DNA of 39,062 nucleotides, taken from Archangium sp. (lineage in GTDB: Bacteria; Myxococcota; Myxococcia; Myxococcales; Myxococcaceae). Shown one piece after another: positions 1 through 39,062 of the stretch (position 1 is the first letter of the stretch; each line of letters opens with the position of its first letter). The stretch lies in contig JAUYRZ010000059.1 of assembly GCA_030695565.1 (NCBI GenBank), forward strand, positions 1 through 39,062, read 5' to 3'. Under the pieces are notes generated by a model. The model was not told the DNA's origin. It saw only the letters and a list, made by a program, of their open reading frames with translations, and searched no databases. The translations under genes and the position numbers were made by a program.

Positions 1-1740
1 GTTCAGCGGCGTGCGCAATTCGTGCGACATGGTGGCCAGAAATTCTGACTTCATGCGGCTGGCATGCCCCAACTCGATATTTTTCTTCTTTAAGGTGCGC
101 TCGAAGCGCTTGCGCTCAGTCACATCGCGCGCCGCCGCGAAGACGCCTTGCAGCTTGCGGTCGCGGTCATAGAAGGTGGCGGCGTTGTAAGACACCACCG
201 TTTCTTCTCCGTTCTGGGCGCGCACGGTCAGCTCATAGTCGCTGACCTTGTTCTCGGTGAGTACGCGCTTGATCGCGGCGTTGGCACGGACCGGGTCGGT
301 AAAGAAATTTTTGCAGGGCGCGCCAATCAATTCATCGCGCGTGCGTCCGGTCAGCGTCATCATCTGCTGGTTCACGTCCGAGATGAAGCCCTGCGGGTCG
401 GTCATCATCAGTGCGTCGATGTTCGATTCGATCAGCGAGCGGGTGTAGAACTGCTGGTCGCGCAGCGCGGTGACCGAGACGATCGCCGGAAAGCGGCTGC
501 CGTCTTTGCGGATGTAGGTCAGCTCGTAGATGTCTTCGATGCCGCGGGAGGCCTTGAACACCAGGGCCTCGAAGCCGGGCCGAATCGGCGTCTCCAGCTC
601 GAGGCTGAGCGCCTTGGCGCGCGCGATCACCTCTTCGGAGTCGGAGATGTCGGCGGGCGTGATGGTGTTGAGCACGTCGGCCGCGGCGTACCCGAGCATG
701 CGTTCGGCGCCGACGTTGAAGAGCTGAATGACGCCCTTGTCGTCGGTCGCGATGCTGGAGAAGTTGGCGCTGTTGAAGATGGCGTTCTGCAGAGCGCCGG
801 CCTTGATCAGCTCGGCGTCGGCGCGTTTGCGGGCCGAGTTGGTGCCGATGAGCAGGTAGCCGATGATCGCCCCGACGGGATCTCGCAGCGCGGTGACGGA
901 GACCACCGCGGGAAAACGGCTGCCGTCTTTGCGGATGAAGGTCAGCTCGTAGATGTCTTCGATGTCGCGCGAGGCCTTGAAGGCCAGGGCTTCGAAGCCG
1001 GGTTGGATCTCGGTGCCCAGCTCGACGCTCAGCGCCTTCGCGCGGGCGATCACTTCTTCGGGATCAGACACGTCAGCCGGGGTGATCTTGTTGATCACCT
1101 CGTCCACCGTGTACCCGAGCATGTGTTCGGCGCCGACGTTGAAGATCTGAATGACGCCCTTCTCATCGGTGGCGATGCTGGAGAAGTTGGCGCTGTTGAA
1201 GATGGCGTTCTGCAGGGCGCCGGCCTTGAGCAGCACCACGCGGGCGGCTTCTTCGGCGCGCTTGCGGGCGCTGTTGTCGGTGCCGATGAGCAGGTAGCCG
1301 ATGATCACCCCATCGTCGGAGCGCAGGGCGGTGACCGAGACGACCGCAGGCAGGCGGCTGCCATCTTTGCGGATGTAGGTCAGCTCGTAGATGTCTTCGA
1401 TGCCGCGCGAAGCCTTGAAGACCAACGCCTCGAAGCCCGGGGTGATGGTGGTGTTCAGCTCGCGGCTGAGCGCTCCGGCGCGGGTCACCAGCTCCTTTTG
1501 ATCGGAGATGTCGGCGGGGCTCTTCTTGTTCTGCAGCTCGGCGGCGGAGTACCCGAGCATGCGCTCGGCGCCGGAGTTGAAGATCTGAATGACGCCCTTT
1601 TCATCGGTGGCGATGCTGGAGAAGTGGGCGCTGCTCAGAATGGCGCTCTGCAGCGCGCCGGTCTTGAGCAGCGCTTCTTCACGCCGCAGTTCGGCGGCGC
1701 TCTCGAGTGGCGTGGGTCGCAGGGTCGTTGGCACGTTCAA
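1..1740 (-). CDS. Multi-PAS sensor histidine kinase, N-terminal part (runs off the left edge)
   Basis: The 580 codons seen encode four PAS domains followed by the start of a HisKA dimerisation domain. PAS units 1-3 (about residues 24-169, 170-311 and 312-446) are near copies of each other, each with a core like SSIATDEKGVIQ and the stretch FKASRGIEDIYELTYIRKDG. PAS 4 (about 447-560) is of a different subtype. The H-box reads MSHELRTPLN, with the phospho-acceptor His at about residue 573; the ATPase domain lies outside the window. No membrane segment or signal peptide is visible, so it is probably a cytoplasmic sensor. The chosen start is TTG at 1740, with GGAG seven bases upstream and overlapping the stop of the outer-membrane protein gene as TTGA; GTG at 1734 is the alternative. 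Whether a receiver domain follows cannot be seen, and the ligand is unknown. Confidence 0.9.
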   Translation of the reverse strand, partial: MNVPTTLRPTPLESAAELRREEALLKTGALQSAILSSAHFSSIATDEKGVIQIFNSGAERMLGYSAAELQNKKSPADISDQKELVTRAGALSRELNTTITPGFEALVFKASRGIEDIYELTYIRKDGSRLPAVVSVTALRSDDGVIIGYLLIGTDNSARKRAEEAARVVLLKAGALQNAIFNSANFSSIATDEKGVIQIFNVGAEHMLGYTVDEVINKITPADVSDPEEVIARAKALSVELGTEIQPGFEALAFKASRDIEDIYELTFIRKDGSRFPAVVSVTALRDPVGAIIGYLLIGTNSARKRADAELIKAGALQNAIFNSANFSSIATDDKGVIQLFNVGAERMLGYAAADVLNTITPADISDSEEVIARAKALSLELETPIRPGFEALVFKASRGIEDIYELTYIRKDGSRFPAIVSVTALRDQQFYTRSLIESNIDALMMTDPQGFISDVNQQMMTLTGRTRDELIGAPCKNFFTDPVRANAAIKRVLTENKVSDYELTVRAQNGEETVVSYNAATFYDRDRKLQGVFAAARDVTERKRFERTLKKKNIELGHASRMKSEFLATMSHELRTPLN

Positions 1741-2237
1741 AAGGCCGCTCCGAGGCCGATGCGAAGGCGGGGCGCCCAGTGCAGGCGATCACCCAGGTCG
1801 GTGAAGCCTCCGCCAGCGCCGAGCTGAAAGGTGAAGTGACGACCGAAGATGAAGTTGTACCCGAGCGCCGCGCCCAGGCCCCAGGCGAAGGGCCGTGAGC
1901 CACCGGAGAAGAGGTAGCCGGCGCTCACATACGGCCCGAACCACAGCCCGCCCGGTGCATCGCGAATGAAGTGAAAACGCGCGCCGAGCTCGGGGTTGAT
2001 GCCGGTGAAGCCAGGCCCGCTGAAGGGCGTGAAGGCGCCGTTGAAGGCGTAGATCGACAGCCCGGCGGTGAGGCCGAACCAGGGCCGCAGCGCGCGTTCG
2101 TATTCGAGCGACACCACGCCGCCGAGCAGATCGCCCACGTTGACGATCAGCAGGTTGGGCGTATCGGAGTGTGCCAGCGCAGGCGTGGAGACAGCGAAGA
2201 CGCCGGCCAGGGCGAGGGCCAGGGAGGCGCGTTTCAT
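1737..2237 (-). CDS. Small outer-membrane beta-barrel protein
   Basis: A 166-residue protein with a clear Sec signal peptide (hydrophobic ALALAGVFAVS, cleavage near ALA-HS). The rest alternates polar and apolar residues with many Gly and aromatic residues and ends in a Phe (GLGAAF), which is typical of an outer-membrane beta-barrel recognised by BAM. The start is the ATG of MKRAS; it overlaps the stop of the upstream small membrane protein gene as ATGA, and its own stop overlaps the TTG start of the histidine kinase. The three genes are thus probably translationally coupled. The exact function is unknown; it resembles the generic outer-membrane proteins of about 160-200 residues common in myxobacteria. 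A link to what the kinase senses is inference from the overlaps only. Confidence 0.8.
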   Translation of the reverse strand: MKRASLALALAGVFAVSTPALAHSDTPNLLIVNVGDLLGGVVSLEYERALRPWFGLTAGLSIYAFNGAFTPFSGPGFTGINPELGARFHFIRDAPGGLWFGPYVSAGYLFSGGSRPFAWGLGAALGYNFIFGRHFTFQLGAGGGFTDLGDRLHWAPRLRIGLGAAF

Positions 2238-2446
2238 GAGGCGGCCTCGGGCTGCCTGGGGGTGGAGAGGCTCACGAACCCGGCGCGCAGCAACACGGCG
2301 GTGGCGCCCAGGAGGATGCCGCCAGCGGCCAGACCCACGGCCACGGCGAGGTCCTGACCACGGCTGCGCCGGCGCTCGAGGCCCAGTGCTTCGAGGACGT
2401 CTGCCGAGCTGAGCTTCAGGGAAGTGGTGGGCCGATTGAGCTTCAT
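2234..2446 (-). CDS. Small single-pass membrane protein, unknown function
   Basis: A 70-residue protein, MKLNRPTTSL..., with an N-terminal polar part containing SSADVLEALGLERRR and one hydrophobic segment at about residues 33-53 (LAVAVGLAAGGILLGATAVLL), followed by a short tail. It has no signal cleavage site and is best read as a single-pass inner-membrane protein. The ATG at 2446 is chosen because the sequence from there reads as a normal amphipathic N-terminus; the frame stays open upstream to 2542, but that part is Pro/Trp-rich and less credible. The ribosome-binding site is weak. Its stop overlaps the next ATG (ATGA), so it leads a three-gene unit with the outer-membrane protein and the kinase. 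I do not recognise the family. Confidence 0.6.
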   Translation of the reverse strand: MKLNRPTTSLKLSSADVLEALGLERRRSRGQDLAVAVGLAAGGILLGATAVLLRAGFVSLSTPRQPEAAS

Positions 2447-2522
2447 GCGGTGCCATTGAGCACCATCCGGGCCAGTCCCCGGGCACCATGGTCTCGGCGA
2501 CTTGGCTTCCCGGAGCCCATCA

Positions 2523-2577
2523 ACCCGACGGGTCGCTTCCATCAGAGTGATGGAGCCCGGCGCCCCCCTGAGGCGCC
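2523..2577. promoter_or_regulatory. Three consecutive dyads in a divergent intergenic region
   Basis: Between the divergent small-membrane-protein gene (starts 2446, minus) and the ice-binding-like gene (starts 2636, plus) lie three perfect inverted repeats in a row: ACCC-GAC-GGGT (2523-2533), CCATCA-GAG-TGATGG (2539-2553) and GGCGCC-N7-GGCGCC (2559-2577). They may be operators for a shared regulator or mRNA hairpins in a leader of the plus gene. No convincing -35/-10 pair was found, so the role is inference. Confidence 0.35.
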
Positions 2578-2635
2578 AACCCTGTCCATTTGCAGCCGTG
2601 CAGGCGGTGGCCCCGAAGCTGCTCAGGGAGCCGGA

Positions 2636-3415
2636 ATGTACAACTCCAAACGCGTCATCGCCTCCCTCGTCGTCCTCTCCTTCACCGCCTGCGACCCGTC
2701 TTCGATGATGTCAGGCGACGCCGGGAAGTTGGCCGACGGCGGCAACCCGCAGACCAGCGCGGTGCCGCTGGGGGGCTCGGGTACGTTCGCGATTCTCGCC
2801 AAGAGCGGCATCTCGACGGTGCCCACCTCGGTCGTCACCGGGGAGGTTGGGTTGAGCCCCGCCGCGGCCACCTTCATCACCGGCTTCTCGTTGGTCTCCG
2901 ATGCGACCAACACCTTCGCCACCTCGCCGCAGGTGACCGGCAACATCTACGCGTCGGACTACACCTCGCCCACGCCGGCTCGTTTGACCACCGCGGTCGG
3001 CGACATGGAGCTCGCGTTCACCACGGCCGCGGGTCGACCCGCCAGCACCACCGAGCTGGGCGCCGGCAACATCGGCGGCATGACGCTCACCGCGGGCGTC
3101 TACAAGTGGAGCTCGGGCCTCTTGATCCCGACCAACGTGACGCTGACCGGCACGGCCAATGACGTGTTCATCTTTCAGATCGCGCAGGACCTGACCATCA
3201 GCAGCGGCGCGCGCGTGACGCTCACCGGTGCGGTGCAGGCGAAGAACGTGTTCTGGCAGGTGGCCGGCCGGGTGGAGCTGAACACCACCGCGCACGCGGA
3301 AGGCATCATCATGTCGAAGACGGCGATCACCCTGGCGACCGGTTCGTCGGTCAAGGGTCGGCTGTTGGCGCAGACCGCGGTCAACATCGACGCGAGCACC
3401 GTCCTTCAGCCGTAA
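2636..3415 (+). CDS. Ice-binding-like (DUF3494) secreted lipoprotein
   Basis: The 259-residue product has a signal peptide ending in a lipobox-like FTAC (Cys at about residue 19), a short DAG/DGG linker, and one domain from about residue 40 to the end. That domain shows the DUF3494 / IBP-1-type ice-binding pattern: FAILAKSGIS, a TGEVGLSP segment, a hydrophobic helix region (DMELAFTTAAGR), ELGAGNIGGMTLTAGVYKWSSGLLIPTNVTLTG, FIFQIAQDLTISSGARVTLTG, NVFWQVAGRVELNTTAHAEG and a closing SSVKGRLLAQTAVNIDASTV. These repeats form a right-handed beta-solenoid in the known family. The start ATG has GGGAG just upstream. Many DUF3494 proteins in mesophiles are adhesins or cell-surface proteins rather than antifreezes, so ice binding itself is unproven. 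It is alone on its strand and followed by a hairpin. Confidence 0.88.
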   Translation: MYNSKRVIASLVVLSFTACDPSSMMSGDAGKLADGGNPQTSAVPLGGSGTFAILAKSGISTVPTSVVTGEVGLSPAAATFITGFSLVSDATNTFATSPQVTGNIYASDYTSPTPARLTTAVGDMELAFTTAAGRPASTTELGAGNIGGMTLTAGVYKWSSGLLIPTNVTLTGTANDVFIFQIAQDLTISSGARVTLTGAVQAKNVFWQVAGRVELNTTAHAEGIIMSKTAITLATGSSVKGRLLAQTAVNIDASTVLQP

Positions 3416-3437
3416 TCAGAAAACGCGACGTCACAAA

Positions 3438-3464
3438 TCCCAGTCAGGTCTTCTCTGGCTGGGA
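3438..3464 (+). terminator. Possible transcription terminator hairpin after the ice-binding-like gene
   Basis: A 9-bp stem with one G-U pair (TCCCAGTCA ... TGGCTGGGA) and a 9-base loop lies 22 bases after the stop at 3415. No clear T-run follows, so it may be a processing hairpin or a weak terminator. Confidence 0.35.
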
Positions 3465-3554
3465 CCTCCCCCGACGCTTCAAACACCGCCTTCCGTTTGA
3501 GCTTTGAGTCGTGAGCCCGGTTAGAGAAGCGCTCCAACTTGGGGGCACCGCACC

Positions 3555-5441
3555 ATGAAGAAGCTGTTTCGCATCGTGATCGGGGCCCTGATCGCCCTCT
3601 TGGCGCTCTATTACGGCGGGGTCAACGCGGTGCTCGCCTCGTCGTACGGCGAGAAGCTCCTCAACGTCGACCCCGCGCTGTTTCAGATCCGTTACGACCG
3701 CGCGTGGACCTTGATTCCCGGCGAGATCGAGGTGAGGGGCTTCAAGCTCTCCACCCAGGATCATCTGGTGCAATTCATGGTCACCGCCGACCGCGTGCAC
3801 GGCGATCTCCACCTGCTCACCCTGGCCAACCTCCACTTTCACGCCACCGACATCGAAGCCGACGGGGTCATCGTGCACATCCGTCCGCGCGTCGAAGCGG
3901 GCAGCGAGCTCGAGAAGTACCTCGGCGATCTCCCACTCATCGAAGGCTACGAGAGCGCGATGATCACGAAGGAGGAGAAAGCCAGGCCCCTGGGCCCGCT
4001 GCTCCTGCTCGACTTCGAGCGCCTCACCATTCATCACCTTCGCGAAGTGTGGATCGAACGTCAGCGCTACAACGGCGACGCCGAGCTGACCGGCAGCATG
4101 CTCTACAAGCCCTTCAGCCGGCTCGCGCTGCGCGACGTGCGCTTCAGCGACGCGAACGCCAGGCTCGCCGTCGAGCCCCACCTCATCCCCATCGAGCGCA
4201 TCGGCCTGCACGTCGACCTCGAGGAGATCGATCTGGCCCACACCACCTTCGACTCGTTGCGCAGCCTCACCGCGCAGCTCCAGCTCTCCGCCACCGTCGA
4301 GCCCCGCTTCCTCAACGGCTACCTCACCAACGTGAAGGGCCTCTCCACCCTGCGCGCCAGCGGCGTCGAAGGCCCCCTGGAGGTCGACGTGAAGATCGAG
4401 GAGGGCGTCATCTCCGACGACTCGAAGCTCAGCTTCTCCACCCCGCGCGTGGCGATGCGCCTTCCCTACGTGGAGATCTCCGGCGCCGCCGCCGTGAAGG
4501 CCAGAGCCGACAAAGGCCGCGTCGCCCTCAGCGTGGAGGTCTCCAAAGCCGCGCTCCAACAACGTGACGGCGAACGTCTCGCCGAGGCCGACCGTTTCGC
4601 AGTGCTCGCCACCAGCGGCGTCGACCTCACCAGGATGGACTCCGTCGACGCGCAGCTCATCTTGAGCGGCGGCCGGGTCAAAGAGCTGCGCGACCTGAAC
4701 CAGTTCATCCCCGGCGGCGCGGGCCTCCGCATCGCTGAGGGGCAGGGCGAGATCGAAGGAAAGATCTCCCTCGATGCCGAGTCGGCCCGCGGCCGCGGCA
4801 ACATCGACGTGACCGCCAGCTCGGTCTCGGTGAAGAACCGCAGCGCCGTCATCACGGGCAAGCTGCAGGTGCACGGCGAGATCCGCTCGCTCAACCTCGA
4901 CACCGGCGCGATCGACTTGTCCGGCAGCAGCCTGGCCATCGAAGAGGCCACCCTCAAGGCCGACGGCAAGACCTCGCCGCTCTGGGTCAAGGCCGTGGCC
5001 GAGCAGGCCGTCTTCACCCCGAAGGGCAAGACCCAGTGGACGACGAAGTTCGGCGTGGGCGCCTCCAACCTTCAGCCGCTGCTGGCCATCGTGTCGGCCA
5101 ATCTCCCGCTGCCCAGGGCGATCAACCTGCTCACCAACTCGCCCAACGTGAAGGCCACCGCCGAGATGATCGTGAAGGAAGACAGCATCGAGCTGCCCAG
5201 GCTCATTCTCACCTCGCAGACGGTCAGGGCCGAAGGCGCCATGACCCTGCGAGAAGTGAGCAAGTCAGACGAGCGGCTCGAGCCGTGGGGCAACGTGCTG
5301 GTGCACGCGGGCGTGTTCAGCGCCGGTGTTCAGCTCGACGGCTCGAAGATCAAGCTGGTGCTCTTCGACCTCAAGAAGTGGGCTGCCAGCAAGAACCTCG
5401 TGGGCGAGGCGCAGCTCACGCCCGCTCCCGTCGCGCCCTGA
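3555..5441 (+). CDS. AsmA/TamB-like membrane-anchored protein, unknown exact role
   Basis: The 628-residue protein begins MKKLFRIVIGALIALLALYYGG, a single uncleaved transmembrane anchor at about residues 5-25. A long, beta-rich periplasmic part without Cys follows, with repeated phrases of the type LxxSGxxVxVxxxxLxVxGEI..., notably GKLQVHGEIRSLNLDTGAIDLSGSSLAIEEA. N-terminal anchor plus extended beta-strand repeats is the general layout of AsmA-like proteins (AsmA, TamB, YhdP), which form lipid-conducting bridges or assist outer-membrane biogenesis. I assign it only by architecture. The start ATG has a GGGGG stretch about 10 bases upstream. The stop at 5441 directly abuts the last codon of the oppositely oriented VWA gene, with no space for a terminator between them. 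Confidence 0.72.
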   Translation: MKKLFRIVIGALIALLALYYGGVNAVLASSYGEKLLNVDPALFQIRYDRAWTLIPGEIEVRGFKLSTQDHLVQFMVTADRVHGDLHLLTLANLHFHATDIEADGVIVHIRPRVEAGSELEKYLGDLPLIEGYESAMITKEEKARPLGPLLLLDFERLTIHHLREVWIERQRYNGDAELTGSMLYKPFSRLALRDVRFSDANARLAVEPHLIPIERIGLHVDLEEIDLAHTTFDSLRSLTAQLQLSATVEPRFLNGYLTNVKGLSTLRASGVEGPLEVDVKIEEGVISDDSKLSFSTPRVAMRLPYVEISGAAAVKARADKGRVALSVEVSKAALQQRDGERLAEADRFAVLATSGVDLTRMDSVDAQLILSGGRVKELRDLNQFIPGGAGLRIAEGQGEIEGKISLDAESARGRGNIDVTASSVSVKNRSAVITGKLQVHGEIRSLNLDTGAIDLSGSSLAIEEATLKADGKTSPLWVKAVAEQAVFTPKGKTQWTTKFGVGASNLQPLLAIVSANLPLPRAINLLTNSPNVKATAEMIVKEDSIELPRLILTSQTVRAEGAMTLREVSKSDERLEPWGNVLVHAGVFSAGVQLDGSKIKLVLFDLKKWAASKNLVGEAQLTPAPVAP

Positions 5442-6512
5442 TCACAACTCGCAGCCGCTGCTGAACCCGGTCGCGTCGAACTGACCCGACAACGAACCCA
5501 CCAACAGGCCTTCTTTCGCCGTGTCGACGGTGGCCACCACCTTGAGGGTGTGGGTGCCGCTGCGTTTGGGGCTGCAGTACTCGAGCACGTAGAAACGGTT
5601 CGCCAGGCGCGCCACCCGGCCGGCGATCTCCACGAACGCGGCGTCGAGCAGCTCTGCCTTCGCCACTGGCCAGTAGCCGTCTTTGCCCAGCGCCCTGAGC
5701 GCACCTTCATCGACCTCGCCGCCCAGCCCGATGGTGAACACGTGTTGGCCCGAGGTCAGCACCGCCTTCTGCGCATCGGAAGAAGAGACCCGCGCCGCCT
5801 GATCAGTGCCGTCGGTGAACAACACCACCGCGCCATCACGCCAGGTCACGTCGCTGGTCGACAGCTGCGCCTGCAACGAGGCGAGCGTGGCCACCACCGC
5901 GCCGTTCAAGTTCGTCGAGTCGTCCACGCAGCGCCACCCCGCACAGGTGCGGCGATCGCTGAAGCCGGCGCAGTCGCTCGAGGCGCGGCACTCGGTCTGC
6001 GACAACGAGTCGAGCCCCGCGCGCAGCGCCACCCGATCCGACGTGTAGTTCACCAGCAGCTGTGGCTCCTGCCGGCCATCGAAGGTCATCAACGCGATGC
6101 GGTGACCGTCGCCGCCACCGGCCAGCGCTTCGTCGAGGTAGCGGCCCGCGGAGGCCTGCACCTGGGGAAAGTCGCCCGACCGCAACATCGACCCCGACAG
6201 GTCGAGCAACACCACCGAGTACAGGCGGAACCGTTCACCCTTCGGCGCCACCCGCTGCTGCGACTCGTAGGCAGAGACCTTCTTCCCGTCTTCGAAGATC
6301 TCGAACTGCGTCGCCGACAGCCCCGACACCGGCTCGCCGCTGCAGGTATCGACCTTGAACATACAGCCCACCCGCGAGGGCAACGACGAGGTCAGCCCGC
6401 CAGACGGCTCGGTCAGAGAAAGACAGCGCGAAGAGGTGGTCGGCTGATCGCTGACCGCGTTGGGGCCACAGGCGACGAAACAGAGCGCGAGAACAGGAGC
6501 CAGAGTCCGCAT
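5442..6512 (-). CDS. VWA-domain lipoprotein
   Basis: A 356-residue protein with a lipoprotein-type signal (MRTLAPVLALCFVACGPN; lipidated Cys probably residue 15) and a von Willebrand factor A domain. The MIDAS signature is present as VVLLDLSGSM (DxSxS), with a later T in LMTFDG and D in VLFTDGTDQ. Before the VWA part is the phrase VSGLSATQFEIFEDGKKVSAYESQ, often seen in VWA-containing secreted proteins. A Cys-rich insert (CRASSDCAGFSDRRTCAGWRC) sits inside the VWA fold, and a C-terminal beta domain follows (THTLKVVATVDTAKEGLLVG). It is probably a surface-attached, metal-dependent protein-protein interaction module. The start at 6512 is preferred over the in-frame start at 6521 because it gives the typical signal peptide. 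It is transcribed divergently from the efflux operon. Confidence 0.88.
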   Translation of the reverse strand: MRTLAPVLALCFVACGPNAVSDQPTTSSRCLSLTEPSGGLTSSLPSRVGCMFKVDTCSGEPVSGLSATQFEIFEDGKKVSAYESQQRVAPKGERFRLYSVVLLDLSGSMLRSGDFPQVQASAGRYLDEALAGGGDGHRIALMTFDGRQEPQLLVNYTSDRVALRAGLDSLSQTECRASSDCAGFSDRRTCAGWRCVDDSTNLNGAVVATLASLQAQLSTSDVTWRDGAVVLFTDGTDQAARVSSSDAQKAVLTSGQHVFTIGLGGEVDEGALRALGKDGYWPVAKAELLDAAFVEIAGRVARLANRFYVLEYCSPKRSGTHTLKVVATVDTAKEGLLVGSLSGQFDATGFSSGCEL

Positions 6513-6624
6513 GTGGGCCAAGGTAGTTCCACCCCACGGGCCCGCAACTTACTGGCCGTTGCAGCCCCGGTTTCTCAAGTCAGTGACCCCGTATTCAGGA
6601 ATTGCTTGCATTCTTGACCGCCGG

Positions 6625-6645
6625 GTTACTAACAGACGTCACGTC
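6625..6645. promoter_or_regulatory. Candidate TetR operator region
   Basis: Two short dyads lie just upstream of the TetR start codon: GTTACTAAC (6625-6633, one central mismatch) and GACGT-C-ACGTC (6635-6645). TetR regulators of RND operons usually bind such dyads in their own promoter. A possible -35/-10 pair (TTGCTT, 17 bases, GTTACT) overlaps the first dyad. Assignment is inference from position. Confidence 0.35.
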
Positions 6646-6655
6646 GCCCCCCGCC

Positions 6656-7396
6656 ATGGCTCGCCCCCGAGATCCCCTCGCCCGCAGTGCCCTGATCGCC
6701 GCCGCGCGGCGCGAGTTCGTGCGCTCTGGCATTCAGAAGGCCCGCATCGAAGACATCACCCATGCCAGTGGGCTGTCGAAGGGCGCCTTCTATTTGCACT
6801 TCGAGAGCAAAGAGGCGCTCTTCCGCGAACTGGTCGACGCGCTCGAGGCGCAGTTCGAGCGCATCCACACCGATCGGCAGTTCGCGTACATCGAGCTGAT
6901 GAGCCGGGGCATGCCGGGCACCGGCAGCCCGGAGCCTTTCATCACCGAGCTGCGCGAGCTCGACGTCTCTGCCGACCTGAGGGTGCTGGAGATCCTCTGG
7001 GCGTGGCGCGACGTCGTCGATGTGCTGCTGCGCGGCAGTCAGGGCACCCCGTTCGAGACGGTGATGTGGACGATGCTCGATCGCGAAGTGGAGCGCGTCG
7101 AGAGCAGCTGCCTCGTCTTGCAACGTGCGGGGCTGCTGCGTGATGACGTGCAGCCCGAGCTGTTCGGTTGGACGATGGTCGGCAGCTTTCTGCTGATGAC
7201 TCGGCGCATGCTGACGCTCACGCAGAAGCCCGACTTTCAGCCCTGGGTCGATTCGCTCCACCGCGTCATCGGAGACGGTGCCATCTCGGCCGGCCTCCGC
7301 AGTCAACGCGCCAGCACGGCGCGCCGTGCCACGCCCCTGCGCGCGAGCCGCGCGACTTCTTCACTCGCTGCCCGCTCCAAACGGAGGCGCCGTTGA
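6656..7396 (+). CDS. TetR/AcrR-family transcriptional regulator
   Basis: The 246-residue protein starts MARPRDPLARSALIAAARREFV. It has the canonical TetR DNA-binding domain at about residues 10-56, with the helix-turn-helix IEDITHASGLSKGAFYLHFESKEALF, followed by an all-helical ligand-binding domain. The start ATG at 6656 is chosen to match this family's N-terminus; the frame is open further upstream but encodes nothing recognisable. It is the first gene of the efflux operon, 32 bases before the membrane fusion protein gene, so it probably represses its own operon and is released by a pump substrate. The last 35 or so residues (RSQRAST ... RSKRRRR) are Arg-rich and low in complexity, unusual for the family and perhaps a late extension of the reading frame. 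Confidence 0.93.
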   Translation: MARPRDPLARSALIAAARREFVRSGIQKARIEDITHASGLSKGAFYLHFESKEALFRELVDALEAQFERIHTDRQFAYIELMSRGMPGTGSPEPFITELRELDVSADLRVLEILWAWRDVVDVLLRGSQGTPFETVMWTMLDREVERVESSCLVLQRAGLLRDDVQPELFGWTMVGSFLLMTRRMLTLTQKPDFQPWVDSLHRVIGDGAISAGLRSQRASTARRATPLRASRATSSLAARSKRRRR

Positions 7397-7428
7397 CCTC
7401 CGCGACCTTGTCTCACCAGGAAAACCGC

Positions 7429-8469
7429 ATGACCCGTCTTGCCGCCGTCTTCGTCACGCTCTCTGCCGTCACTGCCCTCGCCGAGGGCCCCGTCAACGCA
7501 CCGAAGGTTCGCATCGTGGCCGCGCGCCCGGTCACCGCCAGCACCCGCGAAGCGGTCACCGGCCAGCTGGGCCCCTCGCGCCTGCTCCCGCTGGGCTTCG
7601 AGGTCGGAGGCCGCTTGACCGTGAGCAAGGTGAGCAAGGGCGATCTGGTGAAGAACGGCCAGACGTTGGGCAACCTCGACACGGAGATCATCAACGCGCA
7701 GGTCGCGCAGGCCGAAGCCGGGCTGCTGGCCGCCGAAGCAGGCGCCGCGCTCGCGCTCGACGTGGCCAGCCGCAACGAGAAGCTGAAGGCAGAAGGCAGC
7801 GTGTCCGACCTGCAGTTCAAGCAGACCGACGCGCAGGCCAAGGCCGCCAGGGCCCAGGTCGCCCAGGCGCAAGCGGGTGTGGCGCAGGCGCGCGCAGGTC
7901 AGCGCCGTCACTTCCTGAGCGCGCCGTTCGCGGCCACCGTGGTCGACGCACCCGACAACACGGGCGGCATGGTGGGCCCGGGCATGCCGGTGTTCATCTT
8001 GATGCAGCTCGACCCGCTCATCCTCAAGGTGACCGTGCCCGAGAAGGTGCGCGAGTCGATCAAGGCGGGCCTCAAGGTGCGGGTGGAGGCGACCGGTTCA
8101 GGTGCGGCCACCGACGACGCGGTGGTGAAGGTGGTGCTGCCCTCGGCTGATCCGCAGACCCGGCGCGTACCGCTGGAGATCACCGTGCCCAACACCGATG
8201 GCCGCTTCGTGGCCAACACGCTCGCGCGCGTCACCATCTCGCTGGGTGAACCGAAAGCGGCGGTGATGATCCCCTCCACCGCGCTGGGCACCTCGGGGGG
8301 GGAACACGTCTTCTCGGTCGACGAGTCGGGCTCGCTGCGCCGCGTGCCGGTCAAGGTGATGGAGCGGGGCAACACCACCGTGACCGTCACCACCTCCACG
8401 CCGGTCACCCAGGTGGTCGACTACCCGACGTCGGCGCTGGTCGACGGCAGCAAGGTCACCCAGCGATGA
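7429..8469 (+). CDS. RND efflux membrane fusion protein (periplasmic adaptor)
   Basis: The 346-residue protein has a Sec signal (MTRLAAVFVTLSAVTALA), the first half of a biotinyl/lipoyl-like domain (LGFEVGGRLTVSKVSKGDLVKNGQTLGNLD), and an Ala-rich coiled-coil hairpin (about residues 85-160, with many QAEAG/QAQAG units). A returning lipoyl half (FLSAPFAATVVDAPDNTGGMVGPG) and a beta-barrel domain follow. This is the HlyD/AcrA-type adaptor that couples the RND pump to the outer-membrane channel. No lipobox is present. The start ATG has AGGA nine bases upstream. It lies between the TetR gene and the RND gene in a four-gene operon. The substrate is not evident. Confidence 0.93.
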   Translation: MTRLAAVFVTLSAVTALAEGPVNAPKVRIVAARPVTASTREAVTGQLGPSRLLPLGFEVGGRLTVSKVSKGDLVKNGQTLGNLDTEIINAQVAQAEAGLLAAEAGAALALDVASRNEKLKAEGSVSDLQFKQTDAQAKAARAQVAQAQAGVAQARAGQRRHFLSAPFAATVVDAPDNTGGMVGPGMPVFILMQLDPLILKVTVPEKVRESIKAGLKVRVEATGSGAATDDAVVKVVLPSADPQTRRVPLEITVPNTDGRFVANTLARVTISLGEPKAAVMIPSTALGTSGGEHVFSVDESGSLRRVPVKVMERGNTTVTVTTSTPVTQVVDYPTSALVDGSKVTQR

Positions 8470-8539
8470 GCACTTCCTCCCGGGCAGGGACCGGCTTCAT
8501 CCGGCGATCTCCTCCGCAGGAACAGCGAACGGTGGGCGC

Positions 8540-11500
8540 ATGACGCTCTCCGACCTGTCGATCAAGCGGCCCGTCTTCACCACGATGATGTCGTTGTTGT
8601 TGATCGTGCTGGGGCTGCTGGGCGTCTCGCGCCTGGGCACCGATCTCTTCCCCGACGTCAGCTTCCCCTTCGTGGCCATCACCACGGTCTACCGGGGCGC
8701 AGGCCCGGCGGAGATCGAAGCGCAGGTGAACAAGCCGCTGGAAGACGCGGTCGCCGGCATTCAAGGCGTCGACACCATCCAGAGCTTTTCCCGCGAGAAC
8801 GTGGGCCTGGTCTTCGTGCAGTTCAAGCTGAGCGTGCCGCTCGATCGCGCCGTTCAGGAAGTGCGCGACAAGGTGGCCGGCGTGCAGAACCTGCCCCGCG
8901 ACGTCACCGCGCCCAAGGTCAGCCGCATCGACATCGGCGCCGCGCCGATCCTCACCTACGCGGTCAACGCCGACATGGAGAGCAGTGAGCTGCGCCAGCT
9001 CATCAAGGACAAGATCGAGCCTGCGCTCTCGCAGATCGAAGGCGTGGCGCAGGTGCGCACCATCGGCGGCGATCAACGGGAGATCCGCATCGACGTCGAC
9101 CTCGACAAGGCGAAGTCGGCCGGCGTCGCGCCTGCGCAGGTCGCCGAGCGGGTGGGCATGGAGAACGTCGACGTGCCCGCGGGCCGCTTCGACCTGGGCC
9201 CCACCGAGCTGACCGTACGCAGCCTGGGCCAGTTCAAGACCGTCGACGACATCGCCATGTTGCCCATCGCGCGCAACACGCAGCAGGGCACCCAGGTGCT
9301 GCTCAACGAGATCGCCACCGTCACCGACGGCGTGGCCGACCGCCGCACCATCGCGCGCTTGAACGGCAAAGAGGCCGTCATCATGGAGATCGTCAAGCAG
9401 CCCGGCAGCAACACCGTCGAGGTCGCGCGCATCGTCAAGGAGCGCATCATCGAGCTGACCCCGCAGATGGGGCACGGCTTCGGCACCTCGGTGTTGATCG
9501 ACTCGTCGATCCTGATCGAAGAGAACGCCAAGGAGGTGTGGATCGCCCTCATCTTCGGCGGCTTCATGGCCGTGTTGATCATCCTCATCTTCCTGCTCGA
9601 CCTGCGCGGCACCATCATCAGCTCGTTGGCCCTGCCCACCTCGGTCATCGGCACCTTCTTCGTGATGTTCGCGCTGGGCTACACGCTCAACCAGATGACC
9701 ATGCTCGCGCTGTCGCTGGCGATCGGTCTGCTCATCGACGACGCGGTGGTGGTGCGTGAAGCCATCACCCACCGGCTCGAGCAGGGTGAGTCGCCCGCCT
9801 CGGCCGCGAGCAACGGCACCAAAGACGTGTTCCTCGCGGTGCTCGCCACCACGCTCTCGCTGGTGGCCGTGTTCATCCCCGTGGCGTTCATGCCCGGCAT
9901 CGTGGGCATGTTCTTCAAGCAGTTCGGCCTGACCATCTCGGCCGCCGTGATCATCTCGATGTTCATCTCTTTCACGCTCGACCCGATGCTCAGCGCGCGC
10001 TTCAGCAAGGCGCTGGGCCCCGACGGTCACAGCAAGGAGAACGCGGTCGCGCGCAACCTGCGCAAGCTCTTCGAGGCCACCGAACGTTTCTACGGAAGGC
10101 TGCTGGGGTGGACGTTGATCAACCGCTGGAAGACGGCGTTGATCACCCTGGTCATCATCGTGGGCTCGCTCGGTGCTGCCAGCACGCTGGGCAACGACTT
10201 CATGGTGCCGCAGGACCGGGCGACCATGATCGTGCAGCTCAAGCTGCCCGAAGGGTCTTCCGTCTCGGAGAGCCAGACCCGCGCGCTGCAGGCCGAAGAG
10301 ATGCTGCGCACGCTGCCCGACATCATCGACATCTACGCCATCATCGGCGCCGACCCGAACGGCATGGGTGGCGACGCGAACATGGTGCGCTTCCGCGTGA
10401 TGACCAAGCCGCGCGCCGCGCGGGCGATGAGCCTGGTGGAGCTCAAGCAGGCCGCGCGTGAGCTCCTCAGCGCGCTGCCCGCCACCGAGATCGCCATCAT
10501 CGATCCGCCCGACATCGAGGGCCTGGGCGATTTCTTCCCCATCATGATCTACGTGATGGGCCCCGAGTTCGACGGGCTGACCAACGAGGCCAACCGCATC
10601 TCCGATGTGATGAAGAGCCTCAAGACCAAGGCGGGGCTGCCCATGGTCGGCGACATCCGCGTGGTGACCAACCCGCCCAAGCCGGAGCTCGCCATCGACA
10701 TCGATCGCGCGCGCGCCAGTGACACCGGCCTCTCCGCCGCTGCGTTGGGCATGCAGCTGCGCATGGCGATGAACGGCCAGGTGGCCGGCAAGCTGCGCCA
10801 GGGCAGCGAAGAGACGGAGATCGTGGTGCGCCTGCAGGAGAAGGATCGCGCCAGCCCCGAGTCGCTCGCCGCGCTGGAGGTCTTCACGCCTTCAGGCCCG
10901 CGCGCCATCGGCGACGTGGCTTCGTTGTCGATCAAGGAGACCCCGTCGGTCATCGAACACTTCAACCGCGAGCGGCGGGTGATGGTGCTCGCTTCGCCCT
11001 CGGCCAACGCGTCGTTGGGTGAAGTGGCGAACGCGCTGAAAGCCCACCTCGAGGCCGAGCCCCCGCCCGAGGGGTATTCGCTCTTCTACGACGGGCAGAT
11101 GAAGGTGCTGGCCGAGCAGAACTCGGCCTTCCTGCTGGTGATCGTGCTCGCGTTCGCGTTCGTCTACATGGTGCTCGCCTCGCAGTTCGAGAGCTTCAAG
11201 CACCCCTTCACCATCATGGTGTCGGTGCCGTTGGCGCTGGTGGGGGCGTTGTTGGCGCTGGTGGTCACCGGTTGGTCCATCACCCTGGGCGCGATGATCG
11301 GGCTCATCCTCTTGATGGGCCTGGTCACCAAGAACGCCATTCTGCTGGTCGACCAGATGTTGCAGAACCTGCGTGAAGGTCAGGAGCTCGACGCGGCGAT
11401 CTTGAGCGCGGGCCCGCGGCGTCTTCGGCCGATCCTGATGACGTCGGCGGCGATGGCCATCGGCATGGTGCCCACCGCGCTGGGCCGGGGTCAGGGCTTC

Positions 11501-11683
11501 GAGTTCCGCGCTCCCATGGCGATCGCGGTCATCGGTGGCGTGCTCACCTCGACGTTCCTCACCTTGTTCGTGGTGCCGCTCGTCTTCGCGGTGTTCGAGA
11601 AGCTGACCCCGAAGCGCCTGCGCATTCAGAAAGACGCAGTCGTCGAGCCGGGCCCGGAGACGACCGAAGTGGTGACGCCATGA
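8540..11683 (+). CDS. RND efflux pump, HAE1-type inner-membrane transporter
   Basis: At 1047 residues it has the usual RND length. The N-terminus (LSDLSIKRPVFTTMMSLLLIVLGLLG) is TM1, followed by the porter domain typical of the AcrB/MdtB/HAE1 branch (GTDLFPDVSFPFVAITTVYRGAGPAEIEAQVNKPLEDAV). TM4 carries the paired proton-relay Asp residues in LAIGLLIDDAVVVREAI, and a second porter and TM block closes with LILLMGLVTKNAILLVDQM and RLRPILMTSAAMAIGMVPTALG. It exports drugs or other hydrophobic compounds using the proton gradient, working with the adaptor upstream and the TolC-like channel downstream. It starts 70 bases after the adaptor gene, and its stop overlaps the channel gene by four bases (ATGA). 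Confidence 0.96.
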   Translation: MTLSDLSIKRPVFTTMMSLLLIVLGLLGVSRLGTDLFPDVSFPFVAITTVYRGAGPAEIEAQVNKPLEDAVAGIQGVDTIQSFSRENVGLVFVQFKLSVPLDRAVQEVRDKVAGVQNLPRDVTAPKVSRIDIGAAPILTYAVNADMESSELRQLIKDKIEPALSQIEGVAQVRTIGGDQREIRIDVDLDKAKSAGVAPAQVAERVGMENVDVPAGRFDLGPTELTVRSLGQFKTVDDIAMLPIARNTQQGTQVLLNEIATVTDGVADRRTIARLNGKEAVIMEIVKQPGSNTVEVARIVKERIIELTPQMGHGFGTSVLIDSSILIEENAKEVWIALIFGGFMAVLIILIFLLDLRGTIISSLALPTSVIGTFFVMFALGYTLNQMTMLALSLAIGLLIDDAVVVREAITHRLEQGESPASAASNGTKDVFLAVLATTLSLVAVFIPVAFMPGIVGMFFKQFGLTISAAVIISMFISFTLDPMLSARFSKALGPDGHSKENAVARNLRKLFEATERFYGRLLGWTLINRWKTALITLVIIVGSLGAASTLGNDFMVPQDRATMIVQLKLPEGSSVSESQTRALQAEEMLRTLPDIIDIYAIIGADPNGMGGDANMVRFRVMTKPRAARAMSLVELKQAARELLSALPATEIAIIDPPDIEGLGDFFPIMIYVMGPEFDGLTNEANRISDVMKSLKTKAGLPMVGDIRVVTNPPKPELAIDIDRARASDTGLSAAALGMQLRMAMNGQVAGKLRQGSEETEIVVRLQEKDRASPESLAALEVFTPSGPRAIGDVASLSIKETPSVIEHFNRERRVMVLASPSANASLGEVANALKAHLEAEPPPEGYSLFYDGQMKVLAEQNSAFLLVIVLAFAFVYMVLASQFESFKHPFTIMVSVPLALVGALLALVVTGWSITLGAMIGLILLMGLVTKNAILLVDQMLQNLREGQELDAAILSAGPRRLRPILMTSAAMAIGMVPTALGRGQGFEFRAPMAIAVIGGVLTSTFLTLFVVPLVFAVFEKLTPKRLRIQKDAVVEPGPETTEVVTP

Positions 11684-13239
11684 AGACACCCGAAGCAATT
11701 TTGCAAAACTCCAAACCCTCCAAAGCCTCGCTCTCCCCCGCGGGGGAGCGGGTCGGGGAGAGGGCGTTCGCGCTGTCGCTGCTGCTGACCGCCACCACCG
11801 CCTTCGCCGAGGTCCCGCTGCCCACCTCGGTCGCCGCCACCGGCGATCTCGAAGCGGCCTACGTGGCCACGCGCAAGCCGATGGCGCTGGCCGACGTGCT
11901 CAAGCTCGCCAACGAGAAGAGCACCGACCTCGCCGCCGCCCGCGCTGCCGCCCAGCAGGTCGCCGCCAAGGCGCGCCTGGTCTTCTCCGCCGTGCTCCCG
12001 GAGATCACCGCGAGCGTCTCCTACGTGCACACCTCGACCGAGCAGAAGTTCGATCCCTCCGCCTTCATCCAGGCGTTCGAAGGGGTGATCGACGCGTCGA
12101 TCCGCGGAGCAGGCCCCGCGTACGGCAACTTCGGCCCGCCCAGCGAACCGGTGATCGCCGGCGTGAAGCAGGGCTTCTCCGACGCGGCCTCGGGCCAGCT
12201 GACCCCCACCACCATCGTCGCGCGCAACTCGCTCTACGGCTCGCTGTTGGTCACCCAGACCCTCTTCGCGCCGCAGATGTTCCTGCTGCCCGCGGCGGAT
12301 CAAGCCAACCAGGCCGCGAAGTACGGCAGCCTGGAAGCGCGGGAGCAGGTGCTGCTCGGCGTGGCGCGGCTGTACCTGGGCGTGGAAGGACTCTCGGCCA
12401 TCGAGGAGGCGGCCCGTGATGCCGAGCGCGTGGCCCTCAAGCGCGAGAAAGATGCGACAGCGCAGCAGCAGATGGGCGTGGCCACCGACATCGCCGTGCT
12501 CCGCGCGCAGTCGGAGACCGCCCAGGCCCGCGCCACCCTGGCCACCCTGCAGGGCCAACGCGTCGCGCTGCTGGCGATGCTCGAGGCGTTGGTGGGCGAG
12601 CCGGTGCGCCCGGTCGACGGCTCACCGACGCACTTCGAAGTGACGGCCAGTGAAGAGTCCACCTCCCCGTGGGACTCGACGTATTTGGTGCGCGCCAACC
12701 GCAGCGGGTTGGAGAGCCAGGAGACGTTCAACCGCTTCGACCGCCTCTCGTGGTTGCCGTCGGTCGTGGCGCAGGCCAAGGGCAGCTACAACTCGAACAA
12801 GGGCTTCGCGGGCACGAACTTCATCCTCGACGGCATCGTGGCCGCCCAGTGGACGCTCTACGACCGCGGCCAGCGCTACGTGGCGCTGCACGAGAACGAC
12901 GCGAAGACCATCGAGGCGCGCGCGAAGTACGAAGGCTCACGCGCGAAGGCCAAGGCGAACTGGATCGGCGCGAAGACCAACCTGGTCGCGGCGCAGGTCG
13001 CGTTGACGCAGGCCGAAGCGCAGGCCTCGTTGGCCTCGCGCGCGCAGAAGCAGATCGACTCCGCGTACCAGGCCGGGTTCTCCACCAGCCTCGAGGTGAG
13101 CGACATCGACAGCAAACGATTCTTCGCGATGTCGGCCGCCGCGCAGTCACGGGCTCAGCTCGAGGTGCGCAAGGTCGAGCTCGCGGCCGCTGAAGGCCGG
13201 TTGGCCTCCGTGTTGGGTCTCGAGACCGCCAGGGAGTAG
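11680..13239 (+). CDS. TolC-like outer-membrane efflux protein with a repeat element in its signal region
   Basis: The 519-residue product carries OEP/TolC features: MALADVLKLANEKSTDLAAARAAAQQVAAKARLVFSAVLPEI, long Ala/Gln-rich helices, and a second copy of the fold after about residue 310 ending in LASVLGLETARE. It is the exit duct for the RND pump. The ATG at 11680 overlaps the RND stop (ATGA), which supports this start. The N-terminus is odd: a palindromic REP-like element (11731-11764) lies inside the frame and encodes LSPAGERVGER just before the hydrophobic core ALSLLLTATTAFA. The signal peptide is therefore preceded by about 30 extra residues. Cleavage probably falls after AFA. No better start codon lies between the element and the hydrophobic core. 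Confidence 0.9.
   Translation: MKTPEAILQNSKPSKASLSPAGERVGERAFALSLLLTATTAFAEVPLPTSVAATGDLEAAYVATRKPMALADVLKLANEKSTDLAAARAAAQQVAAKARLVFSAVLPEITASVSYVHTSTEQKFDPSAFIQAFEGVIDASIRGAGPAYGNFGPPSEPVIAGVKQGFSDAASGQLTPTTIVARNSLYGSLLVTQTLFAPQMFLLPAADQANQAAKYGSLEAREQVLLGVARLYLGVEGLSAIEEAARDAERVALKREKDATAQQQMGVATDIAVLRAQSETAQARATLATLQGQRVALLAMLEALVGEPVRPVDGSPTHFEVTASEESTSPWDSTYLVRANRSGLESQETFNRFDRLSWLPSVVAQAKGSYNSNKGFAGTNFILDGIVAAQWTLYDRGQRYVALHENDAKTIEARAKYEGSRAKAKANWIGAKTNLVAAQVALTQAEAQASLASRAQKQIDSAYQAGFSTSLEVSDIDSKRFFAMSAAAQSRAQLEVRKVELAAAEGRLASVLGLETARE
11731..11764. repeat. REP-like palindromic repeat, copy 1, inside the tolC-like gene
   Basis: A perfect 16-bp palindrome (CTCCCCCGCGGGGGAG, 11733-11748) is nested in a larger dyad, CTCTCCCC (11731-11738) with GGGGAGAG (11755-11762), plus GAGCGGGTCGGGGAGAGGG. 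It belongs to the CTCTCCC...GGGAGAGGG class of dispersed bacterial palindromes and shares sequence with the copies near 23170 and 31172. It lies inside the coding sequence and keeps the frame open. Confidence 0.75.
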
Positions 13240-13244
13240 TTCAA

Positions 13245-13277
13245 GATGATCGGTTGACCGCGTTCACACCGGTCATC
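13245..13277 (+). terminator. Hairpin after the efflux operon, probable terminator
   Basis: Five bases after the stop of the tolC-like gene lies a 10-bp stem with one G-U pair, GATGATCGGT (13245-13254) with ACCGGTCATC (13268-13277), and a 13-base loop. A pyrimidine-rich but not T-only stretch follows. The position between convergent genes fits an operon end. Confidence 0.5.
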
Positions 13278-13322
13278 ACCTTCTGCTTCGTGCGGCAGGC
13301 TCGGGGTGACCGGCCTCAGGGC

Positions 13323-16184
13323 TCAGTTGCCGGTGAGCATCATGCCCATCGGCAGTGGTGCGCACAGCGGCGAGCTCGAGGTGATGCCGATGCTCCCGCT
13401 CTGCGGCGCCGACGAATTGTTCGGCGTGAAGGTGATCGAACCCGACGAGCGGTTGTTGGCCGCCACCGAGGTCGCGCTGGAGCTCAGGGCGAACCGGTTG
13501 CTGCCCGCAAGTGTCAACGCGTACGTCGCGGCCAGGTTGCCCGTGTTCTCCACGAAGAAGCCCAGCGTCTGACTGCCGGGGTGGTTTGCCCTCAGCGCCA
13601 GCGAGCCCGGGTTGAAGGCCAGCTTCGCGCCCTGCGCCGTGAGGTGCAGCATCACCGCGTGCACCTCGTTGACCGGGCCGCCCGCCGCCGTGACGGTCAA
13701 CGTCTCGGCAAAGAAGTCGGGGCTGGTGTCGGCCGTCGCAGGCACGGGCAGCGGGGTGACCACCACCGTGACCGACGCACCCACCGCGACCGACGCGGGG
13801 CCGTTCACCTGGTACGCCGTGCCGCTGAACGCGTAGCCGAGCGTGAGCACCTGGCTCGAGTCGTTTCGCAAGGTGAAGCTGCGCGCGGCCGCCTGCGCTC
13901 CGCACGGCACGAAGCCGCCGCTGCCGAAGGTGAGGCTCGTCTCTGATTGTGTGACCACCTGAGCGCCGGTGCCCGCGCCCACGAGGCTCACCGGCACGCT
14001 GCTCAGCGGCTGACACAACACCGTGCTCGCCGCGACGCTCAGCACCGCGCTGTCGCTGTAGCTCGACGCGGCCAGGGGGGTGAACGACGCGGTGACCGCG
14101 GCCCCACCACCGCCGTTCAAGGTCACCTCGGCGGGGAGCGAGAAGATGTTCGGCTGTGAGGCCAGAAACCGCAGGGTGCCGGCCGCGTTGCCGGTGTTCG
14201 TCACGGTGAACTGCGCGGCGGCGCTCACGCCCACCGGCACGGCGCCGAAGTCGAGCGCGGTCGAGCTCAACGAGAAGATCGAGCCACGCGCCGTCTGGTG
14301 GAGCGCGATGTGGTGCGGCACGTCGCCGACCACGTCGGTCGTGACGTCGAGGGAATCTGCGTAGAAATCGAAGCTGACCGACGAGCTCACGGGCACCGCG
14401 CGCGGCGTCACCGTCACCACCAGCGTGCCGCCATCAGCAGCCACGTCACCGCTGCCGGGCGTCATGGTGAACGTGAAGGGCGAGCTGGTGCCCCGGGCCA
14501 GGGAAGGAATCACCTGGTACGGACGGTTGCCCGGGTTGCTGAAGGTGATGACCCGTGGAGACGCCGTCGCTCCGCAGTCCACTTCGCCGAAGTCGAGCCC
14601 GAGCGGCGAGTAGGTGACCGAACCGCTGGTGCCCGTACCTGAGAGGGCCACCGGCGTGGGGAGCGGCGCGCAGAGCACGCCACTGTTCGGCACCAGGCTC
14701 ATCGAGATGGTCCCCGTGGTGTTCAGGCTGTTGGTGGGCTCGAAGCGCGCCGTGCGCTGAAGGGTGCCGGGCACCACCGTCGCCGCGGCCGTGCTGTCGA
14801 GCGTGAAGACGGGAGCAGTCGAAGCGAGCGTCACGGCGACGGCTTCATTGCCATCGTTCACCAGCGTGAACGGGGCCTGCGCGCTGCTCCCCAGGGGCAC
14901 GTTGCCGAAGTCGATCGCGCCCGAGTTGAAGCGCAGCGCCCCGCCCGCGGCCGTCTGGTGCAGGTTGATGCGGTGACTGGGATCGTTCGCCGCGTCGGTG
15001 ATGAGGGTGAGCACGTCGGAGAAGCCCTCGGGCGTGGTGGCCGCCACCTGCGGAATGGCGCTGCTGGTGAGGTTGAGCACCACCATGCCCAGCGCGGGAA
15101 CGGTGCCGCTCGACGGCGTGACGGTGAACGGCGAACCCGCGCCGCGGGTCAGGCTGGCCGACCACGCGTAGGCGGCGTTCCCTCCGTTGGTGAGCACCAC
15201 CGAACGGGCCGGTGCCTGCGTGCCGCACGTCACGCGCCCATTGGTACCGAAAAACAGCTCGACCGAAGAGAGGCCCACCACGCCGCTGGTGCCCTGGCCC
15301 GTCATGGGGAGGGCGGTGTGACTGACGCCGCAGACCCGCTCGGTGACGGTGATGGGCGCGCTCCCGGAGGAAGGCGAGATGCGCGTCGGCCGGAACTGCG
15401 CGGCCAGCCCGCTGAAGGTGGCGCCCGGCGCGATGGTGAACGAGCTGGGGCCGGCGACGCGGAACTGAGTCTCCAGCGGCTGGGCCACCTGCACCGTGGC
15501 GCTCTGCGTGCCGGTGTTGGTGATGGTCACCGTGACGGGTGGCGCGTCGACGTTGAGCGGCACCACGCCGAACGAGAGCAACGACGGCGTCGCGACCAGG
15601 GTCACACCCGAGGCCGTCGCGTGAAGGGGCACGAACACGCGGGGGCGCGCTGGATCGTTGGTGTCGATCGAGAGCAGCCCGTCGTGTTGTTGGCCTGATG
15701 CCGAAGCGGAGGGCACGCGCGCGGTGATGGTCACCTGCGCCACCGCGCCGGGCGCCAGGGTGTTCGATGTGCCCGACAAGCCGAAGAGCGGGTTGCTCGC
15801 CGTGGCGCTGAAGGTGAGCGGCAGCACGCCCGAGTTGGCGATGGCCAGCTGCAAGACCTTCTCGCCACCACACTCGGTGGCGCCGAACTCCAGCGGCGCG
15901 GTGGAGACGTTCGCGATCGCCGTCACGCCCGCATCCAGTCCGGCGTCGACGGCGTCATCACCCGCATCGGCAGCGCCCGCGTCGAATCGTCCTGCGTCTT
16001 CTGTGCCCGCATCGCGCGACGTCAGCTCCGAGTCGATCAGCAGGCAGTAGCCCGCGGCGCTGCAGTGGCCCCACGGCGCACACGGCGCGTCGTCGGTGCA
16101 GGTGACGCTGGGGCCCAGGTGGCAACCGGCCGCCAGGAACACCAGGCCTGTGACGAGGAGCGCTGAACGGAAGGTTGGGAACAT
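13323..16184 (-). CDS. Large surface lipoprotein with eight alternating Ig-like (choice-of-anchor-D/HYDIN-type) domains
   Basis: A protein of about 953 residues with a lipobox (LVFLAAGC), a Cys-rich segment (CTDDAPCAPWGHCSAAGYC), a DAG-rich linker, and then eight beta-sandwich domains of about 105 residues in an alternating A-B pattern repeated four times. A units contain a xxCGxxAxxR motif and end in HxIxLHQTAxG; B units start LxFGxVPxG and end in LCxPLPxPVxLxGTGTSG. This resembles the ASPM/SPD-2/Hydin-type repeats of NCBI choice-of-anchor-D proteins. Its role is probably extracellular adhesion or scaffolding, by architecture only. ATG at 16184 or GTG at 16190 are possible starts; either lies within 10 bases of the stop of the upstream gene, so it is the last gene of the kinase operon. 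Confidence 0.88.
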   Translation of the reverse strand: MFPTFRSALLVTGLVFLAAGCHLGPSVTCTDDAPCAPWGHCSAAGYCLLIDSELTSRDAGTEDAGRFDAGAADAGDDAVDAGLDAGVTAIANVSTAPLEFGATECGGEKVLQLAIANSGVLPLTFSATASNPLFGLSGTSNTLAPGAVAQVTITARVPSASASGQQHDGLLSIDTNDPARPRVFVPLHATASGVTLVATPSLLSFGVVPLNVDAPPVTVTITNTGTQSATVQVAQPLETQFRVAGPSSFTIAPGATFSGLAAQFRPTRISPSSGSAPITVTERVCGVSHTALPMTGQGTSGVVGLSSVELFFGTNGRVTCGTQAPARSVVLTNGGNAAYAWSASLTRGAGSPFTVTPSSGTVPALGMVVLNLTSSAIPQVAATTPEGFSDVLTLITDAANDPSHRINLHQTAAGGALRFNSGAIDFGNVPLGSSAQAPFTLVNDGNEAVAVTLASTAPVFTLDSTAAATVVPGTLQRTARFEPTNSLNTTGTISMSLVPNSGVLCAPLPTPVALSGTGTSGSVTYSPLGLDFGEVDCGATASPRVITFSNPGNRPYQVIPSLARGTSSPFTFTMTPGSGDVAADGGTLVVTVTPRAVPVSSSVSFDFYADSLDVTTDVVGDVPHHIALHQTARGSIFSLSSTALDFGAVPVGVSAAAQFTVTNTGNAAGTLRFLASQPNIFSLPAEVTLNGGGGAAVTASFTPLAASSYSDSAVLSVAASTVLCQPLSSVPVSLVGAGTGAQVVTQSETSLTFGSGGFVPCGAQAAARSFTLRNDSSQVLTLGYAFSGTAYQVNGPASVAVGASVTVVVTPLPVPATADTSPDFFAETLTVTAAGGPVNEVHAVMLHLTAQGAKLAFNPGSLALRANHPGSQTLGFFVENTGNLAATYALTLAGSNRFALSSSATSVAANNRSSGSITFTPNNSSAPQSGSIGITSSSPLCAPLPMGMMLTGN

Positions 16185-16192
16185 GGTCACTT

Positions 16193-17080
16193 TCAGAACC
16201 GGCCCGCGACGACGACGGTGCCGCCCTTCGCGCTGGGCAGGGCCGCGACGGTCACGGGGCTGGAGGCCGAGAACAACACCACCGAGGTGACCAGCAACAC
16301 GCCGGTGCCGATGCCTGCTCCGAGCGCGATGGTGGCCGAACGATCGATCACCCGTTGCTGCGCCGCCTGCGCTTCGTTCGCCAGGCGGCCATCGGCAGGC
16401 AGGGCCGCGAGCTGGGCGGCGGCCGAGAAGCCGAAGCCCGCACTGACGCCCGCTGATGCGATGGCCCCGCTCAGGGTCACCCAGGCCGCGACGCGCGCGG
16501 GCGAGGTCCTCTGCACCAGGGTCACCTCAGGCAACGGAAACGGAGGTGGCGCCAGGCCGGTGTCGGCCGGAGCAGGTGCCGCGGCCACCGGCTCTGCGCT
16601 CAACACCCCGGGGAGCTTCTCGATCTCCAGCCGCTGCAGCAGCAGCTTGAGCGCGTCGATCGCAGCGGTCGGGCCCGCGGCGGGGGCGGTGAGGCGCACG
16701 GTGTTTCGGGTGATCCGGCCGTCTTGATTGACGATGCGGCCGGTCGCCGTCAGCTCGGTGCCCGCCGCGTTGCGCTCGAGAGAGGCGAAGAGCGCGTAGA
16801 GCGAGTTGGCGTTGACCGCGAGCTGGCGCAGACACTCGTTGCGCACGTCGCAATCCTGCCGGCGCAGCGCGGCGATGGCCTGCTTCCAGCTCGAGCTCGT
16901 GGGCACCAGCACGTTGCTGCTCCTCGCGAGGGCTTGCCGGAATTCACTCTGCAGCGCTTTGACCTGCACGTCGGGCATCGGCACCCGAACGTCGAGCGGT
17001 GCGTCGACCAGCGTGGCGCGCCCTTGCGCGAAGCCCACGCCCGCCAGCAACACCACGACGAAACACAGAAGGCCCTTCAT
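16193..17080 (-). CDS. Exported two-domain protein of the kinase operon, unknown function
   Basis: A 295-residue protein with an N-terminal signal (MKGLLCFVVVLLAGVGFAQG) and a globular domain at about residues 25-145 containing CDVRNECLRQLAVNANSLY and a following beta segment (ELTATGRIVNQDGRITRNTVRL). Next comes a Pro/Ala-rich linker, then a C-terminal part with two hydrophobic segments (VAAWVTLSGAIASAGVSAGFGF and IALGAGIGTGVLLVTSVVLFSAS). The layout suggests a periplasmic sensor-like domain tethered to the inner membrane. The ATG at 17080 overlaps the kinase stop as ATGA, and the gene stops 8 bases before the ATG of the repeat lipoprotein. I do not recognise the family. Confidence 0.78.
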   Translation of the reverse strand: MKGLLCFVVVLLAGVGFAQGRATLVDAPLDVRVPMPDVQVKALQSEFRQALARSSNVLVPTSSSWKQAIAALRRQDCDVRNECLRQLAVNANSLYALFASLERNAAGTELTATGRIVNQDGRITRNTVRLTAPAAGPTAAIDALKLLLQRLEIEKLPGVLSAEPVAAAPAPADTGLAPPPFPLPEVTLVQRTSPARVAAWVTLSGAIASAGVSAGFGFSAAAQLAALPADGRLANEAQAAQQRVIDRSATIALGAGIGTGVLLVTSVVLFSASSPVTVAALPSAKGGTVVVAGRF

Positions 17081-18504
17081 CGGCGCCACGCGCGGGCGAG
17101 TTTGCGAATCTGACGCTCGACGGCTTCACACTGCGTTCCGGTCGAAGCCGAGCTCACCGCGTTCGCCAGGGCAGGTTCCAGGCCCTCGAACTCAGCCCAG
17201 TGGTCTCGCGCGGCGAGCTGCTGCAGCTCCTGGAGGTTGCTCGAGGCAGCGGCGCGCCAACGTGCGTCGGGCGTGCACTCGCTCTGAGCGGTCACCGGAG
17301 GCGCTGCCCTCACGCGGGGCCGACGGGGCACGGCCACGGGCTCCACAGACGCAGGCACGGCTCGCTCCACGGGCGCGGGCGGCAGCTCAGCCACTTCGAC
17401 GGGAGCAGGCGCTGCAGGCGCCGACACCTGGATCAGCTGAGGCGTCGCTGCTGCGCTGCCAGAACCCGAACCGAGCAGTATCGCCAACGGCACCACGACC
17501 ATCAGCGCCGTGAGCGCCGCGGCGGCACGCCACCTGCGCGGCGGCATCGCCATGCGCGCGATGGAATCGGGCGAACGCACCACCAGTTGAATCGGCCGCA
17601 CTGCGGCGAGGTCCCGGCGCAGGTTCTCCATGCGTTGGCGAACCTCCTCGGCGCTGGCAGGGCGGGCGGAGGGCTTCTTCTCGAGCAACTGCGCGACGAG
17701 CTCACCGAGCGCGGTGGGCACGCTGGCATCGAACTGTTCGGTGTTGGGCGCGCGTTCGGTGGCGTGGGCGTGCAGCAGCGCCGCGACGCGGTTGGGCAAC
17801 TCGAGGCCGGGCTCGAACGGGAGCCGCCCCGTGAGGAGCTCGAAGAGCATCGCGCCGAACGAATAGAGATCGCTCGCGGTGTCGGGGGCGCTGCCGATGG
17901 CCTGCTCCGGCGAGACGTACTCGGGCGTGCCGGCCACCATCGAGACGGCCGGCGCCCCGGTGCCGCTGCTGAAGGCCACCGGCTGATACCGGGAGAGGCC
18001 GAAGTCGAGCAGCTTGATCACTTCGCTGCCGCCGCTGCCCCTCGCGATGAAGACGTTCGAGGGTTTGAGGTCTCGGTGAATCACCTCGACGGAGTGCGCA
18101 GCGTGCAGCGCGCAGAGGATCTGCTCTCCGACGAACGACACGCGCTCGAGGCTGAGCCGGCCGGCGGCGAGCTCCTGCTCGAGGGTGTGGCCTTCGAGGT
18201 ACTCCATCACCATGTACTGCCGGCCATCGGGCAGCAGCCCGAAGCCGACGATGTCGATGATGTTGGGGTGTTTGATGGCGGAAAGGGTCTGCGCTTCGGT
18301 GAGGAAGCTCTTCACCATCGCCACGTCGTCGGCCACTTCGGGGCGCAACACCTTGATGGCGAAGCAACGGTCGATGAGCTCGTGACGCGCGCGGTAGACC
18401 AGGCCCATGCCGCCTGCGCCCACCAGCGACTCGATGCGGTAGCTGCCCACGGCCATGCCGATGAGTTGATCCTGCTGAACCACGGAACTCGGGAGGTCTG
18501 GCAT
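17077..18504 (-). CDS. Membrane-anchored Hanks-type Ser/Thr protein kinase
   Basis: The 475-residue protein has a complete kinase domain at about residues 22-285: P-loop GAGGMG (29-34), AIK with the ATP-binding Lys at 51, the catalytic loop HRDLKPSN (142-149), DFG (166-168), and the activation segment ending GTPEYVSPEQ (191-200). A basic juxtamembrane stretch, one transmembrane segment (ALTALMVVVPLAILLG, about 340-360) and an Ala/Pro/Val-rich periplasmic part with a small C-terminal Cys-containing domain follow. It should phosphorylate Ser/Thr in the cytoplasm in response to a periplasmic or envelope signal. It is the first gene of a three-gene unit, with an ATGA overlap to the next gene. The 180 or so bases upstream show no clear promoter. 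Confidence 0.95.
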   Translation of the reverse strand: MPDLPSSVVQQDQLIGMAVGSYRIESLVGAGGMGLVYRARHELIDRCFAIKVLRPEVADDVAMVKSFLTEAQTLSAIKHPNIIDIVGFGLLPDGRQYMVMEYLEGHTLEQELAAGRLSLERVSFVGEQILCALHAAHSVEVIHRDLKPSNVFIARGSGGSEVIKLLDFGLSRYQPVAFSSGTGAPAVSMVAGTPEYVSPEQAIGSAPDTASDLYSFGAMLFELLTGRLPFEPGLELPNRVAALLHAHATERAPNTEQFDASVPTALGELVAQLLEKKPSARPASAEEVRQRMENLRRDLAAVRPIQLVVRSPDSIARMAMPPRRWRAAAALTALMVVVPLAILLGSGSGSAAATPQLIQVSAPAAPAPVEVAELPPAPVERAVPASVEPVAVPRRPRVRAAPPVTAQSECTPDARWRAAASSNLQELQQLAARDHWAEFEGLEPALANAVSSASTGTQCEAVERQIRKLARAWRR

Positions 18505-18686
18505 CGCGGCGGGGGCTTGTGCACCCCAGAGGCCAACGCTGGAGCCCTGAAATCACGCGATCCCGCTCGGCCTCACCCCATCATTTCGATGGCTCGACCA
18601 TCAGGCTGATCGTCACCCGGCTCGCCCCCATTTCCACCAACCCTCTCGGGGCGAACGGTTGCCCGAGCCGCAAAGAATTCGTCCGT

Positions 18687-19781
18687 TCAGGGCGCGCCGT
18701 ACATCTGGTCCCACGCGTCGCCGAAGCGATAGCCGCCGTCGGGCGCGCGGGGCGAAGACCCCCCGGCCTGGGTGGAGCTGTGCGAGCTGTCTGCGTTGCC
18801 TGCATCGATGGAGGTGAAGAGCCGATGGCTGTCGCTCCACGGCCGCGTGCCCGCCTCGATGCGCTGCGCGGTGCCGGGCAGCTGCAGCGCGGAGAACGCG
18901 CTCAGGTGGCCGGGGTGCTGCGGATCATTGCTGTGCGTGAAGCCCCACTGGCGATCGACCGGCGTCAAAGAGCTCTGCGTGAGCCAGGCCTGGTTGGTGT
19001 CGAGCGGGCCCGACAACATCACCGCGCGTGCGACGGGGCGCACCTGGGCAATCACCCCCGCGCTGCTCGCGCCGTGGCTGATGCCCGAGATGATGATGCG
19101 ATCCCAACGCGGTTTGCCGCCGACGATGAAGTACTGCCAGTCACCCTTCGCGTTGAGCGTCTGCAGCCGCTGGAGCATGCGCACCACGCGCACTTCGATG
19201 CTGTCCGGGGGCGCGATGGTGATGACGCTGGTGCGATCGACGCCATCGAAGGCCTCGAGCCGGCAGCCACCGATGTCGTTGCCGCAGTTGCCCACGCCGT
19301 AGTCGGAGACGTAGCAGGGGCCGATCACGTGGAAGCCGCGCTGCGCGAGGAAGTCACCGTGCGCGGTCGAGCCGCAGGTGCCGGGAGCGCCCGCGCCATG
19401 CAGGTACACCACCAGCAAGCCCTTCGGGGTGACGCGCGTATCGAGGGCGGCCAGCTCGTTGCCCAGCGCCCGGCCCGCATCGGGATCTGCGGCGGCGGCG
19501 GTGAATTGAAAACGATAGAGCTGGGGATTCGAACGATCGACCATCAACACTCCGGCGTCGGGTGGGCCCGCGTCGAGTTGACCCGCATCCACGTCACCCG
19601 CGTCGGGTTCGCCGGCATCCACCTCACCGGCATCCACCTCACCTGCATCGGCTTGACCCGCATCGGCTTGACCCGCATCGATGAGCTGACCTGCGTCAGG
19701 CAGCTCGCCTGCGTCGTCTTCGCCAACGACTGCTGGATCGCAGGCCGTCAGGGCCATCATCATCAGGAAGAGTCGCCGCAT
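18687..19781 (-). CDS. Alpha/beta-hydrolase-like lipoprotein with a DAG-repeat linker
   Basis: The 364-residue product has a lipobox (MMALTAC, Cys 14), then a linker of about 55 residues made almost wholly of DAG-containing units (DAGQ, DAGE, DAGP). A hydrolase-like domain follows from about residue 85. It shows a nucleophile elbow G-I-S-H-G (Ser 235), an oxyanion-hole-like LLVVYLHGAGAPG near 122, and conserved Cys pairs (C136, C156, C166, C173). A His in DSSHSS (334) could complete a triad. It resembles the BPSS1187-like hydrolases of unknown substrate. The ATG at 19781 is chosen because it gives a normal lipoprotein signal. It lies 17 bases after the stop of the DksA-like gene and may share its transcript. 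Substrate unknown. Confidence 0.82.
   Translation of the reverse strand: MRRLFLMMMALTACDPAVVGEDDAGELPDAGQLIDAGQADAGQADAGEVDAGEVDAGEPDAGDVDAGQLDAGPPDAGVLMVDRSNPQLYRFQFTAAAADPDAGRALGNELAALDTRVTPKGLLVVYLHGAGAPGTCGSTAHGDFLAQRGFHVIGPCYVSDYGVGNCGNDIGGCRLEAFDGVDRTSVITIAPPDSIEVRVVRMLQRLQTLNAKGDWQYFIVGGKPRWDRIIISGISHGASSAGVIAQVRPVARAVMLSGPLDTNQAWLTQSSLTPVDRQWGFTHSNDPQHPGHLSAFSALQLPGTAQRIEAGTRPWSDSHRLFTSIDAGNADSSHSSTQAGGSSPRAPDGGYRFGDAWDQMYGAP
19551..19715 (-). repeat. DAG-codon repeat (lipoprotein linker)
   Basis: An array of 9- and 15-base units encodes repeated Asp-Ala-Gly in the linker of the hydrolase lipoprotein. On the plus strand it reads as recurring CCCGCATC / ACCGGCATC words. Such arrays are prone to slippage and length change. 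Confidence 0.8.
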
Positions 19782-19798
19782 GCGCGCGAAGCTACCAG

Positions 19799-20182
19799 TC
19801 AACGAAGGCTCTGCACGGATCGCGCGGCTTCTTCTTCCTCTTCGGCCGTGCGGCGCGCCCAGGGAATGGAACGAAGCCGCTCATACGAAATCGGTTCACC
19901 CGACCCTTCGCTCAGGCCGTAGCGGCCCCCGTCGAGCCGGCCGAGAGCGCTCTCGATTTCTCCGAGCAGCCAGCGATCATGCGCGCTGAGCGCTTCGTCT
20001 TCGTGGCCCGCGGTCGCCGCCGTGGCTGCATCGGCGGTGTCCATCGGGTCAGGCTCGAAGTCGGAGTCGTTCCGCTCAGCGAGCTCCAGCTGTCGCGCGC
20101 GGATTTCTTCCCGCTTGATGCGAAGCACCGTTCTCAGTTCGACCCGCTGTGCGTCGGTGAGCGTCTGATTTCTCTTCGCCAC
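19799..20182 (-). CDS. DksA/TraR-like protein lacking zinc-finger cysteines
   Basis: The 127-residue protein has the DksA/TraR layout: an N-terminal helix pair (LTDAQRVELRTVLRIKREEIRARQLEL), an acidic turn region (SDFEPDPMDTADAA), a second helix (ALSAHDRWLLGEIESALGRLDGGRYG), and then a segment that aligns with the C4 zinc finger. In typical family members the finger reads YGxCxxCGExI...RLxAxPxAxxCxxC. Here it reads YGLSEGSGEPISYERLRSIPWARRTAEEEEEA, so both Cys of the first pair are Ser and the second pair is missing. Cysteine-less DksA relatives are known and can act without zinc. It may bind RNA polymerase in its secondary channel. The start is GTG, with AAAGGGAG upstream. It is transcribed divergently from the esterase gene. 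Confidence 0.8.
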   Translation of the reverse strand: MAKRNQTLTDAQRVELRTVLRIKREEIRARQLELAERNDSDFEPDPMDTADAATAATAGHEDEALSAHDRWLLGEIESALGRLDGGRYGLSEGSGEPISYERLRSIPWARRTAEEEEEAARSVQSLR

Positions 20183-20280
20183 GGCGTTTCTCCCTTTTCA
20201 GTCAAGTGAGTCCGTAATCGCCCCCCTCCGGCGACGCCCGAATCGCCCCGCCAAAGGAGAGGGGCTACGCTCGGGGCGCC

Positions 20281-21015
20281 TTGAGTTCCCGACACATTCT
20301 TCTCGATAGCCCCGCCCTCGGTCGCCGTGCCCACGTCTGGTGTTTCGGAGACGTGGGGACGCCGGTGGTGGTCTTCCCCAGCAACGCAGGCGTCGCTCAC
20401 GAGTGGCAACAGAGCGGCATGATCGACGCGCTGGGCGAATCGTTCGCGCGCGGCGGCATGAAGCTCTACTGCCCGGAGAGCAACATCTCGCAGTCGTTCT
20501 CCGCCGAAGGCCCGCTCGAAGCGCGCATGGCACGGCACCGCCAGTACGAGCACTTCATTCTCGAGACGCTCATTCCCTTCATCCGCCAGGACTGCCGCAG
20601 CCCCGACGCGCGCGTGCTCGCCACCGGCTGCAGCATGGGCGCGATGTACAGCTCGCTCTTCGCGCTGAAGTTCCCCGAGGTGTTCCGCGGCGCCTTGTGT
20701 CTTTCAGGCCGGTATCGCGCGGCCAGCTTCGTCCAGGGTGGCTACTCCGACGAGCTGTACTTCAACGACGTGCTCGCCTTCTTGCCCAACCTCGAGGGCG
20801 CGGCCCTGGAGCGCGTGCGGCAGCAGACGCATCTGACGTTGGTGGTCGGTCGCGGCCCGTTCGAGAACTCCTGCCTGCCGGAGACGCTGGAGTTCGGCAC
20901 CTGGCTCAAGCGCAAGGGCATCCCCAATCACCTCGCGGTGTGGGGCACCGACAGCCGACACGACTACACCTGGTGGCGTCGTCAGGCGGCGCATTACCTG
21001 CCGCAGTTGAGCTGA
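20281..21015 (+). CDS. Esterase-family alpha/beta hydrolase
   Basis: A 244-residue cytoplasmic protein of the esterase-D/PF00756-like family. It has an N-terminal beta-rich part (GRRAHVWCFGDVGTPVVVFPSNAG), a helix with WQQSGMIDALGES, the nucleophile elbow G-C-S-M-G (Ser 118) in VLATGCSMGAMYSSLFALKFPEVF, and the catalytic-His region HDYTWWRRQ (His 227). No signal peptide is present. The start is TTG at 20281 with GGGG about six bases upstream; no ATG gives a complete fold. Substrate unknown; related proteins hydrolyse small acyl esters or S-formylglutathione. A hairpin follows about 90 bases after the stop. Confidence 0.85.
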   Translation: MSSRHILLDSPALGRRAHVWCFGDVGTPVVVFPSNAGVAHEWQQSGMIDALGESFARGGMKLYCPESNISQSFSAEGPLEARMARHRQYEHFILETLIPFIRQDCRSPDARVLATGCSMGAMYSSLFALKFPEVFRGALCLSGRYRAASFVQGGYSDELYFNDVLAFLPNLEGAALERVRQQTHLTLVVGRGPFENSCLPETLEFGTWLKRKGIPNHLAVWGTDSRHDYTWWRRQAAHYLPQLS

Positions 21016-21102
21016 CCCCTTTGCTGTTGCCGGTACTCGCACAGCAGGTGAACTCCGTTACCGTTGGAATACTCCGCTGTAGGTATTGAGGCGCTCCAAG
21101 GT

Positions 21103-21122
21103 CGCCGTGCTATTGCACGGCG
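21103..21122 (+). terminator. Rho-independent-type terminator after the esterase gene
   Basis: A perfect 8-bp GC-rich stem, CGCCGTGC-TATT-GCACGGCG, is followed by GTCTTTT. It lies 87 bases after the esterase stop and 27 bases before the next ATG, so it either ends the esterase transcript or acts in the leader of the following lipoprotein gene. Confidence 0.6.
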
Positions 21123-21149
21123 GTCTTTTCCGACCCTGGGGGCACTTCA

Positions 21150-22511
21150 ATGGACCGTTTGATTCGAGTGGTGGTGGCGGCGTTCGTGTTGGCGGGGTGC
21201 GCACCTGAACTGAAGAAGACGGTGGCGGTGACCGCGGTGGGCGAGGTCACCGGCCCCGCGGTGACCTCGATGGTGGGGCCGGCCGGTGGCAGCGTTCGTT
21301 CTGCCGACGGCAAGCTCGAGCTCCTCGTGCCTGCGGGCGCGTTGGCGGCCGACACCGCGCTCTCCGTGATGCCCCTCAGCGTGACCGCGCCGGGCGGAGT
21401 GACGGCCTGGCGGCTGGGGCCCGAAGGCACCACCTTCGCCAGGCCCGCGTCGGTGAAGATCTCGTTCGGCGAAGCGGAGCTCAAGGGCTCCACCCCGAAC
21501 GCGCTGCGCATCGCCTTTCAGGATTCGCAGAAGCGGTGGCAGGCGATCAAGACGAGCACGGTCGACTCGACCAGCATCACCGTCTCGACCACGCACCTCT
21601 CTGACTGGTCGTTGTTGCTCGGTTGGCAGCTGCGGCCGCCGGTCGCGACCGTGTTGCCGGGCCGGTCGCTCACCCTCTCGGTGCGTTTCTGCAACACCGT
21701 GCCGCTCGATCAAGGAACCGAGTCCGAGTTGGTGAGCCTGGTGGCCAACTGCCAGGAAGACGAAGGGCTCGCGCCGATCGTCGGCCAGTGGGCGGTCAAC
21801 GGCACTCCGAATGGCAGCGCGACGGTGGGCACCCTCGTGCCGGGCTCTCCTTCGGCCACCTATGTGGCTCCCGCGAAGGCGCCGTCGGGTGGCCCCGTTG
21901 CGGTGAGCGTGGAGCTCAACCCGCCCGCATTGGGCAAGGTGCTGCTCGTCTCGAACATCACCATCGGCGGAGATCTCCCGAACGCGTACGCAGGCGCGGT
22001 CAGCTACCGGCTCAAGCGCGGTGGCTCGGGGACCTCGGTGCTCGGCTCCGAGCTGATCGTTTCGGCCCTGCTGTCGTTCAGCAAGGGATCGGGCAGCACC
22101 GCCTCCTATGACCTCGTCGGCGGCACGGCGACGTTGCGGCAGTTCCAGAAGGAGACGGGCATCACCAACTGCCGCTGCACCGCCGCCGACGTGGCCGGCA
22201 CGATCGAAGCGAACACCGGAGCGCTCATCATCGACACCAGCGCGAACGTGGTGAGCGAGCTTCAGTTCAGCGCCGTGTTCACCGTTCCGCTCGTCTGCAA
22301 CGGAAGCACCGACCCCGCGTGCGCGAACATGTCCGGCCCCGAGGTCATGGCCTGGGCGCTGACGGGCATGAACCCGGCGTGCACCGGTGATCAGCGGGTG
22401 TCCTTCACCTCGCTTGGCAAGGTCGACGGCTCGTGGAACATGTACTGTCCTGTGAACCCGCAGGTGCAGGGCCGCATCGAAGAGGTCAGCTGGTCCTTCG
22501 ACGGCAGCTGA
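21150..22511 (+). CDS. Lipoprotein with ZU5-like N-terminal domain, unknown function
   Basis: The 453-residue protein has a lipobox (VLAGC, Cys 17). Its first domain resembles ZU5: GPAGGSVRSADGKLELLVPAGALAADTALSVMPL, then a PEGTTFARPASVKISF strand pair and W-rich HLSDWSLLLGW. A Big/Ig-like part follows (VGQWAVNGTPNGSATVGTLVPGSPSATYVAPAKAP), then a C-terminal beta domain with Cys pairs (CRC, CNGSTDPAC, CTGDQ, MYC) that probably form disulfides outside the cell. The start ATG has GGGGGC seven bases upstream. It is a typical surface or periplasmic lipoprotein of myxobacteria; the function is not known. It stands alone between a hairpin and the next gene 44 bases downstream. Confidence 0.85.
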   Translation: MDRLIRVVVAAFVLAGCAPELKKTVAVTAVGEVTGPAVTSMVGPAGGSVRSADGKLELLVPAGALAADTALSVMPLSVTAPGGVTAWRLGPEGTTFARPASVKISFGEAELKGSTPNALRIAFQDSQKRWQAIKTSTVDSTSITVSTTHLSDWSLLLGWQLRPPVATVLPGRSLTLSVRFCNTVPLDQGTESELVSLVANCQEDEGLAPIVGQWAVNGTPNGSATVGTLVPGSPSATYVAPAKAPSGGPVAVSVELNPPALGKVLLVSNITIGGDLPNAYAGAVSYRLKRGGSGTSVLGSELIVSALLSFSKGSGSTASYDLVGGTATLRQFQKETGITNCRCTAADVAGTIEANTGALIIDTSANVVSELQFSAVFTVPLVCNGSTDPACANMSGPEVMAWALTGMNPACTGDQRVSFTSLGKVDGSWNMYCPVNPQVQGRIEEVSWSFDGS

Positions 22512-22555
22512 GGTTCCTCAGCGGCGGGTCGAAAGGTGCGTGCTAGATCGTGCCC

Positions 22556-23203
22556 ATGAGTACACGTGGTCACGGGTTGTGGGACAACGAGACGAGCATC
22601 GCGGAAGTCCCCGGGTTGATTCGGGTGACGCCCAGCAAAGACCTCTGGCACCTGCTCGCTTCGTGGGGTCTGCGGCTCTGGTTCGGCCAGTGTGAGCCGC
22701 GCGAGTTCGCCCGCGCGGTGGAGCGCAAGTCGAAGGACGTGGTGAAGCTGCCCAAGCCCGTCTTCGATGCGCTCTCCAACATCGCCCAGCGACCCGACTC
22801 GTTTCGCGGTCACCGCTCGCGCCGTCAGGAGCACACCGCGATCCTCGGTGGCTACTGCGGTGGTTTCCGCATGGAGGCGCTCTTCACGCTGCCCGAGACG
22901 CGGGAGATCGTTCAGAAGGTGGCCGACCGCTGCGCCAACCGCCTCGACGGCGTGTTCAAGGCCAAGCAGAAGGCGGCGCTGACGACCGACCCGTTGATCG
23001 AGCTCGGCGTGCTGCTCGAGTTCACCAACATCGGCATCTTCCAGGAGGCTCCCCGGGTGGAGAAATGGAAGAAGGGCTTCGCCGAGATGAACGCGCTGAC
23101 CACCGACGACCGCGGCTACTACGACGAGTACGCCACGCGGGTGGACAAGCTGTTCACGATGTTGAAGTCCCCTCTCCCTCTGGGCCCTCTGGGAGAGGGT
23201 TAG
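22556..23203 (+). CDS. Uncharacterised cytoplasmic protein ending in a REP-like element
   Basis: A 215-residue soluble protein without signal or membrane segment. It is rich in Trp/Leu near the N-terminus (SKDLWHLLASWGLRLWFGQCEPREF), contains a basic middle (FRGHRSRRQEHTAILGGYCGGFRMEALF) and ends with helices (EKWKKGFAEMNALTTDDRGYYDEYATRVDKLFTML). I do not recognise the family. The ATG at 22556 is preferred over the GTG two codons earlier, though neither has a strong ribosome-binding site. The last 11 codons (SPLPLGPLGEG-stop) come from the palindromic element at 23169-23213, so the native C-terminus was probably replaced or extended by that element. Confidence 0.72.
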   Translation: MSTRGHGLWDNETSIAEVPGLIRVTPSKDLWHLLASWGLRLWFGQCEPREFARAVERKSKDVVKLPKPVFDALSNIAQRPDSFRGHRSRRQEHTAILGGYCGGFRMEALFTLPETREIVQKVADRCANRLDGVFKAKQKAALTTDPLIELGVLLEFTNIGIFQEAPRVEKWKKGFAEMNALTTDDRGYYDEYATRVDKLFTMLKSPLPLGPLGEG

Positions 23204-23213
23204 GGTGAGGGCC
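23169..23213. repeat. REP-like palindromic repeat, copy 2, at the 3' end of a CDS
   Basis: A perfect 9-bp dyad, CCCTCTCCC (23170-23178) with GGGAGAGGG (23191-23199), is followed by TTAGGGTGAGGGC. This is the common CCCTCTCCC...GGGAGAGGGTTAGGGTGAGGG type of dispersed repeat. It encodes the last residues and the stop of the upstream gene and may also act as a terminator between convergent genes. Confidence 0.78.
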
Positions 23214-23304
23214 TGACGCGACCGGTGAGAGGGGCGCGTTCGGTTCATACGCTGAGGGCATTCCAACCGCCCGCGTCCCTGTCGGCCCGCGTTCCATCAT
23301 CAAC

Positions 23305-23721
23305 TCAGCGGCTGGGGCCCAGCTCGAGCAGCTGCGCGTCGATCTTCCCGATCTCTGCCTTGTTGCCAGCCGAAGCATGCAGCTTGCGCAGTTGGATGAG
23401 CGTGCCGCGCGCGTCTTCCTTGTGCTTGAGCTCGAGGTGCACGTTGGCGAGATCCTGCAGCAACTCCATCGATGGCTGGCCCCACACCACGGCGCCTTTG
23501 AGCACCGCGAGCGCCTTGGTCGCAAAGCCGGCCGTCAGGTGCGCCTGGGCGGCGCGGCGGGCGTACTCGTGCGCGCCGTTGAGATCGCCCTGCGCCTTGA
23601 GCTGGCTCGCGAGATCCTGCGCGAGCCGCGGATCGTTCGGGTTCTCGTCGGCGCGCTCACGCAACGCCGCGAGTGGATCTCCGCTCTGCTTCTTCTGGAA
23701 CAACCCTCCAAGAAATCCCAT
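23305..23721 (-). CDS. TPR-repeat protein next to the Hsp70-like gene
   Basis: A 138-residue protein, MGFLGGLFQKKQSGDPLAALRERADENPNDPRLAQDLASQLKAQGD..., with about three tetratricopeptide-type helix pairs: DPRLAQDLASQLKAQGDLNGAHEYARRA, then GFATKALAVLKGAVVWGQPSMELLQDLANVHLELKHKEDARGTL, and a closing helix. The short N-terminus MGFLGGLF is hydrophobic but not a cleavable signal. It starts 34 bases after the end of the Hsp70-like gene and probably shares its transcript. TPR proteins often bind Hsp70 partners or clients, so it may be the partner of the truncated chaperone; that is inference from adjacency. Confidence 0.82.
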   Translation of the reverse strand: MGFLGGLFQKKQSGDPLAALRERADENPNDPRLAQDLASQLKAQGDLNGAHEYARRAAQAHLTAGFATKALAVLKGAVVWGQPSMELLQDLANVHLELKHKEDARGTLIQLRKLHASAGNKAEIGKIDAQLLELGPSR

Positions 23722-23755
23722 GGGGCGCAGCGTAGACGAGTCCGCCCTCGGGCGA

Positions 23756-24919
23756 TCACCTGATCAAATGGGGGAAAGCGCCGAGGAAAGCCGCCCCGCG
23801 CGCGACCGCCGTCTGGGGGTCGTTCTCGATGTCGAGGGGGAGCTGGAAGGCCTCAGACACCGCCTCCCGCACCTGTGGGATGAAGGTGGTGCCGCCAATC
23901 AAGCTCACCGTCGAGAGTGATTTCGGGTCGATACCGCTGCCCTTGATGGTCTCCCGGGTCACCTCGATGGCCCGGGTGACCAGCTCATCCCACACCGGCG
24001 CCATCACCTGGCGGGTGACGGGGAGCTCGATGTCCCACCTGCGCCCCTTGGCACCCAGTGCTTCGGGAATCAGGTAGCGCGCCGAAGGAGACGAAGAGAG
24101 CGCGCGTTTCACCCGCTCGCAGGTGCGCTGGATGGTGTCGGCCAGCAGCACGTCGCGGGTCACGTCGAGCTGGTGGCTGCCCCACACCGCGCTGGCGACG
24201 TAGCGGGAGAACTGCGTGTCGAAGTCGTCACCGCCCAGGCTGTCATCGCCGCCGGTGCTCAGCACCTTCACCATGCCCTGCGCGTGCTGCACCACGGTGA
24301 TGTCGAGCGTGCCGCCGCCGAAGTCGAAGATGAGCCGCGGCGCGCCGGAGTCGCCTGCGCCTGCGATGCCTCGCGCCAGGGCACCCGCCACGGGCTCTGC
24401 CACCACGCGCAACACCTCGAGCCCGGCCATGCGGCCGATGCGCACCATGTCTTCACGCACGTTCCTGGGCGTGAGCACCGGCACCGTGACGATCGCCTTG
24501 GTGAAGGTCTTTCCGAACCGTGCCTGCGCCCGTTCACGGAGGTTGCGCAGCACGATGGCGGCGATCTCGCTGGCCGCGAACTCCCCGCTGCGCACGCGCA
24601 CCTTCACTTCTTCAGCAGGCCGGCCCACCAGCTTGCAGACACTGGCCGCCTGGAGCCTGCGCGCCTGGGGCGAATCGATGCTGCGGCCGATCACCCGCTT
24701 GATGCCGCTGACGGTGTTCTCGGGGTCACTCAGGCGCAGCTTGTCGGCTTCGATGCCCACGATGGGCGCGCCCGTCTTGGGGAAGTGCACCACGCTGGGA
24801 ATGCAGGCTTCGCCGCGTTCATCGACTGCGTAATGAAATTTGCCGTTCACCACGAGGGCGGCGGTGGAAAACGTGGTGCCGAGGTCGAGGCCCAGCACCG
24901 GCTCGGTCGAGTCGGTCAC
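23756..24919 (-). CDS. Hsp70-family protein consisting of the nucleotide-binding domain only
   Basis: The 387-residue protein has all the actin-fold motifs of the Hsp70 ATPase domain: phosphate 1 LGLDLGTTFS (about 9-18), AVDERGEACIPSVVHF, connect 1 AIVTVPVLTPRNVREDMVRIGRMAGLEVLRVVAEPVAGALA, phosphate 2 LIFDFGGGTLDITVV, GGDDSLGGDDFD, and the adenosine motif VSLIGGTTFIPQVREAV. It ends at GAAFLGAFPHLIR, where DnaK would go on through the linker into the substrate-binding domain. That domain is absent, and a normal stop follows. It may act as an ATP-driven switch with another protein. The TPR gene 34 bases downstream is the obvious candidate partner. About 95 bases separate it from hmgA upstream. 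Confidence 0.9.
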   Translation of the reverse strand: MTDSTEPVLGLDLGTTFSTAALVVNGKFHYAVDERGEACIPSVVHFPKTGAPIVGIEADKLRLSDPENTVSGIKRVIGRSIDSPQARRLQAASVCKLVGRPAEEVKVRVRSGEFAASEIAAIVLRNLRERAQARFGKTFTKAIVTVPVLTPRNVREDMVRIGRMAGLEVLRVVAEPVAGALARGIAGAGDSGAPRLIFDFGGGTLDITVVQHAQGMVKVLSTGGDDSLGGDDFDTQFSRYVASAVWGSHQLDVTRDVLLADTIQRTCERVKRALSSSPSARYLIPEALGAKGRRWDIELPVTRQVMAPVWDELVTRAIEVTRETIKGSGIDPKSLSTVSLIGGTTFIPQVREAVSEAFQLPLDIENDPQTAVARGAAFLGAFPHLIR

Positions 24920-25015
24920 GGATCAATGGGTAGTGACCGGCAGGGGGGCCGCGCCGCGCAATGTTTTTGACGCGGGTCGGGTGTCACCCAGCGAGTCACT
25001 CCGGTTCCACCGAGC

Positions 25016-26176
25016 TCAGGGAATGAAGCTCATCTGGTAGGTGTGATCTTCCAGCGCGGCCGCGTGGACCGTGGGCACCAGCGGCAGGAAACAGTCGAGC
25101 ATCACCGCCAGCTCGTTCGTCTCCTTGTGCCCGATGCTGCCCTCGTAGCTGCCCGGGTGCGGCCCGTGCGGAATGCCCGCGGGGTGGAAGCTCATGGAGC
25201 CGGGGCTGACGCCCTTGCGCGAGGTGAAGTTGCCCTTGCAGTAGAAAATGAACTCGTCGACGTCGACCGACGAGTGCGGGTACGGGCAGGGGATCGCCTC
25301 GGGGTGAAAGTCGGTGGGGCGCGGCACGAAGCTGCACACCAGCGCACCCCGCGCGGCGAAGGTGCCGTGCCAGGTCGGCGGCAGGTGCGTGAGGCCCACG
25401 CGCGGCTGGAAGTTCAAGATGGGGAACGCCCACGGGTAGATGGTGCCGTCCCAACCGACCACGTCGAGAGGCTGATCCTTCGTGGTGAAGCCGTGGAACA
25501 CGTCGCCGCGCTTGACCACCGTCTCGCGAATGCCTTCGTCGCGCGGATCCATGAACGTGGGCGGGCGGAAGTCGCGGTGCGTGTAGGGCGCGTCCATGCG
25601 CAGCTGGCCCACGTTGTTGCGCCACTGCCGGGGAATGTGAGCGCCCCCGCGGCACTCGATCCACAACCACCACTGCGGCACGCCGGGGCGGGGGATGAAG
25701 CGGTGCAGGATGCCGCGGGGCACGTAGACGTAGTCGCCTTCGTTGAACTCCACGTCGCCCAGCAGCGAGCGCAAGGTGCCCCCGCCCTGGTGGATGTAGA
25801 AGAGGTCGTCGCCGTCGCCGTTGCTGAAGTACGCGCTGTCTTCGATGGTGGGCTTCACGATGCCCAGCGTGACGTCGGCGTTGAAGAGAATGGGGATGCG
25901 CGCATCGAGCGGGCTCTTCGGCGACGCGTCGAGCATCTGCGACTGGTAGTGGCGCTTGCGCAGGTCGCGCGGGGGCGCCGCTTCACGAGGCAACCAGCCG
26001 TGCGTGGTGGGGGCTCCGATTTGCCGGTGCGGCGGCTCGCGGTGGTACGTGATGGTGTACGGAGCGTCGAAGCCCTCCTGCGTGATGCAGTGTTCGTAGT
26101 GGAGGTGGCCCGTGCCGTCGCGCAGCTGCAGGTGATGCTTCTTCGGGACGATGCCGTTCACGAGGCGCTCGATCAT
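25016..26176 (-). CDS. hmgA: Homogentisate 1,2-dioxygenase
   Basis: The 386-residue product matches the short bacterial form of homogentisate dioxygenase, a double cupin that opens the ring of homogentisate to 4-maleylacetoacetate using Fe(II) and O2. Supporting features are YFSNGDGDDLFYIHQGGGTLRSLLGDVEFNEGDYVYVPRGILHRF (first cupin), WWLWIECRGG, and the second cupin with FSFHPAGIPHGP, where His 337 is the likely iron ligand. It lacks a signal peptide. It is transcribed divergently from the sulfate transporter operon. The other tyrosine-pathway genes in this window (hpd and maiA) are about 9-11 kb away on the same strand, so it is not in one operon with them. The start at 26176 gives a complete N-terminus. 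Confidence 0.92.
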   Translation of the reverse strand: MIERLVNGIVPKKHHLQLRDGTGHLHYEHCITQEGFDAPYTITYHREPPHRQIGAPTTHGWLPREAAPPRDLRKRHYQSQMLDASPKSPLDARIPILFNADVTLGIVKPTIEDSAYFSNGDGDDLFYIHQGGGTLRSLLGDVEFNEGDYVYVPRGILHRFIPRPGVPQWWLWIECRGGAHIPRQWRNNVGQLRMDAPYTHRDFRPPTFMDPRDEGIRETVVKRGDVFHGFTTKDQPLDVVGWDGTIYPWAFPILNFQPRVGLTHLPPTWHGTFAARGALVCSFVPRPTDFHPEAIPCPYPHSSVDVDEFIFYCKGNFTSRKGVSPGSMSFHPAGIPHGPHPGSYEGSIGHKETNELAVMLDCFLPLVPTVHAAALEDHTYQMSFIP

Positions 26177-26240
26177 GGCCGCGCAATACCACGCGCTCGG
26201 CTCTTTCAGACCACCCGGGAATGGGCAGCCGCGCAGGGGC

Positions 26241-26268
26241 TTGCAACGGATGAATGTCCGTTATATCA
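26241..26268 (+). promoter_or_regulatory. Putative promoter and operator of the sulfate transporter operon
   Basis: TTGCAA (26241-26246) and TATATC (26263-26268), 16 bases apart, resemble -35 and -10 boxes. A perfect inverted repeat AACGGA-N6-TCCGTT (26245-26262) fills the spacer, the classic place for an operator. A start around 26275 would place the leader ORF at or very near the 5' end of the mRNA. TTGCAA is its own reverse complement, so it could also serve the divergent hmgA gene. Confidence 0.45.
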
Positions 26269-26269
26269 G

Positions 26270-26320
26270 ATGAGCCCCATGGGCTCCCCGCGCTGCCGCT
26301 GTCGTCGCCGTCCTGCCTGA
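26270..26320 (+). CDS. Putative Cys/Arg-rich leader peptide of the sulfate transporter operon
   Basis: A 16-codon ORF encodes MSPMGSPRCRCRRRPA and stops at TGA. The run Arg-Cys-Arg-Cys-Arg-Arg-Arg puts a TGC and a TGT codon two codons apart. No Shine-Dalgarno sequence precedes either ATG (26270 or 26279), but both lie close to the predicted transcription start, so leaderless translation is possible. Short Cys-rich or Cys-Arg ORFs in front of sulfur-assimilation genes are known in Actinobacteria and act as cysteine-responsive attenuators. Here the gene set downstream (sulfate/thiosulfate import) fits that logic. The coding claim rests on position and composition only. Confidence 0.45.
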   Translation: MSPMGSPRCRCRRRPA

Positions 26321-26326
26321 CCGGGC

Positions 26327-26361
26327 GCGAGACTTCCTCTCGCTCGTCTCGACGGTGCGAG
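26327..26361 (+). promoter_or_regulatory. Mutually exclusive stems downstream of the leader ORF
   Basis: GCGAGA (26327-26332) can pair with TCTCGC (26338-26343) around a five-base loop. Alternatively CTCGC (26339-26343) can pair with GCGAG (26357-26361), and GAGAC (26329-26333) with GTCTC (26346-26350). The pairings exclude each other, as in attenuators where ribosome position decides the fold. The region starts seven bases after the leader stop codon. Short GC-rich stems arise by chance, so confidence is modest. Confidence 0.35.
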
Positions 26362-26433
26362 TCCTCCCATGAAAGCCCTGCTGTCCCTGGTGTCGTCGAT
26401 GTCTGCGGTCGCTGCTGAAGACGCGGGCGCCGT

Positions 26434-26462
26434 GTCCGCTATAGCGGATTCGGCGGTTCCGC
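26434..26462 (+). promoter_or_regulatory. Perfect palindrome plus a competing third arm before the sulfate-binding-protein gene
   Basis: TCCGCTATAGCGGA (26434-26447) is a perfect 14-bp palindrome. A second TCCGCT at 26457-26462 could pair with the middle AGCGGA instead of the first arm. It lies about 30 bases before the ATG of the substrate-binding protein. A related word, TCCGTTATATCAGA, occurs at 26257-26270 over the predicted -10 box (11 of 14 positions the same), so a protein-binding site is an alternative to an RNA switch. Confidence 0.4.
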
Positions 26463-26490
26463 TGCCGTCCCTCCCGAAAGAGAGCTGACC

Positions 26491-27477
26491 ATGCGAGCCC
26501 TCGCCTTGTTGCCCCTGTTGCTCCTCGCCGCCTGCAGCAAGGAGAGCACCGTCACGCTGCTCAACGCCTCGTACGACCCCACGCGCGAGCTCTACGAAGA
26601 GGTGAACCGCGCGTTCGCGAAACGCTGGCTGGAGAAGACCGGGCAGACGGTGGTGATCAACCAGTCGCACGGCGGCTCGGGCAAGCAGGCGCGCGCGGTG
26701 ATCGACGGGCTGGAGGCCGACCTGGTGACGCTCGCCCTCGGGTGGGACATCGACGCGGTGGCCAGCAAGGGGAAGTTGTTGCCGGAAAACTGGGCGACGC
26801 GCCTGCCGCGCAACAGCGCTCCGTTCGCTTCGACCATCGTCTTCGTGGTGCGCAAGGGAAACCCCAGGGGCATCCATGACTGGGAAGACCTGGCCAAACC
26901 CGGCGTGCAGGTGATCACCCCGAACCCCAAAACCTCGGGTGGCGCGCGGTGGAACTATCTCGCAGCGTACGGGGCCGCGCAGCGCAAGCCGGGTGGTGAT
27001 GACGCACAGGCGAAGCAGCTGATGGCGGGGCTCTTCGCGAACGTGCCAGTGCTCGATGCCGGTGCACGTGGGTCCACCACCACCTTCGCCGAGCGAGGCC
27101 TGGGTGACGTGTTGATCGCCTGGGAGAACGAGGCGCTGCTGCTGCTCAACGGTGCCTCGAAGGACACGTTCGAGGTGGTGGTGCCCTCACTGAGCATCCT
27201 CGCGGAGACGCCGGTCGCCCTGGTCGACCAGGTGGTCGATCGCCGTGGCACGCGCACCGTGGCGGAGGCGTACCTGAAGTTCCTCTACTCCGACGAAGGC
27301 CAGGCGCTGGCCAGCAAACACGGCTTCAGGCCCACCGGGGTCGCCACGCTCGAGCCGAAGTTCGCGAAGGTCTCCACCTTCACCATCGCAGAAGGGTTCG
27401 GCGGCTGGGCCACCGCGCAGCGCGTTCACTTCGACGACCGAGGCCTGTTCGACCAGCTGTACGCGGTGAAGAAATGA
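26491..27477 (+). CDS. sbp: Sulfate/thiosulfate ABC transporter substrate-binding lipoprotein
   Basis: The 328-residue protein has a lipobox (LLLAAC, Cys 15) and the Sbp/CysP signature set: [20 protein letters not shown] near the mature N-terminus, then [70 protein letters not shown], and WENEALLLL. It captures sulfate or thiosulfate outside the inner membrane for the CysTWA complex. Family members in enterobacteria are soluble periplasmic proteins; here it is lipid-anchored. The start ATG has GAGAG about eight bases upstream. The cysT start overlaps its stop by four bases. Upstream lies a long leader region with a possible Cys-rich ORF. Whether sulfate or thiosulfate is preferred cannot be read from the sequence. 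Confidence 0.95.
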
Positions 27478-28289
27478 AGAAGAGCGTGCTGCCTGGCTTC
27501 GGTCTTTCACTCGGAGTCACCGGGCTCGCGCTCACGCTCGTGGTGTTGTTGCCCTTGTCGGGGCTGCTGCTGGAGACCTTCACGCTCACCTGGCCTGGCT
27601 TCTGGTCGGCGGTGAGTGAGCCCCGCGCGGTCGCCTCGTACCGGTTGAGCTTCGGAGCGGCCTTCGCCTCGGCGGTGATCAACGGCTTCTTCGGTTTGCT
27701 GCTCGCGTGGGTGTTGGTGCGGTATCGCTTTCCCGGCCGGGCGATCGTCGATGCGCTGGTCGATCTGCCGTTCGCCTTACCGACCGCGGTGGCGGGCCTG
27801 ACGCTCACCGCGCTCTACGCGAAGAACGGTTTGCTCGGGCAGCACCTCGAGCCGCTGGGCATCTTCGTGGCGTTCACGCCGGTCGGCGTGGTGATCGCGT
27901 TGACCTTCGTGGGGCTGCCTTTCGTGGTGCGCACCGTGCAGCCGGTGCTCGAGTCACTCGATCCTTCATTGGAAGAGGCGGCCGCGGTGTTGGGCGCCAG
28001 CCGGTGGCAGACCTTTCGACGTGTGATCTTTCCCTCCCTCTTTCCAGCGCTGCTCACCGGTATCACCTTGAGCTTCGCGCGCGCCGTGGGTGAGTACGGC
28101 TCGATCGTCTTCATCTCGGGGAACATGCCCATGCGCACGGAGATCACCCCGTTGCTGATCGTCACGCGTCTGGAGCAGTACGACTACGCGGGAGCGACCG
28201 CGCTGGCCATCGTGATGCTCGCCGTCTCATTCGCGCTGCTGTTCACCATCAACGTGCTGCAGCGCTGGAGTCAGCCCCGCCATGCGTAG
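27474..28289 (+). CDS. cysT: Sulfate/thiosulfate ABC transporter permease CysT
   Basis: A 271-residue permease with six predicted membrane helices (first [20 protein letters not shown]). The binding-protein-dependent transport signature is [30 protein letters not shown] (EAA loop with a conserved G). Typical CysT motifs are [27 protein letters not shown] and [28 protein letters not shown]. It forms the membrane channel with CysW. The gene starts within the sbp stop (ATGA) and overlaps the start of cysW by eight bases, so all four genes are tightly coupled. Confidence 0.95.
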
Positions 28290-29157
28290 CCCTCTGTCTT
28301 TGGAAGTGCCGCTGCAGTCCAGACACCTCTCTGCGCTCGTGCGTCATCGCCTCGCCTTCGATGAATCCGTGTGGGTGCGCCGCGCGCTCATCGGCCTCGC
28401 GCTCTCGTTCGTGGGGTTGTTCCTGGTGCTCCCGCTGGTGACGGTGTTCGCGCGCGCATTGGGTGAGGGGCCGGCGCGCTACTTCCACGCACTCACCAGC
28501 CGCGAGGCGCTCGCGGCGATCCGTTTGACGTTGTTCACCGCGGCCATCGTGGTGCCGGTCAACCTGGTGGTCGGCGTGGCAGCGGCGTGGTTGATCGCGA
28601 AGTTCCGCTTTCCGGGGCGCAGCTTGTTGCTCACCCTGGTCGACCTGCCGTTCTCGGTCTCACCGGTGATCGCAGGGCTGGCGTTCGTGTTGTTGCTCGG
28701 CCGCAGCGGCCTGCTCGGGCCCTGGCTGCAGTCGATCGACGTGCAGGTGATCTTCTCGACGCCGGGCATCGTCTTGGCGACGTTGTTCGTCACCTTTCCG
28801 TTCGTGGCGCGTGAGGTGCTCCCGCTGATGCAGTCGCAGGGCAACGATCAAGAAGAAGCGGCGCTCACGCTCGGCGCCAGCGGCTTTCAGACGTTCTTCC
28901 GGGTCACCTTGCCGCGGGTGAAGTGGGCGCTGCTCTCCGGCGTGGTGCTCTGCAACGCGCGCGCGATGGGCGAGTTCGGCGCGGTCTCAGTGGTGTCCGG
29001 CCACATTCGCGGGGTGACCAACACCGTGCCGCTGCACGTGGAGATTCTCTACAACGAGTACGACTCCACGGGCGCGTTCGCGGTCGCCTCGCTGCTCACC
29101 CTGCTGGCGGTGGTGACGTTGCTGGTGAAGAAGTTCGTCGAGTGGAGAACCGAATGA
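28282..29157 (+). CDS. cysW: Sulfate/thiosulfate ABC transporter permease CysW
   Basis: A 291-residue permease with a longer cytoplasmic N-terminus than CysT and six predicted membrane helices. Characteristic features are VDLPFSVSPVIAGLAFVLLLGRSGLLGPWL, the EAA loop EEAALTLGASGFQTFFRVTLPRVKWALLSG, and ARAMGEFGAVSVVSGHIRGVTNTVPLHVEILYNEYDSTGAFAVASLL, which matches CysW rather than CysT. It pairs with CysT in the transporter. The start ATG lies within the last codons of cysT, and the stop overlaps the cysA start (ATGA). Confidence 0.95.
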   Translation: MRSPLSLEVPLQSRHLSALVRHRLAFDESVWVRRALIGLALSFVGLFLVLPLVTVFARALGEGPARYFHALTSREALAAIRLTLFTAAIVVPVNLVVGVAAAWLIAKFRFPGRSLLLTLVDLPFSVSPVIAGLAFVLLLGRSGLLGPWLQSIDVQVIFSTPGIVLATLFVTFPFVAREVLPLMQSQGNDQEEAALTLGASGFQTFFRVTLPRVKWALLSGVVLCNARAMGEFGAVSVVSGHIRGVTNTVPLHVEILYNEYDSTGAFAVASLLTLLAVVTLLVKKFVEWRTE

Positions 29158-30116
29158 GCGTCGAGGTGCAGAACCTCACCCGGCGTTTCACCAGCGGTGG
29201 CACGCCTGCGGTGCGAGGCGTCTCATTCGTGGCGCCGGGCGGGGCGATCACCTCGTTGCTCGGGCCGTCGGGCGCGGGCAAGTCGACGCTGCTGCGCACC
29301 ATCGCGGGGCTCGAGTCTCCCGATGAAGGGCGCGTGCTCATCGAAGGCAAAGACTGCTCCAACATCCGCATTCAGGAGCGCGGGGTCGGGCTGGTGTTTC
29401 AGGGCTACGCGTTGTTCGAGCACATGACCGTGCGGGAGAACCTGGCGTTCGGGCTCGACGTGCGGGGGCACCCCAAAGCGCAGACGAAGGCGCGGGTCGA
29501 TGAGCTGCTCGAGCTGATTCAGCTGCGCGAGCTCGGCGCGCGCAAGCCCAGTCAGCTCTCCGGTGGCCAGCGGCAGCGGGTGGCCTTCGCGCGTGCATTG
29601 GCGCCGCGGCCGAGGGTGTTGCTGCTCGATGAGCCGTTCGGTGCGCTAGATACGCAGGTGCGCATGGAGCTGCGCGAGTGGCTGGTGCGCTTGCACGAGA
29701 AGACGCAGCTCACCACCGTGCTGGTGACGCACGATCAAGAGGAGGCCTTCGAGGTCAGCGATCACGTGGTGGTGTTGTTCGGTGGCCAGGTCGCGCAGGT
29801 CGGCACGCCCGACGAGACCTACGATCGGCCGGTGAACCGGCAGGTGGCTGAGTTCATCGGTGGCGCGAACGTGCTCGCCTCGGGAACGGTGGTGCGACCG
29901 CACGACGTACAGCTCAAGAAGAGCAGCGAGTCCCCATCGAAGATCACCGCGCTCCGTCGAGTGGGTGGCTATGTGAAGCTGACGGTGCAGCTGGCTTCAG
30001 GTGAACGAATCAACGCCGAGATGTCCCAGACCGAAGCCATCGCTCAGGCCCTGTCCGAGGGAGATCGCGTCGAAGTTCTCTTTCCCGCTCCCTCAGCGAA
30101 CGAATTCATCACCTGA
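29154..30116 (+). CDS. cysA: Sulfate/thiosulfate ABC transporter ATPase CysA
   Basis: The 320-residue ATPase has Walker A GPSGAGKS (37-44), Q-loop VFQGYALFEHMTVREN, signature LSGGQ (135-139), Walker B VLLLDE (155-160) with D-loop GALD, and the switch His in VLVTHDQEEAFEVSDHVVVLFGGQVAQVGTP. A short TOBE-like C-terminal region follows (ITALRRVGGYVKLTVQLASGERINAEMS). It is shorter than the roughly 350-residue CysA of many bacteria because the C-terminal regulatory part is reduced. It powers sulfate import by CysTW. Its last eight bases overlap the end of the convergent oxidoreductase gene. Confidence 0.95.
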   Translation: MSVEVQNLTRRFTSGGTPAVRGVSFVAPGGAITSLLGPSGAGKSTLLRTIAGLESPDEGRVLIEGKDCSNIRIQERGVGLVFQGYALFEHMTVRENLAFGLDVRGHPKAQTKARVDELLELIQLRELGARKPSQLSGGQRQRVAFARALAPRPRVLLLDEPFGALDTQVRMELREWLVRLHEKTQLTTVLVTHDQEEAFEVSDHVVVLFGGQVAQVGTPDETYDRPVNRQVAEFIGGANVLASGTVVRPHDVQLKKSSESPSKITALRRVGGYVKLTVQLASGERINAEMSQTEAIAQALSEGDRVEVLFPAPSANEFIT

Positions 30117-31089
30117 CGTTGACCACGACCTTGCCGAACGCCTCACGGCTGGTGAGCGCATCCATCGCATCGGCAAGCTGCTCGAAGGCAAAGCGCCGCT
30201 CGTAGACGACCGGATCGATCTTCCCCGAGGTGAACATCGCCGACAGCTCGCGATGCGCCGCCTCGACCTTCTCGGGAGCGAACATCTTGTACGCGCCCCA
30301 CTGAAGACCGACGACCGCCGCGGTCTTGAGCAGCAGCCGGTTCACCGACACGGTGGGAATCACCCCCGACGCGAACCCGATCACCAACAGCCGCCCCTCG
30401 AACGCGATCACCTTGGTCGACTTCTCGAACGTCTCGCCACCCACCGGGTCGTAGATCACATCCGCGCCGCGGCCGTCGGTGAGCTTCTTCACCTCTGCCA
30501 CGAAGTCTTGCGTGCGCGTGTCGATCACGAAGTCGGCTCCGCACGCCTTCGCGACCTCGCACTTCTTCGCGCCGCCTGCGGTGGCGATCACCCGCGCACC
30601 GAGCGCCTTTCCCAGCTGCACCGCCGACGTGCCCACGCCACCCGCCGCGCCGTGCACCAGCAGCCACTCCCCGGGCCGCAGCGCCGCGCGATGCACCAGC
30701 GCGAAGTACGACGTCTGGTACGTGACGTGAAAACCCGCCGCCTGCTCGTCGCTCATGCCCTCGGGCACCTCGAGCAAGAACGCATCAGGCGCCACGAACG
30801 CTTCCGCGAAGCTGCCGTGAATCTGGCTGACCAGCACGCGCTGGCCCTGGCGGAACCGGCTGCCGGGGCCGGCTTCTTCGACCACGCCCATGGCCTCCAT
30901 GCCGGGCGTCGCGGGCAGGTCGGGCTTCATCTGGTACTTGCCTTCGACCAGCAGCATGTCGGGGAAGTTGAGGGCCAGTGCACGCGCGCGCACCAGGCAC
31001 TCCTGCTCGCCGGGTTTGGGCGTCGCGACTTCACGCAGCTTCAAGACGTCGCGCGGCGCACCGAAGGTGTCGAATTGCCAGGCTCTCAT
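30109..31089 (-). CDS. NADPH:quinone oxidoreductase-like medium-chain dehydrogenase
   Basis: The 326-residue protein is of the zinc-free quinone-oxidoreductase branch of the MDR superfamily. The GroES-like N-terminal half contains ALALNFPDMLLVEGKYQMKPDLPATPGMEAMGVVEEAGPG, and the Rossmann half has the AAGGVGTSAVQLGKALGARVIATA nucleotide site (about residues 148-170) and GGETFEKSTKVIAFEGRLLVIGFASG. The Cys/His ligands for the catalytic zinc of alcohol dehydrogenases are missing. It is cytoplasmic and probably reduces quinones or enones with NADPH. The ATG at 31089 matches the family start (MRAWQF). It converges on cysA with an eight-base overlap and lies 44 bases after the end of the membrane protein gene on the same strand. 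Confidence 0.92.
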   Translation of the reverse strand: MRAWQFDTFGAPRDVLKLREVATPKPGEQECLVRARALALNFPDMLLVEGKYQMKPDLPATPGMEAMGVVEEAGPGSRFRQGQRVLVSQIHGSFAEAFVAPDAFLLEVPEGMSDEQAAGFHVTYQTSYFALVHRAALRPGEWLLVHGAAGGVGTSAVQLGKALGARVIATAGGAKKCEVAKACGADFVIDTRTQDFVAEVKKLTDGRGADVIYDPVGGETFEKSTKVIAFEGRLLVIGFASGVIPTVSVNRLLLKTAAVVGLQWGAYKMFAPEKVEAAHRELSAMFTSGKIDPVVYERRFAFEQLADAMDALTSREAFGKVVVNVR

Positions 31090-31132
31090 TTCCGCTTCTT
31101 CATCACAAAAACCGGCGTGGAGCGCTGGGGCA

Positions 31133-31549
31133 TCAAGGCAACCGACTGAACCTGCCACGCAACCCGTCTCTCTCCTCTCCCGCTCCCCCAGGGGCGCGGG
31201 TCGGGGAATTGAAGGATCGCGCCAGAAGCTGCCGCGCGGCCAGGGCCTCGAGCACGCCGATGACCACCGGCACGATCGACGACGCGTCATGCGCCATGGC
31301 GGCATCGAAGACCTGCAGCCCCACGTCGGCGATCAGCAGCCAGGCCAACGGCCGGTCGATGCGGCGGGCTGCCAGCACGGCCAGCGCGACCGCGAACATC
31401 AGGTTCCGGCTGACGAACACCAGGGCCAGAGACCTCGCCGGCTCAGCCGAACTGCCGGGCATGAGCTGCTCGGGCATGACGATGAACGCGACTGAAAACA
31501 CGAACGCGAGCAGCGAACGTGCGAAGGCGATGACGTGGGCGAAGCGCAT
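31133..31549 (-). CDS. Small four-helix membrane protein (DUF4267-like)
   Basis: A 138-residue protein with about four hydrophobic helices: FARSLLAFVFSVAFIVMPEQLM, ARSLALVFVSRNLMFAVALAVLA, RPLAWLLIADVGLQVFDAAMA and SIVPVVIGVLEALAARQLLA. The pattern resembles DUF4267 membrane proteins of unknown function. The last 25 residues (FNSPTRAPGGAGEERDGLRGRFSRLP) are polar and come from a degenerate REP-like element read on the minus strand, so the native protein may have ended after about residue 113. It is divergent from the AraC gene with only 49 bases between the start codons, which suggests that regulator controls it. Confidence 0.7.
   Translation of the reverse strand: MRFAHVIAFARSLLAFVFSVAFIVMPEQLMPGSSAEPARSLALVFVSRNLMFAVALAVLAARRIDRPLAWLLIADVGLQVFDAAMAHDASSIVPVVIGVLEALAARQLLARSFNSPTRAPGGAGEERDGLRGRFSRLP
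31165..31210. repeat. REP-like palindromic repeat, copy 3 (degenerate)
   Basis: The words CTCTCCCGCTCCCCCAGG and GCGCGGGTCGGGGA form an imperfect dyad that shares GCTCCC, GCGGGTCGGGGA and flanking CTCTCC words with copy 1. It encodes the C-terminal residues of the minus-strand membrane protein. Confidence 0.6.
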
Positions 31550-31598
31550 CAGCCTGTACTATCCACCCGCGTGGCGCGCGGGCTTGAAGGAACGCGAC

Positions 31599-32399
31599 AT
31601 GGCCCGATTGAAGGCAGCTCCTCCGCGCGGGTTGATCAAGACGCCCGCCGCGTTCACCTTCGAGCAGTCGCACCACCGCTACGAGGTCGACGCGCCGCTC
31701 GACGCGAGCATCGAGCACTGGTGGTCGGTCTCGTGGAAGGTGCCACCGGGAAGGTCGCACGCGCAGTCTTCTCTGCCGCATCCCTCCATTCACGTGGTGT
31801 GGGAAGGCGATGACGTTCGCGTGGTGGGCGTGGTCACCGGCCGCTTCACCCGCGTGCTCGAAGGAGAATCACGCGCCTTTGCCGCCAAGTTCAGGCCGGG
31901 CGCGTTTCGAGACGTGCTGGGCGCGCCGCTGTCGACGCTCACCGATCGCATCATCCCGTTCGGCGAGGTGGTGGGGGCTCGCCGCGCGAAGGCGTATCGC
32001 GACCGACTCGCCCGCGCGCCCGACGATCACCACCGCGTGCGCATCGCCACCGACTTCTTCGGCGAGCTGGTGCCTCCACCCGGTGCGGATGCCGGCTTGC
32101 TCCGTGAGCTGGTCGACGCGGCCACGGTCGATCGTTCGGTCACCTCGGTCGAGGCGCTTCGTGAACGCGCGGGCATGCACCTGCGTGAGCTGCAGCGTTG
32201 GTTCAAAGACGCGGTGGGCATTTCCCCGAAGTGGATGATTCAGCGCTACCGGCTGCACGACGCGCTGCTCGCGCTGGAGCGGGGCGAAGGCACGATGGCC
32301 GCCCTCGCGACGCAGCTCGGTTATGCCGATCAGGCACACTTCGCCCGCGACTTTCGGTCGCTCGTCGGAGTGCCACCTTCGAAGTACGTGGTGCGCTGA
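31599..32399 (+). CDS. AraC-family transcriptional regulator
   Basis: A 266-residue protein with an N-terminal cupin-like sensing domain (YEVDAPLDASIEHWWSVSWKVPPG ... SIHVVWEGDDVRVVGVVTGRFTRVLEGESRAFAAKFRPGAF), of the kind seen in DUF6597-type AraC proteins. The C-terminal AraC DNA-binding domain starts at about residue 165: first helix-turn-helix VEALRERAGMHLRELQRWFKDAVGISPKWMIQRYRL, second one ALATQLGYADQAHFARDFRSLVGVPPSKY. The ATG at 31599 has AAGGA eight bases upstream. It probably regulates the divergent membrane protein gene; no operator could be pointed to in the short intergenic space. Confidence 0.92.
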   Translation: MARLKAAPPRGLIKTPAAFTFEQSHHRYEVDAPLDASIEHWWSVSWKVPPGRSHAQSSLPHPSIHVVWEGDDVRVVGVVTGRFTRVLEGESRAFAAKFRPGAFRDVLGAPLSTLTDRIIPFGEVVGARRAKAYRDRLARAPDDHHRVRIATDFFGELVPPPGADAGLLRELVDAATVDRSVTSVEALRERAGMHLRELQRWFKDAVGISPKWMIQRYRLHDALLALERGEGTMAALATQLGYADQAHFARDFRSLVGVPPSKYVVR

Positions 32400-32490
32400 C
32401 ACCACGAGTGACGTGCTTCGGGGTGCGTTGAGACGAAATCCGGTCTATGGAGGCGACTCCGGCCGGAATCGAACAGCGGGAAAACCAAAA

Positions 32491-33693
32491 ATGAACTCCA
32501 GTCATCGGTTGTGGATCCTCGCGGCTGTTTCAGCCGTCGTGATGGTCGTCTTCCCTCTTGCTTCGTGCGGCGCCCCCAAGGCGAAGTGCAGCGTCTCCAC
32601 CTGCTTCGGGTGTTGTGACGCGAATGACGAGTGCCAGCCCGGCAGCTCGTCGGTCGCTTGCGGCACCAACGCCAACATGTGCACCTCGTGCACCTTCGGC
32701 TCGCTTTGCCAGCTGGGCATGTGCAGCACCGGCACCGCTGGTGGTGGTTCCGGTGGCGGTTCCGGCGGCGGCACGGGTGGTGGAACGACCGGCGGCGGCA
32801 CGGGTGGTGGCACGACCGGCGGCGGCACGGGTGGCGGTATGACGGGTGGCGGCATCGGTGGCGGCACGGCTGGCGGCGGCATCGGCGGCGGCCCGGCTGG
32901 CGGTGGCACGGGCGGTGGTACGACCGGCGGTGGCACGGGTGGTGGCACGACGGGTGGCGGCACCGGTGGTGGCGGTGGGACGTTGCCGGGTGAAACCTGC
33001 GCGACGGCGCAGACGATTCAGTTCGTGAACAACACCGCGACCTTCACCGGCACGACCGCGGGGTATGGCCATCAGATCAGCAGCACGTGCGCCAACCCGG
33101 GCCAGCCTGATCGCGTCATCGTCTTCACGCAGCCGACGACGGGCGAAATCTCCTTCACCCTGACCTCGAGCGGCTTTCAGCCTGCGCTCTCCGTGCACCT
33201 CTACAACGCAGGGGCGTGCGGCATGGAAGTGGGCTGCTTCGTGGCCACCTCACCGGGCGCGACCATCACCAACACGCAGATCGTCCCCGCGGGCACCTAC
33301 GCGGTGGTGATCGACAGCGCGACGACGGGTGGCGGCTCCTTCACCTTCACCGCGACTCGCACGGCCGGCATGGTCGACGCTGGAAACCCGACGGCACTGC
33401 AGAGCGGTGTGCCGGTGAGCATCTCCGGTGCGACGAACTCGCTGCAGTACTTCACCATCACGGTGCCCGCGGGCCGCTCGAGCCTGACCATCAACACCAG
33501 CGGCGGCACGGGCGACGTCGACGTCTTCGCGGAGTACGGCATGCCGGCTGATCCTTCCACGGCCAGCGAATCTTCGGCAGCGGCCGGCAACGTCGAGAAC
33601 ATCCTCGTCTCGACCCCGGCGGCGGGCGTCTGGCACATCACGCTGCTGGGGTATGCCTCCTACTCGGGTGCCTCCCTCGTCGCGACGTACTGA
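32491..33693 (+). CDS. Surface lipoprotein with Cys-rich domain, Gly-rich linker and PPC-like domains
   Basis: The 400-residue protein has a lipobox FPLASC (Cys 26) and a compact Cys-rich segment at about 33-78 (including TCFGCCDANDEC and CTSCTFGSLCQLGMC). A Gly/Thr linker follows at about 82-164, made of GGGTGGGTT-type units. Two beta domains at about 165-400 resemble pre-peptidase C-terminal (PPC) domains: ETCATAQTIQFVNNTATFTGTTAGYGHQ and QYFTITVPAGRSSLTINTSGGTGDVDVFAEYG ... WHITLLGYASYSGASLVATY. PPC domains usually fold next to secreted proteases, but no catalytic domain is present here. The protein is probably on the cell surface. The start ATG follows an A-rich stretch with a GCGGGAA site upstream. 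Confidence 0.85.
   Translation: MNSSHRLWILAAVSAVVMVVFPLASCGAPKAKCSVSTCFGCCDANDECQPGSSSVACGTNANMCTSCTFGSLCQLGMCSTGTAGGGSGGGSGGGTGGGTTGGGTGGGTTGGGTGGGMTGGGIGGGTAGGGIGGGPAGGGTGGGTTGGGTGGGTTGGGTGGGGGTLPGETCATAQTIQFVNNTATFTGTTAGYGHQISSTCANPGQPDRVIVFTQPTTGEISFTLTSSGFQPALSVHLYNAGACGMEVGCFVATSPGATITNTQIVPAGTYAVVIDSATTGGGSFTFTATRTAGMVDAGNPTALQSGVPVSISGATNSLQYFTITVPAGRSSLTINTSGGTGDVDVFAEYGMPADPSTASESSAAAGNVENILVSTPAAGVWHITLLGYASYSGASLVATY
32734..32982 (+). repeat. Gly-rich minisatellite in the lipoprotein linker
   Basis: About 250 bases of variants of GGCGGCACGGGTGGTGGC with ACGACC spacers encode GGGTGGGTT-like repeats. The near-identical short units make it a variable-number tandem repeat candidate. 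Confidence 0.85.
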
Positions 33694-34066
33694 GGCCCGC
33701 TTCGACGCGACGTGGGGCGAGTTCTCCACGTTGCGTTTGTGGGAGCAGTGGCCGGCAGAGCTCTCGATTCGGGTTCGCCGGAAGCGCGCTGAGCACGCGA
33801 TCGCCTTCATCCCTGAGGGCGGTTTCGTCTTCTACGAAGATCCCCGCGCCTTCGAGGCGATGTGGAGCGGCGAGGCCTTCCCCGTCGAGGGCCTCTCCGT
33901 GGTCGAAGGCCAGCTGATCCGCATCGTCGCTTCCACTCCGAAACCGCCGCGCGTTCAGGACTTCGCCTTGGCCACGGCGGCGATGCGGGTGTTGATCAAC
34001 CTGGTCACCGGCGAGCCCGGTTCGGTGTCGCTTGGCAGGGGTGAAAAGCTCGAGCTGAAGCGCTAG
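33653..34066 (+). CDS. Uncharacterised small protein upstream of the calpain-like protease
   Basis: A frame of 137 codons contains FDATWGEFSTLRLWEQWPAELSIRVRRKRAEHAIAFIPEGGFVFYEDPRAFEAMWSG and ends VTGEPGSVSLGRGEKLELKR. There is no signal peptide or membrane segment. The first start (ATG 33653) overlaps the end of the previous gene by 41 bases in another frame; GTG at 33668 or a later start is equally possible. It stops 11 bases before the calpain-like gene, so the two are probably co-transcribed. I do not recognise the family. Codon use looks normal for the region, which supports it as a real gene. Confidence 0.6.
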   Translation: MPPTRVPPSSRRTEARFDATWGEFSTLRLWEQWPAELSIRVRRKRAEHAIAFIPEGGFVFYEDPRAFEAMWSGEAFPVEGLSVVEGQLIRIVASTPKPPRVQDFALATAAMRVLINLVTGEPGSVSLGRGEKLELKR

Positions 34067-34077
34067 CTTTCCCGTTC

Positions 34078-35115
34078 ATGGCCCTCGACCTCAAGCGACT
34101 GCGCACCGACTTCGCGACTGCCGCGAAAGACGGGAAGATCTCCGACACCGACGTCGACGGGCTGATCCGAAGGGTCAAGCGTGACGGGCTGACGCAGTCC
34201 GAAGCGAAGACGCTCAAGCAGGAGACCGCGCGCTTCAAGGATCAGTTCACGCCCGAGGGCACGGCGAAGATCGAAGCGTTCATCGCCAACAAGCTGCGCG
34301 GCCTGCAGGTGCTCGACGACCCCACGCCCGTCAATCCGCTCGGCGTGAAGGACCCCGTGGTGCTCAAGGCCGACCTGAAGCGCGTGCGCCAGGAGGTCAT
34401 CAAGGGCGGCGAGCTGGTGAAGGGCGGGGTGTCGGGCAACGACGTGCTGCAGAAGTATCTGGCCGACTGCTACCTCATCGCGGCGATGTCGTCGGTCGCG
34501 CGCGCGAACCCCGCGCTCATCGAGGGCGCCTTCAAGAAGCGCACGGACGGCACCTACGACGTCACCCTCTACGAGCCGAAGGGTTCGAAGTGGGTGCCGG
34601 TGAAGGTGCACATCGACGCCGACCTGCCGCACAACGATTGGTACCACCTCACCTATGCCTCGGGCCGCGACGAGAAGGAGCTCTGGCCCGCGCTGCTCGA
34701 GAAGGCGTTCGCGCAGCGCGCCGGCAGCTACGCGGCGATCGAATCGGGTGTGCCCGGCGATGCGCTGAACGCGTTGACCGGCAAGCCGAGCACGATGATC
34801 GACTTCCAGGCGGCCGGCGTGAAGGCTGATCAGGTGTTCGACGCGCTCTCCCTGGCGGTGAAGGAGAAACGCCCCGCCACCGCGTCGACCTACGGCGAGA
34901 GCTCTCACGCCAAGTACACCAACAGCGGCCTCTACGCGGATCACGCCTACTCGGTGTGGGGCGTGGAGACGTCGGGCGGCAAGAAGTACGTGCAGCTGCG
35001 CAACCCGTGGGGCGAGAGCGAACCCGCGAACAACGGCCGCGACGACGGCATCTTCAAGCTGGAGCTCAGTCAGTTCATGAAGATGTACGCCAACGTGGAA
35101 ATCAACGGCGGCTGA
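34078..35115 (+). CDS. Calpain-like (peptidase family C2) cysteine protease
   Basis: The 345-residue protein carries the calpain catalytic triad in family context: Cys 131 in LADCYLIAAMSSVARANP (compare GDCWLLAAL of calpains), His 289 in GLYADHAYSVWGVE, and Asn 309 in VQLRNPWGE. The N-terminal 80 residues are charged and helical, with an EF-hand-like turn (KDGKISDTDVDGLI) that lacks the first acidic ligands. No signal peptide is seen, so the protein is probably intracellular or exported by another route. Eukaryotic calpains are activated by calcium; whether this one is cannot be told. The small gene 11 bases upstream may encode a partner or inhibitor, by position only. No terminator is evident before the convergent hpd gene. 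Confidence 0.9.
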   Translation: MALDLKRLRTDFATAAKDGKISDTDVDGLIRRVKRDGLTQSEAKTLKQETARFKDQFTPEGTAKIEAFIANKLRGLQVLDDPTPVNPLGVKDPVVLKADLKRVRQEVIKGGELVKGGVSGNDVLQKYLADCYLIAAMSSVARANPALIEGAFKKRTDGTYDVTLYEPKGSKWVPVKVHIDADLPHNDWYHLTYASGRDEKELWPALLEKAFAQRAGSYAAIESGVPGDALNALTGKPSTMIDFQAAGVKADQVFDALSLAVKEKRPATASTYGESSHAKYTNSGLYADHAYSVWGVETSGGKKYVQLRNPWGESEPANNGRDDGIFKLELSQFMKMYANVEINGG

Positions 35116-35250
35116 ACGTGGCCAGCTCATCGAGAGCCCGCCGCCCGGCTCCGCGACACGTACCGTCACCTGCGGCACGCTTTCGGGTCACCGACACCGG
35201 CGTCGTCACTGTCGATGTGGTGTTCGCCCGAGTGATAGGGGGTTCTTGAT

Positions 35251-36411
35251 TCAGTGTTTTTGAGCTCGGTCGGCCGTTTGCGCGCGCTCGATGCTCTCGA
35301 ACAGCGCCTTGAAGTTGCCGCCGCCGAAGCCCTTGTCGCCCTTGCGCTGAATGATCTCGTAGAAGAACGGGCCCGACTCGCGGTCTTTGAGCAGCTGCGA
35401 GTTCTCCTTCATGAAGATCTGCAGCAGGTACTGATGCTCTTTGTGCCCATCGATGAGGATCTGCAGGTCGCGCAGCTCCTTCAGGTCTTCGTCGATGCGA
35501 ATGATGCCGCTCTTCTGCAGCCGCTCCGGCAGGTAGTCGTAATAGCTGGCCGGCGTGCCGAGGAACTCGAGGCCGGCCGTGGCGCGCATCGCCCTCACGG
35601 TGGGCACGATCTCGCGCACCGCCAGCGCGAGGTGCTGAATGCCTTCGCCGCGTTGATCTTCCACGTACACGTTGATCTGCGAGCGCTTGAAGTGAGGGCG
35701 TGAGGGCTCGTTGTTGGCGAACTTCACCGTGCTGTGTGGATCCCACATCACGATCGACTTGAGGCCGGTGCCGTGCTGGTTGCCCTTGTCGATCTCTTCT
35801 TCGGTGTGGAACGCGATGTTCCAGAACTCCTCGAAGCCCATCACGTGCTTCATCCACAACACCATCGGCTGCAGGGTGCGGAAGTTCGAGGTGATGTGAT
35901 CGACCTTGGCGAAGCCGAAGCGGTTCTTCCCGCCGCGCGGCGCGTCGTAGCGCACGAAGCCCGGGTATTGCGCTTCGTAGCCGTCGCGCTGAATGAAGCG
36001 GAAGGTGGTGTTGCCGAACGGCGTGGTGATCGAGAAGAACGCCAGCTTGCCGCCCTTGTCGTCGGTGAAGCGCTGGAGCTGATCATCGATGATCGTCCCA
36101 CCGCGCTCCTCCAGCAGCTTCCAGGTCTTCTCCACGTCTTTGACGAGGTAGTTGACGGTGCCCACGCCTTCTGGGTGCTTCTGCAGCCAGCGCCACGCGC
36201 GGCCGCCTTCGCCCACCGGCGCCGAGCAGATCAACGTCACGTCGCCCGCGTTGAAGACCGCTGATTCCTGGCGGCCCTTCTGGGTGAGCTCGGGGCTCGA
36301 GGCGCCCAGCTCCGCGAAGTCCATCAGCTCGGTGTAGAAACGGCGCGTGCGCGCCATGTCTTTCACGTACCAGTGCACCGACTCGACCTTGATGATTCCC
36401 AGAGATTCCAT
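35251..36411 (-). CDS. hpd: 4-hydroxyphenylpyruvate dioxygenase
   Basis: At 386 residues it has the usual length of HPPD. The facial-triad iron ligands are in place: His 172 (KVDHITSNF), His 260 (EGIQHLALA) and Glu 352 (GPFFYEIIQRKG), and the C-terminal GFGGGNFKALFESIE (362-376) is the lid helix that shapes the active site. It converts 4-hydroxyphenylpyruvate to homogentisate, the step before HmgA. The ATG at 36411 has AAGGAG about seven bases upstream. It starts 11 bases after the end of maiA, so maiA-hpd form an operon. Confidence 0.96.
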   Translation of the reverse strand: MESLGIIKVESVHWYVKDMARTRRFYTELMDFAELGASSPELTQKGRQESAVFNAGDVTLICSAPVGEGGRAWRWLQKHPEGVGTVNYLVKDVEKTWKLLEERGGTIIDDQLQRFTDDKGGKLAFFSITTPFGNTTFRFIQRDGYEAQYPGFVRYDAPRGGKNRFGFAKVDHITSNFRTLQPMVLWMKHVMGFEEFWNIAFHTEEEIDKGNQHGTGLKSIVMWDPHSTVKFANNEPSRPHFKRSQINVYVEDQRGEGIQHLALAVREIVPTVRAMRATAGLEFLGTPASYYDYLPERLQKSGIIRIDEDLKELRDLQILIDGHKEHQYLLQIFMKENSQLLKDRESGPFFYEIIQRKGDKGFGGGNFKALFESIERAQTADRAQKH

Positions 36412-36422
36412 GGCGGGCTCCT

Positions 36423-37064
36423 TCACGTAGTCACGGCGTCCGGCTGATTCTCCGGCCGGGCCTTCTGAACGAAATCGAGCTTCATACACTCGGCCTCGAC
36501 GCGTACCAGCGTCGGCAACCGGTTCGCATCGACAGTCGCGAACCTTCGCGCCCCGTACAGCTGCGGCAACAGACACGCATCGGCGAAGGTGAACGCGTCG
36601 CCGCACAGATACGTGCCTGCAGTGTCCTTCGCCATCGCCTCGAGCGCGTCGAGGCCCTTGCCGATCCACAGCTCTGACCAGGCCTTCGGGTCTGAGCCGA
36701 GCTCTTTGACCTTGTTCAGGATCTGCAGGTTGTGCAGCGGCTGAATGCCAGAGTTCACCAGCTCGACCATCGCCCGCATGCGCGCGCGTTCGAGGGGCGT
36801 CTTGGGGAAGAGGGGCGTCTCGGGGTACCGCTCCTCGAGGTACTCCACGATGGCCACCGACTGCGGCAGCTGCACGGTCTTGCCGCCTTCGATCACTTCC
36901 AACACCGGCACGCCGCCCCAGGGGTTGCGCGAACGATGCGGCGCTTCGTGCTGCTCACCCTTGGTGAGGTTCACCGCCACGTACTCGTAGGGCAGGCCCT
37001 TGAACCCGAGCGCCAACCTCACCCGGTAGCTCGCCGAAGACCGCCAGAAGTTGAAGAGCTTCAT
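36423..37064 (-). CDS. maiA: Maleylacetoacetate isomerase (zeta-class GST)
   Basis: The 213-residue protein has the zeta-GST N-terminal thioredoxin fold and a helical C-terminal domain. The glutathione motif SSCSxRVR of the family reads SSASYRVR here, so the Cys is replaced by Ala while the catalytic Ser is kept. Other family marks are NPWGGVPVLEV, LPQSVAIVEYLEERYPETPLFP and TAGTYLCGDAFTFADACLLPQLYGARRF. It isomerises 4-maleylacetoacetate to 4-fumarylacetoacetate, the step after HmgA. It is the first gene of the maiA-hpd operon; the 183 bases upstream separate it from the divergent PAS gene. Confidence 0.93.
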   Translation of the reverse strand: MKLFNFWRSSASYRVRLALGFKGLPYEYVAVNLTKGEQHEAPHRSRNPWGGVPVLEVIEGGKTVQLPQSVAIVEYLEERYPETPLFPKTPLERARMRAMVELVNSGIQPLHNLQILNKVKELGSDPKAWSELWIGKGLDALEAMAKDTAGTYLCGDAFTFADACLLPQLYGARRFATVDANRLPTLVRVEAECMKLDFVQKARPENQPDAVTT

Positions 37065-37247
37065 CCGGGTGGAATCTCAGCGGCCCTCACCCAAGTCAAG
37101 CGAGCCCACGCGATGTCGACCAGCGGGTGCAAATCGAGCGAACCCATGACACCCTGAACGAAGGCGAGCGGGTGGCGGGGTCGACTTGACAGGCCAGTGC
37201 GGCTTCGACTTGCGCCCTTGCCACCACTGCAATGAAGGAGTCGTTGG

Positions 37248-38933
37248 ATGGGTGACATCGAGGACGGGCTCCGCCGTGAGGTCGCGGCGCTCCGCGAGCA
37301 GCTCGCCGAGGCGAACCAGGCGCGCGCCCCGAGAGGAGAAGCCGTCGCTGTCACCGAGTCTGGCGAGCCCGGGTTGCTCCGCGCGATGCAGGCGGATCTC
37401 CGGACCAGCCAGACGCTCCTGCGCGCGATCTTCGACGGTTCACTCGATGCCTTGCTGCTGGCTGATGACCAGGGTGTGTACGTCGAGGCCAATGCGGCGG
37501 CTTGCGAGCTGTTTGGGCTTGCTCGAGACCAACTCGTCGGAAGGAGAGCCAGCGACTTCGCTCCCGTCGAGCACGATACTTCGGGACGTTTTGCGTCATT
37601 CCTCGAGCGCGGACGGATGCGGGGGCAGTTTCCGCTGCGCCGGCCCGATGGCACCAGCCGCATTCTCGAGTTCAGCGCCGTCGCCAACGTCGCCCCCGGT
37701 CTTCACTTCTCGGCCCTGCGCGACGTCACCGATCGCGTCGAAGCAGAGGCCGCCGTGCGCCGCAGCGAGGTGCGGTTCCGCGCGATGATCGAGAAGGGGC
37801 AAGACGGCATCACGCTGCTCAACGCAGACGTCGAGACGCTCTACCAGAGCCCGGCGGTCGAGCGGTTGCTCGGCTACAGCCTCGGCGAAGCGCAGCAGAT
37901 GCGCTGGCAGGACTTCGTCGATGAGAGCGAACGACCCAAGCTGGCGAGCGCGCTGGCGCTGCTGATGAAGGGGCCGGGCGCGACGGCCGCGCTCGAGTTT
38001 CGCATTCGCCGACGCGACGGCGCTCATCGCACGCTCGAGCTGACCGCGACGAATCGGCTCGATGACCCCGACATCGGGGCCATCGTCGCGAACTTCCGCG
38101 ACCTCTCGGAGCGCAAGGCCTTCGAAGAGGAGCGCGAAGGATTCTTTCAACTCTCTCTCGACCTGCTCTGTGTCGCGGGCCTCGACGGCCGCTTCCGGCG
38201 GCTGAACCCCGCGTGGGAAAAGACCCTCGGTTGGTCGCTCGACGAACTCTGCGCGCGCCCCTGGCTCGAGTTCGTACACCCCGACGACCTCGAGGCCACC
38301 AGGCTCGAAGGAGCTCGGCTCACGGAGGGCCGGGTCGTCGCCCGCTTCGCGAACCGGTACCGCTGCAAAGACGGGAGCTACCGGTGGTTGCAGTGGGCCT
38401 CCATCCCCACCTCGAACGGTCTCATCTACGCGTGCGCACACGATGTGACCGCCGAGCGCGCGACGGCCGAGCGGGACCGCCTGCTCTTCACGGCCAGCCC
38501 GCTGCCCATGTTGCTCGTCGACGCCAAGACCCTTCGTTTGCTCGACGCCAACGACGCGACCGTGCGCGCCTACGGGTACACGCGCGGCGAGCTTCTGGGT
38601 CTCACGCTCGACGACATCGTGGCACCGGAGCAGCGCCGGGACCTCGAGAGCACCCTGACCGAGCTGGTCGCCACGGGCACGATCTTCGTCTCTGATCGCC
38701 AACACCTGACCAGGAGTGGCGAGCGGCGCCGGGTTCACGTGACCAGCCATCGACTGAACGTCGACGGGCGTGACGCGATTCTCAAGGTGATCATCGACGT
38801 GACCGAAACCAGGCGCCTGGAAGAAGAGCGCGCCCGCGACGTCGAGCGGCTGCGTTTGCTCGAGTTGTCGGTCTCGCGGCTCAACGACATCGTGATGATC
38901 ACCAAGGCGACCCCTCTCTCTGGAGAGCGGTGA
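37248..38933 (+). CDS. Multi-PAS sensor protein, apparently truncated
   Basis: The 561-residue frame starts with a short coiled coil (GLRREVAALREQLAEANQ). Four PAS domains follow at about 55-168, 171-291, 294-405 and 408-523, each ending in a DVT/DLS-type linker (LRDVTDRVEAEAA, FRDLSERKAFEEE, AHDVTAERATAE, IDVTETRRLEEE). The third is of the PAS_3 type (FRRLNPAWEKTLGWSLDELCARPWLEFVHPDD). The last residues, LLELSVSRLNDIVMITKATPLSGER, are the first strand of a fifth PAS that would normally go on to IVFVN. The stop TGA at 38931 interrupts it, and no kinase or output domain is present. It was probably a sensor histidine kinase before interruption. The ATG has GAAGGAG eight bases upstream. Confidence 0.85.
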   Translation: MGDIEDGLRREVAALREQLAEANQARAPRGEAVAVTESGEPGLLRAMQADLRTSQTLLRAIFDGSLDALLLADDQGVYVEANAAACELFGLARDQLVGRRASDFAPVEHDTSGRFASFLERGRMRGQFPLRRPDGTSRILEFSAVANVAPGLHFSALRDVTDRVEAEAAVRRSEVRFRAMIEKGQDGITLLNADVETLYQSPAVERLLGYSLGEAQQMRWQDFVDESERPKLASALALLMKGPGATAALEFRIRRRDGAHRTLELTATNRLDDPDIGAIVANFRDLSERKAFEEEREGFFQLSLDLLCVAGLDGRFRRLNPAWEKTLGWSLDELCARPWLEFVHPDDLEATRLEGARLTEGRVVARFANRYRCKDGSYRWLQWASIPTSNGLIYACAHDVTAERATAERDRLLFTASPLPMLLVDAKTLRLLDANDATVRAYGYTRGELLGLTLDDIVAPEQRRDLESTLTELVATGTIFVSDRQHLTRSGERRRVHVTSHRLNVDGRDAILKVIIDVTETRRLEEERARDVERLRLLELSVSRLNDIVMITKATPLSGER

Positions 38934-39062
38934 AATAGCCCGTCGCGGACAGGTCGCGGCGGGTGACGAAGGTAAGTGGATCTGGAGTGGCTCAGGAGGC
39001 CATTTCCACGCTGACGGAAAAACCGAAGCACCAAGCGCCGTGGCGAAGGCGGACGGCGTAAA
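38931..39062. mobile_element. Possible end of an inserted element (left end only)
   Basis: From TGAAATAGCCC onward the sequence no longer encodes a PAS domain in any frame and is not like the neighbouring coding DNA. It contains short repeated words (CGTCGCGGAC, GGTCGCGGCGGGTGACG, TTTCCACGCTGACGG, GGCGGACGGCG). Elements of the IS21 family have TG...CA ends and several internal repeats next to the ends, so an IS21-like left end is a candidate. No transposase is within the window, and the right end and target duplication cannot be seen. Confidence 0.4.

Follow-up and report, generated by a model that had tools for sequence, protein, structure and literature searches.

The window analysed here, a stretch of 39,062 nt from Archangium sp., sits on contig C76 of a genome of 8.5 Mb in 134 contigs. 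It contains a gene for an Hsp70 nucleotide-binding domain (NBD), a gene for a small TPR protein directly downstream, and a dioxygenase-like gene directly upstream (Table 1).

Table 1. Genes and sequence elements of the Hsp70 locus, in window positions
Feature	Position	Strand	Details
Homogentisate 1,2-dioxygenase-like (cupin) gene	25016..26176	-	386 aa; upstream; HgmA_N E 8.5e-5
GATC-containing block	24920..24935		just before the Hsp70 start
Hsp70 NBD-only gene	23756..24919	-	387 aa; GTG start; Pfam, PDB alignment, family alignment
TACGCT (TANNNT element)	23729..23734	-	7 nt ahead of the TPR start
Small TPR protein gene	23305..23721	-	138 aa; AlphaFold, Foldseek, weak Pfam

An Hsp70 family that ends at the edge of the NBD

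The Hsp70 frame is open throughout, between the GTG at 24919 and the stop codon at 23756, and encodes an NBD only. Specifically, the Pfam HSP70 model (599 positions) matches residues 8–381 at model positions 1–373 (E = 2.1e-80), residues 5–381 align almost end to end with Hsp70 NBDs of the PDB, and the C-terminus, FPHLIR, is located at the last NBD helix, with the linker (VLLLDVTP) and the substrate-binding domain (SBD) absent. A tblastn search of the window with seven Hsp70 C-terminal halves (E <= 1) revealed no SBD; the only matches, at E 0.66 and 0.83, were in other parts of the window. Both a linker and a substrate domain are part of DnaK and of HscC. The preliminary description of this DNA, made from the sequence alone, had proposed an ATPase domain only, ending where the linker of DnaK begins, lying 34 bases from the TPR gene and differing in design from both DnaK and HscC; the domain limits, the gap and the difference in design are all confirmed.

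Of 195 Myxococcota genomes, 18 encode a homolog of the same short form, the source genome included (single-sequence search, E <= 1e-70), and a profile of the 18 recovers the same 18 of 195 (E <= 1e-95, 499–664 bits); most of the genomes are draft assemblies, so in individual cases an assembly gap may underlie the absence from another genus. The best of the other Hsp70s in a single-sequence search of 60 relatives has an E-value of 6.9e-63, and PDB Hsp70 chains score at most 301 bits against the family profile. The NBD-only group is therefore separated from ordinary Hsp70s by a gap in both E-values and profile bits. Hsp70 matches of any kind are found in all 60 relatives searched. The window protein is 86% and 74% identical to its counterparts in two Archangium metagenome genomes. 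A pattern scan of genome contigs, which finds close relatives only, returned three myxobacterial records and one distant Hsp70 (31%), and a plasmid search returned 235 records, none of them at 60% identity or above, with at most 33.5% identity among the 15 listed.

All 18 members stop close to the last NBD helix, at a distance of a few residues at most; the tail of G055, the longest, has about 10 more. DnaK positions 388–392, which correspond to the linker, are empty in 18/18 in one alignment; in a second alignment, G055 alone has unrelated tail residues there. EEVD is absent from the C-terminus in all 18, and a TPR clamp would have no such tail to grip. In a tree of 55 NBDs (18 family members, 13 other Hsp70s of the source genome, 20 from relatives and 4 from E. 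coli, the source-genome frames for tree and counts being chosen by phmmer), the 18 form one branch with support of 100/99 and a long stem, and this branch is present in 100% of 200 bootstrap trees; long branches meet at the sister-group position of the 18, where placement is weakly resolved. The alignment of the 18 has 54 invariant columns, mean identity to E. coli DnaK is 30%, and dN/dS among four close copies of the genus is 0.18–0.39 (6 pairs). The family, as judged by alignment and tree, is monophyletic, shares the truncation throughout and evolves under purifying selection.

A hidden frameshift, which the preliminary description had named as a way in which its reading could fail, is excluded because the end is the same in 18/18 homologs, the homologs form one branch, dN/dS is low, 54 columns are invariant and the window holds no SBD; the shared end and the lack of an SBD in the window likewise rule out a pseudogene.

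The source genome contains 13 other clear Hsp70s, each scoring at least 189 bits against the DnaK NBD and each having at least 97 residues past the NBD match. Two carry a PilZ-like N-terminal domain, above the Pfam cut-off in one (L009, contig C43) and below it in the other (L008, contig C122); PilZ-DnaK proteins of M. xanthus are named in PMC10313047. A further frame of 873 aa (L014, contig C85, 1309–3927, +) has, beyond its Hsp70 NBD, about 450 residues in which Pfam recognises no substrate domain, and another (L006, contig C97) matches Hsp70 at 546 bits over a span reported to contain one TGA and one TAG.

Nucleotide pocket and J-protein contacts

The ATPase residues D8, K70, E171, D194, T199 and D201 (DnaK numbering) are kept in 18/18 members; at the level of the alignment, the Hsp70 NBD is complete and its catalytic residues are in place. 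The preliminary description had called all ATPase motifs intact, and this holds for the catalytic residues but not for the adenine-stacking arginine (DnaK 345, Hsc70 342), which is Phe346 in the window protein. In Hsc70, the adenine is sandwiched between Arg272 and Arg342 (PMC5052559). The first arginine of this clamp (R271, DnaK numbering) is present in all 18 members, and the second place, DnaK 345, is Phe, Tyr or Trp in 17. Arginine occupies that place in 12/13 of the other source-genome Hsp70s and in 20/20 Hsp70s from relatives, the latter being best hits per genome that lean towards DnaK. Instead of two arginines, Arg272 and Phe346 probably hold the adenine, and the altered clamp should change nucleotide affinity or exchange. 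Because the AlphaFold model of the Hsp70 (only 4 sequences) is poor, with a pLDDT of 52, the statement on the clamp rests on alignment.

The residues of the NBD reported in PMC4022485 to mediate DnaJ binding or stimulation reveal a second change. In particular, N170, T173, D148 and E217 are each found in 1/18 members, and R151 in 9/18, R167 in 14/18 and V218 in 15/18. The corresponding counts for the other source-genome Hsp70s are 12/13 (N170), 11/13 (T173), 9/13 (D148), 9/13 (E217), 12/13 (R151), 11/13 (R167) and 12/13 (V218), and N170 and T173 are each present in 20/20 Hsp70s of relatives. With the linker, N170, T173, most of the 146–148 loop and the acidic E217 gone, J-domain control is open to doubt; R167 and V218, together with P143 (18/18), belong to the allosteric network and are mostly kept, which leaves room for some J-protein or allosteric contact. 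The pattern points to J-protein control that is weak or lost, though not uniformly.

Identity to DnaK at the 19 NBD contacts to the SBD listed in PMC8910936 is 0.36, versus 0.30 overall, for the family and 0.56, versus 0.45 overall, for the other source-genome Hsp70s. Faster loss at these contact positions than elsewhere is not shown (Fisher p = 0.52). With J-domain sites added, at what we take to be their positions, the value is p = 0.08; the positions in the catalytic list of the same comparison are likewise our assumption. We do not claim decay of the docking face, because the contact positions are not lost faster than others.

The TPR gene and other neighbours

The TPR protein is identifiable chiefly by its predicted structure. 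Its best Pfam match is TPR_19 (E = 3e-4), with scores under the curated cut-offs; its AlphaFold model has a mean pLDDT of 90 and contains seven helices that pair as about three TPRs; and the best Foldseek matches of the model are TPR proteins, with modest TM-scores. An N-terminal segment, MGF(L/F)GGLF, is common to the protein and its two aligned relatives. Among the 60 relatives searched, close copies (62–100% identity) occur in the genus only, in G000, G002, G003, G004 and G005, with a second copy in G003; the next match, in G007, is 37% identical. The second G003 copy (L095, 6134–6535, −; 66% identity) keeps MGFLGGLF and has no Hsp70 of the NBD-only family within 12 kb. In G002, a larger second TPR gene (225 aa; L057, 5570–6244, −) diverges from the Hsp70 gene.

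The genus set comprises six genomes (G000–G005), of which four carry the Hsp70. In all four, the TPR gene follows on the same strand at 26–54 bases, while much of the surroundings differs. No TPR homolog is found near the Hsp70 in the 14 carriers outside the genus (fetched loci of 6.7–14 kb, some reaching a contig end and the G074 locus, L076, included; ORFs of at least 50 aa, E <= 0.01). Of the two genomes of the genus that lack the Hsp70, G001 (79% complete) yielded neither gene, and G004 (97% complete) lacks the NBD-only Hsp70 by both single-sequence and profile search and retains the TPR gene. The gene order is dioxygenase-like gene, TPR, Sir2 in G004, and dioxygenase-like gene, Hsp70, TPR, one further gene, Sir2 in G003 and G005; because the G004 contig spans the locus unbroken, the local absence of the Hsp70 is firm. 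The G004 TPR protein is 78% and 76% identical to those of G000 and G003, and 59% and 58% identical to those of G005 and G002, and a dN/dS of 0.22 against the window copy indicates purifying selection. Since the G004 copy is closer to G000 and G003 than to G005 and G002, the simpler reading is that G004 lost the Hsp70; a stretch of about 18 bases resembling the Hsp70 3′ end precedes the G004 TPR gene and lends this reading weak support.

The preliminary description had suggested that the TPR protein could supply client or partner binding in trans. The pair is conserved in all four carriers of the genus and in none of the carriers elsewhere, leaving 14 of 18 carriers that encode a close homolog of the same length with no TPR neighbour; the description itself had named such an outcome as refuting, and the proposal is unsupported. 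No Hsp70-TPR fusion appears in the ten of the 13 other clear source-genome Hsp70s that were scanned with Pfam. The absence from the fetched loci outside the genus and the occurrence of the TPR gene without the Hsp70 in G004 rule out the TPR protein as a general partner, despite its adjacency in the carriers of one genus. The TPR gene is probably a separately kept neighbour within the genus; a loose or recent functional link to the Hsp70 may exist but is not required by the data.

A TANNNT element lies 6–7 nt before the TPR start in 4/5 copies (G000, G003, G005 and G004, not G002), the five copies being those beside the Hsp70 or at the same locus. This placement occurs at 9/176 called genes versus 2/352 control placements (p = 0.001, from related, non-independent loci). 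The element is suggestive of a possible own, leaderless promoter, and the enrichment fits a TPR transcript of its own. A TANNNT promoter for the Hsp70 gene was considered and dropped; an upstream block, TAC(C/G)CATTGATC, is common to three members and misfits the pattern. The GATC-containing block just before the Hsp70 start is found in 7/18 members (G000, G003, G005, G002, G030, G009 and G162) and is perhaps a control site.

The dioxygenase-like gene has its HgmA_N match over the Pfam cut-off and scores 39 bits against TIGR01015, far below the cut-off. It is located directly upstream of the Hsp70 in G000, G003 and G005 and about 5.7 kb upstream in G002, and it adjoins the TPR gene in G004. 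It is not thought to belong functionally with the Hsp70. The dioxygenase-like gene and the TPR gene are the only neighbours common to all four Hsp70 loci of the genus, so the three genes may be an old cluster, which would count against our reading of the TPR gene.

No neighbour is common to two families of carriers (17 loci, with the G074 neighbours at L076 left out of the count and genes called by a simple codon-based script; BLAST E <= 1e-8, at least 40% of query), and a family-wide dedicated partner, if any, is therefore encoded elsewhere. Several neighbours are common within one genus, and a few across genera of one family, namely two genes in G075 and G076, one in G005 and G159, a kinase gene in G000, G022 and G161, and a short pilin-like gene in G006 (L061, 7522–7788, +; 88 aa by eye) and in three genomes of genus g5 (G009, G161 and G162). 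Neighbours in other carriers include genes for a CoxE-like VWA protein (G022), an HNH nuclease (G076), a Radical SAM protein (G091) and a cyclic-nucleotide-binding protein (G055). A local partner within sub-groups of carriers is possible. In G077, a distant family member (L079, 5740–6900, −) lies directly upstream of FliL, MotA and MotB and is read in the same direction, and a gene for a sigma-54 activator runs divergently; this arrangement would allow a possible flagellar link in that lineage.

Interpretation and comparison with known systems

We consider it somewhat probable that the protein functions as a switch in its own right, a stand-alone ATPase of the Hsp70 type, rather than as one half of a chaperone. 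Such an NBD would bind and slowly hydrolyse ATP, its cleft would open and close with the nucleotide state, and that state would be passed to a partner protein, encoded elsewhere, that docks on the NBD surface. Unfolded peptides would not be bound via the usual domain, and the protein would perhaps act without J-proteins. A fuller history, which we put forward tentatively and would sooner doubt than assert, is that of an old Myxococcota Hsp70 family that shed its chaperone half and J-protein control and rebuilt its adenine pocket (Arg plus aromatic), so that its ATPase became an independent timer or switch serving a partner.

Other readings are less likely. The NBD could modulate ordinary Hsp70s, pairing with full-length DnaK or competing for a nucleotide-exchange factor; the 13 other Hsp70s of the source genome would offer targets, and the NBD of MxDnaK2 is reported to determine dimerisation in M. 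xanthus (PMC11019930). We regard this role as unlikely, given an NBD so far from DnaK, and the presence of Hsp70s in every relative searched, with the NBD-only form in 18 of 195 genomes, argues against a general helper. A split chaperone, a single two-part machine with client or partner binding by the TPR protein and power from the NBD, would account for the close spacing and common strand of the pair amid largely different surroundings and for purifying selection on both genes. It is nonetheless quite improbable in our estimate: the TPR gene is missing from all 14 fetched loci outside the genus, it persists without the Hsp70 in G004 and, as a second copy, in G003, and it may be transcribed from a promoter of its own. 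Because all four loci contain the dioxygenase-like gene as well, the adjacency may be inheritance of one locus.

The NBD belongs to the same superfamily as actin-like proteins, and its match to Pfam MreB_Mbl (E = 2.5e-13) would fit a ParM/MreB-type monomer that forms filaments or scaffolds. The same model matches 10/10 scanned source-genome Hsp70s, so the match reflects shared ancestry only, and the HSP70 match is far stronger; we reject an actin-like identity drawn from this match and find a filament-forming role very improbable. A decaying DnaK duplicate that has lost its second half would explain the patchy distribution and the absence from G004 within the same genus, but the common end point, the invariant columns, the low dN/dS and the single well-supported branch leave this reading scarcely credible.

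Hsp70 allostery is usually read as the NBD and SBD working together. A bacterial NBD-only family in which the catalytic residues are kept and several J-contact residues are changed offers a natural test of the lone ATPase half.

The family is a new Hsp70 family, and its kind, an Hsp70 without a substrate domain, is already known, for example from HSPA13/STCH and YegD; the open-licence full-text literature searched holds no account of an NBD-only Myxococcota family. It shares with canonical DnaK/Hsp70 the NBD and the catalytic residues and differs in having no linker and no SBD, in the replacement of the clamp arginine (17/18) and in the loss of N170 and of T173 (17/18 each). HscC falls outside the 18 in the tree, where long branches are weakly resolved, and the family has no HscC-type substrate domain. 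M. xanthus is reported to have 15 Hsp70s, and the six compared in PMC8265645 all have an SBD.

E. coli YegD (450 aa, 'HSP70 family protein') is likewise bacterial and Hsp70-like, with no linker in the alignment. It differs in its low identity (21% over 226 residues, E = 4e-7), its separate position on a very long branch of the tree and its retention of arginine at 345; the partial identity and the tree position rule out orthology. The closest likeness, one of architecture with HSPA13 taken by description, is to HSPA13/STCH, an Hsp70 NBD that also has no SBD. As described in PMC9691929, HSPA13 is an animal ER protein and an active ATPase that is not stimulated by peptide, it reportedly retains most J-domain contact sites, and control of a protein contact by its nucleotide state is discussed as an idea. 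Unlike HSPA13, the Myxococcota family has N170 and T173 in only one member each. By analogy, the NBD-only Hsp70 most likely works like HSPA13/STCH, as an ATPase that may control a protein contact through its nucleotide state.
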